Source: an uncultured Verrucomicrobiota bacterium
GTDB lineage: Bacteria; Verrucomicrobiota; Verrucomicrobiia; Limisphaerales; UBA9464
Direction of reading: 5' to 3'
DNA: 53,091 nucleotides
Assembly (NCBI GenBank): GCA_903907995.1
Contig: CAIVQH010000032.1
Location: 1-53,091 of the forward strand
A program made the translations under genes and the position numbers. Positions within the stretch are counted from its first letter, which is position 1; each line of letters opens with the position of its first letter. The notes beneath the pieces were generated by a model that searched no databases, had not been told where the DNA came from, and was given only the letters and a program-made list of their open reading frames with translations. Positions 1 to 53,091 of this stretch are shown piece after piece.

Positions 1-74
1 CGGCCTTTGCGGGTCAGTTCGGTGAGCTGGTCGCGTTCCGCCCCGGTCAGCGTCACTCGGTATCGATTGGCCAT
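1..74 (-). CDS. IS630-family transposase, N-terminal fragment cut by window edge
   Basis: Reading the reverse strand from the ATG at 72-74 gives 24 codons beginning MANRYRVTLTGAERDQLTEL and then running off the window. This matches the usual start of IS630/Tc1-like transposases (M-x-x-RYRVxLTxxERxxL), the lead-in to the N-terminal helix-turn-helix that binds the inverted repeat. The catalytic DDE domain would lie outside the window, so completeness cannot be judged. The element end should be in the 75-266 gap; no second copy of an inverted repeat is available to define it. The identification rests on a short stretch and could in principle be another HTH protein. Confidence 0.55.
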   Translation of the reverse strand, partial: MANRYRVTLTGAERDQLTELTRKG

Positions 75-266
75 GCCCCGAGCAAACCCCCGCCACTCGG
101 CCGAAGCAATGCGAAATAAAATGTGTTACACGATACTAGGAGCTGCCGCCTCGTTCGGGCGGCCTGACAGTATTCCGATTCGTTTTGCGCGCGGGCATGC
201 GCAGCCTGTCTTTCCGCTGGCAGGATTATCCTCCTTGAACACGACGGCGTTCCCGTAGGTGGCTAA
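75..266. other. Gap between transposase fragment and hicA
   Basis: No convincing gene is seen. The stretch at about 118-150, just upstream of the transposase start, is AT-richer than its surroundings and is where the outer end of the insertion sequence and its terminal repeat would be expected. Without the other end this cannot be confirmed. Confidence 0.3.
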
Positions 267-482
267 TCAAAGCAGCTCGGCGAACCCTTCCACGCTCATT
301 CCCGCCTGCTCAATCAGGCCTTTGAGCGTGCCGGGCTTGATGGGTTTGTGCTGCGGCACCACCACTGTGCGGGAGTCTTTGCGCATGATGAGATGGGAAC
401 CGGTCTGCCGCACCGTTTCGAATCCGGCGCGACGCAGGGCGCGTACGGCTTCGGGGCCGTTCACGTCGCGCGGGATCTTCAT
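267..482 (-). CDS. hicA: HicA-type mRNA interferase toxin
   Basis: This 71-residue protein fits the HicA/YcfA family in length and pattern: N-terminal MKIPRDVNGPEAVRAL helix, G-F-E-x-V-R-Q-T-G-S-H around residues 20-30 with the catalytic-type His30, and the strand V-V-V-P-Q-H-K-P-I-K-P-G-T-L before the last helix. Family members have a double-stranded RNA-binding fold and cleave mRNA when unbound. The start overlaps the stop of hicB by four bases (ATGA), so the pair is translationally coupled, with the antitoxin gene upstream. That order is common outside the E. coli arrangement. The usual second His of GSHH is Leu here, as in many active homologues. Confidence 0.85.
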   Translation of the reverse strand: MKIPRDVNGPEAVRALRRAGFETVRQTGSHLIMRKDSRTVVVPQHKPIKPGTLKGLIEQAGMSVEGFAELL

Positions 483-700
483 GCCAGGACCAGCGCGGGG
501 TCTTCGACGAAGTGCAGGCGGACGCGTTTGGGATGCTTACCGGGATCGAAATAGCCCATCACCGCGTCGGTGACCATGCGGTTGAGTTCTTCCAACGTGT
601 CGCCTTGCGTGGTGATGCCGCCGCGTCCCGCGTCATCCCAACGCGCCACATAACCGCCGGTTTCGTGGCAGGGCGTGACTTGAAAGAGGATTTCCTTCAT
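479..700 (-). CDS. hicB: HicB-type antitoxin
   Basis: A short HicB of 73 residues. The motif G-G-Y-V-A-R-W-D-D-A-G-R-G-G-I-T-T-Q-G-D-T-L-E-E-L at about residues 15-39 is the partial RNase H-like fold that binds and inhibits HicA. No C-terminal helix-turn-helix or ribbon-helix-helix is left in this length, so autoregulation by this protein is not obvious. It is the first gene of a two-gene reverse unit with hicA, and 47 bases separate it from the 3' end of guaA. Confidence 0.82.
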   Translation of the reverse strand: MKEILFQVTPCHETGGYVARWDDAGRGGITTQGDTLEELNRMVTDAVMGYFDPGKHPKRVRLHFVEDPALVLA

Positions 701-747
701 GGGCGCAAATATATGATGGGTCCACCCGGTTCAGGCAATGGACAGAT

Positions 748-2289
748 TTATTCCCACTCGATCGTGCCGGGTGGTTTGCTGGTGAGATCCAGCACCACGC
801 GGTTTAGTCCACGCACCTCGTTTGTGATGCGCAGCGAAATCTTTTCCAGCAGGTCGTAGGGCACCCGCACCCAGTCGGCGGTCATGCCGTCCTGGGACTC
901 CACCGCGCGGATCGCGATGGTCCAGTCGTAGGTGCGCTCGTCACCCTGCACACCCACGCTGCGCACGGGCAGCAGCACGGCGAAGGTCTGCCACGTCTTG
1001 TAGTACAGGTCGGCCGCCTTCATCTCCTCGACCACGATGGCGTCGGCGCGGCGCAGGATACGCAGCTTATCCTCCGTGATGTCGCCGAGGCAGCGCACCG
1101 CGAGGCCGGGCCCGGGGAAGGGCTGGCGGAAGACGATCTCCTTGGGCAGGCCGAGTTCGAGGCCGAGCTGCCGGACCTCGTCCTTGAAGAGGCACTTCAG
1201 CGGCTCGACGAGGGCAAACTTCATGTTCTTCGGCAGGCCGCCCACGTTGTGGTGGCTCTTGATCATGTGGGCCGGGTTGCCGCCGATGGGCACCGACTCG
1301 ATCACGTCCGGATAAAGCGTGCCCTGCGCGAGGAACTTCGCCTTGCCGGCCTTCTTTGTGGCCGCCTGGAACACGTCGATGAACGCCTTGCCGATGACCT
1401 TGCGCTTGGTCTCCGGATCAGTGACGCCCTTGAGCTTCTTCAGGAAGAGCGCCGTCGCATCCTCGTACTGCAGGCGGATCTTGAAGTGCTTCCCAAAGAC
1501 CTCCTGCACCACCTCGGCCTCCCGGGCGCGCAGCAGGCCGTTGTTCACGAAGATGCACGTGAGCTGGTCGCCAATGGCCTTGTGCAGCAGGGCCGCCGCG
1601 ACGCTCGAATCCACGCCGCCAGACAGGCCGAGGATCACGTGATCCCTGCCGACCTGCTTGCGGATGTCCGCGACCGCCTGGTCGAGGTAGTTGTGCATCG
1701 TCCACGAGCGACCGCAGCCGCAGATGCCGTGGATGAAATTGTTGAGGATGTCCTTCCCGCGCGGCGTGTGGACGACCTCGGGATGGAACTGGATGCCGTA
1801 AAGGCGGCGCGCGCGGTCCTCGATGCCGGCGAATTCCGAGTTGTCCGTCGTGGCGACCGTCTTGAAGCCCTTCGGCATCTTCGTGAGCTTGTCGCCGTGG
1901 CTGTTCCAGACCTGGAGCGACTTGGGCAGCTTCTTGAACAGCGCGCAGGTGCCATCGCGGATGGTGAGCGCCGCCTTACCGTACTCCCGGCGCTGGCCTT
2001 TCTCCACCTTGCCGCCGAGGAAGTGCGCGAAGAGCTGCACGCCGTAGCAGATGCCGAGCACCGGGATGCCGAGGTTGAAGATGGCCTTGTCGGGCAGGGG
2101 CGCGTCGGGCGCGTACACGCTGCTCGGCCCGCCGGACAGGATGATCCCTTTGGGATTGAGCTTGGCGATTTCCGCCGCCGGCGTGTCAAAGCGCAGGATG
2201 GTGGAATAGACGTTCGCCTCGCGCACGCGGCGGGCGATGACCTGGGTGTACTGGCTGCCGAAGTCGAGGATGACGATTTGTTCGTTCAT
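748..2289 (-). CDS. guaA: GMP synthase (glutamine-hydrolysing)
   Basis: A cytosolic enzyme that aminates XMP to GMP using glutamine and ATP, the last step of de novo GMP synthesis. The 513-residue length is standard. The N-terminal class I amidotransferase domain (about 1-190) has the nucleophile Cys81 in LGICYGVQ and His169/Glu171 in FHPEV. The ATP-pyrophosphatase domain follows, with the P-loop SGGVDS at 223-228, and then the C-terminal dimerisation domain ending in PGTIEWE. The start ATG has a GGAAG about eight bases upstream on the reverse strand. It is transcribed away from the restriction-modification gene and towards hicB-hicA. A complete core gene sitting between accessory genes is the best chromosomal anchor in this part. 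Confidence 0.97.
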
Positions 2290-2387
2290 GGCGGAGCTTC
2301 CAAAGCACAGGTTATCGGGCCGAAGCCGGGGGTCTGGCGAGTGAAAACTTGGAAGACGGACCCCTAGCCTGCGGCGAGGAAGCAGGT

Positions 2388-2405
2388 CGGGCGCAATCGC
2401 GCCCG
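2388..2405. repeat. Small perfect hairpin in the guaA/R-M divergent gap
   Basis: A seven-base stem CGGGCGC/GCGCCCG with loop AATC lies midway in the divergent gap between guaA and the restriction-modification gene. There is no T-run on either side, so it is not a convincing terminator. It could be an operator or only a GC-rich chance palindrome. Confidence 0.3.
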
Positions 2406-2463
2406 AATCGTCCCCTGCGGCTCGACAGCACCCGCCTCGCGGGCGTAAGTATTGGCCCTTCAG

Positions 2464-4359
2464 ATGTCCCGCGCCGCCAAAGCTGACCCCCTACCGCTGA
2501 CGGATCCGGCGGCCTTCATCGCCCGCTGGGCCTCCTCGGGTGCGGCGGAGCGGGCGAATTACCAGCTCTTCCTTTCCGAGCTGTGCGACCTGATCGGCGT
2601 GGCGCGGCCCGATCCCACCAAGCCCGACGACACTGACAACGCCTACGTCTTCGAGCGCAGCGTCACCTTTCACCACCAGGACGGCACCACCAGCACCGGA
2701 CGCATCGACCTCTACAAGCGCGGCTGCTTCGTGCTGGAGGCCAAGCAGGGCGTCGAGAAGCGTGAGGCGGCCGAAGCGCTCGCCGAGGCCACGAAAGCGA
2801 AGGCCAAGGCCGCGAAGAAAGGCCACGCCCAGCGCGGCAGCGCGGCGTGGGATGAGGCCATGCTCAAGGCGCGTGGTCAGGCCGAGCAATACGCCCGCGC
2901 GTTGCCGGCCAGCGAGGGGCGTCCGCCGCTGCTCATCATCGTCGATGTCGGCCATAGCATCGAACTCTACTCCGAGTTCACCCGCACCGGCGGCACCTAC
3001 GTTCCGTTTCCTGATCCGCAGAGCCACCGCATCCTGCTCGCCCGGCTGGGTGACGCGGCCGTGCGCGAGTCCCTGCGGCTCGCGTGGACCGACCCGCAGG
3101 CGCTCGATCCCACGCGCCGGAGCGCCCGCGTCACCCGTGAGATCGCCCAGAGCCTCGGGTTGCTTGCCGCTTCGCTGGAAAAGAGCGGCCACCGCGCGGA
3201 AGCCGTCGCCACCTTCCTCATGCGCGCGCTCTTCACGATGTTCGCGGAAGACGTCGAGCTGCTGCCGAAGGACAGCTTCATCAATCTGCTCCGGAGCCTC
3301 CACGGCCACACCGAGCAGTTCGTGCCGATGATCGAGGAACTGTGGGGGCGCATGAAGACCGGCGGCTTCTCCACCGTGCTCCGTGAAAAAGTGCGCCACT
3401 TCAATGGCGGCCTGTTCGAGAGTGCCACCGCGCTCCCGCTCACCGACGACCAGTTCGAGCTGCTCATCGAGGCGTCGCGCGCCGACTGGCGCGATGTCGA
3501 GCCCGCCATCTTCGGCACCCTGCTGGAGCGTGCGCTCAATCCCATCGAGCGCCACCGGCTCGGCGCGCACTACACCCCGCGCGCCTACGTCGAGCGCCTC
3601 GTCTTGCCCACCGTCGTCGAGCCGCTGCGCGCCGAGTGGGACGCCACCAAGGCCGCCGCCGTCACGCTCGACCGTCAGGGCAAAACTCAGGAAGCCGCCG
3701 CCGAAGTGCAGCGCTACCATCGCCGCCTCTGCGAAGTGCGCGTCCTCGACCCCGCGTGCGGCTCCGGCAATTTCCTTTACGTCACGCTGGAGCACCTCAA
3801 GCGCCTCGAAGGCGAGGTCCTTAACGCCCTCGACCGGCTCGGCCACGAGCAGGCCGCGCTGGAGATGGCCGGGTTCACTGTTGATCCGCACCAGCTTCTC
3901 GGACTGGAGGTGAACCCGCGTGCGGCCGCCATCGCCGAGCTGGTCCTGTGGATTGGCTACCTCCAGTGGCACTTCCGCACCCGGGGCCGCGTCGCCCCGC
4001 CCGAGCCCATCATCAAGAACTTCCACAACATCGAGTGCCGCGACGCCGTGCTCGCCTACGACCGCACCGAGCCCGTGCTCGACGCGCAGGGCCGGCCCGT
4101 CACGCGCTGGGATGGGCGGACTCTGAAAAAGCATCCCGTCACCGGCGAGGACGTGCCCGATGAAACCGCGCGCGTCCCGTTGCTGAGCTACGTAAATCCG
4201 CGCCCCGCCGAATGGCCGCAGGCGGATTTTATTGTTGGCAACCCGCCATACATCGGTGTGCGTCGGCTGCGGACTACGGTTAGTGACGATTATGTGAAGG
4301 CACTGGTGAAAGCATATCCAGAGGTTCCGGAGACGAGCGATTACGTTATGTATTGGTGA
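2464..4359 (+). CDS. MmeI-like restriction-modification enzyme, N-terminal part (broken gene)
   Basis: This is the first 631 residues of a single-chain nuclease/adenine methyltransferase. An N-terminal PD-(D/E)xK-like nuclease motif is visible as Asp82...Glu92-x-Lys94 (RIDLYKRG...LEAKQ), spaced as in MmeI. The methyltransferase motif [10 protein letters not shown] lies near residue 429 and motif IV NPPY near 593, so the catalytic part looks intact. Translation ends at an in-frame TGA (4357-4359) where homologous proteins, as remembered, continue Y-W-W-x-K-A-A. The same frame then stays open to 5937 and encodes the expected remainder. I chose ATG 2464; an upstream in-frame TTG at 2452 is possible. 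Codon use is strongly C/G-ended up to about 4215 and changes just before the stop. Confidence 0.8.
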
Positions 4360-4449
4360 GAAAAGGCGGCGCTCGTCGTTGCTACGGGAGCCACGCGACG
4401 GTTCGGAGTCATCACGACCAATAGTATTGTTCAGTCGTATTCTCGCCGA

Positions 4450-5937
4450 ATGCTGGAGCGGCATCTTGTTGATGAGGGAAAGGTGAAACTGGCATTCGCG
4501 GTGGCCGATCATCCGTGGGTCGACGCTGCCGACGGCGCGGCTGTTCGCGTCGCTATGACCGTCGGTTGCTCTGTAACGGAGAAGGTCGTGCCGACGCTTG
4601 GAGAAGCGGATGGTGACGGCGAGAGCGCCACCTTTACATACAAAGCTGTTGGACGCATCGGAACGTCGCTTGATGCGGTGTCAGTCCACGAGCAAATCAC
4701 AGCGCTCGAAGCGAATCGCGACATATGCTTCCAAGGCGTCGTCCCTTCCGGCGATGGTTTCAAACTAGACGCCGATGAAGTTGTGAAACTGGGTTACAGC
4801 GATGACGCGCTACCTCCGGTACTTCGCCGCTACATCATCGGCAAGGATTTGGTGCAGCGGTTCGAGTGCCGATTCATCATCGATTTCTTCGGACTGTCGG
4901 ATTCGCAAGCGATGGCGTCTTGGCCAGCGCTGTATCAGTGGGTCACAAATCGAGTCCGTGGAGAGCGTGAAGCGAAGCGCGGCGACACGAAGGACTCGCA
5001 AGAATATGCCGACAACTGGTGGATATTCGCAAAGACGCGCCCGACGATGCGTAAAGCGCTGAAAGGATTACGACGCTTCATCGTTACGCCCTATACCGCC
5101 AAGCATCGTCCGTTCGTTTTTGTTGACGGCGACACATTGCCCGATGCGATGGCGTACGCGATTGCCAGCGACGATGCATTCACGCTCGGCGTTCTTTCGA
5201 GTCGGACGCACTTGGTTTGGGCATTGAAGACAGGTGGTACGCTTGAGGATCGTCCGCGCTATAACAGCACTTCGACGTTCGCGCCGTTCCCATTCCCAAT
5301 GGCGACCGAGGCTCAGCAAACGCGTATCCGCGACCTCGCCGAGCGCCTCGACACCCACCGCAAACGTCAGCAAGCCCAGCACCCGAAGCTGACGCTCACG
5401 GACTGTTACAACGTCCTCGAAAAACTCCGCGCCGGCACCCCGCTCATCGCGAAGGAACAGCTCACCCACGAGCACGGCCTTGTCTCCGTCCTCCGCCAGC
5501 TCCACGACGAGCTGGATGCCGCCGTCGCCGCCGCCTACGGCCTCCCGACCACCGCGAGCGACGAAGCCATCCTCACCCACCTCTGCGCGCTCAACGCCCA
5601 ACGCGCCGCCGAGGAACGCGCCGGCATCATCCGCTGGCTGCGCCCCGCCTTTCAAAACCCCACGAGCACCGCGACGCAAACCAGCCTTGCCACCGGCGAC
5701 GAGCCCGCCGCCGTGAAGCCCGCCGCCGCGAAGGCGAAGCCCGCCTGGCCCAAGGCGCTCGCCGCGCAGGTGCAGGCCGTGGAGGCGGCGCTCGCGGCCA
5801 TGCCCGGCGCGGTCACATCCGCCGCGCTGGCGAAGACGTTCGCGCGCGCCCCGGAGGCGGCGGTGGCGGAGATATTAGACACCCTCGCCACCCTCGGCCG
5901 TGCCCGGCGCGAAGCCAAAGGCCGCTACTGCCGGTAG
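4450..5937 (+). CDS. MmeI-like restriction-modification enzyme, target-recognition and C-terminal part (broken gene)
   Basis: The continuation, in the same frame, of the gene starting at 2464; codons 4360-4449 are also open and read EKAALVVATG, which fits the family. If translated separately the first ATG is 4450. The segment Y-I-I-G-K-D-L-V-Q-R-F near residue 128 and the N-S-T-S-T-F-A-P-F-P-F-P block near 280 resemble target-recognition regions of this family. After about residue 290 comes a helical C-terminal region, an Ala/Lys/Pro-rich linker and a small helical, winged-helix-like end. Codon use from about 4220 to 5310 is markedly less G/C-ended than before and after. Without the N-terminal half this part cannot methylate or cut DNA, so function needs stop readthrough, or the gene is dead. 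Confidence 0.75.
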   Translation: MLERHLVDEGKVKLAFAVADHPWVDAADGAAVRVAMTVGCSVTEKVVPTLGEADGDGESATFTYKAVGRIGTSLDAVSVHEQITALEANRDICFQGVVPSGDGFKLDADEVVKLGYSDDALPPVLRRYIIGKDLVQRFECRFIIDFFGLSDSQAMASWPALYQWVTNRVRGEREAKRGDTKDSQEYADNWWIFAKTRPTMRKALKGLRRFIVTPYTAKHRPFVFVDGDTLPDAMAYAIASDDAFTLGVLSSRTHLVWALKTGGTLEDRPRYNSTSTFAPFPFPMATEAQQTRIRDLAERLDTHRKRQQAQHPKLTLTDCYNVLEKLRAGTPLIAKEQLTHEHGLVSVLRQLHDELDAAVAAAYGLPTTASDEAILTHLCALNAQRAAEERAGIIRWLRPAFQNPTSTATQTSLATGDEPAAVKPAAAKAKPAWPKALAAQVQAVEAALAAMPGAVTSAALAKTFARAPEAAVAEILDTLATLGRARREAKGRYCR

Positions 5938-5948
5938 CCCAGCCGCCG

Positions 5949-7106
5949 ATGGACCCGCTGCCCCAGCTAAGCCCGGCCGAGTTGAGACAACTCATGGTAA
6001 AGGCTCTCGGAGCGGTCGTAAGGGGGATGGAAAAGGAAACCCACACAGACCGGGCGGCCGGTCTGGCACAGGCCGCCTTCATCTGCGCCATGGCGAGAAG
6101 CTCGGAGCAATCGCCATCCTACGAACTCATCGGCTTTCTGGAGGGGACAAGTAAAATTGTGAGCCAACTGCTGGCCACGGCCGAAGGGTATCGCCGGTTC
6201 GCAGTCGAGAAAGGTGACGTCGCCGAAGCGTTGCGCTGGCGCCGCCTGCAATGCGATCTGGATTTCGGATTGGCGCGCGGTTTTGGCTGGCTCAATGGGT
6301 TGGTCGCGTATCGCGCGGGCGTGACGGAGTCTCAGGATCTGCTCATTGACGAGCTGATGCGGGCCAAAGGGCACACCACAGCAATGAGGGACCTGCTCCG
6401 GCGGTGGTGCGCACTGGCACCGGAGGAATTCGAGGTGGTCGAGGGCGAAGCCACCATGGGCGATTCCGCGGTGGCCTACCTGGCGTGGGAAACCATCGCG
6501 CAGACAGAGCATCTCGCTGAATTGGCCGAGCGCTACCCGGCGCAACTGCGGACGGTGGCCCGACAGGTCCCGAAATGGCCGGTATTGGTGTCCCAACGCG
6601 ACCTCGCCCACGGACCCGCCTGCCGCAAGCTCCACGCGCTCCAACTGGGCCGTGATTATCCACTGGAAACGGGCGGCGGCACCCGGTTCCGACCGGCGAA
6701 CCCGATGGGCCGCTATCTGACGGATTGGGTGGAACGGGTGCATTACTTCCGGATTGATCTGACCGCCTACCGGGAGGCGGCCGAACGCCAGCAGAATCCG
6801 GATGACGCCGCCGTCCGACGCTACTGGCAGGTGGAGGGCGAGAATCCGCCGACCGCCGAGATGGAGGCCGTGCTGCGCAGCCTGCCGGACCTGCCGCGAC
6901 TCACCAAGGCCACGAGCGACGACTGGGCGAAACGCGCGCTGGTGCCGCTCATCATGCTCACCGATGCGAAGACCGAGGCGACCTGCACCGAGCCGGTGCT
7001 GAAGAAAATCTGGCAGCAGAAAGGCGTGAAGTCGGCGGCGACCTTCCGCTCCCGATTGCTCTCGAAGGTGGCGCAGACGCTGCGCCCGCTCGCCCGGAAA
7101 GCCTGA
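5949..7106 (+). CDS. Hypothetical protein, 385 residues
   Basis: I do not recognise this protein. It starts 11 bases after the restriction-modification gene, in the same direction. It looks soluble and largely helical, with no signal peptide or membrane segment. Visible features are a charged N-terminus, several Trp-rich helices (for example around residues 95-115 and 135-145), and a basic C-terminal part with KKIWQQKGVKSAATFRSRL that could bind nucleic acid. Codon use matches the high-GC neighbours. Position suggests it could be an accessory gene of the R-M locus or the first gene of a cassette with the two small genes that follow. Neither can be decided from sequence alone. Confidence 0.6.
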   Translation: MDPLPQLSPAELRQLMVKALGAVVRGMEKETHTDRAAGLAQAAFICAMARSSEQSPSYELIGFLEGTSKIVSQLLATAEGYRRFAVEKGDVAEALRWRRLQCDLDFGLARGFGWLNGLVAYRAGVTESQDLLIDELMRAKGHTTAMRDLLRRWCALAPEEFEVVEGEATMGDSAVAYLAWETIAQTEHLAELAERYPAQLRTVARQVPKWPVLVSQRDLAHGPACRKLHALQLGRDYPLETGGGTRFRPANPMGRYLTDWVERVHYFRIDLTAYREAAERQQNPDDAAVRRYWQVEGENPPTAEMEAVLRSLPDLPRLTKATSDDWAKRALVPLIMLTDAKTEATCTEPVLKKIWQQKGVKSAATFRSRLLSKVAQTLRPLARKA

Positions 7107-7323
7107 GCGCGGCTGAATCGGAGCCGTCGCGCCAACGAGCTAAAGACCCGCCGATACAGGAGCAGACTTACGTGAACAATCCGGGGTTTTCACGCAAACG
7201 GAAGTCTCGCAACCGAGGAGCACACGCCGTAGCTGAAGATGGCCATTTTGGTCGGCTGTGGTCGCCTCAACCCGCCCGCAGGTGCGGAACCGGAAACGAG
7301 GCGGTGCCGACGAATGGGTCATC

Positions 7324-7515
7324 ATGAGAATGATCTCCGTCAGCTCTTCCGCCATCAGCGCCATTGGCTACGATGGCTCCATGCTCCGGGTCGTGTTCCG
7401 GCACGGCGGCACCTACGACCATCCCGGCGTGCCGGAATGGGTTTTCCGGGAGTTCCTCAAGGCGGACTCCCACGGACGCTATTACGTGTATCACATCCGC
7501 GGGAGGTACCGATGA
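7324..7515 (+). CDS. KTSC-domain protein
   Basis: A 63-residue protein that is essentially one KTSC domain. The pattern V-S-S-S-A-I-S-A-I-G-Y-D, then L-R-V-V-F-R-H-G-G-T-Y-D-H-P-G-V-P, then F-L-K-A-D-S-H-G-R-Y-Y matches the family, in which the consensus is SSAIxxIGYD...LxVxFxxGxxYxYxxVP. The family is small, widespread in phage and mobile contexts, and has no established biochemical function. I chose the ATG at 7324 because the domain begins directly there; the frame is open upstream to 7258. The stop overlaps the next start by four bases (ATGA), so the two genes are probably co-translated. Confidence 0.7.
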   Translation: MRMISVSSSAISAIGYDGSMLRVVFRHGGTYDHPGVPEWVFREFLKADSHGRYYVYHIRGRYR

Positions 7516-8309
7516 CCCGCACGGGCAAGATTGCACGGCTGCCGCACGCGGTGCGCGAGGAACTGAACCGCCGGCTGCGGGATGGCGAGCCGGGCGGCCC
7601 GCTGCTGGAATGGCTGAACGCGCACGAGGAGGTGGGGGAAGTGCTCCAGAATCACTTCGACGGGCAGCCGATCAACAAACAAAACCTTTCGGACTGGCGG
7701 CTGGGCGGGCACCGCGACTGGCTGCGCCACCAGGAAACCCGCGACCTGATGCGCCACCTCAGCGAGCAGGGGGACGAACTGCTGGAAGAAACCCGGGGCG
7801 AGGCGGTAAGCGACCGGTTGGCCGCCGTGCTGGCCACGGAGGTGGTCCGCACCGCCCAGACCGTGCTCGACGAAGTGACGGACCCGCCGGAGCGCTGGCG
7901 GCGAATCCGCGAGCTGCTGCGGGAACTTGCCGAACTGCGGAAGGACGATCACCGGGCGGCCCGGCTGAGGCTGGCCCGCGACGAGGCCATCCGTGAGGAG
8001 GAGGAACGCGAGCAGCAGGCGCACGACGCGGAAATCAAGCGGCTGAAGCACCAGGCCACCGCCCCGTTGTGGGCCGCCCTCAGGCTGCCAACACTGGCCG
8101 AGGTGTTTGGCGGCGGCGAGGCCGGCCGCAACGCCGCCGCCTTGATCCTGGAAGCGGAGAACGACCTGCCGACGGGTTTCTTCAGCCGGAAAACGCCGGA
8201 ACCGGCAGCGACCCAGTCAAGCCCAGTCAAGCCTGGTCAAACCACTTTTCCGGGGAGCGAACCCGCTGCCGATGAAGTGGAAATCGGGAGCAGGGAGGGC
8301 GGGCGATGA
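7512..8309 (+). CDS. Hypothetical helical protein with HTH-like N-terminus
   Basis: A 265-residue protein starting at ATG 7512, overlapping the KTSC stop. The N-terminus, TGKIARLPHAVREELNRRL then EWLN and INKQNLSDWRLGGHRDWL near residues 45-70, has the look of a small terminase-like or Mu-gp27-like DNA-binding module: helix, turn, and Q-N-L-S-x-W recognition helix. A long Glu/Arg-rich coiled-coil region (about residues 80-185) follows, then a low-complexity Pro/Ser tail. I recall proteins of this layout as frequent, uncharacterised genes in Verrucomicrobiota; that is memory, not a search result. The function is unknown, and a phage-derived or regulatory role is inference. Confidence 0.6.
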   Translation: MTRTGKIARLPHAVREELNRRLRDGEPGGPLLEWLNAHEEVGEVLQNHFDGQPINKQNLSDWRLGGHRDWLRHQETRDLMRHLSEQGDELLEETRGEAVSDRLAAVLATEVVRTAQTVLDEVTDPPERWRRIRELLRELAELRKDDHRAARLRLARDEAIREEEEREQQAHDAEIKRLKHQATAPLWAALRLPTLAEVFGGGEAGRNAAALILEAENDLPTGFFSRKTPEPAATQSSPVKPGQTTFPGSEPAADEVEIGSREGGR

Positions 8310-8406
8310 GCAGGTACAAATCAGGCTGGCATCACAGCCCAACGCTTGAACCGAATATCAGAGGTGGCAATGCGGCCCCTAATTTCATATCTCCTTCCCA
8401 CCTGAC

Positions 8407-9354
8407 ATGAAGATACTCCTTCGCCTGTGCCAGTCCCTCTTTCCGGTGCTGCTGACGCTGATGTCAGCTCGCGCTGCGGACACCAATACGGCGTCGGTTC
8501 CCCTGACCATTGCGGTCCTCGATTTCGAGGCGCGCGAGGAGCAGGGCCGGGAGTTTGGGAAAGAGGCCGCCGCCCTCATTGGCGCGAAACTTTCCGGCAA
8601 TCCCGGGCTGTGGACCGTGGAGCGCGCCGAGCTGGACCGGCTGCTGCAGGAACAGGCGCTCGGGCTCAGCGGGTCCGTGTCGGCGGATACGGCGGCCAAG
8701 GTGGGCCAGCTTACCGGCGCCAAGGTGCTCGTGACCGGCCGTGCCTTCCGCGCCGGCAGCGAACTGATCCTGGTCGCCAAGATCATGGGCACCGAGACCA
8801 GCCGGGTTTACGGCGAGCTCGTGAAGGGCGCAAAGGATGCCCCGCTCAGCACCCTGGCCGACCAGCTGGCCGACAAGATTGCGGCCACGGCCATCGCGAA
8901 GACGGACGCCCTCGTCGCCCGCGTGCTGACCCGCGAGGACCGGCTGGCGGCCCTCAAAACGGCGCTCAAGGACGCCAAGCGCCCCTCCGCCTCGGTGAAG
9001 ATTCCCGAGCGCCATTTCGGCAGCCCGACGATTGATCCGGCGGCGGAGACCGAGCTGTCGCTGCTGCTCCGGGACGTCGGCTGCGAGCTGCGTGACGACA
9101 AATCCGCCGCGCCCGCCGATCTGGAGTTCACGGGCGAGGCTTTTAGCGAACTGGCCGGCCATCATGGGCCGCTGGTGTCGTGCCGCGCCCGGGTCGAGCT
9201 GAAGGTGCGGGACCGGGCCACCGGAAAAATCCTTGTTGCGGACCGACAGACCAGTGTCGCCATCGATGTCAGCGAGCAGATCGCCGCCAAGAATGCACTG
9301 GCCCAGGCCGCTTCCGAACTCGCAAGCCGTGTGCTCCCGCAAGTCATCAAATGA
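8407..9354 (+). CDS. CsgG/LpoB-like exported protein
   Basis: A 315-residue protein with a signal peptide (positively charged start, hydrophobic LCQSLFPVLLTLM, cleavage near S-A-R-A-A). The mature start T-I-A-V-L-D-F-E-A-R and the following E-R-A-E-L-D-R-L-L-Q-E-Q-A-L-G-L-S-G, then A-K-V-G-Q-L-T-G-A-K-V-L-V-T-G, are the hallmark of the CsgG/FlgO/LpoB-like fold of envelope proteins. In known members this fold builds secretion pores or activates penicillin-binding proteins. There is no lipobox Cys, unlike CsgG itself. It is the first gene of an operon with four-base stop/start overlaps into the next gene. Its precise role is unknown; a periplasmic assembly or sensing subunit is likely. Confidence 0.7.
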   Translation: MKILLRLCQSLFPVLLTLMSARAADTNTASVPLTIAVLDFEAREEQGREFGKEAAALIGAKLSGNPGLWTVERAELDRLLQEQALGLSGSVSADTAAKVGQLTGAKVLVTGRAFRAGSELILVAKIMGTETSRVYGELVKGAKDAPLSTLADQLADKIAATAIAKTDALVARVLTREDRLAALKTALKDAKRPSASVKIPERHFGSPTIDPAAETELSLLLRDVGCELRDDKSAAPADLEFTGEAFSELAGHHGPLVSCRARVELKVRDRATGKILVADRQTSVAIDVSEQIAAKNALAQAASELASRVLPQVIK

Positions 9355-10490
9355 GTGCGACCAAGCGGCTCCGGCGATTCTTCCTCGGACTGTCCACGCT
9401 GCTCGCGGGTGTCACGCTCAGCGCGGCACCGCTGCGGATCGCGCTGAATCCGTTTACCTGTGACGATGTTTCGCACCGCAGCGCGCTGGCGGCGGCGGAT
9501 TTTACGGCCGCGCTCCAGGCGCAGCTCGCCGGCGACGCGGCCGTGCAATGGGTCGAGCGCGCGGAACTGGCCAAGGTGGAACAGGAGCTGAAGCTCGGCG
9601 CCCTCGGCCTGGTGGCCCGCGGTGACGCCGCCCGGGCGGGCCGCATTGCCGGCGCGGATTGGGCGGTGTATGGCCGTTTCACGACGAATGCGCCCGGCAC
9701 CGGCCGCACGCTCGCGCTGGAACTGGTGGATCTGGCCCATGCCGAACCGATGGGCGAGACGAACCTGCCCTTCGCCTCGCCGCCCACGGGGCCCCTGCGT
9801 TTCACCGCCGACTCGGCCACGGCCGTCGCCTCGGCGCTCACAGACTGGCTGCGGCAGGAGCGCGAGGCCGCCCTCGCCCGGGCCGGTCAGATGCGCGTGG
9901 CGATCCTGCCGGTGATCATTGACTTCGGCTTCGGCACGACGACGTCCGATCTCGCCGCCGGGCTCGCCGGAGCCTTGGCCACGACCGCGACGAATGTCCC
10001 CCTCCACGTCGTTCGCTTCACGCGCGCCGGGCGGGCGGTGGATGAGGCTGATATGGCGCTCACCGGCCTTGCGGAGGCCGATCACGACGCCTGGCTCAAG
10101 GTGGCCGACTGGTATGTGTGGGGGTCGGTGACCACCCGGGAATATCCGTGGTACGATCAGGCGGCCCGGGTCATGCATAAGGACCAGATTTTTACCACTG
10201 AACTGTCCGTGTGGGATGGCCGGGGCCAGCCACTGGTGCTGACCAACGGCCCGGTGACCAATCTTCCGCCGGCGGAGCTGCCCGCCCTGTTCGCCGCGCG
10301 TGTGGCCCCGCTGCTGACCGCCCACCCGACGCAGCCGCCCGATGACTCGGTGCGCCGCGCCGTCGCGCAGGCCATGCGCCGGCAGGGGGAATCCCTGCTC
10401 GCGCGCAATGGCCTCTGGCTGACCACCCCCGAGACCCAGGCGGCCTGGTTCCGCGCGGTTGCCGCCTTCGAACTCGGCAGTTTTTTTTGA
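9351..10490 (+). CDS. Exported CsgG-like protein, N-terminal part of frameshifted gene
   Basis: The start ATG overlaps the previous stop by four bases. A signal peptide (F-F-L-G-L-S-T-L-L-A-G-V-T-L-S-A-A) leads into a second CsgG-like segment: A-L-N-P-F-T-C-D-D, V-Q-W-V-E-R-A-E-L-A-K-V-E-Q-E-L-K-L-G-A-L-G and A-G-R-I-A-G-A-D-W-A-V-Y-G-R-F. The reading ends at TGA 10488-10490 directly after eight T residues (10481-10488). Removing one T, or a +1 shift there, continues smoothly into the downstream frame (...FELGSFF-DPGDAAVREL) without a gap. I therefore read this as the first 379 residues of a roughly 1,150-residue protein. Homopolymer error, a real mutation and slippage are all possible. Confidence 0.7.
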   Translation: MSATKRLRRFFLGLSTLLAGVTLSAAPLRIALNPFTCDDVSHRSALAAADFTAALQAQLAGDAAVQWVERAELAKVEQELKLGALGLVARGDAARAGRIAGADWAVYGRFTTNAPGTGRTLALELVDLAHAEPMGETNLPFASPPTGPLRFTADSATAVASALTDWLRQEREAALARAGQMRVAILPVIIDFGFGTTTSDLAAGLAGALATTATNVPLHVVRFTRAGRAVDEADMALTGLAEADHDAWLKVADWYVWGSVTTREYPWYDQAARVMHKDQIFTTELSVWDGRGQPLVLTNGPVTNLPPAELPALFAARVAPLLTAHPTQPPDDSVRRAVAQAMRRQGESLLARNGLWLTTPETQAAWFRAVAAFELGSFF

Positions 10491-10554
10491 CCCGGGTGAT
10501 GCCGCCGTCCGCGAGCTGTGGGTGCGCACGCGCTATGCCCCCACGGTTGCGGAG

Positions 10555-12804
10555 ATGAGCCGCAGCCGGTTCCGGTTCGGACGTGCCGCCCTGGCGGCGT
10601 GGGGACGCCACGTGGAGCGGTTTGGCCTCGAGACCACCGTCACCAACCTCAAGCCGTTCGGCCCGCCGGTGCGGTCGGTTGCCGAGTGGTACGTGGCCAG
10701 TGCCGCGACCCTCTACAGCGCCGTGGTGGATGAGGAACGCGACGACCGGCCGCGGGACGTGGGAGCGACGGAGCTGGCAACCTGGAACGCCGAGGTTGCC
10801 CGCGAGCTGGCCGTGCGCTGGCTCGCGCTGGGGGACCGGCCCGAGGTGGCCCAGTTCACTCACGATATCATCGCCTATGTTCCCCCGGCGAACTTTGAGG
10901 CCTCACCTGTGGCTTTTGCCGCCGAACGGCTGCGGGCTTTGCGCATCGCCTGGCAGAAAGCTCCGCCGCCTCCGCCGAGACCCTTCCCGAGTCCGATTCT
11001 CGGCGTGGACCGTGCGGCCATCATCCGGCTGTGTCAGGATGCCGGTGAACCTTCGGTTGCGGAGCAGCTCTTCGCCCTCCAGACCGCCGCGGCGTCCGCG
11101 CCGGCCGCTCCGACCGCTGTGCCGACGGGCGTGAACACGGGCGCGAATGCCGTCCCGGTGCCGCTTCCGCGGGCGGAAATTCTCGACGAGCCCGGGGACG
11201 GCGGGGACGCCACCGCCCGCGAGGCCTGGTTCGACGGTGGCCAGATCAGCTATGCCCTGCCGCTGGCCGAGCCCGAGCCGGAGTACCTCCCGTTCCCCGC
11301 TTCGAAGCTGGAACGGGTGAGTGCGTTGGCGGTAGTGGACGACCAGCCCTGGTTCCTCGCCACGGGAGCGGAGGAGGTTGCCGTCGCGGCCACGGACGCC
11401 CAGCTGAACCGCGACGTGAAGGCCCCGACCGCCACCTTTACACGCCTGTGGACCGTCAGGTCTGCGGCCGAGGGTTTGCGGGCGGAGCGTGTTCCGGGGA
11501 CGGTGGGGACCAATGATTTTTATACGCTGAGCCGGAGCGACGAACACGGCCTCCACCTCCGGGACAACCACGGTGTGGCTGGTTTTTTCCTCCCGCGAGA
11601 TCAGTCGTGGCGCCTCCTGCCCCAGGCCCTGCCTCCGACGCCGCCCACGATCCTGACCAATGTGCATGTTTCCCCCGACCTGTTTCAGGAAGTCCCGGGT
11701 GGCTGGTGGGTCGGCGGGACCAGCGGCCTGGCCTGGTGCTCCACCAATGGCTCTGCCTGGGATGACTTCTATGAGCCTTCCTTGGGGGTTTCCACTTCAC
11801 AGTGGGGCCCCATGCCGCGGGGAGTGCGCAAGCCGCGGCGCGACGACCGCCAGACGCTTCATCTCCTCCACGACCTTGCCGAGCGGCTGCAGCGTCGCGA
11901 ACACGCGCCCCGTCAACCCGGACGCCTGCCTGGCCGGGTCGTCACGCTCGCTCCGGATGGCGAATTCCTCTGGCTCGTGACCGATGCGTTTTCCCCGGGT
12001 ACTCCCGTCTCGCAGTTGCTGGTGCTGCATGTGCCGTCGCGGCGTTGGGTGACCTCGGTGGTGGTCCCGGCCCGGGTCCGGGCCATGGATGTCACGCGCA
12101 CCCACGTCTGGCTGGGCCTTGAGGCTTCTCCTTACAAGGGCGGGGGTTCCCCCTTGTGGCGCTACTCCAAGGCGCCGCTGCTCGCTGTGCCGGAGGACCG
12201 CTGGCAGCCCCAGGCGGTGGGCGGGGCGGAAGCGTCCGCCGCGCTGGCCGGGCTGTCACCGGAGCAGCGTGCGGTCCATGCCCTTTTCCATGGCGATCCC
12301 CGGCCCTTCGTTGAACTTCATCGCGACGAGGCGCCGGCCGACCTGTCGGTGGAAGACCTGTTTCTGCTCGCCCTGGCGCTGGATTCGCACGGGCTCAATG
12401 AGCCGGAGCGGCTGGCGAAACTCGCCCGCCTGCTGGACCGGGAGCATCCGGCCAGTCCGTTCGCCCGGCTGGCCCGCCGGCAGTGGCCCAAAGTGCTGCG
12501 CGAGCCGGTTGCCGACGCCTCCGTCGCAGCCCACGTGGAGCGGCTCATGTCGCGGTTTGACGCGGACCATGATGGCGCGCTAAACGAGGGTGAGTTCGGC
12601 TTTCTGCTGTTCGAGGAGGAGGATTCGCTCGGCAACTTGCTGGCCCCGGTGGCCCGCCTTGCGCCAGCGGTTCCCGCCAATCATCTCTATCACCAGATCC
12701 ACCACTCCGACTCCCGGGGCATCGCCGCCGCCGATCTGACCGCCGCACTGTCGGCTTCCGGCCGTTCCCCCTTTCCCCGACGCAATCCTGCCGTTCGCCC
12801 ATGA
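10555..12804 (+). CDS. C-terminal part of frameshifted exported protein, with EF-hand
   Basis: This is the continuation of the gene starting at 9351. The frame is open from upstream of the T-run, and 10555 is only the first ATG in it. The middle (residues about 250-560) reads like a beta-propeller, with repeated W-F-L-A-T, W-W-V-G-G-T-S-G-L-A-W and L-W-L-V-T-D type strands. Near residues 669-680 a canonical calcium-binding EF-hand loop is visible (DADHDGALNEGE, bases 12559-12594), in a C-terminal helical region that may hold a second, degenerate hand. As a separate product it would lack a signal peptide. The gene ends with a four-base overlap into the Sel1 gene. The biological role is unknown. 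Confidence 0.65.
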   Translation: MSRSRFRFGRAALAAWGRHVERFGLETTVTNLKPFGPPVRSVAEWYVASAATLYSAVVDEERDDRPRDVGATELATWNAEVARELAVRWLALGDRPEVAQFTHDIIAYVPPANFEASPVAFAAERLRALRIAWQKAPPPPPRPFPSPILGVDRAAIIRLCQDAGEPSVAEQLFALQTAAASAPAAPTAVPTGVNTGANAVPVPLPRAEILDEPGDGGDATAREAWFDGGQISYALPLAEPEPEYLPFPASKLERVSALAVVDDQPWFLATGAEEVAVAATDAQLNRDVKAPTATFTRLWTVRSAAEGLRAERVPGTVGTNDFYTLSRSDEHGLHLRDNHGVAGFFLPRDQSWRLLPQALPPTPPTILTNVHVSPDLFQEVPGGWWVGGTSGLAWCSTNGSAWDDFYEPSLGVSTSQWGPMPRGVRKPRRDDRQTLHLLHDLAERLQRREHAPRQPGRLPGRVVTLAPDGEFLWLVTDAFSPGTPVSQLLVLHVPSRRWVTSVVVPARVRAMDVTRTHVWLGLEASPYKGGGSPLWRYSKAPLLAVPEDRWQPQAVGGAEASAALAGLSPEQRAVHALFHGDPRPFVELHRDEAPADLSVEDLFLLALALDSHGLNEPERLAKLARLLDREHPASPFARLARRQWPKVLREPVADASVAAHVERLMSRFDADHDGALNEGEFGFLLFEEEDSLGNLLAPVARLAPAVPANHLYHQIHHSDSRGIAAADLTAALSASGRSPFPRRNPAVRP

Positions 12805-14378
12805 AACTTTCCCACTGGCTGGCCCTCTGCCTCTGCTGCGCCCTGGTCGCCCGCGTCCGGGCCGCGGAAACCAACGCCGTCCCGGAGGATGATGACGGCA
12901 TTTTACGGGGCAAAGCTGCCTACCTGCATGCCGTGATCTGGCCTCGGGGCGGGATCACCAACTGGCTGGAGCGCCCGTTGCCGGCCCTGCGCGCGGCGGC
13001 CACCCGCGGCGATGCCGACGCCCAGTTGGCGCTCGCCCGCCGGGTGCTCGATGGCCGCGACCGTGACGCGCACCTGGCCGAGGCGGAGAAGCTCGTCGCC
13101 TCGGCGGCGGAGAAGAACCAGGCGCAGGCGTTCTATGTGATGGGCTGGCTGGAGGAGAACCAGTGGCCGGTCGGGGGCGGAGCCATCGTCGCGAACTACG
13201 AGGTGGCGCGGGAATGGTTCGAAAAGGCGGCGGCGGCCGGCTCCGCCCGCGCGGCGTTCGAACTGGGCCAGATATACAATTACGGCAAGCTGGAGCGGGA
13301 TTACGCGCTCGCTGTGAAGTGGCTCAAACAGGCGGACGAGCTGGGGCACCGCCAGGCGGCGGCTGTCCTGGGTGAACTGTACCAAGCCAACCATGAGGAC
13401 AAGAACGGGATCTTCCAGGCAAACCTGCAGGAGTCGGAAAAGTGGCTTCGCCGTGCCGCCACGCTGGGGGATGAGGATGCAGCGCGACAGGCGGACCATA
13501 TCCGGGCGCTTGGTCCGCAAAAAAGGGGCATGGACCTGACCCTCATGCTGGAAAAGATGGAGGATAGCACCCTTCGCGAGTTGGCCCGCAGCACGCCGGA
13601 CCGGGCATTCGCACTCCAGGTGCGGCAGGAGTTGGCGAAACGCGAGGCCGCGTCCGGTACCAACGGTGCCGGTCACAATGGCACGGGGGGAGCCATCCCT
13701 TCCGCCGGCCCGAGACGCCCCGGGGAGGAAAAGGTCCCGGCCCTGGATAAAATGGACGATGCCGCCTTGGTCGAGCTGGAGCGGAAAGAGCCCAATCTGT
13801 GGGCCGCCGTGGAACATGAGCGCGCCGTGCGCGCGGTGGCGGCCTTGAGAAAGGGCGCCGGCCGTACGGGGCCGGGAGGACCGCCGCCGACGATGTTGCC
13901 CGGATTTGTCGGCCGTCGGCCTTCGGCGATGCCCGGAGGTGTCGGTCCGGATGGCGACCCGGCGGCGATGCTGGCCCAGGCCGAAACGCTTTGGCGGAAT
14001 CCGAGCCAGGAGGCCGACCGGACCAACGCGGTGACGTGGTTCACCCGGGCGGCGCAGGCGGGCAACGCTGAGGCGAAGTTCCGGCTCGGCCAATTGTGGG
14101 CGGAAGGCGCGACCGGAGCCCCGGACCTGACTGAAGCCGCCCGGTGGTATCGGCGGGCGGCCCGACAGGGCTTCGGGCCCGCCCAGCTTGCGCTGGGCCG
14201 TGCCTGCCTCAAGGGTGAAGGTGTAGAGGCGGATGCGGTGGAAGCTGTGGTGTGGCTGAAGCTCGCAGCGACGCAGTTGCCGGAGCCTCCCGCCGAACTG
14301 GCGCCCGCCGAAACCGCGCTCACGCCGGATCAGCGGACCTCGGTGCAGGCGCGGATTGAAAAATTCCGCGCCCGATAA
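12801..14378 (+). CDS. Exported Sel1/TPR-repeat protein
   Basis: A 525-residue protein with a signal peptide (W-L-A-L-C-L-C-C-A-L-V-A-R-V-R-A-A). Sel1-like repeats are clear in the N-terminal half (for example A-R-E-W-F-E-K-A-A-A-A-G-S-A-R-A-A-F-E-L-G, then A-V-K-W-L-K-Q-A-D-E-L-G-H-R-Q-A-A-A-V-L-G) and again near the C-terminus (V-T-W-F-T-R-A-A-Q-A-G-N-A-E-A-K-F-R-L-G). A Gly/Pro-rich linker separates the two sets. Such repeats form alpha-alpha solenoids that bind other proteins, often in envelope assembly or signalling. Start and stop overlap with the preceding gene makes it the third member of the CsgG-like operon, so it may scaffold those proteins. Confidence 0.8.
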   Translation: MKLSHWLALCLCCALVARVRAAETNAVPEDDDGILRGKAAYLHAVIWPRGGITNWLERPLPALRAAATRGDADAQLALARRVLDGRDRDAHLAEAEKLVASAAEKNQAQAFYVMGWLEENQWPVGGGAIVANYEVAREWFEKAAAAGSARAAFELGQIYNYGKLERDYALAVKWLKQADELGHRQAAAVLGELYQANHEDKNGIFQANLQESEKWLRRAATLGDEDAARQADHIRALGPQKRGMDLTLMLEKMEDSTLRELARSTPDRAFALQVRQELAKREAASGTNGAGHNGTGGAIPSAGPRRPGEEKVPALDKMDDAALVELERKEPNLWAAVEHERAVRAVAALRKGAGRTGPGGPPPTMLPGFVGRRPSAMPGGVGPDGDPAAMLAQAETLWRNPSQEADRTNAVTWFTRAAQAGNAEAKFRLGQLWAEGATGAPDLTEAARWYRRAARQGFGPAQLALGRACLKGEGVEADAVEAVVWLKLAATQLPEPPAELAPAETALTPDQRTSVQARIEKFRAR

Positions 14379-14510
14379 AATCTGCCTATTGAAATCGGAC
14401 AAAAATTTATGCTCTGGACACAGCGCGGTGCCTGAATGGTAAGGACGTCTCAAAATGGACTGGAAGAGTGTAAAATAAGGCCGGACAGCCTAATTGGATG
14501 CCTACACCTA

Positions 14511-14849
14511 ATGAAGCTAAACACCCATAGGTCCTTTCAGCGTTTGCTGACCTGTTTTCGACTGATGATGTGCTTTGCTTTGCTGCTCGCGGCCACAGTG
14601 TATAGCAGGATAAAGCAGTGGCAGAAACCTTTGGGGGATGGGCCGGTTGCCGGCTATCTAGATTGGAATCTAAGGCTGCAATCGTGGGCTTTTGTCTTCC
14701 CGCTGGTCCTTGCTGCAATTTTGTTCTTCTTTCGATTCTCAAAGGTAAAAATTCTGATCCTGAGCGAACTCCTGACGTTCTTTGGTCTGTTCTGGTTTGT
14801 CTGGACGATCTTATGCTGGGAAGTTCAAGCGATTCCTGAAATCAGGTGA
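14511..14849 (+). CDS. Small hypothetical membrane protein
   Basis: About 112 residues from ATG 14511 (an ATG at 14436 in the same frame would add 25 residues). Three hydrophobic stretches are visible: M-M-C-F-A-L-L-L-A-A-T-V, W-A-F-V-F-P-L-V-L-A-A-I-L-F-F-F and L-L-T-F-F-G-L-F-W-F-V-W-T-I-L-C-W. Base composition is clearly lower in GC than the operon before it, which suggests separate origin or a weakly constrained gene. I recognise no family. Confidence 0.45.
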   Translation: MKLNTHRSFQRLLTCFRLMMCFALLLAATVYSRIKQWQKPLGDGPVAGYLDWNLRLQSWAFVFPLVLAAILFFFRFSKVKILILSELLTFFGLFWFVWTILCWEVQAIPEIR

Positions 14850-15237
14850 TATCAGGTTGAAGTCACCGCGCCACGCGCAGCATCCAAAGTAAGGGAAAAG
14901 AGGTGTGATGATAGGATCTTCACACCGGTTTCCTTAGCCGGACCTATGAAGTCGGGTGCGGACCTCCGGGTCCGCCAGTTGGGCCAGCGAGCTCGCACCG
15001 CGCCGGGGGCTTCGCCACGAGGTTTCACCGCTGAGTGAGTCCCCGAGTCGAACGGAAAGTCGTGGTCGCAGAGGCTCAATTCACGCGGTCAAGGCGGTCC
15101 GTATCCGTTTAACCGCATCGTTCCGGCTTACGACCGTCCTCGGTCATAGCTGCGACGACTTTCGCCGCGTTCAGAATAATTTCACGCCCGGCAAAACCCG
15201 GCTGGCCGTTGACGCCACTTTGCCGCAGGATCGCACT
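14850..15237. other. Long gap upstream of the sigma factor gene
   Basis: No gene is supported. A seven-base perfect hairpin GCGGACC/GGTCCGC lies at 14958-14975 and a smaller one GACCG/CGGTC near 15131-15144; neither has a T-run. The gap must carry the promoter of the sigma factor-kinase unit, but no convincing -35/-10 pair stands out. The part around 14940-15050 could belong to a dispersed repeat; that needs a genome comparison. Confidence 0.35.
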
Positions 15238-15987
15238 GTGCCTGCCAGCAGTCGTTCCCCCGAAGCGGCGCGTTTCACGGAAACGCATTGGAGCGTTGTG
15301 GCCGCCGCCGCCGAAAGCCGCGCGCCGGGCGGCGAAGCGGCCCTTGAGCAGCTCTGCGGCGACTACTGGTATCCGCTCTATGCCTTCCTGCGCCGCAGGG
15401 GGCATTCGCCGGCCGAGGCCGAGGATCTCACGCAGGGTTTCTTTGCCGAGCGCGTGGTGACGCGACGCGTGCTCAAGGACATTTCGCCGGAGCGTGGGAA
15501 GTTCCGTTCGTGGCTGCTGGCGTCGCTCCAGAACTTCGTCAGCCACGAGCGCGAGAAGGCGACGGCGCTGAAGCGCGGCGGACACATTCAGCACGTGGCC
15601 CTCGGGCTGCCCGATCTCGGCGAGGCCGAGGGCCGGTACCAGGCGGAGCCGGGTCACGACCTCACCCCAGAGAAGCTGTTTGACCGCGTGTGGGCCTTCA
15701 CCCTGCTCGACCAGGTGCAGGAGGAACTGCGCGCAGCCTACGACCGTGGCGGACGCGGCGAATTGTTCACGGCCTTGCGCGGCTTTCTGCCCGGGGCGGA
15801 CAGCACGCGCCCGTATGCCGAAGTCGCCACGCAGATCGGCAAATCGGAGGATGCGGTGAAGATGGCCGTGAGCCGGCTGCGGCAGGATTTTGGCAAAACG
15901 CTGCGCGCGCGCATCGCCCGCACCGTCGGTGGTGAGGCCGAAGTTGAAGAGGAACTGCGGCAACTGCTCGCGGTGTTCGCGGAGTGA
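15238..15987 (+). CDS. ECF-like RNA polymerase sigma factor
   Basis: A protein of about 249 residues from GTG 15238. The start is inferred because family members begin a few residues before F-T-E-T-H-W-S-V-V. Region 2 is visible as Y-W-Y-P-L-Y-A-F-L-R-R-R-G-H-S-P-A-E-A-E-D-L-T-Q-G-F-F (core-binding and -10 recognition) with F-R-S-W-L-L-A-S-L-Q-N-F. Region 4 is visible as Y-A-E-V-A-T-Q-I-G-K-S-E-D-A-V-K-M-A-V-S-R-L-R, a helix-turn-helix for the -35 element. This type is common in Planctomycetes and Verrucomicrobiota next to Ser/Thr kinases, as here. No anti-sigma gene is visible, so control may come through the kinase. The frame is open further upstream but carries no domain there. Confidence 0.88.
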   Translation: MPASSRSPEAARFTETHWSVVAAAAESRAPGGEAALEQLCGDYWYPLYAFLRRRGHSPAEAEDLTQGFFAERVVTRRVLKDISPERGKFRSWLLASLQNFVSHEREKATALKRGGHIQHVALGLPDLGEAEGRYQAEPGHDLTPEKLFDRVWAFTLLDQVQEELRAAYDRGGRGELFTALRGFLPGADSTRPYAEVATQIGKSEDAVKMAVSRLRQDFGKTLRARIARTVGGEAEVEEELRQLLAVFAE

Positions 15988-15990
15988 GCC

Positions 15991-16470
15991 ATGCGCAAAC
16001 CCTGGGTCATCGCGTCCCTGCTTGTCCTGGGGGTAATCGTGTTGCTGCTGGGGTTGCCTTCCGCGAGTTACGACTTGGCTCGGGTGCATCCGTCGCTGCG
16101 GGAGTTGCCAAGGCCCTATCGCTCCGTCAATGCGGGTTCGTTCCTGGATGGTGGCAGCGCGGGGGTGGAAGTCATTGGAGCCGACGGGTCCATCCGGGAA
16201 TTCGCCTTTCCCGTCCATGAGCGTGCGGGCCGACGGCCTGACTATCCTCAGCTGTTCTTTAGCGAACGCGCTGGCGTGCGCCTGCCCGGTGACGGACCCA
16301 TGGCCGAAATCATCAACAGCCCTGATACCCGGGCCATGCTGATCCGGTTAATTGAATCCGAGGCGACACCTAACGGCGACCGGGCCCTGGCTTTGATCAG
16401 TTTGCGGGGCGCGCCGAAAGATTACCTGAGTCTCGCCGTCTACGCTATGTGGGGCAAATACCGCGAATGA
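15991..16470 (+). CDS. Small membrane-anchored hypothetical protein
   Basis: A 159-residue protein starting three bases after the sigma factor stop and overlapping the kinase start (ATGA at 16467-16470). One N-terminal hydrophobic segment (V-I-A-S-L-L-V-L-G-V-I-V-L-L-L-G-L) is followed by a soluble part, presumably outside the cytoplasm. The rest has no motif I recognise. Its position between a sigma factor and a receptor-like kinase suggests a partner or anti-sigma-like function, but no known anti-sigma signature (zinc motif, ASD helices) is seen. Confidence 0.6.
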   Translation: MRKPWVIASLLVLGVIVLLLGLPSASYDLARVHPSLRELPRPYRSVNAGSFLDGGSAGVEVIGADGSIREFAFPVHERAGRRPDYPQLFFSERAGVRLPGDGPMAEIINSPDTRAMLIRLIESEATPNGDRALALISLRGAPKDYLSLAVYAMWGKYRE

Positions 16471-18473
16471 ACGACCGACCTTCGGTCTCCTGCTCCGAAT
16501 GCGGTTCGGCTTTGCCGGAATCGGCGCACGGGTTCTGCCCGCGCTGCCTGCTCGGGCTGGCGGTCAGGGTTCCGGCCGAGAGCAGCGGTCTTCCCGCCAA
16601 CAAGAACTTTGGGGGTTACGAGCTGCTGGAGCGCATCGGGCAGGGCGGCTTCGGGGTGGTTTTTCGCGCGCGACAGCAGGGGCTGGACCGGCTGGTCGCG
16701 CTGAAGCTGCTGCGCACGGGTGCCTTTGCCACCGACGCCGAACTGAAACGCTTCCGCGCTGAGGCGCAGGCGGTCGCCCGGCTGCAGCATCCGAACATCG
16801 TCACGCTGCACGAGGTCGGCGAATGCGAGGGGCAGCCCTTCTACTCGATGGAGCTGATCTCCGGGGCGGGCCTCGACACGCTCGTGAAGCTCGGGCCGCT
16901 GCCGCCCGACCGCGCGGCGAGCTACGTCCGCAGCGTGGCGGATGGCATTCACTACGCGCACACGCGCGGGCTGCTGCACCGCGACCTCAAGCCCGCGAAC
17001 GTGCTGCTCGACGACTACGGCCAGCCCAAGGTCACCGACTTCGGCCTCGCCCGTTCGCTGACCGGACCGAGCGACCTCAGCCACTCGGGCGACTTCGTGG
17101 GCACGTTGCTCTACGCCTCGCCGGAACAGGCCGCCGGCCGGACCAAGGATGTGGGCGTCGGCAGCGACGTGTGGGCGCTCGGGGCGACCCTTTACGAGCT
17201 GCTCACCGGGCGGCCGCCCTTCACGGGCGCCACGGTCGCGGATGTTCAACGCAAGATTCTGAACGACGAACCGGTTGCGCCCAGGACCCTGAACCCGGCC
17301 GTCCCCCGCGACTTGGAGACCGTCTGTCTCAAGTGCCTCGCCAAGGAGCCGGGGCACCGGTATCGCGAGGCGAAGGAGCTGGCGGCAGACCTTGGGCGCT
17401 TCCTGCGCCGTGAACCCGTGCGGGCCCGGCCAGTCGGCCTGGCGGGCCGCTTCACCCGGTGGTGCCGACGCCGGCCCGCACAGGCAGTGGCAGTGACGAC
17501 ACTGTTTGTGCTGCTGACTCTCCTATCCGTCGCGGCGGGACTCTTCCGGCATGATCTGCTCGCGAGCAACGCGCAGGCGGCACAGCTGGCGGCGCTGGCG
17601 ATCCATGCGGAACTGGCCGAGGTGGGCCATGCGGTCACGCAGGCGGCGGATTCGGCAGCGCTACGCCACTTCGTGAACACGCGCGACTGGCGCGCCTGCG
17701 ACGGCTGGTTGGGCGGGCTTCAGGACGCGGCGCTCAGGGCTCCGGCGGCGCATTGGCTGCACTCCGAGAACTGGTATCTGCTCGATGCGCGCGGGCAGAT
17801 GCTGGCGCACTGGCCGGTCGGCAGCCGCATCACGAACGTCGCCTTTCGCGATTACTATCTCGGCGCAATTCGGCGGGCGGGAGCGGGTGACGGCGAAGTC
17901 CACTTCAGCCGGGTTTATCAGGGTGTGAATGATGGCCTGCACAAATTCGGCATCAGCCGGGTGGTGCGGGATGCGCAGGGCCGGATCGCCGGCGTGCTGG
18001 TGGCCACCGTGGCCACCACGACCACCGAACGGCAGGCCGCGCTCAGCAACGCCGAACGGAAGACGGTGCTCATCGCCGCCACCGATAACAATCCGCCGCC
18101 GCCCGACATGGCGCCGTTGCCAAGGCTGCCGGACTTTGTGGTGATGCTGCATCCCGCCTTTCGGGAGCATGAACCAGTGATGGCCGCCGCGCATCCGGCA
18201 TTCGCCCGGCTGCTGGCCTTGCCCGAAGGGGAGGCGGTCGTCGTCTCCGATTCCTTTTATCGCGACCCGGTGGGCGAACGGCACAACCGCTACAAGGGGC
18301 GCTGGCTGGCGGGGCTGGCGCGCGTGCCGGAGACGCCGTTCATCGTGATCTTCCAGACGCGTGACTGGGTGGGCGACGCGGCGCTCTTCGCGTTTATTGT
18401 CGCCACCGGTTCCGGACTGGCCGTGTGGAACTTCGTTCACCAACGCGCGAAGCGCATGGCCCCGAGGGTATGA
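16467..18473 (+). CDS. Transmembrane Ser/Thr protein kinase with Cache-like sensor
   Basis: A 668-residue Hanks-type kinase. A zinc-ribbon-like N-terminus has Cys9/Cys12 and Cys24/Cys27. The kinase domain (about 50-320) shows the Gly loop G-Q-G-G-F-G-V-V, Lys80 in VALKLL, the catalytic loop HRDLKPAN (171-178), DFG (191-193) and S-P-E-Q-A. A membrane segment (about 338-358) leads to an extracytoplasmic region (about 365-640) with Y-L-L-D-A-R-G-Q and F-R-D-Y-Y-L-G patterns typical of Cache sensors. A second membrane segment lies at the very C-terminus. Start ATG 16467 overlaps the preceding stop. The layout implies ligand sensing outside and phosphorylation inside, perhaps of the adjacent sigma factor; the substrate is inference. 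Confidence 0.9.
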   Translation: MNDRPSVSCSECGSALPESAHGFCPRCLLGLAVRVPAESSGLPANKNFGGYELLERIGQGGFGVVFRARQQGLDRLVALKLLRTGAFATDAELKRFRAEAQAVARLQHPNIVTLHEVGECEGQPFYSMELISGAGLDTLVKLGPLPPDRAASYVRSVADGIHYAHTRGLLHRDLKPANVLLDDYGQPKVTDFGLARSLTGPSDLSHSGDFVGTLLYASPEQAAGRTKDVGVGSDVWALGATLYELLTGRPPFTGATVADVQRKILNDEPVAPRTLNPAVPRDLETVCLKCLAKEPGHRYREAKELAADLGRFLRREPVRARPVGLAGRFTRWCRRRPAQAVAVTTLFVLLTLLSVAAGLFRHDLLASNAQAAQLAALAIHAELAEVGHAVTQAADSAALRHFVNTRDWRACDGWLGGLQDAALRAPAAHWLHSENWYLLDARGQMLAHWPVGSRITNVAFRDYYLGAIRRAGAGDGEVHFSRVYQGVNDGLHKFGISRVVRDAQGRIAGVLVATVATTTTERQAALSNAERKTVLIAATDNNPPPPDMAPLPRLPDFVVMLHPAFREHEPVMAAAHPAFARLLALPEGEAVVVSDSFYRDPVGERHNRYKGRWLAGLARVPETPFIVIFQTRDWVGDAALFAFIVATGSGLAVWNFVHQRAKRMAPRV

Positions 18474-18586
18474 GGTACCCGATTTTGTTTTATGATTTGG
18501 CGGCGAATTTCGGCTTTCGCCAGGGTGTTTCCGGCGTTCTTATTCCGGGGCAGGTCGTTTTCAGATGCGTTGCCTCGCCTAATTCC

Positions 18587-20470
18587 GTGAACCTTTCGTC
18601 CCTTCACCTGTTATGGCTTTTTGTGGCCGCTGCCCTGCCGCTGGCCGCCGCGCCACCACCCCAATTGCCCGTCGAGGACTTTTTCCGTCCACCGGCCTGC
18701 GGCCAGGCGCAGCTTTCGCCGGACGGCACAAAGGTCGCTTTCGAGTCAGCGGAAGCGTGGGAAAAACGGCTGGCGATTTACGACCTCAGGACGGGGAAAC
18801 TCACGCGGATGCGTTTCGACCGCAATTATGAGCTGTCGAGCTTCTTCTGGAAAGGCAACGACCAGATCATCCTGTTTCTGGAACAGGATGGTTATTGGAC
18901 CGGTGAGATTTACGCCGCTGCCGCCGATGGATCGGGCATGCAGCCGGTGGGGGATCATTCCCGCATCATCAACCGGCTGCCCGACGATCCCCACCACATC
19001 CTGGTCGCAGAGTCTGAACGTAGCGGTCCTTCCGACATGCGTGGGCCGTCCGTGCGGTTACTGAATGTGGAAACCTCCCGCAGTTCGCCCGTGCAATCCG
19101 CGCTCGAGCATGTGCTCTCCTGGGTGACCGACCAGGACGGGGTCGTGCGGCTGGGCCTGCGGGCGGATCCGGACGGTGTGACTTGGCTGCATCGTCGGGA
19201 TAAGGACGGACCGCTTAGCGTACTTTGGAAGGAGAAACTGGCGGGGGGGGAGACTTTCAACCCGCTGGAGTTCGACTTTGATGGACGGACGCTCTACGTC
19301 GCCTCGAACCGGAACCGCAGCTTCGATGCGCTCTGGGCTTTCGACGTGGAGAAGAAGGAGTTCGTCCGGGAAGTGTTCGTGCCGCCGGGAGTCGATGTGG
19401 AAGGAGTGGTCATGTCACGCCGACACCGGCGGCTGATGGCGGTGGAATACACCGGCGACCGCAGTCACATTGAACCGCTGGACCCGGAGTATGCCCGGCT
19501 GCGCAAAAGCACGCAGGAGGCCCTCGGCAACCGGCCCATGTCGTTCCGGAACCACGACAAGGAATGGCACAAGGCGCTGGTGCGGGTGGGTGGGGACCGT
19601 GATCCCGGGGAGTACTACGTGCTCGACATTGACAAGGGCGAACTCAACGCCTTCCACCGAGTCATGCCCTGGATCAAGCCCGAGCAGATGGCCGAGATGC
19701 GGCCGATTGAATTCAAGGCCCGGGACGGGCTGCTCATCCATGGCTACCTCTCATTGCCGGTCGGCCGTGAGCCGCGCAATCTGCCGCTGATCCTCCATCC
19801 ACACGGGGGACCGCAGGCGCGAGACCACTGGGGTTTCAATGAGGAGGTCCAGTTCCTGTGCAACCGGGGCTTTGCGGTGCTGCAGGTCAATTTCCGGGGT
19901 TCAACCGGCTATGGGCAGAAATTTGAGAAAGCCGGTTTTGGCGAATGGGGTGGGAAGATGCAGGACGATCTCACGGATGCCGTAAAGTGGACCATTGCCG
20001 AGGGTTACGCCGATCCAAAGCGGGTAGGTATCTATGGGGCGAGTTATGGCGGTTATGCCACGATGATCGTGCTGTGCCTCACGCCGGAACTCTATCGCTG
20101 CGGCATCAACTATGTCGGGGTCACCGATCCCAAACTGCTGCTCAAACATGCCCGGCACTCCGAAGAGGTTGTGAAGGCCCAAATCCGCCGCCTGCTGGGG
20201 GGTGCAACCGATGCCGAACTCATCAAGGCCCCTTCCGCCGTCGCTTTGGCGGATCATATTCAGGCCCCGGTGCTGATGTATTATGGCATTCACGATCCGC
20301 GGGTTGACATTGAGAATGGCGACGTCATGGCCGCAGCCCTGAGCCGCGCCCACAAAACCTACGAGTACAAGACCAAGACCTTGGAAGGCCACGGTTTCCA
20401 GAGCAAACAGGCCAAGCTGGAGTTCTACAACGCGATGGATGCCTTCCTGGCGAAGTATCTTGGGGAATAG
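18587..20470 (+). CDS. Secreted S9 (prolyl oligopeptidase family) peptidase
   Basis: About 627 residues from GTG 18587, chosen because a signal peptide begins there (L-H-L-L-W-L-F-V-A-A-A-L-P-L-A-A-A). An in-frame ATG at 18470 overlapping the kinase stop is the alternative. An N-terminal seven-bladed-propeller-like region (S-P-D-G-T-K-V-A-F-E and similar strands) precedes the alpha/beta hydrolase domain. Catalytic Ser486 is in GASYGGY, Asp570 in HDPRVD and His602 in EGHGF, all present. Family members cleave peptides or act as acylaminoacyl or dipeptidyl peptidases. It may be co-transcribed with the kinase. Confidence 0.9.
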   Translation: MNLSSLHLLWLFVAAALPLAAAPPPQLPVEDFFRPPACGQAQLSPDGTKVAFESAEAWEKRLAIYDLRTGKLTRMRFDRNYELSSFFWKGNDQIILFLEQDGYWTGEIYAAAADGSGMQPVGDHSRIINRLPDDPHHILVAESERSGPSDMRGPSVRLLNVETSRSSPVQSALEHVLSWVTDQDGVVRLGLRADPDGVTWLHRRDKDGPLSVLWKEKLAGGETFNPLEFDFDGRTLYVASNRNRSFDALWAFDVEKKEFVREVFVPPGVDVEGVVMSRRHRRLMAVEYTGDRSHIEPLDPEYARLRKSTQEALGNRPMSFRNHDKEWHKALVRVGGDRDPGEYYVLDIDKGELNAFHRVMPWIKPEQMAEMRPIEFKARDGLLIHGYLSLPVGREPRNLPLILHPHGGPQARDHWGFNEEVQFLCNRGFAVLQVNFRGSTGYGQKFEKAGFGEWGGKMQDDLTDAVKWTIAEGYADPKRVGIYGASYGGYATMIVLCLTPELYRCGINYVGVTDPKLLLKHARHSEEVVKAQIRRLLGGATDAELIKAPSAVALADHIQAPVLMYYGIHDPRVDIENGDVMAAALSRAHKTYEYKTKTLEGHGFQSKQAKLEFYNAMDAFLAKYLGE

Positions 20471-20640
20471 GGCCAACTTCGCGCAAAAGCTCAGCCGGGG
20501 CGCGCAGATGCTCAGCGAAAAGTCCGATTTCGGGCATTATCGCGTTGACGCTGATTTTGGGAGGCGAGTTAGCTAGCGGCACCGTTTAGCCAGTCCGTGC
20601 CCTTCCGGGCGCCATGCTTGCCGGGCGGAGCCATTTTTCC

Positions 20641-21753
20641 ATGAGCCGTAAAATCAACGTCGCCATCGTCGGTCTCGGATTCGGGTCCGAATTCATCCCC
20701 ATCTACCAGCGCCACCCCCAGGCGAACATGTACGCCATCTGCCAGCGCTCGAAGGAGAAGCTGGAGCAGGTCGGCAAGGCGTTCGGTGTGGAGAAGCGCT
20801 ACCAGAGCTTCGAAGATCTGCTTCGCGATCCGAATGTGGACGCGGTGCACATCAACTCGCCGATCCACCTGCACGCGTCGCAGTCCATCGCCGCGCTGCG
20901 CGCGGGCAAGCACGTGGCCTGCACCGTGCCCGCCTGCACCACCATCGAGGAGGCCCGCGAGATCGTTAAGGCCTCCAAGGAGAGCGGCAAACGCTACATG
21001 ATGATGGAGACGGTGGTGTGGAGCCGCGAGTACCTCTACGTCCGCGAGCTGCGCGACACTGGCAAGCTGGGCCGCATCCAGTTCGTGCGCGGCAGCCATC
21101 TCCAGAACATGGCGGGCTGGCCCGGCTACTGGGAAGGCCTGCCGCCGATGCACTACGCCACGCACTGCGTCTCGCCCTGCCTTGGCATCGTGAACGGCGA
21201 GGCGGAATTCGTGTCCTGCCTCGGCTCCGGCCGCATCTCCGAGGCCCGTATCGCGAAGTACGGCTCGCCCTTCTCGTTTGAGACGGCGCATTTCAAGGTC
21301 CGCAACCAGGACGTGGCCGGCGAGGTTACGCGCTACCTCTTCGACGCCGCCCGGCAGTACCGCGAGAGCTTTGACTGCTACGGATCCGAGACGTCCTTCG
21401 AATGGCAGCTCACCGAGCACGATGACCCGGTGCTGCACCTCGGCGGTGAGTCGGTCGAGAAGGTGAAGATCCCCGACTATGCGCACCTGCTGCCGGAGCC
21501 GATCCGGCCCTTCACGACCAAGGGCGTGTATGACATGACCGAGAACGCGCACCTGTCGTTCATCCAGGGCAGCGGCCACGGCGGCAGCCACCCGCACCTC
21601 GCGCACGAGTTCATCTCCGCCGTGGTGGAGAACCGGCCGAGCTTCCCCGACCTCTACCAGTCCGTGAACTGGACGATGGTCGGCATCCTCGCCCACGAGT
21701 CCTCGATGCGCGGCGGCGAGAAGATTTGCCTGCCGAATTTCCGGGGCGTCTGA
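20641..21753 (+). CDS. Gfo/Idh/MocA-family oxidoreductase
   Basis: A 370-residue NAD(P)-dependent oxidoreductase. The Rossmann start is V-A-I-V-G-L-G-F-G-S-E-F, followed by Y-A-I-C-Q-R-S and D-P-N-V-D-A-V-H-I-N-S-P-I-H-L-H-A. The usual E-K-P motif is here C-T-V-P (about residues 94-97), so the canonical catalytic Lys is absent. A Tyr/His-rich C-terminal part (G-L-P-P-M-H-Y-A-T-H-C-V-S-P) may supply metal or substrate ligands. No signal peptide is visible. Start ATG 20641 is chosen over 20614 because the Rossmann fold begins directly. A strong terminator follows. Substrate is probably a sugar or inositol derivative; unknown. Confidence 0.88.
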   Translation: MSRKINVAIVGLGFGSEFIPIYQRHPQANMYAICQRSKEKLEQVGKAFGVEKRYQSFEDLLRDPNVDAVHINSPIHLHASQSIAALRAGKHVACTVPACTTIEEAREIVKASKESGKRYMMMETVVWSREYLYVRELRDTGKLGRIQFVRGSHLQNMAGWPGYWEGLPPMHYATHCVSPCLGIVNGEAEFVSCLGSGRISEARIAKYGSPFSFETAHFKVRNQDVAGEVTRYLFDAARQYRESFDCYGSETSFEWQLTEHDDPVLHLGGESVEKVKIPDYAHLLPEPIRPFTTKGVYDMTENAHLSFIQGSGHGGSHPHLAHEFISAVVENRPSFPDLYQSVNWTMVGILAHESSMRGGEKICLPNFRGV

Positions 21754-21784
21754 CCCGCCGAAACCTTCCCCCGTCTGATTTCGA

Positions 21785-21812
21785 CCCGCCGGCTAAAACC
21801 GGCGGGTTTTTT
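21785..21812 (+). terminator. Rho-independent terminator after the Gfo/Idh gene
   Basis: A perfect eight-base stem CCCGCCGG/CCGGCGGG with loop CTAAAA is followed by six T residues. It starts 32 bases after the stop at 21753, so it should end transcription of the Gfo/Idh gene before the delta-60 gene at 21927. Confidence 0.9.
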
Positions 21813-21926
21813 ATTGAAGTGAGGTGGCGCCAGTGTCGCCCATCGTACGTTCATGAATGTAAATCTACGCTTGCAAAACATACGTGCGGGTGGTCTGTTG
21901 CCCGCGCACAAAGATTCCCCAAGGGT

Positions 21927-24632
21927 ATGAATACAAGGAGAGGCTTCGTCTGGCGGGCCGGGCTGGTGCTCACGCTCGCATCAATTCTGACATCGCGGTC
22001 CCTCGCCGACGGCGAACTGGACCTCGGATTTTCCCCGTCTACCGAACTGGGCACCAATGCCATTACAGGCTTTGCGGTGGTGGGCGGACGAGCATACCTT
22101 TCTTCCCCGACCTTCCCGGTCCTGCGGCTGCGCGATGACGGCAGCCCGGACCCTGACTGGCAGCTCCCGGTGCCTGTGACCTGGATCTCCATCCTGGGGG
22201 GGCTCCCTTCGGGTGGCCTGGCCGTGCTCAGCAATTCCGGGCTGTTGCTTCAGCATGACGACGGCTCGTACTCGCAATCTGCGTCGCTGGGGATCTCGCC
22301 GTTTCCCGGAAGCCGCCTGCTCGCGCAGGATGACGGCTCGGTGACCGTGTTTGATCAGGAAAACGCCCGCAAAGTGCATGGGGACGGTTCGATCGATCCG
22401 GGCTTCCGGATCCAGGTCTCGTTGCCGGCGGTGGATACTTCGACGTCCTCGGGTTCGGGCAGCGCTACCATCAGGGCGGCGGGGGACCGCCAGGGACGCT
22501 ACCTTGTCATCGGCAACTTCCATGCCACGGCTCCGGCGGATCGCCTTGGCCTACTCCGACTCTTGGCGGACGGTTCGCTGGATCCGGACTGGAATCCGAG
22601 TCCTGACCTGGGTCTCAAGCTGAGCGGCAGCGGAAGGCTGAACTCAAAACCAGTCGCGGTGGCAACCCTTTCGGATGATTCCGCAGTCGTGGCGCTGGAA
22701 GATCAGCTGGCCTGGATCGATGCCCGGGGAACCGTCACCCGGCGGATGCCAAACCCCTCCAATTTCCCGCTCAACTTGGCCACGTTGCTCACACAGCCCG
22801 ATGGCAAGACCATCGTGGGAGGCAACTTTACTAGATGGGGTGCTGCGTCGGCCTCGGGACTGATCCGCCTGAATGCCGATGGCACTTTGGACGATACCTT
22901 CACTGTTCAGTTGGACGGGCCGCTTGTCAGTGCCATGGAATTGGACGGTCAGGGCCGGCTTTGGATTTTCGGCGAGTTTCGCATGGTAAACGGGGTGGCA
23001 CGGCCGGGAATTGCCCGCTTGCAGGCCTACATACCGGCATCCACCAACGCTGTGGCCTTGCAAGCCAGCGTCACGGTGTCATCCCGTCACGTGGCGACGA
23101 ACGAGGCGCTCTACCTCACCGCGCGGGTGGACGGCCTGCCGGAGCCGACGCTGCAATGGCTGCGGGACGGAATCCCGATACCCGACGCCACCAACCGCAG
23201 CCTGCGTCTGGCCATCACCAACGGCAGCGAGCTGGGCGCTTTCAGCCTGGTGCTGAGCAATGCCTTCGGTTCGCAGAAGCTCGATTTTCCCGCCACCACT
23301 CTCGCGGCGCGCAGTCCGCAGCCGGGTCTGGAAGACCTGGGCTTCAGCCGTGCCCTCACAAACTTCATCTTTGTCACCCATCTGGTCCCGCTGCCCGATG
23401 GCCGCCTCCTGGTGGGGAGCGGAAATCCATATAACAATGACACCTCGGAAACCGCGCTGGTGGGACGACTGTGGTCGGACGGCAGCTTGGATTCCAGTTT
23501 CGGCGTCGGCGGTGTCGTCAAGGGCCAGGGGCATGTGGAAACCTTGGTCCCGTTGCCCGGTGGCGGGCTGTTGGTGGCGGGCGATTTCACCGTGTTGGCC
23601 GGGCATCCTGCCTACGGACTTGCCGAGCTGGATCGCTCGGGCAGCCTGGTGGTCCGCCCGTTTCCCAGTCTGGACATCGTCCATGTGTCCACAGCCTTAC
23701 CGTTGCCGGATGGCAAGCTGCTGATCGCGGGTCCGTTCACCAAGGTGGGCGATGCGCCGGCTTTTCGACTCGCCCGGCTGAATGCCGACCTCACTCTGGA
23801 TACGACGTTCCAATCTCCCGTGGTGGCGCCCCGATTTGTCGACGCGATGGCGCTCGATCTGCACGGGCGGGTGCTCATCGCCGGGGAGCGCACCTACGGT
23901 ACCGGTCAGATCCTTACGAATCCGCCCAGTCTGGGCCTGATGCGCCTGCTGGGCGATGGCTCGGCCGACCCGGCGTTCCATGCGCGGAGCAACGGCTTGC
24001 GGGCCATTTTTGTGGAGGACGACGGCAAGCTGCTCGTCGGCATGCCCCCGGTACGCCTGGATGAGGATGGGAACGTCCTGACCGTCTTCGATGACAGCTA
24101 CCCTTATTCACGATCAACCGCTGATTTCTTTCTGCTCGACGGGCCGAATCATTTGATGGTTCGCACTTCCGGAGGTCAGGTCATCTACCGCTCACTGGTG
24201 GACAACTTCATCAGCAGCAAGGTCGAGCTCTGGCGTTGGAAAGCCACCGGCGAACGGGATTACAGTTTCAAGTGCGTGTTACCCTCGGCAGGAGGCTACA
24301 GCTATGAAGCTACCGCGATGGCTGCTCTGGCCGATGACTCTGTGCTGCTCCATACGGTGCTTAGCGAGTCGTTCGACCTGGAACTGTCCCGGCACCTGCA
24401 TCGCATATCCCGCGACTCCGACTTTTCTTTGCGGACGAAGGATGTCAGTGCCGGCCAGTTTCGCGTCGCGCTGGAGACGCAACCGGGGCTGACCTACGAG
24501 ATCTATCAGCGAGAGCAGCTGACCGGTGGCACAGCGACCCAGATTGGCGCGTATTCCGGCGACGGCTATGTCATCGACCTGCAGACGCCTGCGACCGGCA
24601 ACGCGACCTATCTCGAGCTGCGTCGCCACTGA
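21927..24632 (+). CDS. Exported delta-60 repeat protein with Ig-like domain
   Basis: A 901-residue protein with a signal peptide (R-A-G-L-V-L-T-L-A-S-I-L-T-S-R-S-L-A-D). Delta-60-type repeats are seen as D-D-G-S-P-D-P-D-W, A-D-G-S-L-D-P-D-W and N-A-D-G-T-L-D-D-T-F with intervening P-D-G-K-T-I-V-G-G-N-F strands, before and after a central Ig-like domain (about 375-455: L-Y-L-T-A-R-V-D-G-L-P-E-P-T-L-Q-W-L-R-D-G). Such repeats form beta-propeller-like surfaces. The C-terminus has a short beta-rich domain common in verrucomicrobial exported proteins. It is in its own unit after the terminator and converges with the cytochrome gene, the stops being eight bases apart. Confidence 0.85.
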   Translation: MNTRRGFVWRAGLVLTLASILTSRSLADGELDLGFSPSTELGTNAITGFAVVGGRAYLSSPTFPVLRLRDDGSPDPDWQLPVPVTWISILGGLPSGGLAVLSNSGLLLQHDDGSYSQSASLGISPFPGSRLLAQDDGSVTVFDQENARKVHGDGSIDPGFRIQVSLPAVDTSTSSGSGSATIRAAGDRQGRYLVIGNFHATAPADRLGLLRLLADGSLDPDWNPSPDLGLKLSGSGRLNSKPVAVATLSDDSAVVALEDQLAWIDARGTVTRRMPNPSNFPLNLATLLTQPDGKTIVGGNFTRWGAASASGLIRLNADGTLDDTFTVQLDGPLVSAMELDGQGRLWIFGEFRMVNGVARPGIARLQAYIPASTNAVALQASVTVSSRHVATNEALYLTARVDGLPEPTLQWLRDGIPIPDATNRSLRLAITNGSELGAFSLVLSNAFGSQKLDFPATTLAARSPQPGLEDLGFSRALTNFIFVTHLVPLPDGRLLVGSGNPYNNDTSETALVGRLWSDGSLDSSFGVGGVVKGQGHVETLVPLPGGGLLVAGDFTVLAGHPAYGLAELDRSGSLVVRPFPSLDIVHVSTALPLPDGKLLIAGPFTKVGDAPAFRLARLNADLTLDTTFQSPVVAPRFVDAMALDLHGRVLIAGERTYGTGQILTNPPSLGLMRLLGDGSADPAFHARSNGLRAIFVEDDGKLLVGMPPVRLDEDGNVLTVFDDSYPYSRSTADFFLLDGPNHLMVRTSGGQVIYRSLVDNFISSKVELWRWKATGERDYSFKCVLPSAGGYSYEATAMAALADDSVLLHTVLSESFDLELSRHLHRISRDSDFSLRTKDVSAGQFRVALETQPGLTYEIYQREQLTGGTATQIGAYSGDGYVIDLQTPATGNATYLELRRH

Positions 24633-24640
24633 CCGGCGTC

Positions 24641-27600
24641 TCACTCGGCGAGCGCTTCGACGAGGTCGCGCAGATCGCGGGCGCTCATGAGTTCGCCGAG
24701 TCCCTCGACCATGGCCGAAGGGCCGCGTTCGCGCGTGGCGATCGCGGCCTTTTTCACGGTCACCCGGCCATCCTCGGGCGATTGAATGACCAGTTCCGTG
24801 TCCGATTCGGACTTCAAGACGCCGGTGACGCCGGAGCCGTCCTTCAGGGTGATCACCACGTTCTCAAAGCCGGCGGCGATCTCCGCGTTGGGGAAGAGGA
24901 TCGAGCGCAGCACATACTCACGGCCTTTGGTGCGGCCGATGCCGGCCAGTTCCGGCCCAACTTCGCCGCCCTCACCGTGGAGTTTGTGGCAGCGAAAGCA
25001 GGCCAGGTCCTGCCGCTCGGTGAACAGCTTGCGTCCGCGCGCCGCGTCGCCACCGGCGAGGGCCGGGCGGTAAGGTGCCAGCAGATCGGTTTTCGGAAGT
25101 GAGTTGGTCCAGGCGGTGAGTGCGATACGCAGCGTGGAGGCCGCACTGCCGGAAGGGTTGACGGAGGGCTGTGCCGCCTTGGTGGCCGCGTCGAGAATGT
25201 CCAGTTGCAGCGCCGCCGCCACCTTCCCCGCTGTCATCTGTTGCACCCAATCGGCCAGCGTCCGGAGGGCGGCGGGCTCGGTAGAAGCACCCAGGGCGGA
25301 AAAGGCCGCCTGCCGCTCCGCCAGTTTTCCGTTCGCCAGCGTCACCAGCAGATCGCTCAGGGATGCCGTTTTTCCCACTGCCGCCAGCCGCGTGACTTCG
25401 GCTCGCACGCTCGCGCTGGGATGCTGCTGCAAGGCGGTCAGCAAGGCGGGAAAACCGGCGATATTCAGCGCCGCTCCGGCCCGCAGGGACGCCAAGACAA
25501 CATTGGTCGAGCCGTCGCTGGCCAGTCGCGGCCAGATGGCAGCGAGCGCCTGGCTGGCGGGTGCCGGCTCACGCCACGGCAACGGCCGCCACAAACCCAC
25601 GATCCTGTCGCGGTCCGGCGGCTTCGCCCAGTCCGCGAGATCGTCGAGCGCCTCGACGCGCACGCTTTCCGGCGCGTCCGCGCGGACGGCGAAGCGGGCG
25701 AGGGCGTCGGCATTCGTGGCGTTGCCGAGTCGGAAATTCGCATTCACCGCGCGGCGGAGCACCCAGGTACGCCATTCGTCACGGGTGAAGTTCGTCACGC
25801 CGGAGTCCGAGGTGACGTGATCCAACGCCAGCGGTTCCAGCAATCCGGCCAGGGCGGGCAACGCATTGGTGATCGGCACGTCGTTGATGGCGCGGGCTGC
25901 CTCCAATACGAGCACCGGTGAAGGGGCGTCCAGAAATGACGATATCTCGTCCAAACCCAGCCGCCGTTTGGCGAGCAACAGACTCAGGCGGGCGTTCGTG
26001 TTGGTGCTGTTTTCGAGCATCTTGTAATTCCCCAGAAACATGGCGGAGTTGCCGGTGCCGGCGGTTATCCCGACTTCCATCAGCAACTGCACGGCACTAT
26101 GGCGAACCGTCGGTTCCAGCCCGGCCTCACGGTTCAGGAGTGTCGCCAACGGATACGTGGGCCAGACGACGGCGCCTTGGGCGTTCGGTTGGGGGATTCG
26201 CTGTTGCAGCGCCTGTGGCAGCCACTGGAACAACCGCTCCTGCCAGCTCGTGCGATAGCGCAACCCGCCTTCAGGATTCTGGCTGAAGGCAGAAAAAATA
26301 TCCCGGTAAGCCGAGACCGCCGCGCCGGCAACGCGGGCGTCTGGGTCGGCAAACAACTGGAGCAAAGGGTTCTGTGCCGCTACCAGATGGGCGTGCCCCA
26401 ACAATCTTGCGGCCTGTGCACGGATCAGGGGCTCACGGTCGGTTAGCAGGCTCTGCAGCTCGGTCAACTCGGGCACGAAATCACGGTTCTGGGTGCGCCT
26501 CACCACCATTTCCAAGGCCCATAGCGCATGAAGCCTCGGCAGGATGTTTGGCGCGGTTCCTGCAGTCTGCCGCAATCCCTTCCACATGTCCGGTCCGCGC
26601 TCTGCCAGTCCCCACTGCGCCTCCAGCCGCACGCGCTGGTCGCGATGACCGAGCAGGGCGAGCAGTTCCTTCTCGCTGCGCTGGGTCATGCCTTCGGCCA
26701 GCAGGCGTTTGGTCTCGGCGATGAGCGGGTCGTTCGCCAGCGCGGGATCGTACACATGCCAGAGCCGGCCCTTGCCGGTCTTGTCCCAGCCCTGCACCCA
26801 GTCCGCCACGGTCACGCCGCCGCCGGGCGGGAAGGCCACATCGACGGGCGAAAGATCCCAGAGCACCTTCCCGGTGAGGTTGGCGGCGGAGTTGTCCTCC
26901 TGCCATTTGCCCGCAAGGTCCGCGCCGGGTTCGGGTACGACCTTGAAGAACGCGCCATCCGGCTCGACCGCGAAGGCCCGCACGCCGCCGGGGAAGTCGC
27001 TCATGAAGAAATGCCGGTCGTAGCGCGCCGGCATTCCCGTGCCGGGATAATACGCGATGCCCGCCGGGCCGTGGCCGATGTGGGCGACCGGCGGGACGAT
27101 GTAAGCCGCAGTATTGCTCTCGCGCGTGTGCCAGAGCCGTTCGGAATTCCACGCGCCGAGTTTCGGCAGCCATTGCCAGCCGATGGTCCAGCCGTAATCC
27201 GCCCCTTGCAGCACGAGTGTCCAGCGCGCCTTGTCGCCGCCGTCGGCGTTGTTGTCACCCGTCCATAGGTTGCCGTAGTCGTCGAAGCACAGCTCCTGTG
27301 GATTGCGGAGGCCCCGCGCGAAAATCTCGAAGTTTGCGCCATCCGGTTCGCAGCGGAAGACTGCCCCGCAGTCGGGCAATGAGATTACCTTGCCCTCGCG
27401 GTTGGTCACGCAGGAGCCCCGGTCCGCGATGCTGAAATAGAGCCGTCCATCCGGCCCCTTGATAAGCCCGTGCAGGTCGTGTCCGCCAAAAGCGATGTGG
27501 ACGCCAAAGCCCGTGAGCAACTTCTCACGCGGGGCGGCGGTGGCCGATTTCCCAGCTCCAATCTCCGCGCTCCCATCTGCCGCCTTCAGCCGCCAGAGGT

Positions 27601-28216
27601 CGGGGATGCACGTAAACCAAACGTTCGTCCCCTGTGCGAGCACGCCGGCGGCGACGCCGCTCACGGGTGAGTTGAAACCGTCGGCGAAAGTCACGGCGTG
27701 ATCGGCCCGGCCCTTGCCCTCGGCATCCCACACGAGGCGGATACGCTCGGACTCGACTTCGAGATCGCGGGCGTCCACCACGCCGTCGTGGTTGAAATCC
27801 TCCAGGCCCCCGCGCTTCACCACCGCGCCCAGAAACTTTTCGTGGTCCGGATCACCCGGCGTCAGCACGCGTTTCAGGAAGGCTTCGCGGTCATTGACCG
27901 TGCGGAGCGAGTAATCGGTGTCGAGCCACGGCTGGAGGCCGCGGATGTCGAAGACGCTGGTCCGGCGACGGCCCGTCTCCACGACGTAGGCGCGACCGAG
28001 ATTGTCGAAGCAGAAGCTCGTGATGTTCTGCACCAGCGGTTCGCCGGCCCACAGCTCCACCTTCAGTCCCGGGGCGACGGCGAGCCGCGCCTGCGCCGTG
28101 AGTGCATCGGGCGCCGAGTTGGTGACGACCGTGACCGCCGACGGATCGGCCAGCAGCCGACCGGTCAGGGCCAGCACCGGGGCGAGCAAGGCGGCGAAGC
28201 GGAGGGGGATCGGCAT
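24641..28216 (-). CDS. PVC-type c-type cytochrome / membrane-bound dehydrogenase-like protein
   Basis: An exported protein of about 1,191 residues with a signal peptide (I-P-L-R-F-A-A-L-L-A-P-V-L-A-L). Order: an N-terminal glucose-dehydrogenase-like beta-propeller (about 35-500; V-A-P-G-L-K-V-E-L-W-A and W-T-G-D-N-N-A-D-G-G-D), including a Ca-binding DFNHDGVVDARD loop; a HEAT-like helical middle; and a C-terminal haem domain with C-F-R-C-H at 1073-1077. This is the Pirellula/Verrucomicrobium-type architecture (TIGR02604 plus TIGR02603), thought to oxidise sugars or related substrates and pass electrons through haem c. ATG 28216 is chosen for the signal peptide; the frame is open further upstream. 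The exact substrate is unknown. Confidence 0.9.
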   Translation of the reverse strand: MPIPLRFAALLAPVLALTGRLLADPSAVTVVTNSAPDALTAQARLAVAPGLKVELWAGEPLVQNITSFCFDNLGRAYVVETGRRRTSVFDIRGLQPWLDTDYSLRTVNDREAFLKRVLTPGDPDHEKFLGAVVKRGGLEDFNHDGVVDARDLEVESERIRLVWDAEGKGRADHAVTFADGFNSPVSGVAAGVLAQGTNVWFTCIPDLWRLKAADGSAEIGAGKSATAAPREKLLTGFGVHIAFGGHDLHGLIKGPDGRLYFSIADRGSCVTNREGKVISLPDCGAVFRCEPDGANFEIFARGLRNPQELCFDDYGNLWTGDNNADGGDKARWTLVLQGADYGWTIGWQWLPKLGAWNSERLWHTRESNTAAYIVPPVAHIGHGPAGIAYYPGTGMPARYDRHFFMSDFPGGVRAFAVEPDGAFFKVVPEPGADLAGKWQEDNSAANLTGKVLWDLSPVDVAFPPGGGVTVADWVQGWDKTGKGRLWHVYDPALANDPLIAETKRLLAEGMTQRSEKELLALLGHRDQRVRLEAQWGLAERGPDMWKGLRQTAGTAPNILPRLHALWALEMVVRRTQNRDFVPELTELQSLLTDREPLIRAQAARLLGHAHLVAAQNPLLQLFADPDARVAGAAVSAYRDIFSAFSQNPEGGLRYRTSWQERLFQWLPQALQQRIPQPNAQGAVVWPTYPLATLLNREAGLEPTVRHSAVQLLMEVGITAGTGNSAMFLGNYKMLENSTNTNARLSLLLAKRRLGLDEISSFLDAPSPVLVLEAARAINDVPITNALPALAGLLEPLALDHVTSDSGVTNFTRDEWRTWVLRRAVNANFRLGNATNADALARFAVRADAPESVRVEALDDLADWAKPPDRDRIVGLWRPLPWREPAPASQALAAIWPRLASDGSTNVVLASLRAGAALNIAGFPALLTALQQHPSASVRAEVTRLAAVGKTASLSDLLVTLANGKLAERQAAFSALGASTEPAALRTLADWVQQMTAGKVAAALQLDILDAATKAAQPSVNPSGSAASTLRIALTAWTNSLPKTDLLAPYRPALAGGDAARGRKLFTERQDLACFRCHKLHGEGGEVGPELAGIGRTKGREYVLRSILFPNAEIAAGFENVVITLKDGSGVTGVLKSESDTELVIQSPEDGRVTVKKAAIATRERGPSAMVEGLGELMSARDLRDLVEALAE

Positions 28217-28614
28217 TACGGAGACTCTGCGCCGAATGCCGCCGGCTTCAAGCCGGAGTGACGTGGGACGGTTTTGAATTTGGATCTCAGCGGGCACATT
28301 TTTCACTGCGGATAGCCGCTGACTTCGGAGGGAAAGCTGACCTGGACGAAGGCGGGCCGTCCTCCGTCACCCTGCCCTCTCCCGCTGGGAGAGGGAACCG
28401 CCGGGAATGCCGCTGGCTGACTGTAAGACTCTCCGGCCACTCCCGCGCCTGCTTTCGCCGACCGGCGGACGACCATTCTCCCTCTCCTGGCGGGAGAGGG
28501 CAGGGGTGAGGGGGAACGGCCACCCCGCTCCGCCCGCCCGCCCGATCTCCAAAGCCAGCTGCGGTGAAAAGCAGCGCGCGATTCCGTCCCCGCTCACGAA
28601 ACGCGTTGCGTCCA
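28217..28614. other. Divergent gap with palindromic repeats
   Basis: No gene is supported here. It must hold the promoters of the cytochrome gene (reverse) and the methyltransferase gene (forward). A short palindrome CCGGCT-TCA-AGCCGG is at 28242-28256. The main feature is the pair of inverted hairpins listed separately. Confidence 0.6.
28366..28513. repeat. Paired inverted hairpins (BIME/REP-like)
   Basis: The first hairpin is a perfect nine-base stem CCCTCTCCC-GCT-GGGAGAGGG at 28375-28395. The second is CCCTCTCC...GGAGAGGG at 28480-28500. The flanks (CACCCTG before the first, CAGGGGTGAG after the second) are also inverted relative to each other, so the unit is a large inverted pair around a core of about 85 bases. 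This kind of sequence is often dispersed in high-GC bacterial genomes. There is no associated transposase. Confidence 0.7.
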
Positions 28615-29934
28615 ATGGCCTGCTGCGCTTACGCAAGGCCGGTGAACGAGTCCAATTATTCGCGTCGGCCGGGTTACGACCGCCCCGCGCCGCGTCCGGT
28701 GCGCTTCCACGCCCAGCCGCTGCGGCCGCCCGCGCCGCCGAAACTGCCGCCCGCCGGCAGCGAAAACTGGCCCAAACCGTGGGTGCAGATGCGGACGTTC
28801 AGCTACCAGCCCTCGGTCTATCCCGCGATGCTCGGCGACGTCTCGGACGGGGCCAAGCCGGGCGACCTTGTCCACGTCTTCGACAAAAATGGCCGGCCCT
28901 TTGGCGCGGGCCTGTACAATCCGGGCGCCCGAGTGCCCCTGCGCGTGATCCACCACGGCGACGAGCCGGTGGATGAATCCGTCTTCACGATCCTGCTGCA
29001 CCGCGCGCTCGACCTGCGACTCGCCGTGCTCGACCTGTCCGCGACCACCGACGCCTTCCGCGTGATCAATTCCGACGGCGACGGTCTGAGCGGCCTGATC
29101 GTGGACCGCTTCGCCGATGTGCTCAGCGTGCAGGTTCACAGCCTCGGCATCTGGAAGCGCCTGCCGGAGCTGCTCGCGCCCCTGCACGCGCGGCTCGGCA
29201 CCACGCGCACGGTCATCGAGGTGGATCCCGCCATCGCCGGCAGCGAGCGCATGCACGTGGAGGAACACCAGTCCGACCCCGTGCGCACGGTGAAGATCCG
29301 CGAGCACGGCATCCGCTACGAGGTGGACTTCGCCGCCGGCCACAAGACCGGCTTCTTCTGCGACCAGCGCGAGAACCGCCGCCGGCTCGCCCAGTGGACC
29401 AAGGGCAAGCGCGTGCTCGACCTCTGCTGCTACACCGGCGGCTTCGCGCTGGCAGCGAAAATGACCGGCACTGCCGCCGAGGTCACCGGCGTGGACCTCG
29501 ACGAGAAGGCGATCGTCTCCGCGAAGCGCAATGCCAACCTGAACCAGGCCCGCGTGGAATGGGTCCATTGCGACGCCTACAGCTACGCCCGCCAGATGCG
29601 GAAGGACGGCAAGAAGTTCGACGTGGTGGTGCTGGACCCGCCTAAGCTGATCTTCAGCCGCGATGAGGTTGAGAATCAGGAGGGCATGGAAAAGTACGAG
29701 GACCTGAACTCCCTCGGCGTGGTCATCACCGAGCCGGGCGGCCTGCTCGTGACCTGCTCGTGCTCGGGCCAACTGAGCGCGGAAGACTTCGAACGCATGA
29801 CCATCCGCGCGGCGCACCGCGTCGGCCGCAAGCTCCAGTTCGTGGACCGCACCGGCGCGGGCGAGGACCATCCGGTGATGTCAAACTGCCCCGAGAGCCG
29901 CTATCTCAAGGTACTTTGGGCACGGGTATTTTGA
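28615..29934 (+). CDS. RlmI-like 23S rRNA (cytosine-C5) methyltransferase
   Basis: A class I SAM-dependent methyltransferase of the RlmI/RlmK type. An N-terminal PUA-like part (V-H-V-F-D-K-N-G-R-P-F-G-A-G-L-Y-N) is followed by an EEHQ-like central part and the Rossmann domain. Motifs: V-L-D-L-C-C-Y-T-G-G-F-A-L (SAM loop), V-V-V-L-D-P-P-K (motif IV) and L-V-T-C-S-C-S-G with the catalytic-type Cys. Family members methylate C1962 of 23S rRNA. The start is uncertain: ATG 28615 or GTG 28642, the latter giving 430 residues and a more usual N-terminus. A Pro/Arg-rich N-terminal extension before the PUA part is unusual. Confidence 0.85.
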   Translation: MACCAYARPVNESNYSRRPGYDRPAPRPVRFHAQPLRPPAPPKLPPAGSENWPKPWVQMRTFSYQPSVYPAMLGDVSDGAKPGDLVHVFDKNGRPFGAGLYNPGARVPLRVIHHGDEPVDESVFTILLHRALDLRLAVLDLSATTDAFRVINSDGDGLSGLIVDRFADVLSVQVHSLGIWKRLPELLAPLHARLGTTRTVIEVDPAIAGSERMHVEEHQSDPVRTVKIREHGIRYEVDFAAGHKTGFFCDQRENRRRLAQWTKGKRVLDLCCYTGGFALAAKMTGTAAEVTGVDLDEKAIVSAKRNANLNQARVEWVHCDAYSYARQMRKDGKKFDVVVLDPPKLIFSRDEVENQEGMEKYEDLNSLGVVITEPGGLLVTCSCSGQLSAEDFERMTIRAAHRVGRKLQFVDRTGAGEDHPVMSNCPESRYLKVLWARVF

Positions 29935-30194
29935 CCCGTTGCCTCAAAAGTAAATGACACCGGGGTGGATGTGCCTGCATCGGTCGCGCAACCCCGCCTC
30001 CGGACGCCGTTGCAGGATGAGCGGATTGAGGCGGGCCAACTCTACCTGCAGTCGCGCTTCAGCGAGTTTGCCTCAGTTTAATGTACGGTTTGGATTCGAA
30101 GAATCGTTTTCGACTGCACGGTATATCTTACACCATAAGCCACGGCTGTTGGCCAAGTTTACGGGATTTGTACATGAGTTGACGCCGCAGAACC

Positions 30195-31871
30195 TCAGAA
30201 GTCCTTGAAATCCGCGGGCATGGGGATGGCGAGTTCGGCCGCCGATTTGCTGGCTTTCTTCGGCGTGGCCGGCAGGGAAGCCACGGCGTGGCCGTTCCCG
30301 TTCCCGTGACCATTGACGCTCGCCGGCCTGGCGGCGTGCTTGGCGTGCTTGGCCGGTGTCGCGGTCGGTGCGGTATGTGCCGGCTCGGGGTGCTTCACGG
30401 GTTCGGCCGGTTTTTCCTCCGTGCCCACGAGTTGCAGCAGATCATCGACCAGGTTCCGCAGCGAATCCGCCTGGGCGGACAACTCGGTGGCGGCGGCGGC
30501 GCTCTCTTCCGCGCTGGCGGCGTTGGATTGCACCACCTTGTCCATTGCGGTCACGGCGGTGTTCACCTGGGAGACGCCCTGGCTCTGCTCGCGGCTGGCC
30601 GTGGCCACCTCGGCCATCAACTGGTCCACCTCCCGGATTTTGACGGTGATCCCGGACAGGTTTTGCAGCACCCGGTGGCTGATTTCCACGCCCCGGGTGG
30701 TGCGCGACACCGCAACCTCGATCTTGTCGGCGATTTCCCGGGCGGCCTGCGCGCTGCGCTGGGCGAGGTTCCGCACCTCGTCGGCCACGACGGCAAAGCC
30801 CGCCCCCGCCTCACCGGCCCGGGCGGCCTCGACCGCCGCGTTCAGCGCGAGGATGTTCGTCTGGAAGGCGATCTCATCAATGGTGCGGATGATTTTGGCC
30901 ACCTCGTCGCTGGAGCTCTTGATCTCCGCCATCGCGGAATCCATCTGCTGCATGTCGGTGGCCCCGGCATCGGCGTCGGAGCGGGCCTGCCCGCTGAGGT
31001 TTTTGGCGGTGTTGGCACTTTCGGCGTTGCGCCGGGTCATGCTGGCGATTTCTTCCAGCGAGGCGCTGGTCTCCTCGATGGAGGCCGCCTGGTTGCTGGT
31101 GCCTTCGGCGAGGGTGCCACTGGCCGACAGGACCTGCCCGGCGGCGGCCGCGACCTGCGTCCCCGAGTCACCCAGGGAGCCGGCCACCCGCCGCAACGAG
31201 CGGTTGAGATTGCGTACCAGCAGGAAGCCACCGACCAGCCCGATCGTTGTGGAAACGGCAAAGCAGATCAGGCTGACCTGCAGTCCGAGCCGGCCCATTT
31301 GGGTGGCGCGTTCCGAAGCGGCCTGCGAAGCGGCCTTGATCTGGTCCACGGTCGCCCGCATGGCCTGCTCGTATTCGTCACCCAGGGGATCCATCTGCGA
31401 GCGGGCCAGGGCGTAGGCCTCGACATTCTGGGTCTTGGTGCTGAGTTCCAGGACACGGGCGCGAACCGCCTTGTAACGTCCCCGGGTCTCCTCGGCTTTG
31501 GCGGCCAACGCCCTGCTCTCTTCGGACGGGGACAGTTTGGCGGCGTCATCCATCAGCTGCGACTGCCGGTCACCGGACGCCGCCATGGCCTTCACGATTG
31601 CCGCCATGTCCGCCGTGTTGGTGCTGCCAATGTGGCGGTACGTCTGGGTCTTGTTGTTGAGGCTGATGCTCAGGGCCTCCCAAATCTTGCTGACGGCTGG
31701 GAGGCAATGGTCCGCCACCATCTGGGATTCATGCTGCACGCGTTTCAGCGCCAGCAGGCTGATGACCCCACCCGCGGCCATCAGGAGGCCCAATACCAGC
31801 AGGGTGGTTGCGATCTGCCGGCCAATGGTCCAGTTACGTGTGTTCTTGTGGGATGCCAGACTCGGTGCCAT
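30195..31871 (-). CDS. Methyl-accepting chemotaxis protein
   Basis: A transmembrane chemoreceptor of about 558 residues (ATG 31871). The first membrane helix is at about 18-40, a four-helix-bundle-like periplasmic domain at about 41-190, and the second membrane helix near 195-220 (L-I-C-F-A-V-S-T-T-I-G-L-V-G-G-F-L-L-V). The long signalling coiled coil carries the conserved hairpin tip D-E-I-A-F-Q-T-N-I-L-A-L-N-A-A-V-E-A-A-R-A-G and V-V-A-D-E-V-R-N-L-A-Q-R-S. A HAMP domain is not obvious between the helix and the coil. A Pro/Ala/His-rich tail lacks a CheR-binding pentapeptide. No che genes are in the window, so it is an orphan receptor here. It is divergent from the hybrid histidine kinase gene. 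Confidence 0.92.
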   Translation of the reverse strand: MAPSLASHKNTRNWTIGRQIATTLLVLGLLMAAGGVISLLALKRVQHESQMVADHCLPAVSKIWEALSISLNNKTQTYRHIGSTNTADMAAIVKAMAASGDRQSQLMDDAAKLSPSEESRALAAKAEETRGRYKAVRARVLELSTKTQNVEAYALARSQMDPLGDEYEQAMRATVDQIKAASQAASERATQMGRLGLQVSLICFAVSTTIGLVGGFLLVRNLNRSLRRVAGSLGDSGTQVAAAAGQVLSASGTLAEGTSNQAASIEETSASLEEIASMTRRNAESANTAKNLSGQARSDADAGATDMQQMDSAMAEIKSSSDEVAKIIRTIDEIAFQTNILALNAAVEAARAGEAGAGFAVVADEVRNLAQRSAQAAREIADKIEVAVSRTTRGVEISHRVLQNLSGITVKIREVDQLMAEVATASREQSQGVSQVNTAVTAMDKVVQSNAASAEESAAAATELSAQADSLRNLVDDLLQLVGTEEKPAEPVKHPEPAHTAPTATPAKHAKHAARPASVNGHGNGNGHAVASLPATPKKASKSAAELAIPMPADFKDF

Positions 31872-32239
31872 GAAGTGTTTCAATTTCGCGGTGACGTGGC
31901 TGGCGGCAGCCCTGGGAAACAGTGCTACCGCAGCGCACCCCAAATCGGATGTTTGGCCAAGGTCTTGAGCTGGATTTTCAGGAAATTTCCTATGCGCTAA
32001 GGAAAATTCGTACTAACTGCCTACGCGAGAGGAAGATCCTTGGAGCGAATGCCGCCGGGGAAATCTTGCTCCAGAAACGGGGAGGGTGGGCTTTCGAAAA
32101 ACCCTTGAAACATCGTGGAAGTGGTTGGCGTCTCACCATTTCGGGTCACTAAAAATTCACGCTTGCAGAGGTAATTACCGGATGACATCCGGAACCGTCG
32201 CGACAATCTATTCTGGTTGATGACGTTTCTGGTTTGCCT
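31872..32239. other. Divergent gap between chemoreceptor and hybrid kinase
   Basis: Holds the promoters of both genes. A perfect 12-base palindrome AGGAAATTTCCT lies at 31980-31991 and could be a regulator site. No RNA gene or small protein gene is convincing. Confidence 0.4.
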
Positions 32240-33970
32240 ATGACTGATCCGACGTTCGTCGCTGCCGTGCCGGAAGCGGAACGCCAGCGCCTGCTGGCGC
32301 TGCACCGATACCGGCTGCTGGACACGCCCCCGGAAGAGAATCTGGATGCGATCGTGCTTCTGGCCGCCCAGAGCTGTGGGGTGCCGATTTCCCAGATCAC
32401 CCTGGTGGACAGCGACCGGCAGTGGTTCAAGGCGTCGGTGGGTGCCGGGCCGGTTTCGGAAACTCCGCGGGCCTACTCCTTCTGCGCCCACGCCATCCGG
32501 GGCGGGGAGCTGATGGTCGTGCCAGACGCCACGCATGATCCCCGATTCGCGGACCACCCCCTCGTCCTGGGCGAGCCGCACATACGGTTTTACGCGGGCG
32601 TACCGCTGGTCACGCCCGACAACCACGCCTTGGGCACGCTCTGTGTCATCGACCGGCAGCCCCGCGAACTGGCACCGCTTCAGGTGACGGCGCTGAAGGC
32701 GCTGGCCCAGTTGGTCATGTCGGAACTGGAACTTCGGCGCAGCCTCAAAGAACAGGAGGAACTGCGGCGGGAACTGACCCTGTCCCGTGATGCCGCCCTT
32801 GCCTCCGTCCAGCTCAAGTCCGAGTTCCTCGCGAACATGAGCCACGAAATCCGCACGCCGATGAATGGCGTGCTGGGCATGCTCGGGCTGCTGCGGGAGG
32901 GCCGGCTGGATGAGCAGCAGCGGCGCTTCGCCAATCTGGCCTTCGACAGCGCCGAATCGCTGCTCACCATCATCGGTGACATCCTCGACTTCTCGAAGAT
33001 CGAGGCGGGCAAGCTGGATTTTGAGGAGGTCGAATTCTCCGTGCGGGAGACGCTGGGTGCCGCGATCGAGCTGCTGAGCGCCAACGCCCAAGGCAAGGGG
33101 CTGAAGCTCACCCTGGAAACCGCGCCGGACGTGCCCGCCTCGGTGCGGGGTGATCCCGGCCGGCTCCGGCAGGTGCTTACGAATCTGGTCAGCAACGCCC
33201 TCAAGTTCACTGTCACGGGTGGGGTGCGGATCGTGGTCACGCGGGAGCCTGCGCCGGAGGGACAGGTGCGCCTGGCCTGCGCCGTCCACGACACCGGCAT
33301 CGGCATCGAGCCAGAAAGCGTAAAACGCCTGTTCCTGCCCTATGTGCAGGCCGACGCCTCCACCACCCGACGGTTCGGCGGCACCGGCCTCGGGCTCGCC
33401 ATCTGTCGCCGGCTCGTCGAGCTCATGGGCGGGACCATCACGGCGGAAAGCACTCCGGGGTTGGGCTCGGTCTTCCGGTTCACGGTGCTGCTGAAAGCCG
33501 GTACGGAGAAGCTTGTCGCGGTGGCACCGGTGGCGGCCAACTTTCCGCCGCCGTCGTCATCCCCGCTGCGCGGATTGCGCGTCCTGCTGGCGGAGGATAA
33601 TCCGGTGAACCAGCAGGTGGGCCGGCTCCAGTTGCTGCGTCTGGGCTGTCTGGTGCATATCGCCGCCAGCGGCCTCGAAGCCGTGCTCGCCTGTGGTTCC
33701 GAGGAATATCACGTGGTGCTGATGGACACCCAGATGCCTGACATGGACGGTTTCGAGGCTACCCGCATCGTGCGGTCGCGGCTGGGCCCGGCGCAGCCGG
33801 GCCGTTCGCCCTACATCATCGCCCTGACGGGAGACGCCATGAACGGGGCCCGCGAAAACTGTCTGGCCCTGGGCATGGACGACTACCTGTGCAAGCCGGT
33901 CCGGCTCGGCGACTTGCAGGCGGCCCTGGAAAAGGCCCGGGAGGTCATGATGCCTCGCCGGGGCCGCTGA
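32240..33970 (+). CDS. Hybrid sensor histidine kinase (GAF-HisKA-HATPase-REC)
   Basis: A cytosolic 576-residue protein. A GAF domain spans about 25-175. The dimerisation domain has the phosphoacceptor His202 in [11 protein letters not shown]. The ATPase domain has D-T-G-I-G-I and [11 protein letters not shown] boxes. A C-terminal receiver (about 445-570) has A-E-D-N-P-V-N-Q-Q, phosphorylatable Asp496 in [11 protein letters not shown], and the Lys of C-K-P-V. No membrane segment is visible, so the signal is intracellular or from a partner. It is divergent from the chemoreceptor, and the two may respond to related signals. No separate output regulator is adjacent. ATG 32240 is used; a TTG two codons upstream also exists. 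Confidence 0.93.
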
Positions 33971-34098
33971 CCGGGCTGCCGCCAACGAGGACCGGCGGTG
34001 AGGAGTGCTTGATGCGCTTCGGACTGCGCTGGGCAGCGCCAACCTTCCCGGAAGCTTCGGCACCGTCCGTCGCGCTGCTGCCGTTCCTGAGCGACCCC

Positions 34099-34833
34099 TT
34101 ACTTTCTGGCCCACCGGCGCAACACGCCCAGGAGTGCCAACCCGAATGCGACATGCGCAACCGACTGGGGCTCAGGTACGGAGGTGGCTGAGATGTTATC
34201 GATGGCGGCCGCCTCGAACGCGTTTGGATCAAAATTGCTGGCCGGTCCGCCTTGATTTTGCAGCCAGACTTCGTCGAACCCACCACCCGTAAATCCCATG
34301 TAAGCCATCGAACCGTCATGGTTCACCTCCCCGTTGGCCCACCCCGCAGTTGAAAGATTTCCCGTACCGACCGGCACGACACCGCTCCCAACCAGGGTTC
34401 CCCCATTGCGCAACTCGTATTCCAGGTAAGAGGTCTGGAGTCCCCATCCGGAACCGATAAGAAACTGGATGCTTTGCATCTCGGCGCCGCTGGTTAGTTT
34501 TATTGCCGTGTAGCCAGTGCCCGGGCCATACCAGCCGTAGTTGCCTGAACCACCGATTGCCTGGGTCCACGTGGTCCAAATGCCGGGGGACGCTGGGGTG
34601 TGGATGAGTCGTGCGTCCGGGATGATGGTACCAATGTAGCTCACGGTTATACCCCCCTCAGAGTAAGTGTTGCCGGTGTTGTCCGGAAACGGGTCAACCC
34701 CGATGCCTTCGAATCCATTGCTAAACTCCGGCGTGGTAATGAAATTTCCCGTCTGGAAGACTGCGCCGTGCGCCACCGGAATTGTCGCGATCACGGCGGG
34801 AATGATCTGAACCAATCTGAAAATATTTCTCAT
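34099..34833 (-). CDS. PEP-CTERM sorting domain protein
   Basis: A 244-residue exported protein from ATG 34833. A signal peptide (L-V-Q-I-I-P-A-V-I-A-T-I-P-V-A-H-G-A) precedes a beta-rich body with many Gly, Asn and aromatic residues. The C-terminus shows the tripartite sorting signal: V-P-E-P, a hydrophobic helix (A-H-V-A-F-G-L-A-L-L-G-V-L) and a basic tail R-R-W-A-R-K. Exosortase recognises this signal in bacteria with exopolysaccharide matrices. No exosortase is in the window. Function beyond surface export is unknown. It converges with the hybrid kinase gene. Confidence 0.85.
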   Translation of the reverse strand: MRNIFRLVQIIPAVIATIPVAHGAVFQTGNFITTPEFSNGFEGIGVDPFPDNTGNTYSEGGITVSYIGTIIPDARLIHTPASPGIWTTWTQAIGGSGNYGWYGPGTGYTAIKLTSGAEMQSIQFLIGSGWGLQTSYLEYELRNGGTLVGSGVVPVGTGNLSTAGWANGEVNHDGSMAYMGFTGGGFDEVWLQNQGGPASNFDPNAFEAAAIDNISATSVPEPQSVAHVAFGLALLGVLRRWARK

Positions 34834-35128
34834 ACTGTTGCGATGGTTAATAGGGCTGGGTTGTGTTAAATATCTTCGCTCATGCTGGCGGAACATAATA
34901 CCGGAGATAAGTCCAATTCCCGTTCGGTCAAATAATTTGAACCATGTCAGTCTTTGAGGTCGAATCCAAACCGGCAATGGTGTGGGACTGCGCGCCTTGA
35001 GAGGCGGTCTGTCCTGACCTTCCCCCACCTCGTACCCGGAATGCGCAGGGAGAGGGCGGAAGCGCCGGTTGGAAACGGCACCCGTAAAATCAAATCGCCG
35101 GCCCCATCGGACGCGCTAGCCTGCGGCC
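34834..35128. other. Divergent gap upstream of the PEP-CTERM gene
   Basis: AT-rich stretches near 34850-34950 probably carry the promoter of the PEP-CTERM gene. Nothing else is recognisable. Confidence 0.35.
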
Positions 35129-36082
35129 ATGACTGATGGTCAACGGCAGGCGATCCTCAACCTCTGCGTGCAGGCCGCGCTGGCGGACGGCACCACTTCG
35201 CCCTCGGAACGCGCCGCCCTGCAATCGGTGGCCGACCGGCTTGGGCTGCCCGGGCTGGCTGCCGGTGTCTCCGATGCGGAGCTGCGGTCGCGCCCGCAGG
35301 CGGTGACCGACGTCGCCGCCAGCCTGCGTGGCAGCGAACAGGCCCGGCCGGCCTACGAGATGGCCACGGCCATCTGCGCGGCGGACGGGTTGCCGAATCC
35401 GGCGGAGCAGTGGTTCCTCGAGGCGCTGCACAGCGCGCTCGGCCTGCCGCGTGAGCAGGTGCAGGAGGTGAAGCAGCAGGCGGAAGCCATCGCCTCCGCG
35501 TCGTCCGCCCCGTTTGCGGCGACGGCGAACACATCCGCCCCGACGATCACGGTCCCCAATGTCTCCGTGGCGGAGCTCGACCGGATGGTCCTGAACAATT
35601 CGATTCTCGCCGGCGCGCTGGAGCTGCTGCCCGACACCTTGGCGACCATGGCCATCGTGCCGGTGCAGATGCGGCTGGTGTATCAGGTCGGCAAGGCCCA
35701 CGGCTACGACCTGGATCGCGGGCACATCACGGACCTGCTGGCGACGGTTGGCGTCGGGCTGGCCTCGCAGGTGGTCGAGAGCTATGCCGAGCGCGCGGTG
35801 CGCGGCCTGCTGGGCCATTTTGCCGGCGGATTGGTGCGCGGGCTGGCGGGCCAGCTGGTGGATTCCGGAATGGCCTTCGCCACCACCTATGCGCTGGGCC
35901 AGATGGCGAGGCAATATTACGCGGGCGGCCGCCGCTTCAACGCGATCGAGCTGCGCGGCCTCTATGATTCGATGCTCGGCGAGGGGCGGGCCTTGCGCGG
36001 GAACTACCTGCCCCAGATCCGCGAGCAGGCCGGCCGCGTGAATCTCGGCAGCCTGACCTCGATGCTTCGTGGCAACGCCTAA
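35129..36082 (+). CDS. TerB-like / DUF697-type protein
   Basis: A 317-residue protein. The N-terminal part (about 1-115) is a tandem TerB-like helical bundle: A-I-L-N-L-C-V-Q-A-A-L-A-D-G-T-T-S-P-S-E-R, then A-T-A-I-C-A-A-D-G-L-P-N-P-A-E-Q-W-F-L-E-A-L. The acidic D-G-x-x-S/N-P-x-E loops are typical metal-binding-like turns. The C-terminal part (about 150-285) resembles DUF697/YcjF: A-I-V-P-V-Q-M-R-L-V-Y-Q-V-G-K-A-H-G-Y, then glycine-rich amphipathic helices that associate with membranes. The combination suggests a stress- or membrane-associated protein. The role is unknown. Confidence 0.75.
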   Translation: MTDGQRQAILNLCVQAALADGTTSPSERAALQSVADRLGLPGLAAGVSDAELRSRPQAVTDVAASLRGSEQARPAYEMATAICAADGLPNPAEQWFLEALHSALGLPREQVQEVKQQAEAIASASSAPFAATANTSAPTITVPNVSVAELDRMVLNNSILAGALELLPDTLATMAIVPVQMRLVYQVGKAHGYDLDRGHITDLLATVGVGLASQVVESYAERAVRGLLGHFAGGLVRGLAGQLVDSGMAFATTYALGQMARQYYAGGRRFNAIELRGLYDSMLGEGRALRGNYLPQIREQAGRVNLGSLTSMLRGNA

Positions 36083-36415
36083 GGTCCTGAGGCGCCTGCC
36101 TGCGTAGCAGCCGACGTGAGGAGGCTCCATTTGCCATTCTCAGTCAGAGCCCCCTCACGTCGGCTGCTACGGAATGGGAAAGATTTCCACAGAGCCTGGC
36201 TTCAGGCACTTCCATGCGGCTGTTACCCCACGTCTTGAGTCCGTTTATCTCACCCTAGAAGGGCCGTTCAGGATCCGGACTTTTCCGGTCACCGGACACA
36301 TCGGCGTCGCGAGCTTCGTGTTCGTGAGGACCGGCCATAAGGATGGCCCAAACCTCTGTCTGTGGCAGACCTGTCTGCGACTTCGATTTTCCATGGCTCC
36401 AAACCAAGGAGGACA
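36083..36415. other. Gap with a long inverted repeat and the SPFH gene leader
   Basis: The left part contains the 25-base inverted repeat listed separately. The right part holds the promoter region and a strong Shine-Dalgarno sequence (AAGGAGGA, about 36406-36413) placed just before ATG 36416, which fixes the SPFH start. Confidence 0.6.
36103..36171. repeat. 25-base inverted repeat, terminator- or MITE-like
   Basis: The left arm is 36103-36127, beginning CGTAGCAGCCGACGTGAGG, and the right arm is 36147-36171. The arms match at 24 of 25 positions when one is reverse-complemented, around a 19-base spacer. It lies 20 bases after the TerB gene. No T-run follows, so a dispersed palindromic repeat is more likely than a plain terminator. 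I recall similar sequences as numerous in verrucomicrobial genomes; not verified here. Confidence 0.75.
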
Positions 36416-37420
36416 ATGAAAAACCAAGCATATCTGACCGCCATCGTCGTCACCACCGCCTTCGTCACCGGCTGCAAGCCGGTTAAGGTTCTCGATATCA
36501 AGGAGGTGAAACCCAATGAGACCGCCTGGGCGATCCCGCTTGACGGTTCGGCACAGGACGGCCAAGTGAAGTTCAACTCCGTCGGCTTTCTGGACCAGAA
36601 GAAGGTCGCGATGAAGCGCATCATGATCGACAAGGTCGAGCGCTCCGTCGGGCGTTTCTGGTTCGACATCGAGTGGATACCCGCGGTGCGCGTCATCACC
36701 GTGGACCGTTCCCTAGTCACCCGGGAATGGACCGACAACGACAAGACTGGCAGCAGTGCCAAACGTGACGGAATCCCGGTCAACACCCGGGACAACATCG
36801 CGCTCACCATCGGCCTGACCGTCACCGCCAGCATCGAGGAGGATGAGGCATCAACCTACCTTTACTATCACGGCGAGAAGCCGCTCTCGGAGGTCACCGA
36901 CGTGAACATCCGGTCCTTTGCCGTGGCGGAACTGAACCGGCAGGTGTCCGCCATGACCCTGACCGAGTTCCAGCAGCGGCAGACGGAGATCTACACGAAG
37001 CTGTTCGCGGACACGGCCTCCTATTACAAGACCAAGGGGGTGACCATCCAGTATCTCGGCAACGCCGAGGGCTGGCACTTCGCCCACAAGGAGATTCAGG
37101 ACAGCATCAACCGGAGCTTCACGGCCCAGCAGGACAACCGCACCGCCGAGATGGAGCAGCAGGCCCAGAAGACCCGGAACCAGACCATGGTCCTGAACCA
37201 GGAGACGGCCAACCAGGTCAAGATCCTTGCGGCGCAGGCCGAGGCGGATTCGGCGAGGAAGCTCATGGAAGTGAAGGAGGCCGCGGAGTTCCAGAACCGC
37301 CTTCAGGTGGCGCTCCTGGCCGCGCAGGCGCAGATGAAGATGGCGACCACGTGGGATGGAAAGATGCCGTCGAACATCCTGCCGTCGAATTCACCGCTGC
37401 TGTTGCAGCTGGGCAGATGA
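36416..37420 (+). CDS. SPFH/Band 7-domain lipoprotein
   Basis: A 334-residue protein. The N-terminus (Y-L-T-A-I-V-V-T-T-A-F-V-T-G-C) is a lipoprotein signal with lipobox Cys20, which is unusual because most SPFH proteins use a transmembrane hairpin. The SPFH region (about 40-220) contains N-T-R-D-N-I-A-L-T-I-G-L-T-V-T-A-S-I and F-A-V-A-E-L-N-R-Q-V-S-A-M-T-L-T-E-F. A Gln/Glu/Ala-rich coiled coil (about 235-310) follows. Members organise membrane microdomains and scaffold proteases or other partners. A strong AAGGAGGA ribosome-binding site fixes the start. Confidence 0.85.
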   Translation: MKNQAYLTAIVVTTAFVTGCKPVKVLDIKEVKPNETAWAIPLDGSAQDGQVKFNSVGFLDQKKVAMKRIMIDKVERSVGRFWFDIEWIPAVRVITVDRSLVTREWTDNDKTGSSAKRDGIPVNTRDNIALTIGLTVTASIEEDEASTYLYYHGEKPLSEVTDVNIRSFAVAELNRQVSAMTLTEFQQRQTEIYTKLFADTASYYKTKGVTIQYLGNAEGWHFAHKEIQDSINRSFTAQQDNRTAEMEQQAQKTRNQTMVLNQETANQVKILAAQAEADSARKLMEVKEAAEFQNRLQVALLAAQAQMKMATTWDGKMPSNILPSNSPLLLQLGR

Positions 37421-37458
37421 TTCGCAGAAGCGAACGGTAGCCGTAATGGTGCGTCAAT

Positions 37459-37509
37459 GAGAGGGCCCGCTTTGATGGTCAATGCCACGAATCCAAGGCG
37501 GGCTCTCTC
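37459..37509. terminator. Convergent terminator-like hairpin after the SPFH gene
   Basis: The arm GAGAGGGCCCGC (37459-37470) pairs with GCGGGCTCTCTC (37498-37509) with one G-U pair, and the stem extends about four more pairs inside. It lies 38 bases after the SPFH stop. The T-run is weak, so termination efficiency is uncertain. Confidence 0.55.
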
Positions 37510-37601
37510 TTCATCCCACCTCTCATCCCGGCCCTCTCCCCGTTGAGGGAAGAGATCCTAGCCCGCATGTGAGGCCGCCCGTCGCCGACGGTCCTCGGTG
37601 A

Positions 37602-37736
37602 GTAGCGCAGATTTGCAATCTGCTGTATCGCGGGTTTGTAACCCGCACCGGCCACAGGATTTCCCGGACGCGTCCAAGCATCCGACGCGTTGCCGATTGA
37701 AAATCGGCGATACAGCAGGTTGCAAACCTGCGCTAC
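37602..37736. repeat. 135-base inverted repeat with four 17-nt hairpins
   Basis: The outer arms 37602-37630 and 37708-37736 match at 27 of 29 positions. Inside are four hairpins of identical form, a seven-base stem with three-base loop: 37607-37623 (GCAGATT/AATCTGC), 37630-37646 (GCGGGTT/AACCCGC), 37692-37708 (GCCGATT/AATCGGC) and 37715-37731 (GCAGGTT/AACCTGC). Stem sequences differ, but every change is paired by its complement. All stems are of the form GCnnnTT/AAnnnGC. Confidence 0.85.
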
Positions 37737-37816
37737 CTCCATGGCGCGCCGCTCTCCTGCAATCAGCCCCGGGCAACCAAGGTGCCAAGATGCGCCTATG
37801 GCGCTGCCACCAATCT

Positions 37817-39760
37817 CTACGGCGCCTTGATCGCGCCGACATAGCGACCGAGCCAGTAGCCGAGCAGGTACTCGTCGCCGGGAAAGTCCGTCGTGTCATC
37901 GCCCTGATCCAGGATGAAGGGCTGGGTGTTGATGCGCGCGATGAGGCGTTCGCCGGGCGGGAGCAGTTCCTTCAGTTCTCGAGCCATGAAATTGGGCGGC
38001 AGCTTCGTGAGATCCTGCCGGTGTGAATTCACGACCTTCCAGGCGATGGTGTCGAGGGGTGTCCCGCGCAGCGTCCACACCGAGCCGGCGGCATCCACGT
38101 CCTTCACGCCGCAGGCGGCGGCGATGAAGTTCCAGATCGGGTAGCGTTCGGGATTCTCGATTTCCAGATGCTCCCGCACGACGCCCAGATATTTGGCGCG
38201 CAACTCCGGGGTGAAAGCGAAGCGCACGAGCGGCCAGTAGGTGAAGAAGGACAGCTCGTCATCGCTGTGGTTCCACTCGTCGCCCATGTTGTTGCCGAGG
38301 TGGATGTAGCCATCTGTCTTGGCGATGAGTTTCAGCGAACTTAGGATGTTGGTGAGGTAGCCGTGCTTCGCGAACATCTCGTAGGCCTTGTCGCGGTAGC
38401 GCGGGTTGCCGGTCATGGCGAACGCGAGCTGCAGGGTGGCAGTGAGCTCGGCGCTGTTGAGCTGGCGGTCGTGGATGGTGGGCGGGAACCAGTTCACGTA
38501 CTCGGGATTCCAGCGGCCCCAGAGCGTGGGTTTGCCGTCCACGTCGATGAGGTAGAGGTCGTGCGTGAGGATGTGCTCGACGATGGGGATAAAATTCGTG
38601 GCGATGCGCGCGCGTTCGGCGGCGTTGGTGGCGACGAGTTCCCACATCACCGCGTGGGCGAAGGTCTGCGAGCAGATCTCGTCGCTGCTGGTGTGGCCCT
38701 TCCATTCCCAGGCGGGATCGGGCGCGTCGCGCCAGCGGTCGGTATCGGAGAACTTGAAGCCGCGTCGCTCGAAGGTGCGCGCGGGAAAGCCGGTGTTCGT
38801 GTGGATGCTCTGGAGCCGCTCCAGCGCCGCAAACGATTCCCAGGCCTGCCGGCGGATTTCCTCCTCGTGGGTGACTGCGTAACGTGCGCCCAGCGAGCCG
38901 ATGTAGTAGCTCGTCCAGCCGCCGTCGTTGTCGGTGTCGATCATTTCGCTGGAGGTGATATCACCGGGGACGAGCAGGCGGCGCTCGGCGGTGAAGCCGT
39001 AGCGCATGTTCCGCGAGCGGATCTTGCGGTGGAACCAGTCGGCCTTGGCGGCCATCGTGGTCTGGCGGAACTCGATCTTGTTGAGGCCGGTCTTGGTCAG
39101 CACCCAAAGGTGGCCATCGTGATCCACGGCGAGATCGACGACGTCATCATCACGCAGCCAGCGTTTGCCGGCGTAGTAGCGGAAGTGCGGAGGGTTGATG
39201 CCGGGGGCGGAAGGGGTGGCATAGCGCGCAATGGAGCCCTGACGCTCGAAAAAGGCCCCCCGGGTGGTGCCGAACCAGACGCCGCCGGGAACGTTCACAT
39301 GGGTGTTCAGATCCGACCACGGCACGCCGGGCGCAGGCGCGGGCAGGGGTGGCCGGGCCAGTTGGCGGATGACTTCCTCCCGCAGCGGCCGGCCATTGTC
39401 TCCATTCGACAGCCAGCCCTCCTCAAACTGATAGGCCAAGTCGCCCTGCGGCGTGAGGGCGATGTCGCGGGCGATTTTGCCGGTGAATGGCCGGTAGCTT
39501 TTGTCGAGGGCGAGCGTGTCGTCATAGACACGGGCGACGCCCTTGTCGGTGAGCACGTACACGGTGTCTTCCTTGTCCACGACGAGCTTCTTGTAGACGG
39601 CATTCGTGAGCTCGGGGGAGTGGTGGATGCGGACGGCGACATCCTGCCAGAAGGGGGCGTCGGGGATGGGGGCGGCGGTTGCGCGCGGAGCAGGGGGCAG
39701 GAGCAGGAGTAAGAGCAGGAGCAAGAAAGAGAATGGCTGCTGGGGCGGCGCGAACTTCAT
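37817..39760 (-). CDS. Exported propeller / helical-domain protein
   Basis: A 647-residue protein from ATG 39760, where a classic signal peptide begins (F-A-P-P-Q-Q-P-F-S-F followed by a long Leu run and P-P-A-P-R-A-T-A-A). The first 240 or so residues have propeller-type strands (V-Y-V-L-T-D-K-G-V-A-R-V, H-D-G-H-L-W-V-L-T-K-T-G-L-N-K-I), like the sensor propellers of two-component regulators. The rest is helical and aromatic-rich (W-G-R-W-N-P-E-Y-V-N-W-F, D-G-Y-I-H-L-G-N-N-M-G-D-E-W-N-H) and resembles alpha/alpha-barrel proteins. The catalytic role is unknown. A terminator-like hairpin ends four bases before this ATG. Confidence 0.75.
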   Translation of the reverse strand: MKFAPPQQPFSFLLLLLLLLLPPAPRATAAPIPDAPFWQDVAVRIHHSPELTNAVYKKLVVDKEDTVYVLTDKGVARVYDDTLALDKSYRPFTGKIARDIALTPQGDLAYQFEEGWLSNGDNGRPLREEVIRQLARPPLPAPAPGVPWSDLNTHVNVPGGVWFGTTRGAFFERQGSIARYATPSAPGINPPHFRYYAGKRWLRDDDVVDLAVDHDGHLWVLTKTGLNKIEFRQTTMAAKADWFHRKIRSRNMRYGFTAERRLLVPGDITSSEMIDTDNDGGWTSYYIGSLGARYAVTHEEEIRRQAWESFAALERLQSIHTNTGFPARTFERRGFKFSDTDRWRDAPDPAWEWKGHTSSDEICSQTFAHAVMWELVATNAAERARIATNFIPIVEHILTHDLYLIDVDGKPTLWGRWNPEYVNWFPPTIHDRQLNSAELTATLQLAFAMTGNPRYRDKAYEMFAKHGYLTNILSSLKLIAKTDGYIHLGNNMGDEWNHSDDELSFFTYWPLVRFAFTPELRAKYLGVVREHLEIENPERYPIWNFIAAACGVKDVDAAGSVWTLRGTPLDTIAWKVVNSHRQDLTKLPPNFMARELKELLPPGERLIARINTQPFILDQGDDTTDFPGDEYLLGYWLGRYVGAIKAP

Positions 39761-39764
39761 CCGC

Positions 39765-39818
39765 AAAAACAAACACGCGCCGGAGACGGAGGAAAGCTCC
39801 GTCGTGCTCCGGCGCGTG
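39765..39818 (-). terminator. Strong terminator-like hairpin abutting the start codon
   Basis: On the reverse strand an 11-base stem (CACGCGCCGGA with TCCGGCGCGTG) encloses a seven-base stem GACGGAG/CTCCGTC with loop CTTTC and a four-base bulge. It is followed directly by TTTGTTTTTG (39773-39764). The tract ends four bases before ATG 39760. It is an intrinsic-terminator structure for transcripts arriving from the giant gene. Confidence 0.75.
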
Positions 39819-39860
39819 AGAAGGAGCCATTGCGCAGGGCTGAAAGCCCGTCTGAGTAAT

Positions 39861-40033
39861 GCCTGGGGTGGAGCGAGCCGGGCGAGAGCAGCCCCAGGTT
39901 ACTGCAGCAAAAGAAGTCGAGCGCTGTAAGCGCGTCCCAAGACGCGTGCTCTGTGGGCAGGCCTTCAGCCCTTGGCCCCCATTGTGAAGGGCGTGCCTGG
40001 GGCTTCGCTCACAATGTTCGCTCCACCCCAGGC
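39861..40033. repeat. 16-base inverted repeat element
   Basis: GCCTGGGGTGGAGCGA (39861-39876) and its exact reverse complement (40018-40033) flank a core of about 140 bases. The core contains smaller palindromes such as ATTGTGA/TCACAAT (39981-40014). It has no open reading frame and could be a miniature mobile element or a REP-like unit. Confidence 0.65.
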
Positions 40034-40173
40034 AATCCTCAAACGCGCTTTCAGCGCTACGGCCCAGTAAAGGCGCGGCAGAGGCCTGGGAACTTATCTG
40101 GTGGCGCGTTGCTGCGGTTGGTCCTGCGGACCCAGCCGCGCTCCGGCAAAAGGCGCGCGCGTTGGCTTCCGAG

Positions 40174-43100
40174 TTAAGGAATCACCAACCGGTAGTAACG
40201 TTCACTGTGGCCCGTGAGGTTGTCGCTGGCGGTGGCGGCGGTGCTGGTGGCGACAAACTCGTTGAGCGTCTGCCACGGGGTGCTGAGTGAGTCGCTCACT
40301 TCGACTCGATAGCGCAGCCCGATCTGGGCGGGCCAGGTCAGTGTGACATTGCTGTCGTTGACCGTTGCGCCCAGGGCCGGTGTGGTCGGGGCGATCACGT
40401 TGATGCTCACGGTGGCGTCATCGCTGAGCGGCGGGACCCCGTTGTCGGTGGCACGCACCACGACGCTGTTCGCGCCCACCTGAGCAGCCGTGGGGGTCCA
40501 GCTGAATTGGGCCGGTGAGCCCGTCAGCGTGGCGCCGACGGGGGACGCTCCCGGGAACGAGTATGTGAGCGTCTGGCCCGCGTCGGGATCGGTGGCCGTG
40601 ACGAGGAACGACAGCGCCTGGCCGACATAGGCCGTCTGGCTGCCGATGGCGGCGAGGACCGGGGCGCGATTGGCGATGGCCGAGGGATTGGCCGCCGCCG
40701 GGGTGGGTAGGCTGAAAATCTTCAGGCCGCCGGGGAAGTTATCCGGATCCCGCCCGAAGGACTGGTTGGCCGTGGGCACGCTGTAGTCGAGGTAATCCAC
40801 GACCGCCGGCAGTCCGAGCTGCGGCCGGCTCAGGGCCAGCACGCCGTTGGTGGGATCGAGGCGGAAGTTGGTATGGAGTTCGGTGGGGGTGGCGTCGGCC
40901 GGCTGGCCGTCCGCAAACACGAGCAGGAACTGGCCGGGGGCGATGACCGTACCGGCGGGGAAAACCCACTGGCCGAGGTTGGTGTAACTGTTGGCGAGCG
41001 ACCAGCCATCGAGGCTGACGGGCAGGCTGCCCCGGTTCACCAGTTCGAGCCACGGCTCGGGCAGGTCCCGGCTGTCCAGCAGGCCGGTGGTGTTGTTCGG
41101 CAGCACCTCATTGATCCACAGCGGCGGGAATTCCGGCAGGTCGGCGACGACGCTGTTGGTCGTGCCCGGGGTGAAGCCGGTGACGCTCGTGCTGCCGTTG
41201 GCAATGTTCACGGTGCTCCGGATGCCGCTGCCCGAGAGCCGGACGGTGAGATTGCCACCGGCTGTGTTCGGCAGGTACCAGTAGCTCACCGTGTACGGCG
41301 CGCCCTGCGTGAGCGGTGTGGCCAGGTCCTGATAGACGGCGGAGGCCCGGGTCGTCCCGCCGGCGGTCGCGACCAGGTGCAGGCTGGCGTTGCCGCCATG
41401 CTTCACTGTGGTGCTGCGGGCGGATTGCGCCATGTTGCCGTCCGTGCCGATGGCGAACGGTCCGGGGAAGTCGGACTCGAAGTCGCCGTTGGCGAGCAGG
41501 TTGGCGCCCACCTCGGCCACGTTGCCGGCGACGAGCACCACGTCGTCCACGTACACGTCCGTCGCGGTTTCGAGGTAGAGGTAGAGCGTGGAGCTGCTCG
41601 CGGTGCCGGACTGCACGACGTGCTGCCATTGCGGTCCCGAATTGGCGCCCCAGTTGCCCACGCGCGAGCTGTCGCGGCGGGCGTCCACCAGCTGCAGCGC
41701 AGAGCCGCCGTCGGCATTGGTCGGCCACGGCAGGCTGGCGCGGAAATCCACCAGCGTGAGCGTGCGGCCGGTACGGTCAAAGATGCCGAGCTGGGTGCCG
41801 AAGCGGTCGAGCTGGCCGGACCACGGGCCCAGCACGGGGATCGTGCTGCCATACGCGCTGGCAAAGGCGGCGAGGTTCTGCGCCACCACCAGGAACTTGC
41901 CGGGTGCGAGCTTCGTGCCCGCCGGGAAATCGAACCGCAGGTTCTCGCCGGCGAGCTGCAGCCCGCCGAGGTCCTGGGTGGTGATGGTGGAAGGATTGAA
42001 CAGTTCCACGTAGGCGGCATTGGTCGCCGTCGAGTGGTACATGATCTCGTTGATCACCGCGCGGAACTTCGGAACGGTGATCACCGTGAAGGACTTCGTG
42101 TCGGAAAGGTTGCCGGGACCGTTGTCGGTGACCGTGAGGGTGATGGAATTGGTGGTCGGGCCGGTGTCATCCGGGGTGGCCCACACGAAGATTCCCGAGT
42201 TGGGATCCACCGACGCGCCCGCTGGCGCACCCACCCCCAGGGTGTAGGTCAGCGTCTGCGGCGGCAGGTCGGCATCGGTTGCGGTGGCCTGGAAGGTCAC
42301 GACCGAGCCCTCTTCCACAGTGAAGTCCTTCAGCGTGCCCAATACCGGGGCCTGGTCCACCTCGTTGACGGTGAGCCCGAAGCTCTGGACGGCGCTGAGC
42401 CCGCCAGACAATTCGGTGGCGCGGACGATGATGCTGTAGGTGGCAGGTCCCTGTGCCTCGCTCGGTGTCCACTGGATGATGCCCGAGCCGGGCTCGATGG
42501 AGATGCCCGACGGCAGGTTGCCCTCGAGCGAGTAGGTGACCGCGACGGGCGGTGAGTCCGGGTCGGCCGCATGCACGGTCAGAGTGAAGGGCTGCCCCTC
42601 GTTCACGCTTTGCGGCTGGATGGGGTCGAAGACGGGCGGGTTGTTCACCTCGTTGACGGTGAGGGTGAACGTTTTGGCGTCCCCCAGCGAGCCGTCGCTG
42701 ACCCGCACGGTCAGCGGATACACGCCCGGCCCCTGGCTTTCGGTGGGCGTCCAGGTGAAGACGCCGGTGTTGGCGTCGATCGCCGTACCCGTCGGGGCAC
42801 CGGCATCAAGGGAATACGTGAGCTTGTTCGCGGGCACATCGGGATCGGTCGCGGTGGCGGTGAACGAGAAGAGCGAGCCCTCGTTGATGGTGCGGTCGGC
42901 GATCGGGGCGAGCGCCGGCGGGCGGTTGACCTCGTTTACCGTCACGGTCACGTGCTGCACGGCGCTGCGGGGCGGCGTGCCATTGTCGAGTGCCCGCAGG
43001 GAGAAGGTATACGTGCCCGGTCCCTGTTCCTCGCTCGGTGTCCAGGCAAAGACGCCGGTGGCCGGATCAATGGTGGTTCCGGCGGGGGCATCGAGGCCGA

Positions 43101-46100
43101 GGCTGTAGGTCACGGTCTGTCCCGCGTCGGGGTCGGTGGCCACGGCGGTGAAGGTCAGCGTGGTCTGCTCCGCCACCGTCTGCGGCGGGATCGCGGCCAG
43201 CACCGGCGGCAGGTTGGCGCCGGCGACGACGTTCGCCTGGCCGGGGGTCGGCGAGGGAAAGAAGACCAGCGGCAGATCCCCGCCATCGGGGTAACGGCCC
43301 TGGCTGATGTCGTTGGTCTGCGTGCCGAATCTGAAGCCATCCACCAGGTTCCCATCCGGGCCGAAGAGGCCCAGCGCCTGGCCGGCCTTGGCCAGCTTGA
43401 AGTTGACGTGCAGATCGGCGTTCGTGGGGCTGTTCGCCTTGGCATTGTTGTCGGCCCACACAAGCAGGAAGCCGCCCGCCGGGATCACGTAGCCGGGGGG
43501 CACGGTGAACTCGGTCGAATTCGTGAGGCTCTCCGTGAGCCGGTAGCTGGTTAGGTCCACGGCGGAGTCGCCGGCATTGAAGAGTTCAAACCAGTCATCG
43601 GCCTTGCCGCCGACAGGATTGAAGATCGTGGACGTGTTGTCCGCCATGAACTCGTTGATGGTGACCTTGATCGCGGGGAAGGTCGGGTCGTTGGTCGTCC
43701 CGGCCGTCACATTGTAGAACGAGCGGCGGTTCCGCGGTTCGCCGTCCGGGTACGAGCCGAAGCTGCGGCCGGCCGGGAGCTGCTTGTAATCCAGATAGTC
43801 CATCACCGTGGACGTGCTGGTCACGCGCACCAGAGCCACTCCGCTGTTGGTCGGATTCAGGCGGAAGCTGGTATGCAGGATCGTGTCCGTGGACTGCGCC
43901 GGCTGGCCGTCGGCCCAGACGACGAGGAACTGGCCCGGGGCGATCGTGAAGCCGGCCGGAAAGCGCCACTTCGCGAGGTTGGTGTAGTTGTCGGTGAGCG
44001 CGTAGGCGCCGAGGGTGATGCTGTTCGTGCCACCATTATAAAGTTCGATGAAGGGGTCGTGCTCGCCGGCATTGTCCACCGGGCCGGTGACGTTGTCGGG
44101 CAGCACTTCGTTGAGCCACAGGTTGGGGAAGGGCGGCGTGCTGGCCTTGACCGAGTTGGCGCGGCCGGGCGTGACCCGGTTCACCGAGTTGGTCGGGGCC
44201 GTGGCCCAGTTGCCCACCCGGTAGCTGCCCCGGCTCGGGTCGATGAGCTGCAGGGACGGCCCGAAGCCGTCCGCATTGGTGGACCAGGGCAGGCGGTTGT
44301 CGTAATGCACATCACTGATCACGAGGTCGTTGGTGCCGCCGACACCGAGCGGCTTGACGAGCCGGAGCGTTTCGCCGCCGTTGTTGAGCGAGCCGGAGAA
44401 CTCGGCAAACACCTGGATGGAGGATCCGTAGGCGGCTTCAAAGGCGGTGCGGTCCTTCACGAGCACGAGGTAACCGCCCGGCGGCAGCAGCGATCCGTCG
44501 GGGAAGGTGTAACCCACGCCCTCCAGCCGGTCGCCGGAGAGGTCAAACAGGGTGGTGGTGGAGTTGTTGAACAGCTCCACGAACGACGCCCCGGTTTCGG
44601 CCGGGCTGTAGTGGATCTCGTTGATCACCACGTAATCCTGGGGCTGCTGGATGGCCCCGGCGTAGCTGACCGTGATCGTGTCGGTGGCCCCCGGGACAGG
44701 GTTGCCATTCCGGTCCAAGCCGGCCAGCGTGAACGCGTTGGAAGCGGCGGCCAGCGGCACGGCGACGGAGAAGGAGTTCTGGTCGGTCCAGGTGGCCGGA
44801 TAGACGGTGCCGTTTACCGTGATGTCCGCCACGGCGAAGGGCGCGGTGCCGGTGAGCGTGGCCGTGGCCGTGCTGGAGGTGAAGCTGTTGCCGTTGTTGC
44901 TCGTGATGGCGAACTGGGCCACGTCGTTGGCGGCGATCTGGGTTTGGATGAAGGCGCGGCGCTGCACGATGTAGTTGGCCACGCCACTGGGTGAGCCCAG
45001 GCCGCCAAGCCCGTTTTTCACGAGGGTGGCGCGGCGGGAATCGATGACCGGCCCATATTGGGCGGGGTCCATGGGCCCGTTGACCGCGTCCTGGTAGGCG
45101 CGCCAGAGCATCCGGCGGAAGGCCGGCGTTTCATACATGCGGTTGACGACCGGATCCTGCCCGTCCCAGAGCCCGTCGGTCGCCCCGTTGCCATCGCCAA
45201 AGGTGAAGTCGATGTCCCAGGGCATGAGTTTCCAGGTCTCCCCGGGCAGCTTGTAGGCGTACATGTTCTGGCCGACGCTGAAGCTGTAGGAGTCCCAGTT
45301 TCCCAGCACGCGGTGGAAGGCGAAGATGCGCATCCATCCGTCGAGGTCGGCGATGCTGAGCAACCCAGGAACATAGGTGCCGGTCGGGGTGTTGTTCGCG
45401 GAGGGATCGTTGGCCGCGGTGACGAGGTTGAAGACGTTGGTGTAGTTGTTCTCCGTGCCGCCGTAGCCGCGCGTCTGCCAGTTGAAGCGGTAGCGGGCGA
45501 GCTTGTAGGCGCCGCCCGTGGTCGTGAACGGCTCCAGGGTCGCGCTCACGCCGTTGAAGCTCGTGTTGTCGTCCTGGAACTCGAACCAGATGGCGATCTT
45601 GTAGAGGTCACCCTCGTTGGGGGAGGGAAAGTGCGCCCGGGCGTAGTCGCCGGTCGGCGTCTCCTCATCCTGCGAGAGGTTGTAGAGCTGGCCGCCGTTC
45701 CGCCACAGCTGCATATAGTGAGAGTGCAGGTAGGGGATGCCCATCTGCTTGCCGAGCCAGGTGGCCAGCTGGTTCCGCAGGCCGGTGCTTTCCGCGCCGC
45801 CGTTGCCCGTCGAGCGGAAGACGCGGTCGGTCGCGCCCAGCAGCGGATCATCGTCGGCATTGATGACCGCGAAGCTGCCGGCACCGCCGTGGTACGGGCT
45901 GCCCTTGTCGCGGAAGCCCACATTGTAGATCACACGGAAGCCGCCATACACGAGGGTCGCGTCGCGGTAGGTGTTGTTCAGCGGATTGGTGCGCTGGTTT
46001 TCGGACGCCTGCGAACTCCACATGTGATAGTGGCCGAAGTTGCCGAAGGGGATGGGATCATCCCAGCGGATGTAACCCTCGGCCGAGGGCAGCGCGACGG

Positions 46101-49100
46101 GCTCCAGATTCGAACTGGGGAAAGTGCCGGTCGCGGCGTTGGTCGCGGCATCCACGGCCACGATCTTGAACCCGATGAGGGTGCCGGAACTGCGCCCCGT
46201 GATCGTGGCGGAATAGATGCCGTCACCGGCCACCGCGTCGCCGCCGGTGCCGTCATCGCGCATGACGATGTTGCTGGCCGTGGTGGTGGGGTCCACCCGG
46301 GTTCGCAGGGTGACAGAAGCGAGACCGTCCGCGTCGGAAACGCGGCAGGTGACCACCACCGCCTCGCTGGCGCGGGGCAGGGCGGGCGTGTGGGTCACGT
46401 CGTAGATGGCCGGCCCGGCGTTGGGCACAAGCCGGCTGTTGGGCAGGCCGGGTGTGCCAAGGTTCTTCGGCACCACCAGGCGGCAGGGCAGTTCGAGCCA
46501 GCCGCCACCCAGGCGGAACAGGATCTCCGGAGAGCCGGCGACCCAGCGGGCCTTCGCGCGGATGGTTGCGGTGTCGCCTGGGTTCAGCGAGGTGGTCAGC
46601 GCGGTGCGGATCGAGTTGATGCCGGTGTCGCTGTCATCCTGGGCGCGGATGTGCAGGGCGCGGGTGCCGGCAAAGGCCCCCGTGCTTTCCACGGTGGTGA
46701 AGCTGTGGTTGCCGAAGAAACTCCAGCCCGCAGCCCCGGATTCGAAGCCGTTGTTGCTGACCAGATTTGCGCCGCCGGTCTTGAAGACCTCGACTTCGTC
46801 CACCATCGCCTGGCCGCCTCCCTCGCTCCCGATGTGCAGGCGGTTGGGCGGGAAGCCGTCCTGGCCGTTGTCGAGCACGCCGGTGACGGCGTAGGTGTTC
46901 CACTGGCCCTTCTGGGATTCGTCGGAGTCCGCCCAATTGGCGGGTTGCAGCAGATCGGCGTGGGGATCGGTCAGCTCCAGGCTGGAGCCCCCGCCGCCGG
47001 AATATTTGCCCCAGCGGCCGCCGGTTCCATAGGTCACCTCGGATACCACGACATGGATCGAGTTGGTCGCCAGTTCGCCGAATGCGTTGGTGCTCACCAG
47101 GTCGTCCGGCTTGGTGAGCGCGAGATGGGCGCCGGAATTCTTCAGCGAGCCGGAAAAGTCACCCACGGTATTGGTCGAATTGAGCTGTGAATAGTTGGTG
47201 AGCAGCTGGTCGCGGCTCTTGCCGACCACAAGGTAGCCGCCGGGGGCCAGGCTCACGCCCTTGGCGAACTTGTAGCTCACGGCATCTTCCAGCCGCCAGC
47301 CGGTCAGATCCACCGTGTTGGTTCCCCGGTTGTAGAGCTCGACGTACTCGTCGTTGCTGTCACCGCTGATCGGGGCGTACATCAGCTCGTTGATGACGAT
47401 GTCCGTCACTTGCCAGGGGGCATTGGCCGTGCCGGGGGTCGGCTGGGTCAGCCGGCGGATGGTGGCGGCACCGTCGGGGAAACGGCCCGAGGCCACGCCG
47501 TTTTCCTGGTCGTGATAGCGCACGGCGTCGAGGACGCGGGTCGCGTTGGAATTCACCAGGTAGATCGCCTCGCCCGCCGCGCTCAGGCGGAAACCGAGCT
47601 GGTTCTGGTCGAACATCAGGAAGCCCTGTTTCGGGATGATCGTTCCGCCCGGGATGCGGAAGCGGTTCGTGACCGGCGAGTCGCTCAGATAGCAGCCGCT
47701 GAGATCCACGTCGGCGAGGGTGTGGTTGTAGAGCTCGATGTAATCGACCTGCGGGTCGTCGGTGTGGGCGAGAAACTCGTTGATGACCACCCCGCTCTGC
47801 GGGTTTGCCAGGAGGGTTTCCTGCCGCCCCGGCGTGCCGCCGATGGCCTCGCTGATGCCCCAGGCCCGGGGGTCGGCCTCACCGTAGCTGGGCCGCCGGA
47901 GCACCAGCGAATGGCCGGTCCCATCCGCCGCCACGGGCCATGGCGCTTCCGTGCCGTAGGTCATGTCCAGCTTGATCGCGCCGGTCTGGTCGGCCAGGCG
48001 TACCGTGTCGCCGGAATTGCTCAGGGACCCGAAGATGGGCCCGAGAATGGTGCCCGCTCCACCCGCTGCCCGGAGCGCGTCGGGATCGGCCGCGACCGTG
48101 AGGAATCCGCCGGCCGGGACGACCGTGCCGGGCGGGAACTCGAAGGCGATTCCGCCCGTGAGCTGCCAGCCGGAAATGTCCTCGAAGATCGTGTCGGCGT
48201 TGTACAGCTCCACGAACTCGAGGTTGCCGGTCACGCCCGCCGGCGGGTTCGGGTGGTACATGATTTCCGAAAAGACCAGGCCGGTGCGCCGGCTGCTCGG
48301 CGCGAGCGGTTCACGGTCGGGCGTGTAGGTGCCCACCACGGCGCTCTGGATCGGGCCGTAATCACGGAACTGTGCGGTCGAGACCTGCTGGGCGTTGCCG
48401 CTGGAGAGCGCGAGACCCACGTAGATCTGCGCCGGCAGGGTGACGGTTGCGGTGCCGAGCTGCACCCACTTCTGGCCGTCGAGGCTGCCGAAGCCGGTGA
48501 ACACATTGCCCACGCGCCGCAGGCGCAGCCACGTCTGCGGGTAGTTCACCGGGAAGCCGCCGTTCAAGGTGGCGGTGGTCGCGCCTCCCCCCACCGTGGT
48601 GCGGGACTCGAAGAAGCTGCCCACCTCGACCGACGCCCCGAAGATCGCGGCGAAGGCGGCATTCGCATTGAGGCTCCCGCGCGCCATCAGGCCAGCGTGC
48701 AGGAACGGGTCGGTCACCGTGGCGTCGGCCACGCGGACCTGCAGGTCAAAATTGCCGCTGCGCAGCTCCCAGGCGAACTGGAACTGGTCGCTGTTGCCAT
48801 TGATGTCAGCGCCGCCGCCGGTCACGTCATAGGCCCCGGCACTCACCCGTTGGATCGAGCCGCCGCCGGTGCCGATGTCCTGCGAGACAAATTCCAGCGC
48901 CAGCAGGGAAATCGTGCTGCCGGGCAGGATGGTGTTGGGCGTTTGGGCGCGGTCCTGCACCCCGTTCACGGTCAGGGTGTAGGTGGTGCCATAGGCCAGG
49001 GGCGACGTGGTCAGCACCACGGTGCTCGCGTCTGTACCATACGCGACTGAGGAAACCGTCACCCCGCCGCTGATTTTGTAATTGGCGGTGGCCAATCCGC

Positions 49101-50043
49101 TCGCGCCGCTCACCGGCTCGCTGAAAGTCAGCTGGATATTGGTCGCCCCGAGATTGATGACACCGGTCAGCGTGGGCTTGGTCGTGTCCGGCAGCACGGT
49201 GAGCGTGGCCGTGGTGGAGTTGGTGCCGCCCAGCTTGTTCGTCAGCGAGGCCATGAACACCGAATTGTTGTCGTCCAAGGTGACCGGGCCGTAAGTGAGG
49301 ATGGAGCCCGTCTGTCCGGATACGACCGTGCCGTTGCGCCGCCAGATGTACGTCACGATGTCGAGATTCTTCGCCTTGATGCTGAACGTCGCGGTCTGCC
49401 CCTCGATGACGGTCGTGTTGGTCGGCTGCTGCGTGATGACCGGTGGGCCGAACGAGGTGCCGAAAGGCAGCAGGTAGGTCGCCGGAATCGGTCCCTCGTC
49501 CACGCCGTCAGGACGCAGCCAGCGCACCGCGAGGTTGTCGCCGCCGCCGCCCTCCTTTTGCAACGCGCTGATGTAGTAGTTCTGCCCGGCGATGAGCTTG
49601 ATCGGGGCCGACTGCTGCTCGGGGAACTTGGTCCACTCCCGTTGACCGGCCCAATCAGGTACCGAGGCGATCTGCTGGACGTTTGCCGGATCGGTGTCGG
49701 TGCTCAGGAACAGCGCGCCGTTGTCGTCCGTGGCGATCCAGAAGGTGTAATTGCCCGTGACCGGCGGCGTGATGTAACCATGCATCCGCTGGCCGTAATT
49801 GTCATCGAAGTTGGAGGGCGACTCGAAGAGGTCGGTGACGAAGTTCGTGAGCGTCGGGTGGTCGGGGTAGATCGGGTTGTTCGTCAGGTCGCTGATCGCG
49901 TTGCCTGAGATTCCCTGGTAAACCTCCCGCAGGATCGAGCCACCCCGGGCGGGCAGCCACGCTGCCATAAGCAACAGCAGTGCAAGGCTTAGCCGCTGGG
50001 CCGGGAAACGGCCAAACGGCCGGCAGTAATGGGGAAAACGCAT
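40174..50043 (-). CDS. Giant exported CotH / lamin-tail / Ig-repeat protein
   Basis: A 3,289-residue protein from ATG 50043, where a signal peptide begins (L-S-L-A-L-L-L-L-M-A-A-W-L-P-A-R-G-G). Domain order by approximate residue: PA14-like 40-180; Ig-like 185-270; SbsA-like Ig 280-370; a concanavalin-like lectin part 380-560; lamin-tail domains near 586, 754 and 881; a CotH-like kinase 1335-1700 with M-P-W-D-I-D-F-T-F-G; lamin-tail domains near 1806, 1977 and 2128; four tandem cadherin/He_PIG-like repeats 2276-2650; lamin-tail near 2661 and 2974; another He_PIG near 3126; and a C-terminal beta domain from about 3220. It probably acts at the cell surface in adhesion or carbohydrate binding. 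The CotH part may phosphorylate a protein. It is intact in one frame. Confidence 0.9.
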   Translation of the reverse strand: MRFPHYCRPFGRFPAQRLSLALLLLMAAWLPARGGSILREVYQGISGNAISDLTNNPIYPDHPTLTNFVTDLFESPSNFDDNYGQRMHGYITPPVTGNYTFWIATDDNGALFLSTDTDPANVQQIASVPDWAGQREWTKFPEQQSAPIKLIAGQNYYISALQKEGGGGDNLAVRWLRPDGVDEGPIPATYLLPFGTSFGPPVITQQPTNTTVIEGQTATFSIKAKNLDIVTYIWRRNGTVVSGQTGSILTYGPVTLDDNNSVFMASLTNKLGGTNSTTATLTVLPDTTKPTLTGVINLGATNIQLTFSEPVSGASGLATANYKISGGVTVSSVAYGTDASTVVLTTSPLAYGTTYTLTVNGVQDRAQTPNTILPGSTISLLALEFVSQDIGTGGGSIQRVSAGAYDVTGGGADINGNSDQFQFAWELRSGNFDLQVRVADATVTDPFLHAGLMARGSLNANAAFAAIFGASVEVGSFFESRTTVGGGATTATLNGGFPVNYPQTWLRLRRVGNVFTGFGSLDGQKWVQLGTATVTLPAQIYVGLALSSGNAQQVSTAQFRDYGPIQSAVVGTYTPDREPLAPSSRRTGLVFSEIMYHPNPPAGVTGNLEFVELYNADTIFEDISGWQLTGGIAFEFPPGTVVPAGGFLTVAADPDALRAAGGAGTILGPIFGSLSNSGDTVRLADQTGAIKLDMTYGTEAPWPVAADGTGHSLVLRRPSYGEADPRAWGISEAIGGTPGRQETLLANPQSGVVINEFLAHTDDPQVDYIELYNHTLADVDLSGCYLSDSPVTNRFRIPGGTIIPKQGFLMFDQNQLGFRLSAAGEAIYLVNSNATRVLDAVRYHDQENGVASGRFPDGAATIRRLTQPTPGTANAPWQVTDIVINELMYAPISGDSNDEYVELYNRGTNTVDLTGWRLEDAVSYKFAKGVSLAPGGYLVVGKSRDQLLTNYSQLNSTNTVGDFSGSLKNSGAHLALTKPDDLVSTNAFGELATNSIHVVVSEVTYGTGGRWGKYSGGGGSSLELTDPHADLLQPANWADSDESQKGQWNTYAVTGVLDNGQDGFPPNRLHIGSEGGGQAMVDEVEVFKTGGANLVSNNGFESGAAGWSFFGNHSFTTVESTGAFAGTRALHIRAQDDSDTGINSIRTALTTSLNPGDTATIRAKARWVAGSPEILFRLGGGWLELPCRLVVPKNLGTPGLPNSRLVPNAGPAIYDVTHTPALPRASEAVVVTCRVSDADGLASVTLRTRVDPTTTASNIVMRDDGTGGDAVAGDGIYSATITGRSSGTLIGFKIVAVDAATNAATGTFPSSNLEPVALPSAEGYIRWDDPIPFGNFGHYHMWSSQASENQRTNPLNNTYRDATLVYGGFRVIYNVGFRDKGSPYHGGAGSFAVINADDDPLLGATDRVFRSTGNGGAESTGLRNQLATWLGKQMGIPYLHSHYMQLWRNGGQLYNLSQDEETPTGDYARAHFPSPNEGDLYKIAIWFEFQDDNTSFNGVSATLEPFTTTGGAYKLARYRFNWQTRGYGGTENNYTNVFNLVTAANDPSANNTPTGTYVPGLLSIADLDGWMRIFAFHRVLGNWDSYSFSVGQNMYAYKLPGETWKLMPWDIDFTFGDGNGATDGLWDGQDPVVNRMYETPAFRRMLWRAYQDAVNGPMDPAQYGPVIDSRRATLVKNGLGGLGSPSGVANYIVQRRAFIQTQIAANDVAQFAITSNNGNSFTSSTATATLTGTAPFAVADITVNGTVYPATWTDQNSFSVAVPLAAASNAFTLAGLDRNGNPVPGATDTITVSYAGAIQQPQDYVVINEIHYSPAETGASFVELFNNSTTTLFDLSGDRLEGVGYTFPDGSLLPPGGYLVLVKDRTAFEAAYGSSIQVFAEFSGSLNNGGETLRLVKPLGVGGTNDLVISDVHYDNRLPWSTNADGFGPSLQLIDPSRGSYRVGNWATAPTNSVNRVTPGRANSVKASTPPFPNLWLNEVLPDNVTGPVDNAGEHDPFIELYNGGTNSITLGAYALTDNYTNLAKWRFPAGFTIAPGQFLVVWADGQPAQSTDTILHTSFRLNPTNSGVALVRVTSTSTVMDYLDYKQLPAGRSFGSYPDGEPRNRRSFYNVTAGTTNDPTFPAIKVTINEFMADNTSTIFNPVGGKADDWFELFNAGDSAVDLTSYRLTESLTNSTEFTVPPGYVIPAGGFLLVWADNNAKANSPTNADLHVNFKLAKAGQALGLFGPDGNLVDGFRFGTQTNDISQGRYPDGGDLPLVFFPSPTPGQANVVAGANLPPVLAAIPPQTVAEQTTLTFTAVATDPDAGQTVTYSLGLDAPAGTTIDPATGVFAWTPSEEQGPGTYTFSLRALDNGTPPRSAVQHVTVTVNEVNRPPALAPIADRTINEGSLFSFTATATDPDVPANKLTYSLDAGAPTGTAIDANTGVFTWTPTESQGPGVYPLTVRVSDGSLGDAKTFTLTVNEVNNPPVFDPIQPQSVNEGQPFTLTVHAADPDSPPVAVTYSLEGNLPSGISIEPGSGIIQWTPSEAQGPATYSIIVRATELSGGLSAVQSFGLTVNEVDQAPVLGTLKDFTVEEGSVVTFQATATDADLPPQTLTYTLGVGAPAGASVDPNSGIFVWATPDDTGPTTNSITLTVTDNGPGNLSDTKSFTVITVPKFRAVINEIMYHSTATNAAYVELFNPSTITTQDLGGLQLAGENLRFDFPAGTKLAPGKFLVVAQNLAAFASAYGSTIPVLGPWSGQLDRFGTQLGIFDRTGRTLTLVDFRASLPWPTNADGGSALQLVDARRDSSRVGNWGANSGPQWQHVVQSGTASSSTLYLYLETATDVYVDDVVLVAGNVAEVGANLLANGDFESDFPGPFAIGTDGNMAQSARSTTVKHGGNASLHLVATAGGTTRASAVYQDLATPLTQGAPYTVSYWYLPNTAGGNLTVRLSGSGIRSTVNIANGSTSVTGFTPGTTNSVVADLPEFPPLWINEVLPNNTTGLLDSRDLPEPWLELVNRGSLPVSLDGWSLANSYTNLGQWVFPAGTVIAPGQFLLVFADGQPADATPTELHTNFRLDPTNGVLALSRPQLGLPAVVDYLDYSVPTANQSFGRDPDNFPGGLKIFSLPTPAAANPSAIANRAPVLAAIGSQTAYVGQALSFLVTATDPDAGQTLTYSFPGASPVGATLTGSPAQFSWTPTAAQVGANSVVVRATDNGVPPLSDDATVSINVIAPTTPALGATVNDSNVTLTWPAQIGLRYRVEVSDSLSTPWQTLNEFVATSTAATASDNLTGHSERYYRLVIP

Positions 50044-50317
50044 AGATGAAAGTGCGATAAAGGGGACGTTCAAGCAACAATCGGGTGACAGCCAGTTTGT
50101 GCGGTCACGGGCCACGATGGCCGGAGACAGTTCTTCTGCCGGGAAAGGGTGCTCATGTTTGATAAAGGCGTCAGCGCAGCAGCTTCCAAGCCGCCGCTGG
50201 TACCGGTTTTGGGGATTCGGAGGGTACGGACAACTCAGCAGCGTCATTTTACCGAGCTGAAATTGCGGTCGGATCCGGGACGATGGAATGGAGTGCAAGT
50301 CATTCCCAGTTTGCCGG

Positions 50318-51508
50318 TTACCGCTTCGCGAGCGCATTGGCCGCCACCTGCTGAAACTCCCGGCGGACCTGGCTGGCGTCGCTGTTCGGGAAATTCGCGC
50401 GTTGCACCATCAGCACGTACGCGACGCCCTTCACGGGATCGACCCACGCCTGCGTGCCCCACGCGCCACCATGGCCGAAAGTGCCCGGCGAGAGCATCGC
50501 CGCCACCCCCTCGTGCGGCCGGCGCAGCACACAGGTGCCGATGCCCCAGCCGTAATCCTTGCCGTGCTGCCCAAAGGTGTCGTTTTGGAAGAACCCCACT
50601 GGCAGGTCACCGGTCTGCGGCGTGGAAAGCAGCTTCAGCGCGACGGCACTGAGGTAACGATGGCCGTCCAGCTGCCCGCCATTCAGCAACATCTGGCAGA
50701 AGCGCGCATAATCCTGCGCGGTCGAGTAGAGCCCGCCATTGCCCTGCGGCGGCTTGTCGCGGGGGCCGAACTCGGGACGCGGCGGCACGGCGTCCAGCTT
50801 GCCGGTGTCCTTGTTCTTGGCATAGGCGGTGACGAGCCCGGCGCGTTGGGCGTCATCCAGATAGAAGGTTGTGTGCTTCATGCCCAGCGGCCCGAACAGG
50901 CGCTTCTGGAGGAACACGTCGAAGGTCATCCCGCTCACCACCTCGACGATGCGGGCGCCCGCATTGATGCCGCTCTGCGTGTAGCGCCACTGGCTGCCCG
51001 GCTCATATTGCATCGGCGTCGCGAGCCAGATCGGCACGAGATCGGCCAGTGTCTTGGCCGCCTGCGCGGCCGGACCGCTCGCCTCGCCCAGTCCGGAGGT
51101 GTGCGTGAGAATCTGCGTGATCGTGAGGTTCGCGGGCTTGCCGGACGGCGTCTTCAGGTTGGCGAACTCCGGCAGATATTTCGCGACTGGATCGTTGACG
51201 TTCAGCCGGCCCTCATCCTGAAGCATGAGGATCGCCGTCCCGGTGACTGGCTTGGTCATCGAGGCGATCCAAAAGAGCGTGTCCGGCGTCATCGGCCGCT
51301 TCGTCGCGACATCCGCCAGCCCGGTGCATTCGAGATGCACGGTGCGATCCTTCGTGACCACGACCGTGACGGCCCCGGAAATCTCATTCTGCTCCACCAT
51401 CGCCTGCATCGCCGCCCCGACGCCGGGCAGCTTCGGTGCCTCGGCCAAAGCCGACAGCGCGACCGACAAGGCAAGGCCGACCAAAAAACCAACACGACGG
51501 GGATGCAT
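50318..51508 (-). CDS. Serine hydrolase, class C beta-lactamase family
   Basis: A 396-residue exported protein from ATG 51508, with a signal peptide (V-G-F-L-V-G-L-A-L-S-V-A-L-S-A-L-A). The SxxK motif is S-M-T-K (Ser83-Lys86). The tyrosine motif is Y-T-Q (Tyr176), with Gln in place of the usual Asn. A G-H-G-G motif near residue 353 takes the place of KTG. The family includes AmpC, EstB-type esterases and D-aminopeptidases; this one is more likely an esterase or peptidase than a true beta-lactamase. It is co-oriented with the giant gene, 274 bases upstream of it. Confidence 0.88.
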   Translation of the reverse strand: MHPRRVGFLVGLALSVALSALAEAPKLPGVGAAMQAMVEQNEISGAVTVVVTKDRTVHLECTGLADVATKRPMTPDTLFWIASMTKPVTGTAILMLQDEGRLNVNDPVAKYLPEFANLKTPSGKPANLTITQILTHTSGLGEASGPAAQAAKTLADLVPIWLATPMQYEPGSQWRYTQSGINAGARIVEVVSGMTFDVFLQKRLFGPLGMKHTTFYLDDAQRAGLVTAYAKNKDTGKLDAVPPRPEFGPRDKPPQGNGGLYSTAQDYARFCQMLLNGGQLDGHRYLSAVALKLLSTPQTGDLPVGFFQNDTFGQHGKDYGWGIGTCVLRRPHEGVAAMLSPGTFGHGGAWGTQAWVDPVKGVAYVLMVQRANFPNSDASQVRREFQQVAANALAKR

Positions 51509-51699
51509 GCCGGGAGCTTCAACCGGCGCGCCGGATTCCGTCAACCGCCAGCACAACCGCCTCGGGAGGGCGCGGTTCCACCCGCGCCGTAAAATCCATG
51601 GTACCCGTTGTTGTTTCACCCCTCTGCCTCGGAACGGAAGTTGCTTGATTACGGGGGCCGCACAGCTACTGGTTATTCAACGTTAAGCCGCTTTCCGCC

Positions 51700-53082
51700 A
51701 TGAACTCTCTGCATTGTTCGAACGCCATCACCTTTCCCAGCCGCCGTCGCTTTTTGCAGCAGACCGGTCTCGGCATCGGCGGGCTGGCGCTGGCCTGCCT
51801 GCTCAAGGAGACCGCCACAGCCGCCGGGGCCGCCGAGATCACGTCGCTGGCTGCGCGGCAGCCGCCGCTGTCAGCGAAGGCAAAGCATGTGATCCACATT
51901 TTTGCCGGGGGCGCACCGAGCCATCTGGACACGTTCGATCCCAAGCCCGGGCTGGAGAAGTTCCGCGACCAGTCGCTGCCAGGGGATTCGGGCGTGGCCT
52001 TTCCGTCGCCCTTCAAGTTCCCGAAGTGCGGCCGGAGCGGGCTGGAGATCAGCGACATCTTCCCGAAGCTCGGCACGGTGGCGGATGAGCTGTGTGTTAT
52101 CAGGTCGATGTTTACTGACGTGCCAGCCCACGGGGCGGCGTCCAAGCTTCTGCACACCGGCTCGATCACGCTCACGCGGCCGAGCCTCGGCGCGTGGACG
52201 CTCTACGGTCTCGGCTCCGAGAACGCCAGCCTGCCCGGCTTCATCACCCTCGGTGGCAGCACCGAGTGGCGGCAGGCGGCCTTCCTGCCCAGCCTCTTCC
52301 AGGGGGCAAAGGCCGATTTCGCCGCGAACCGCCCGCCGGACAAGGTACTGCTGAACCTGCGCAACGAGTTCACCTCGCGCGAGCAGCAGCGGATGCAGCT
52401 CGACCTGCTCCACAAGCTCGATGAGGCGCACATGGAGCGCACCTCGCACGACGAGCAGCTCGAGGCGCGCATCGATTCCTTCGAGCTGGCCTTCCGCATG
52501 CAGAGCGAGGCGCCCGAGGCCTTTGACCTGACGAAGGAAACCCAGGAAACCCGCGATCGCTACGGCAAGGGCGACCTCGGGGCCAAGCTGCTTTGCGCCC
52601 GCCGGCTCGTGGAGCGCGGCGTGCGCTTCGTGCAGATCGATGCGGGCGGCTGGGATCATCACCAGAATCTCGCCGCAGCCATCACGCGCTCCGCGCAATC
52701 GGTGGACCAGGCGGCGGCGGCCCTGATCGCGGACCTGAAGTCGCGCGGCCTGCTGGAGTCCACGCTGGTGATCTGGGGCGGCGAATTCGGCCGCACCGCC
52801 ACGACGGCCGGCAAGGTCGGTGCCGATTCCGGCCGCGATCATCATGCGAAATGCTTCTCGCTCTGGATGGCCGGCGGTGGCGTCAAAGGTGGCATGGCTT
52901 ACGGCTCCACGGACGAGCTGGGCCAGGAGATCGTTCAGGATGGCGTCCACATCCATGACCTGCACGCCACGATCCTGCGGCTGCTCGGCTTCGATCACAC
53001 CAAGCTGACTTACCGTTACAACGGCCGCGATTTCCGGCTTACTGACAACTTCGGCAAGATCGTCGAGCCCATCATCGCCTGA
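51700..53082 (+). CDS. DUF1501-domain Tat-exported protein
   Basis: A 460-residue protein with a twin-arginine signal (R-R-R-F-L-Q-Q-T-G, then a hydrophobic stretch). The DUF1501 domain shows H-I-F-A-G-G-A-P-S-H-L-D-T-F-D-P-K-P and W-G-G-E-F-G-R-T, with a probable metal site among D-A-G-G-W-D-H-H and H-D-L-H-A-T. The family resembles the sulfatase/phosphatase superfold and is expanded in Planctomycetes and Verrucomicrobiota. It usually lies next to a DUF1549/DUF1553 cytochrome; here that partner is not in the window, though the gene ends at the window edge. It is divergent from the serine hydrolase gene, and the 191-base gap between them carries no other gene. Confidence 0.9.
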   Translation: MNSLHCSNAITFPSRRRFLQQTGLGIGGLALACLLKETATAAGAAEITSLAARQPPLSAKAKHVIHIFAGGAPSHLDTFDPKPGLEKFRDQSLPGDSGVAFPSPFKFPKCGRSGLEISDIFPKLGTVADELCVIRSMFTDVPAHGAASKLLHTGSITLTRPSLGAWTLYGLGSENASLPGFITLGGSTEWRQAAFLPSLFQGAKADFAANRPPDKVLLNLRNEFTSREQQRMQLDLLHKLDEAHMERTSHDEQLEARIDSFELAFRMQSEAPEAFDLTKETQETRDRYGKGDLGAKLLCARRLVERGVRFVQIDAGGWDHHQNLAAAITRSAQSVDQAAAALIADLKSRGLLESTLVIWGGEFGRTATTAGKVGADSGRDHHAKCFSLWMAGGGVKGGMAYGSTDELGQEIVQDGVHIHDLHATILRLLGFDHTKLTYRYNGRDFRLTDNFGKIVEPIIA

Positions 53083-53091
53083 GCATGAGCA

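Follow-up and report, generated by a model that had tools for sequence, protein, structure and literature searches.

The element at positions 37602-37736 of the window, the whole 53,091-nt stretch of DNA that we analysed, is probably one member of a non-autonomous, REPIN/BIME-type family of mobile repeats that a RAYT (REP-associated tyrosine transposase) would move as a single strand. This reading draws on the anatomy of the element, the covariation of its stems, its dispersal, its presence or absence in sister genomes, the RAYT genes bordered by its units in relatives and the lack of a target duplication.

The element is 135 bases long and has the layout GTAGC-H1-T-GTATC-H2-core-H3-GATAC-A-H4-GCTAC, in which each of the four hairpins has a 7-bp stem and a 3-nt loop (7/3/7). 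On the forward strand, the left outer unit consists of the tag GTAG plus C (37602-37606) and hairpin H1, GCAGATT-TGC-AATCTGC (37607-37623). One spacer base at 37624 precedes the left inner tag GTATC (37625-37629) and H2, GCGGGTT-TGT-AACCCGC, an inner hairpin of the purine type (37630-37646). A 45-nt core whose sequence varies among copies (37647-37691) leads to the units on the reverse strand. These comprise H3, GCCGATT-GAA-AATCGGC, an inner hairpin of the C type (37692-37708), with the inner tag GATAC, an inverted GTATC (37709-37713), followed after a spacer base at 37714 by H4, GCAGGTT-GCA-AACCTGC (37715-37731), with the outer tag GCTAC, an inverted GTAGC (37732-37736). All four hairpins that the sequence-only reading had described as GCnnnTT-NNN-AAnnnGC are present, and the pattern fits each. 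They are enclosed by an inverted repeat, 37602-37650 against 37688-37736, that is 82% complementary. The same reading had placed two symmetric mismatches between the arms, which is correct for the outer pair H1/H4 but not for the whole 49-nt arms, which differ at nine positions. Six of the differences form three symmetric stem pairs (one in H1/H4, two in H2/H3); of the remaining three, two fall in loops and one falls outside the hairpins.

The folding energy of the element is far below that of shuffled sequence, both as DNA (z = -9.50) and as RNA (z = -9.95), with 0 of 200 shuffles as good in either case. Its folding energy and its 17 places in its own genome put the four-hairpin feature beyond chance. 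Two genes converge on it from outside: one for an SPFH/Band 7 protein of 352 aa (36362-37420, forward strand), at a distance of 182 nt, and one for a protein of 651 aa whose sole match, to Reg_prop (beta-propeller repeat), is weak (37817-39772, reverse strand), at a distance of 81 nt. ORFs of 87, 113 and 142 aa overlie the element itself. Such short ORFs across repeats of this sort are probably spurious and call for caution among annotators. Elsewhere in the window, a CCTCTCCC-type stretch at 37514-37554 has 90-92% matches at other places in its own genome and in the sister genome G003 and is probably a remnant of another repeat, and a very long ORF of 3387 aa lies downstream at 40174-50337 (reverse strand).

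The element is dispersed. In its own genome (G000) it occupies 17 distinct places including the window copy, some of them partial (30 matches when both strands are counted). A scan of own-genome stretches together with the window gave 13 elements, 12 of 133-135 nt and one caught in part; by a greedy ORF call, four of these 13 copies are crossed by an ORF of 120 aa or more and the other nine by none. Matches were found in 17 of the 39 genomes searched, its own genome counted in, and some relatives hold dozens of copies. We also searched a species collection with a pattern for the outer units that left four stem letters and the loop free and imposed no pairing on the unconstrained stem letters. 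At least 115 stretches matched, and 80 of them were taken as loci; the record titles of these 80 are Verrucomicrobial in 78 cases, among them one Limisphaerales and two Pedosphaera, and read only 'bacterium' in two. From all the loci retrieved in the analysis we collected 129 distinct four-hairpin elements made of inverted units with a spacer, and 103 of the 129 are 132-135 nt long. The template for this collection covered the outer units (GTnG required) and located H2 and H3 by distance only, and the set includes near-relatives, so its copies are not independent.

Several arrangements of repeats were seen alongside. The element is amplified in tandem at four loci, three in the relative G002 (L026 in contig C155, L027 in C67 and L034 in C176) and one in G031 (L072 in C12), with a spacing of about 238 bp in G002 and 156 bp in G031; at L026, a similar flank is repeated between the copies. 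Several G002 copies stand at contig ends. Other dispersed repeats of roughly 150-230 bp, with about 20 or more matches in G003, lie at L047:5599-5831, L052:768-938 and L052:11650-11850.

Two kinds of unit alternate in a fixed order, the outer ones tagged GTAG and the inner ones GTAT. Of 258 outer ends, for which the collection demanded GTnG, 242 read GTAG; the inner tag, on which the collection set no requirement, is GTAT in 205 of 258 and GTAG in 3 of 258. Exactly one inner hairpin is of the C type (GCC) in 119 of 129 copies, and the element therefore has a direction. H2 and H3 share an identical stem in 0 of 129 copies, compared with 10.9 after shuffling. We set aside selection against a perfect palindrome as the cause, since shared ancestry explains the one C-type hairpin per copy; correlations between hairpins in the 129 elements ignore the relatedness of the copies.

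The stems covary strongly among genomic copies, a test that the sequence-only reading had called for. In the 80 loci taken from the at least 115 matching stretches, the outer hairpins gave 112 pattern matches, 111 of them distinct, and 101 of these 111 pair at both free positions; 10,000 shuffles gave a mean of 28.7 and a maximum of 47. All 25 of the exact outer units in its own genome are paired. H1, H2, H3 and H4 are perfect in 109, 103, 97 and 104 of the 129 elements, against shuffled means of 26, 13, 10 and 25. In the 477 hairpins that are in register, stem pairs 3-7 comprise 2385 cells: 2310 Watson-Crick, 17 G-T and 58 mismatched. This count leaves out 39 of 516 hairpins whose tag or outer stem letters did not fit and, with them, some broken stems. 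Stems broken without compensation, which had been named as the observation that would speak against structure, exist but are rare. Position 6 carries all four Watson-Crick pairs (263, 82, 77 and 48), position 3 carries three types and position 5 almost only A-T and G-C. The inner-hairpin pairs 1, 2, 4 and 7 are nearly fixed (in H2, 121, 121, 122 and 107 of 129).

An alignment of 31 copies gave the same result. RNAalifold, unprompted, returned all four hairpins and a GTAGC/GCTAC foot. The 31 copies were hand-picked and mainly well formed, most of them from G003 (16) and G000 (9), and the paired percentages are for this reason above those of the 477-hairpin count. In this set, 98.6% of the cells in the named hairpins are paired compared with 88.5% after shuffling (99.5%, 95.9%, 99.1% and 100% for helices 1 to 4), and the covariation score is 0.288 compared with 0.091 shuffled and at most 0.050 when the hairpins are slid. 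Two-sided cells number 89 (26.2 shuffled), one-sided cells 2 and unpaired cells 12, all counting sequences rather than events. Ten pairs show a two-sided change compared with 7.1 after shuffling, a value reached in 2 of 500 shuffles; further pair types among the 31 copies were not raised above shuffles (19 vs 20.3). Pairing between the long arms was at the shuffled level in the same copies (83.9% vs 84.7%), with no excess of covariation, and we rejected the long-arm palindrome as a kept structure. Because the small hairpins are paired while the pairing of the long arms is at the shuffled level, each small hairpin is a kept unit. The small hairpins are conserved; the long palindrome is not.

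The small number of G-T or G-U pairs, 17 cells against 58 mismatches, leans towards single-stranded DNA or templated copying rather than RNA. This bears on whether the hairpins act in RNA, as a bidirectional terminator, as mRNA-stabilising hairpins or as a small RNA between convergent genes. The position between two convergent genes and the strong RNA folding would suit such a role, and REPs are reported to act in RNA in the sections of PMC3733652 drawn on here. However, a simple scan of 37380-37860 gave no terminator-like site, which led us to reject a terminator, and 0 Rfam matches in the window exceeded the gathering score. A described Rfam family was likewise rejected, as nothing reached the cut-off and the two weak matches lie beside the element. 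We consider an RNA-level element unlikely as the main explanation, and the repeat may have a side role in RNA after insertion.

Comparison with the sister genome G003 bears on mobility. We compared two G000 stretches, of 12.2 and 11.0 kb, that hold four copies in all. Three of the four are absent from G003 despite homologous neighbouring genes, and one is present. The absences could reflect insertion in G000 or loss in G003; the non-coding junction DNA of the two genomes is too diverged for a base-exact insertion point. At the window locus, the gene on one side is 93-94% identical in G003 and the other side is not collinear, so that this locus is uninformative as an empty-site test. No target duplication was found in 127 copies, in which direct flank matches of 1-9 nt were at the shuffled level. 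HUH enzymes are not expected to produce a target duplication. We claim no target motif at the insertion point, the highest information in 254 flanks being 0.30 bits, partly from tandem copies.

These data also weigh on an ordinary terminal-inverted-repeat MITE moved by a DDE transposase. Such a MITE would account for a long inverted repeat that is dispersed and keeps to 132-135 nt in most distinct copies. It is at odds with the absent target site duplication, with arm-to-arm pairing that is not kept and with units that border RAYT genes, and we regard it as very unlikely.

When the flanks of the 13 G000 elements in the stretches retrieved were matched with those of 18 G003 elements from such stretches, three shared sites emerged. 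The copies of pair A (L046, L039) have 15 differences or gaps in 135 positions, and their H3 hairpins differ in two base pairs, each swapped completely, while the loop is the same in both. Those of pair B (L050, L066) have 7 differences in 134, two of which make up one complete swap in H1. Pair C (L047, L067) shows an in-place inversion of the core, with 122/133 positions identical when inverted compared with 97/138 when direct; the flanks are about 94-95% identical, the right-hand outer hairpin seems not to be inverted, and in the G000 copy both H2 and H4 carry breaks that lack compensation. An inverted core at one of three shared sites is what an invertible DNA switch, whose arms serve site-specific inversion of the core, would leave. 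Yet this is a single case, inversion between inverted repeats can occur passively, and 37380-37860, scanned for the window copy only, holds no sigma-70-like promoter. A switch of this kind seems to us very unlikely.

The pair swaps at shared sites bear on a more serious rival, in which mutation itself keeps the structure, through template switching within hairpins or gene conversion between copies, and no function is needed. Template switching is described as a source of compensatory changes in the portion of PMC8794818 used here. The ratio of two-sided to one-sided and unpaired cells in the 31 chosen copies and the complete swaps in H1 of pair B and in H3 of pair A, with its unchanged loop, fit such an origin. 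So does the G000 variant GCAGCTT-GAA-AAGCTGC, which occurs at no other place in its own genome, the sole other GCAGCTT stem having a different loop. On the other hand, template switching leaves unexplained why inner pairs 1, 2, 4 and 7 and the GTAT tags stay largely fixed beside a variable core. The long arms could template each other and yet are not homogenised, and H2 and H4 of the G000 copy at site C are broken without compensation. As the whole explanation, a purely mutational origin is a substantial possibility that we nevertheless place behind movement by a RAYT, and it is compatible with that main reading as its mutational supply. Selection on structure and templated correction of hairpins both fit the covariation.

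The sequence-only reading had proposed a search for a RAYT-like transposase. Units of the element do border a RAYT clade in four relatives, but no member of that clade was found in its own assembly. In G002, a RAYT of 265 aa (P0001) lies between copies of the element. P0001 scores above the cut-off for Pfam Y1_Tnp (25.1, cut-off 23) and 1.3 bits under that for NCBIfam REP_Tyr_transpos (78.7, cut-off 80), and it matches the TnpA-REP structure 4er8 in the PDB at E 2.6e-6. Its alignment contains the HUH motif NHVH, FWQ and a later tyrosine in GYTVRNP (Y-x3-NP motif). Its nearest homologues among 78 genomes are in G011, G062 and G072, with 56.6-61.7% local identity. In all four genomes, units stand at or overlap both ends of the RAYT open frame: G002 and G072 have four-unit elements beside the gene, G062 has only some of the units, and G011 has only single ones; in G011 the 39-genome search gave one weak match to the window element.

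Across the RAYT loci, tblastn identified 37 distinct homologues, with the unit present at four. For the remaining 33, the sequence within 600 nt gave related hairpins at L258 and a single match at L111 that looks unrelated; a few of the more distant homologues are bordered by different repeats of their own. The four unit-bordered RAYTs group together in a clade of their own (support 98/94). If L258 is included, the RAYT tree requires two changes of the unit label, and 4 of 500 shuffles required as few. We found no RAYT of the P0001 clade in G000, whose assembly is 95.7% complete and whose best match has 40% identity and other flanking repeats, nor in G003 or G004, though both carry the repeat. 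G000 encodes five Y1_Tnp genes of its own. We rejected these as the cognate enzyme after finding no convincing unit in loci of 3.2-3.3 kb or 18-19.5 kb; the best of the weak matches agrees at 14 of the 15 fixed letters, has one mismatch in its stem and lies about 9 kb from the gene. Taken with the covariation and the three sites that lack the element in the sister genome, the units that border RAYTs support the earlier suggestion of selection for structure in a mobile element.

A separate group of RAYTs sits inside or beside host domains. An in-frame RAYT without stops lies within an SNF2 helicase of 1408 aa in contig C19 of G000 (L062:8119-12345, reverse strand), and another lies within an SNF2 helicase in G014 (L111, contig C46). 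A RAYT shares one open frame with UDPGP in G020 (L261, contig C53) and with HHH_6/OB domains in G025 (L103, contig C74). The G003 helicase, 95-99% identical, is without residues ~708-986 of the G000 protein, and this gap is also seen in G002, G020 and G017, among others. The four RAYTs in host domains form one clade with those of L258 and L269 (98/99), and their in-frame placement seems to spare the host gene in the manner of an intein. Inverted GTAGGACGGGCGTCCCGCCCGT units flank the in-frame RAYT of L062, at 9377 (+) and 11415 (-), and are a second REP-like family in the G000 genome.

The element consists of four REP units of 22 nt each, arranged as two tandem units in each of two inverted arms. 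A unit comprises a tag (GTAG in the outer units, GTAT in the inner ones), a C and a 7/3/7 hairpin. We propose that in single-stranded DNA, for example on the lagging strand during replication, each unit would fold, and the RAYT (TnpA-REP, an HUH Y1 nuclease) would recognise the tag together with the folded hairpin. It would cut near the outer units and join the element elsewhere without a target duplication; the inner GTAT units may be bound but not cut like the outer ones. If the RAYT reads the pairing of the stem and a few fixed pairs rather than every stem letter, then position 6, position 5 (A-T or G-C) and position 3 of the inner hairpins can vary when both sides change. The two-sided changes may arise in a single event in which one arm of a hairpin serves as template for the other. 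Such changes would then be filtered by the requirement that the hairpin stay usable for the RAYT. A T-A to G-C swap bypasses the G-T intermediate. Such a filter would fit the finding, in the part of PMC8266576 drawn on here, that a related RAYT is hurt more by a stem mismatch than by swapped stem letters.

A more speculative extension, which we think improbable, is a single-strand synapse of four sites. The GTAG units would be the cut ends, the GTAT units would hold a second transposase dimer, with their changed fourth letter guiding another cut or none, and the element would move and also flip in place. Its hairpins would be rewritten as whole pairs, from arm to arm, while single-stranded. 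If true, a compensated change would be a footprint of folded DNA in the cell.

The element adds a four-hairpin REPIN type and a linked RAYT clade to a little-studied phylum. Dozens of copies in some relatives and sites common to sister genomes make it possible to test which features of its hairpin a RAYT reads and whether compensatory changes in hairpin DNA accrue step by step or through a single templated event.

TnpA-REP subclass 2.4 and its 'double foot' REPs reportedly come from a paper with Quentin as first author. As excerpted from PMC6006769, this subclass has the motifs NH[IFV]H and WQ, also present in the four RAYTs here, frame-keeping REP insertions inside genes, as seen here, and double-foot REPs whose two ends carry GTAG and CTAC, as in our element. 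The same excerpt gives the motif YIxNNP, whereas the four RAYTs have YIRANP, YIRMNP or YTVRNP and so are not placed in subclass 2.4; a double-foot REP is one long hairpin, whereas the element here has four. The Stenotrophomonas TnpA-REP (group 3), in the sections of PMC8266576 compared, uses a REP with a perfect 8-bp stem and a 3-nt loop; a short perfect stem and a loop of 3 nt are also features of the element. A stem mismatch there affects or almost abolishes cutting, while complement-swapped letters are milder. That REP is a single unit with another stem sequence and is known from biochemistry, whereas the element here is known from sequence.

The GTAG repeats and head-to-head dimers of Di Nocera et al. 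2013 (PMC3733652) share the GTAG tag with the element and, as that text describes them, have mostly 6-9 bp stems, many 2-3 nt loops and complementary stem variants, as here. They are said there to occur in the PVC superphylum and to be abundant in O. terrae (Verrucomicrobia). Double palindromic repeats are mentioned in the sections drawn on here only as terminal repeats around some transposase genes and as related repeats of P. putida and P. fluorescens. Our comparison with these families is by their text description, as their consensus sequences are in figures. Judging from the portions of PMC3116915 and PMC3733652 used, REPINs, the compensatory changes in them and GTAG repeats of Verrucomicrobia have been published before; among the open-access papers listed by our searches, figure-only consensus sequences aside, we recognised none on this four-hairpin repeat.

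The element has the GTAG-type outer tag, the kept, foldable short hairpin and the inverted units with a spacer of a REPIN/BIME, but it has two tandem REP units per arm in place of one, and we therefore file it as a variant rather than a plain member. REPINs of Pseudomonas fluorescens SBW25 are said to have been described by Bertels and Rainey. In the passages of PMC3116915 compared, these likewise consist of inverted REP units with a spacer, are dispersed and are tied to specific RAYTs. They carry one REP per arm, whereas each arm here carries two tandem units, tagged GTAG and GTAT, and it is the short hairpins of the element that are kept, rather than the pairing between its arms.
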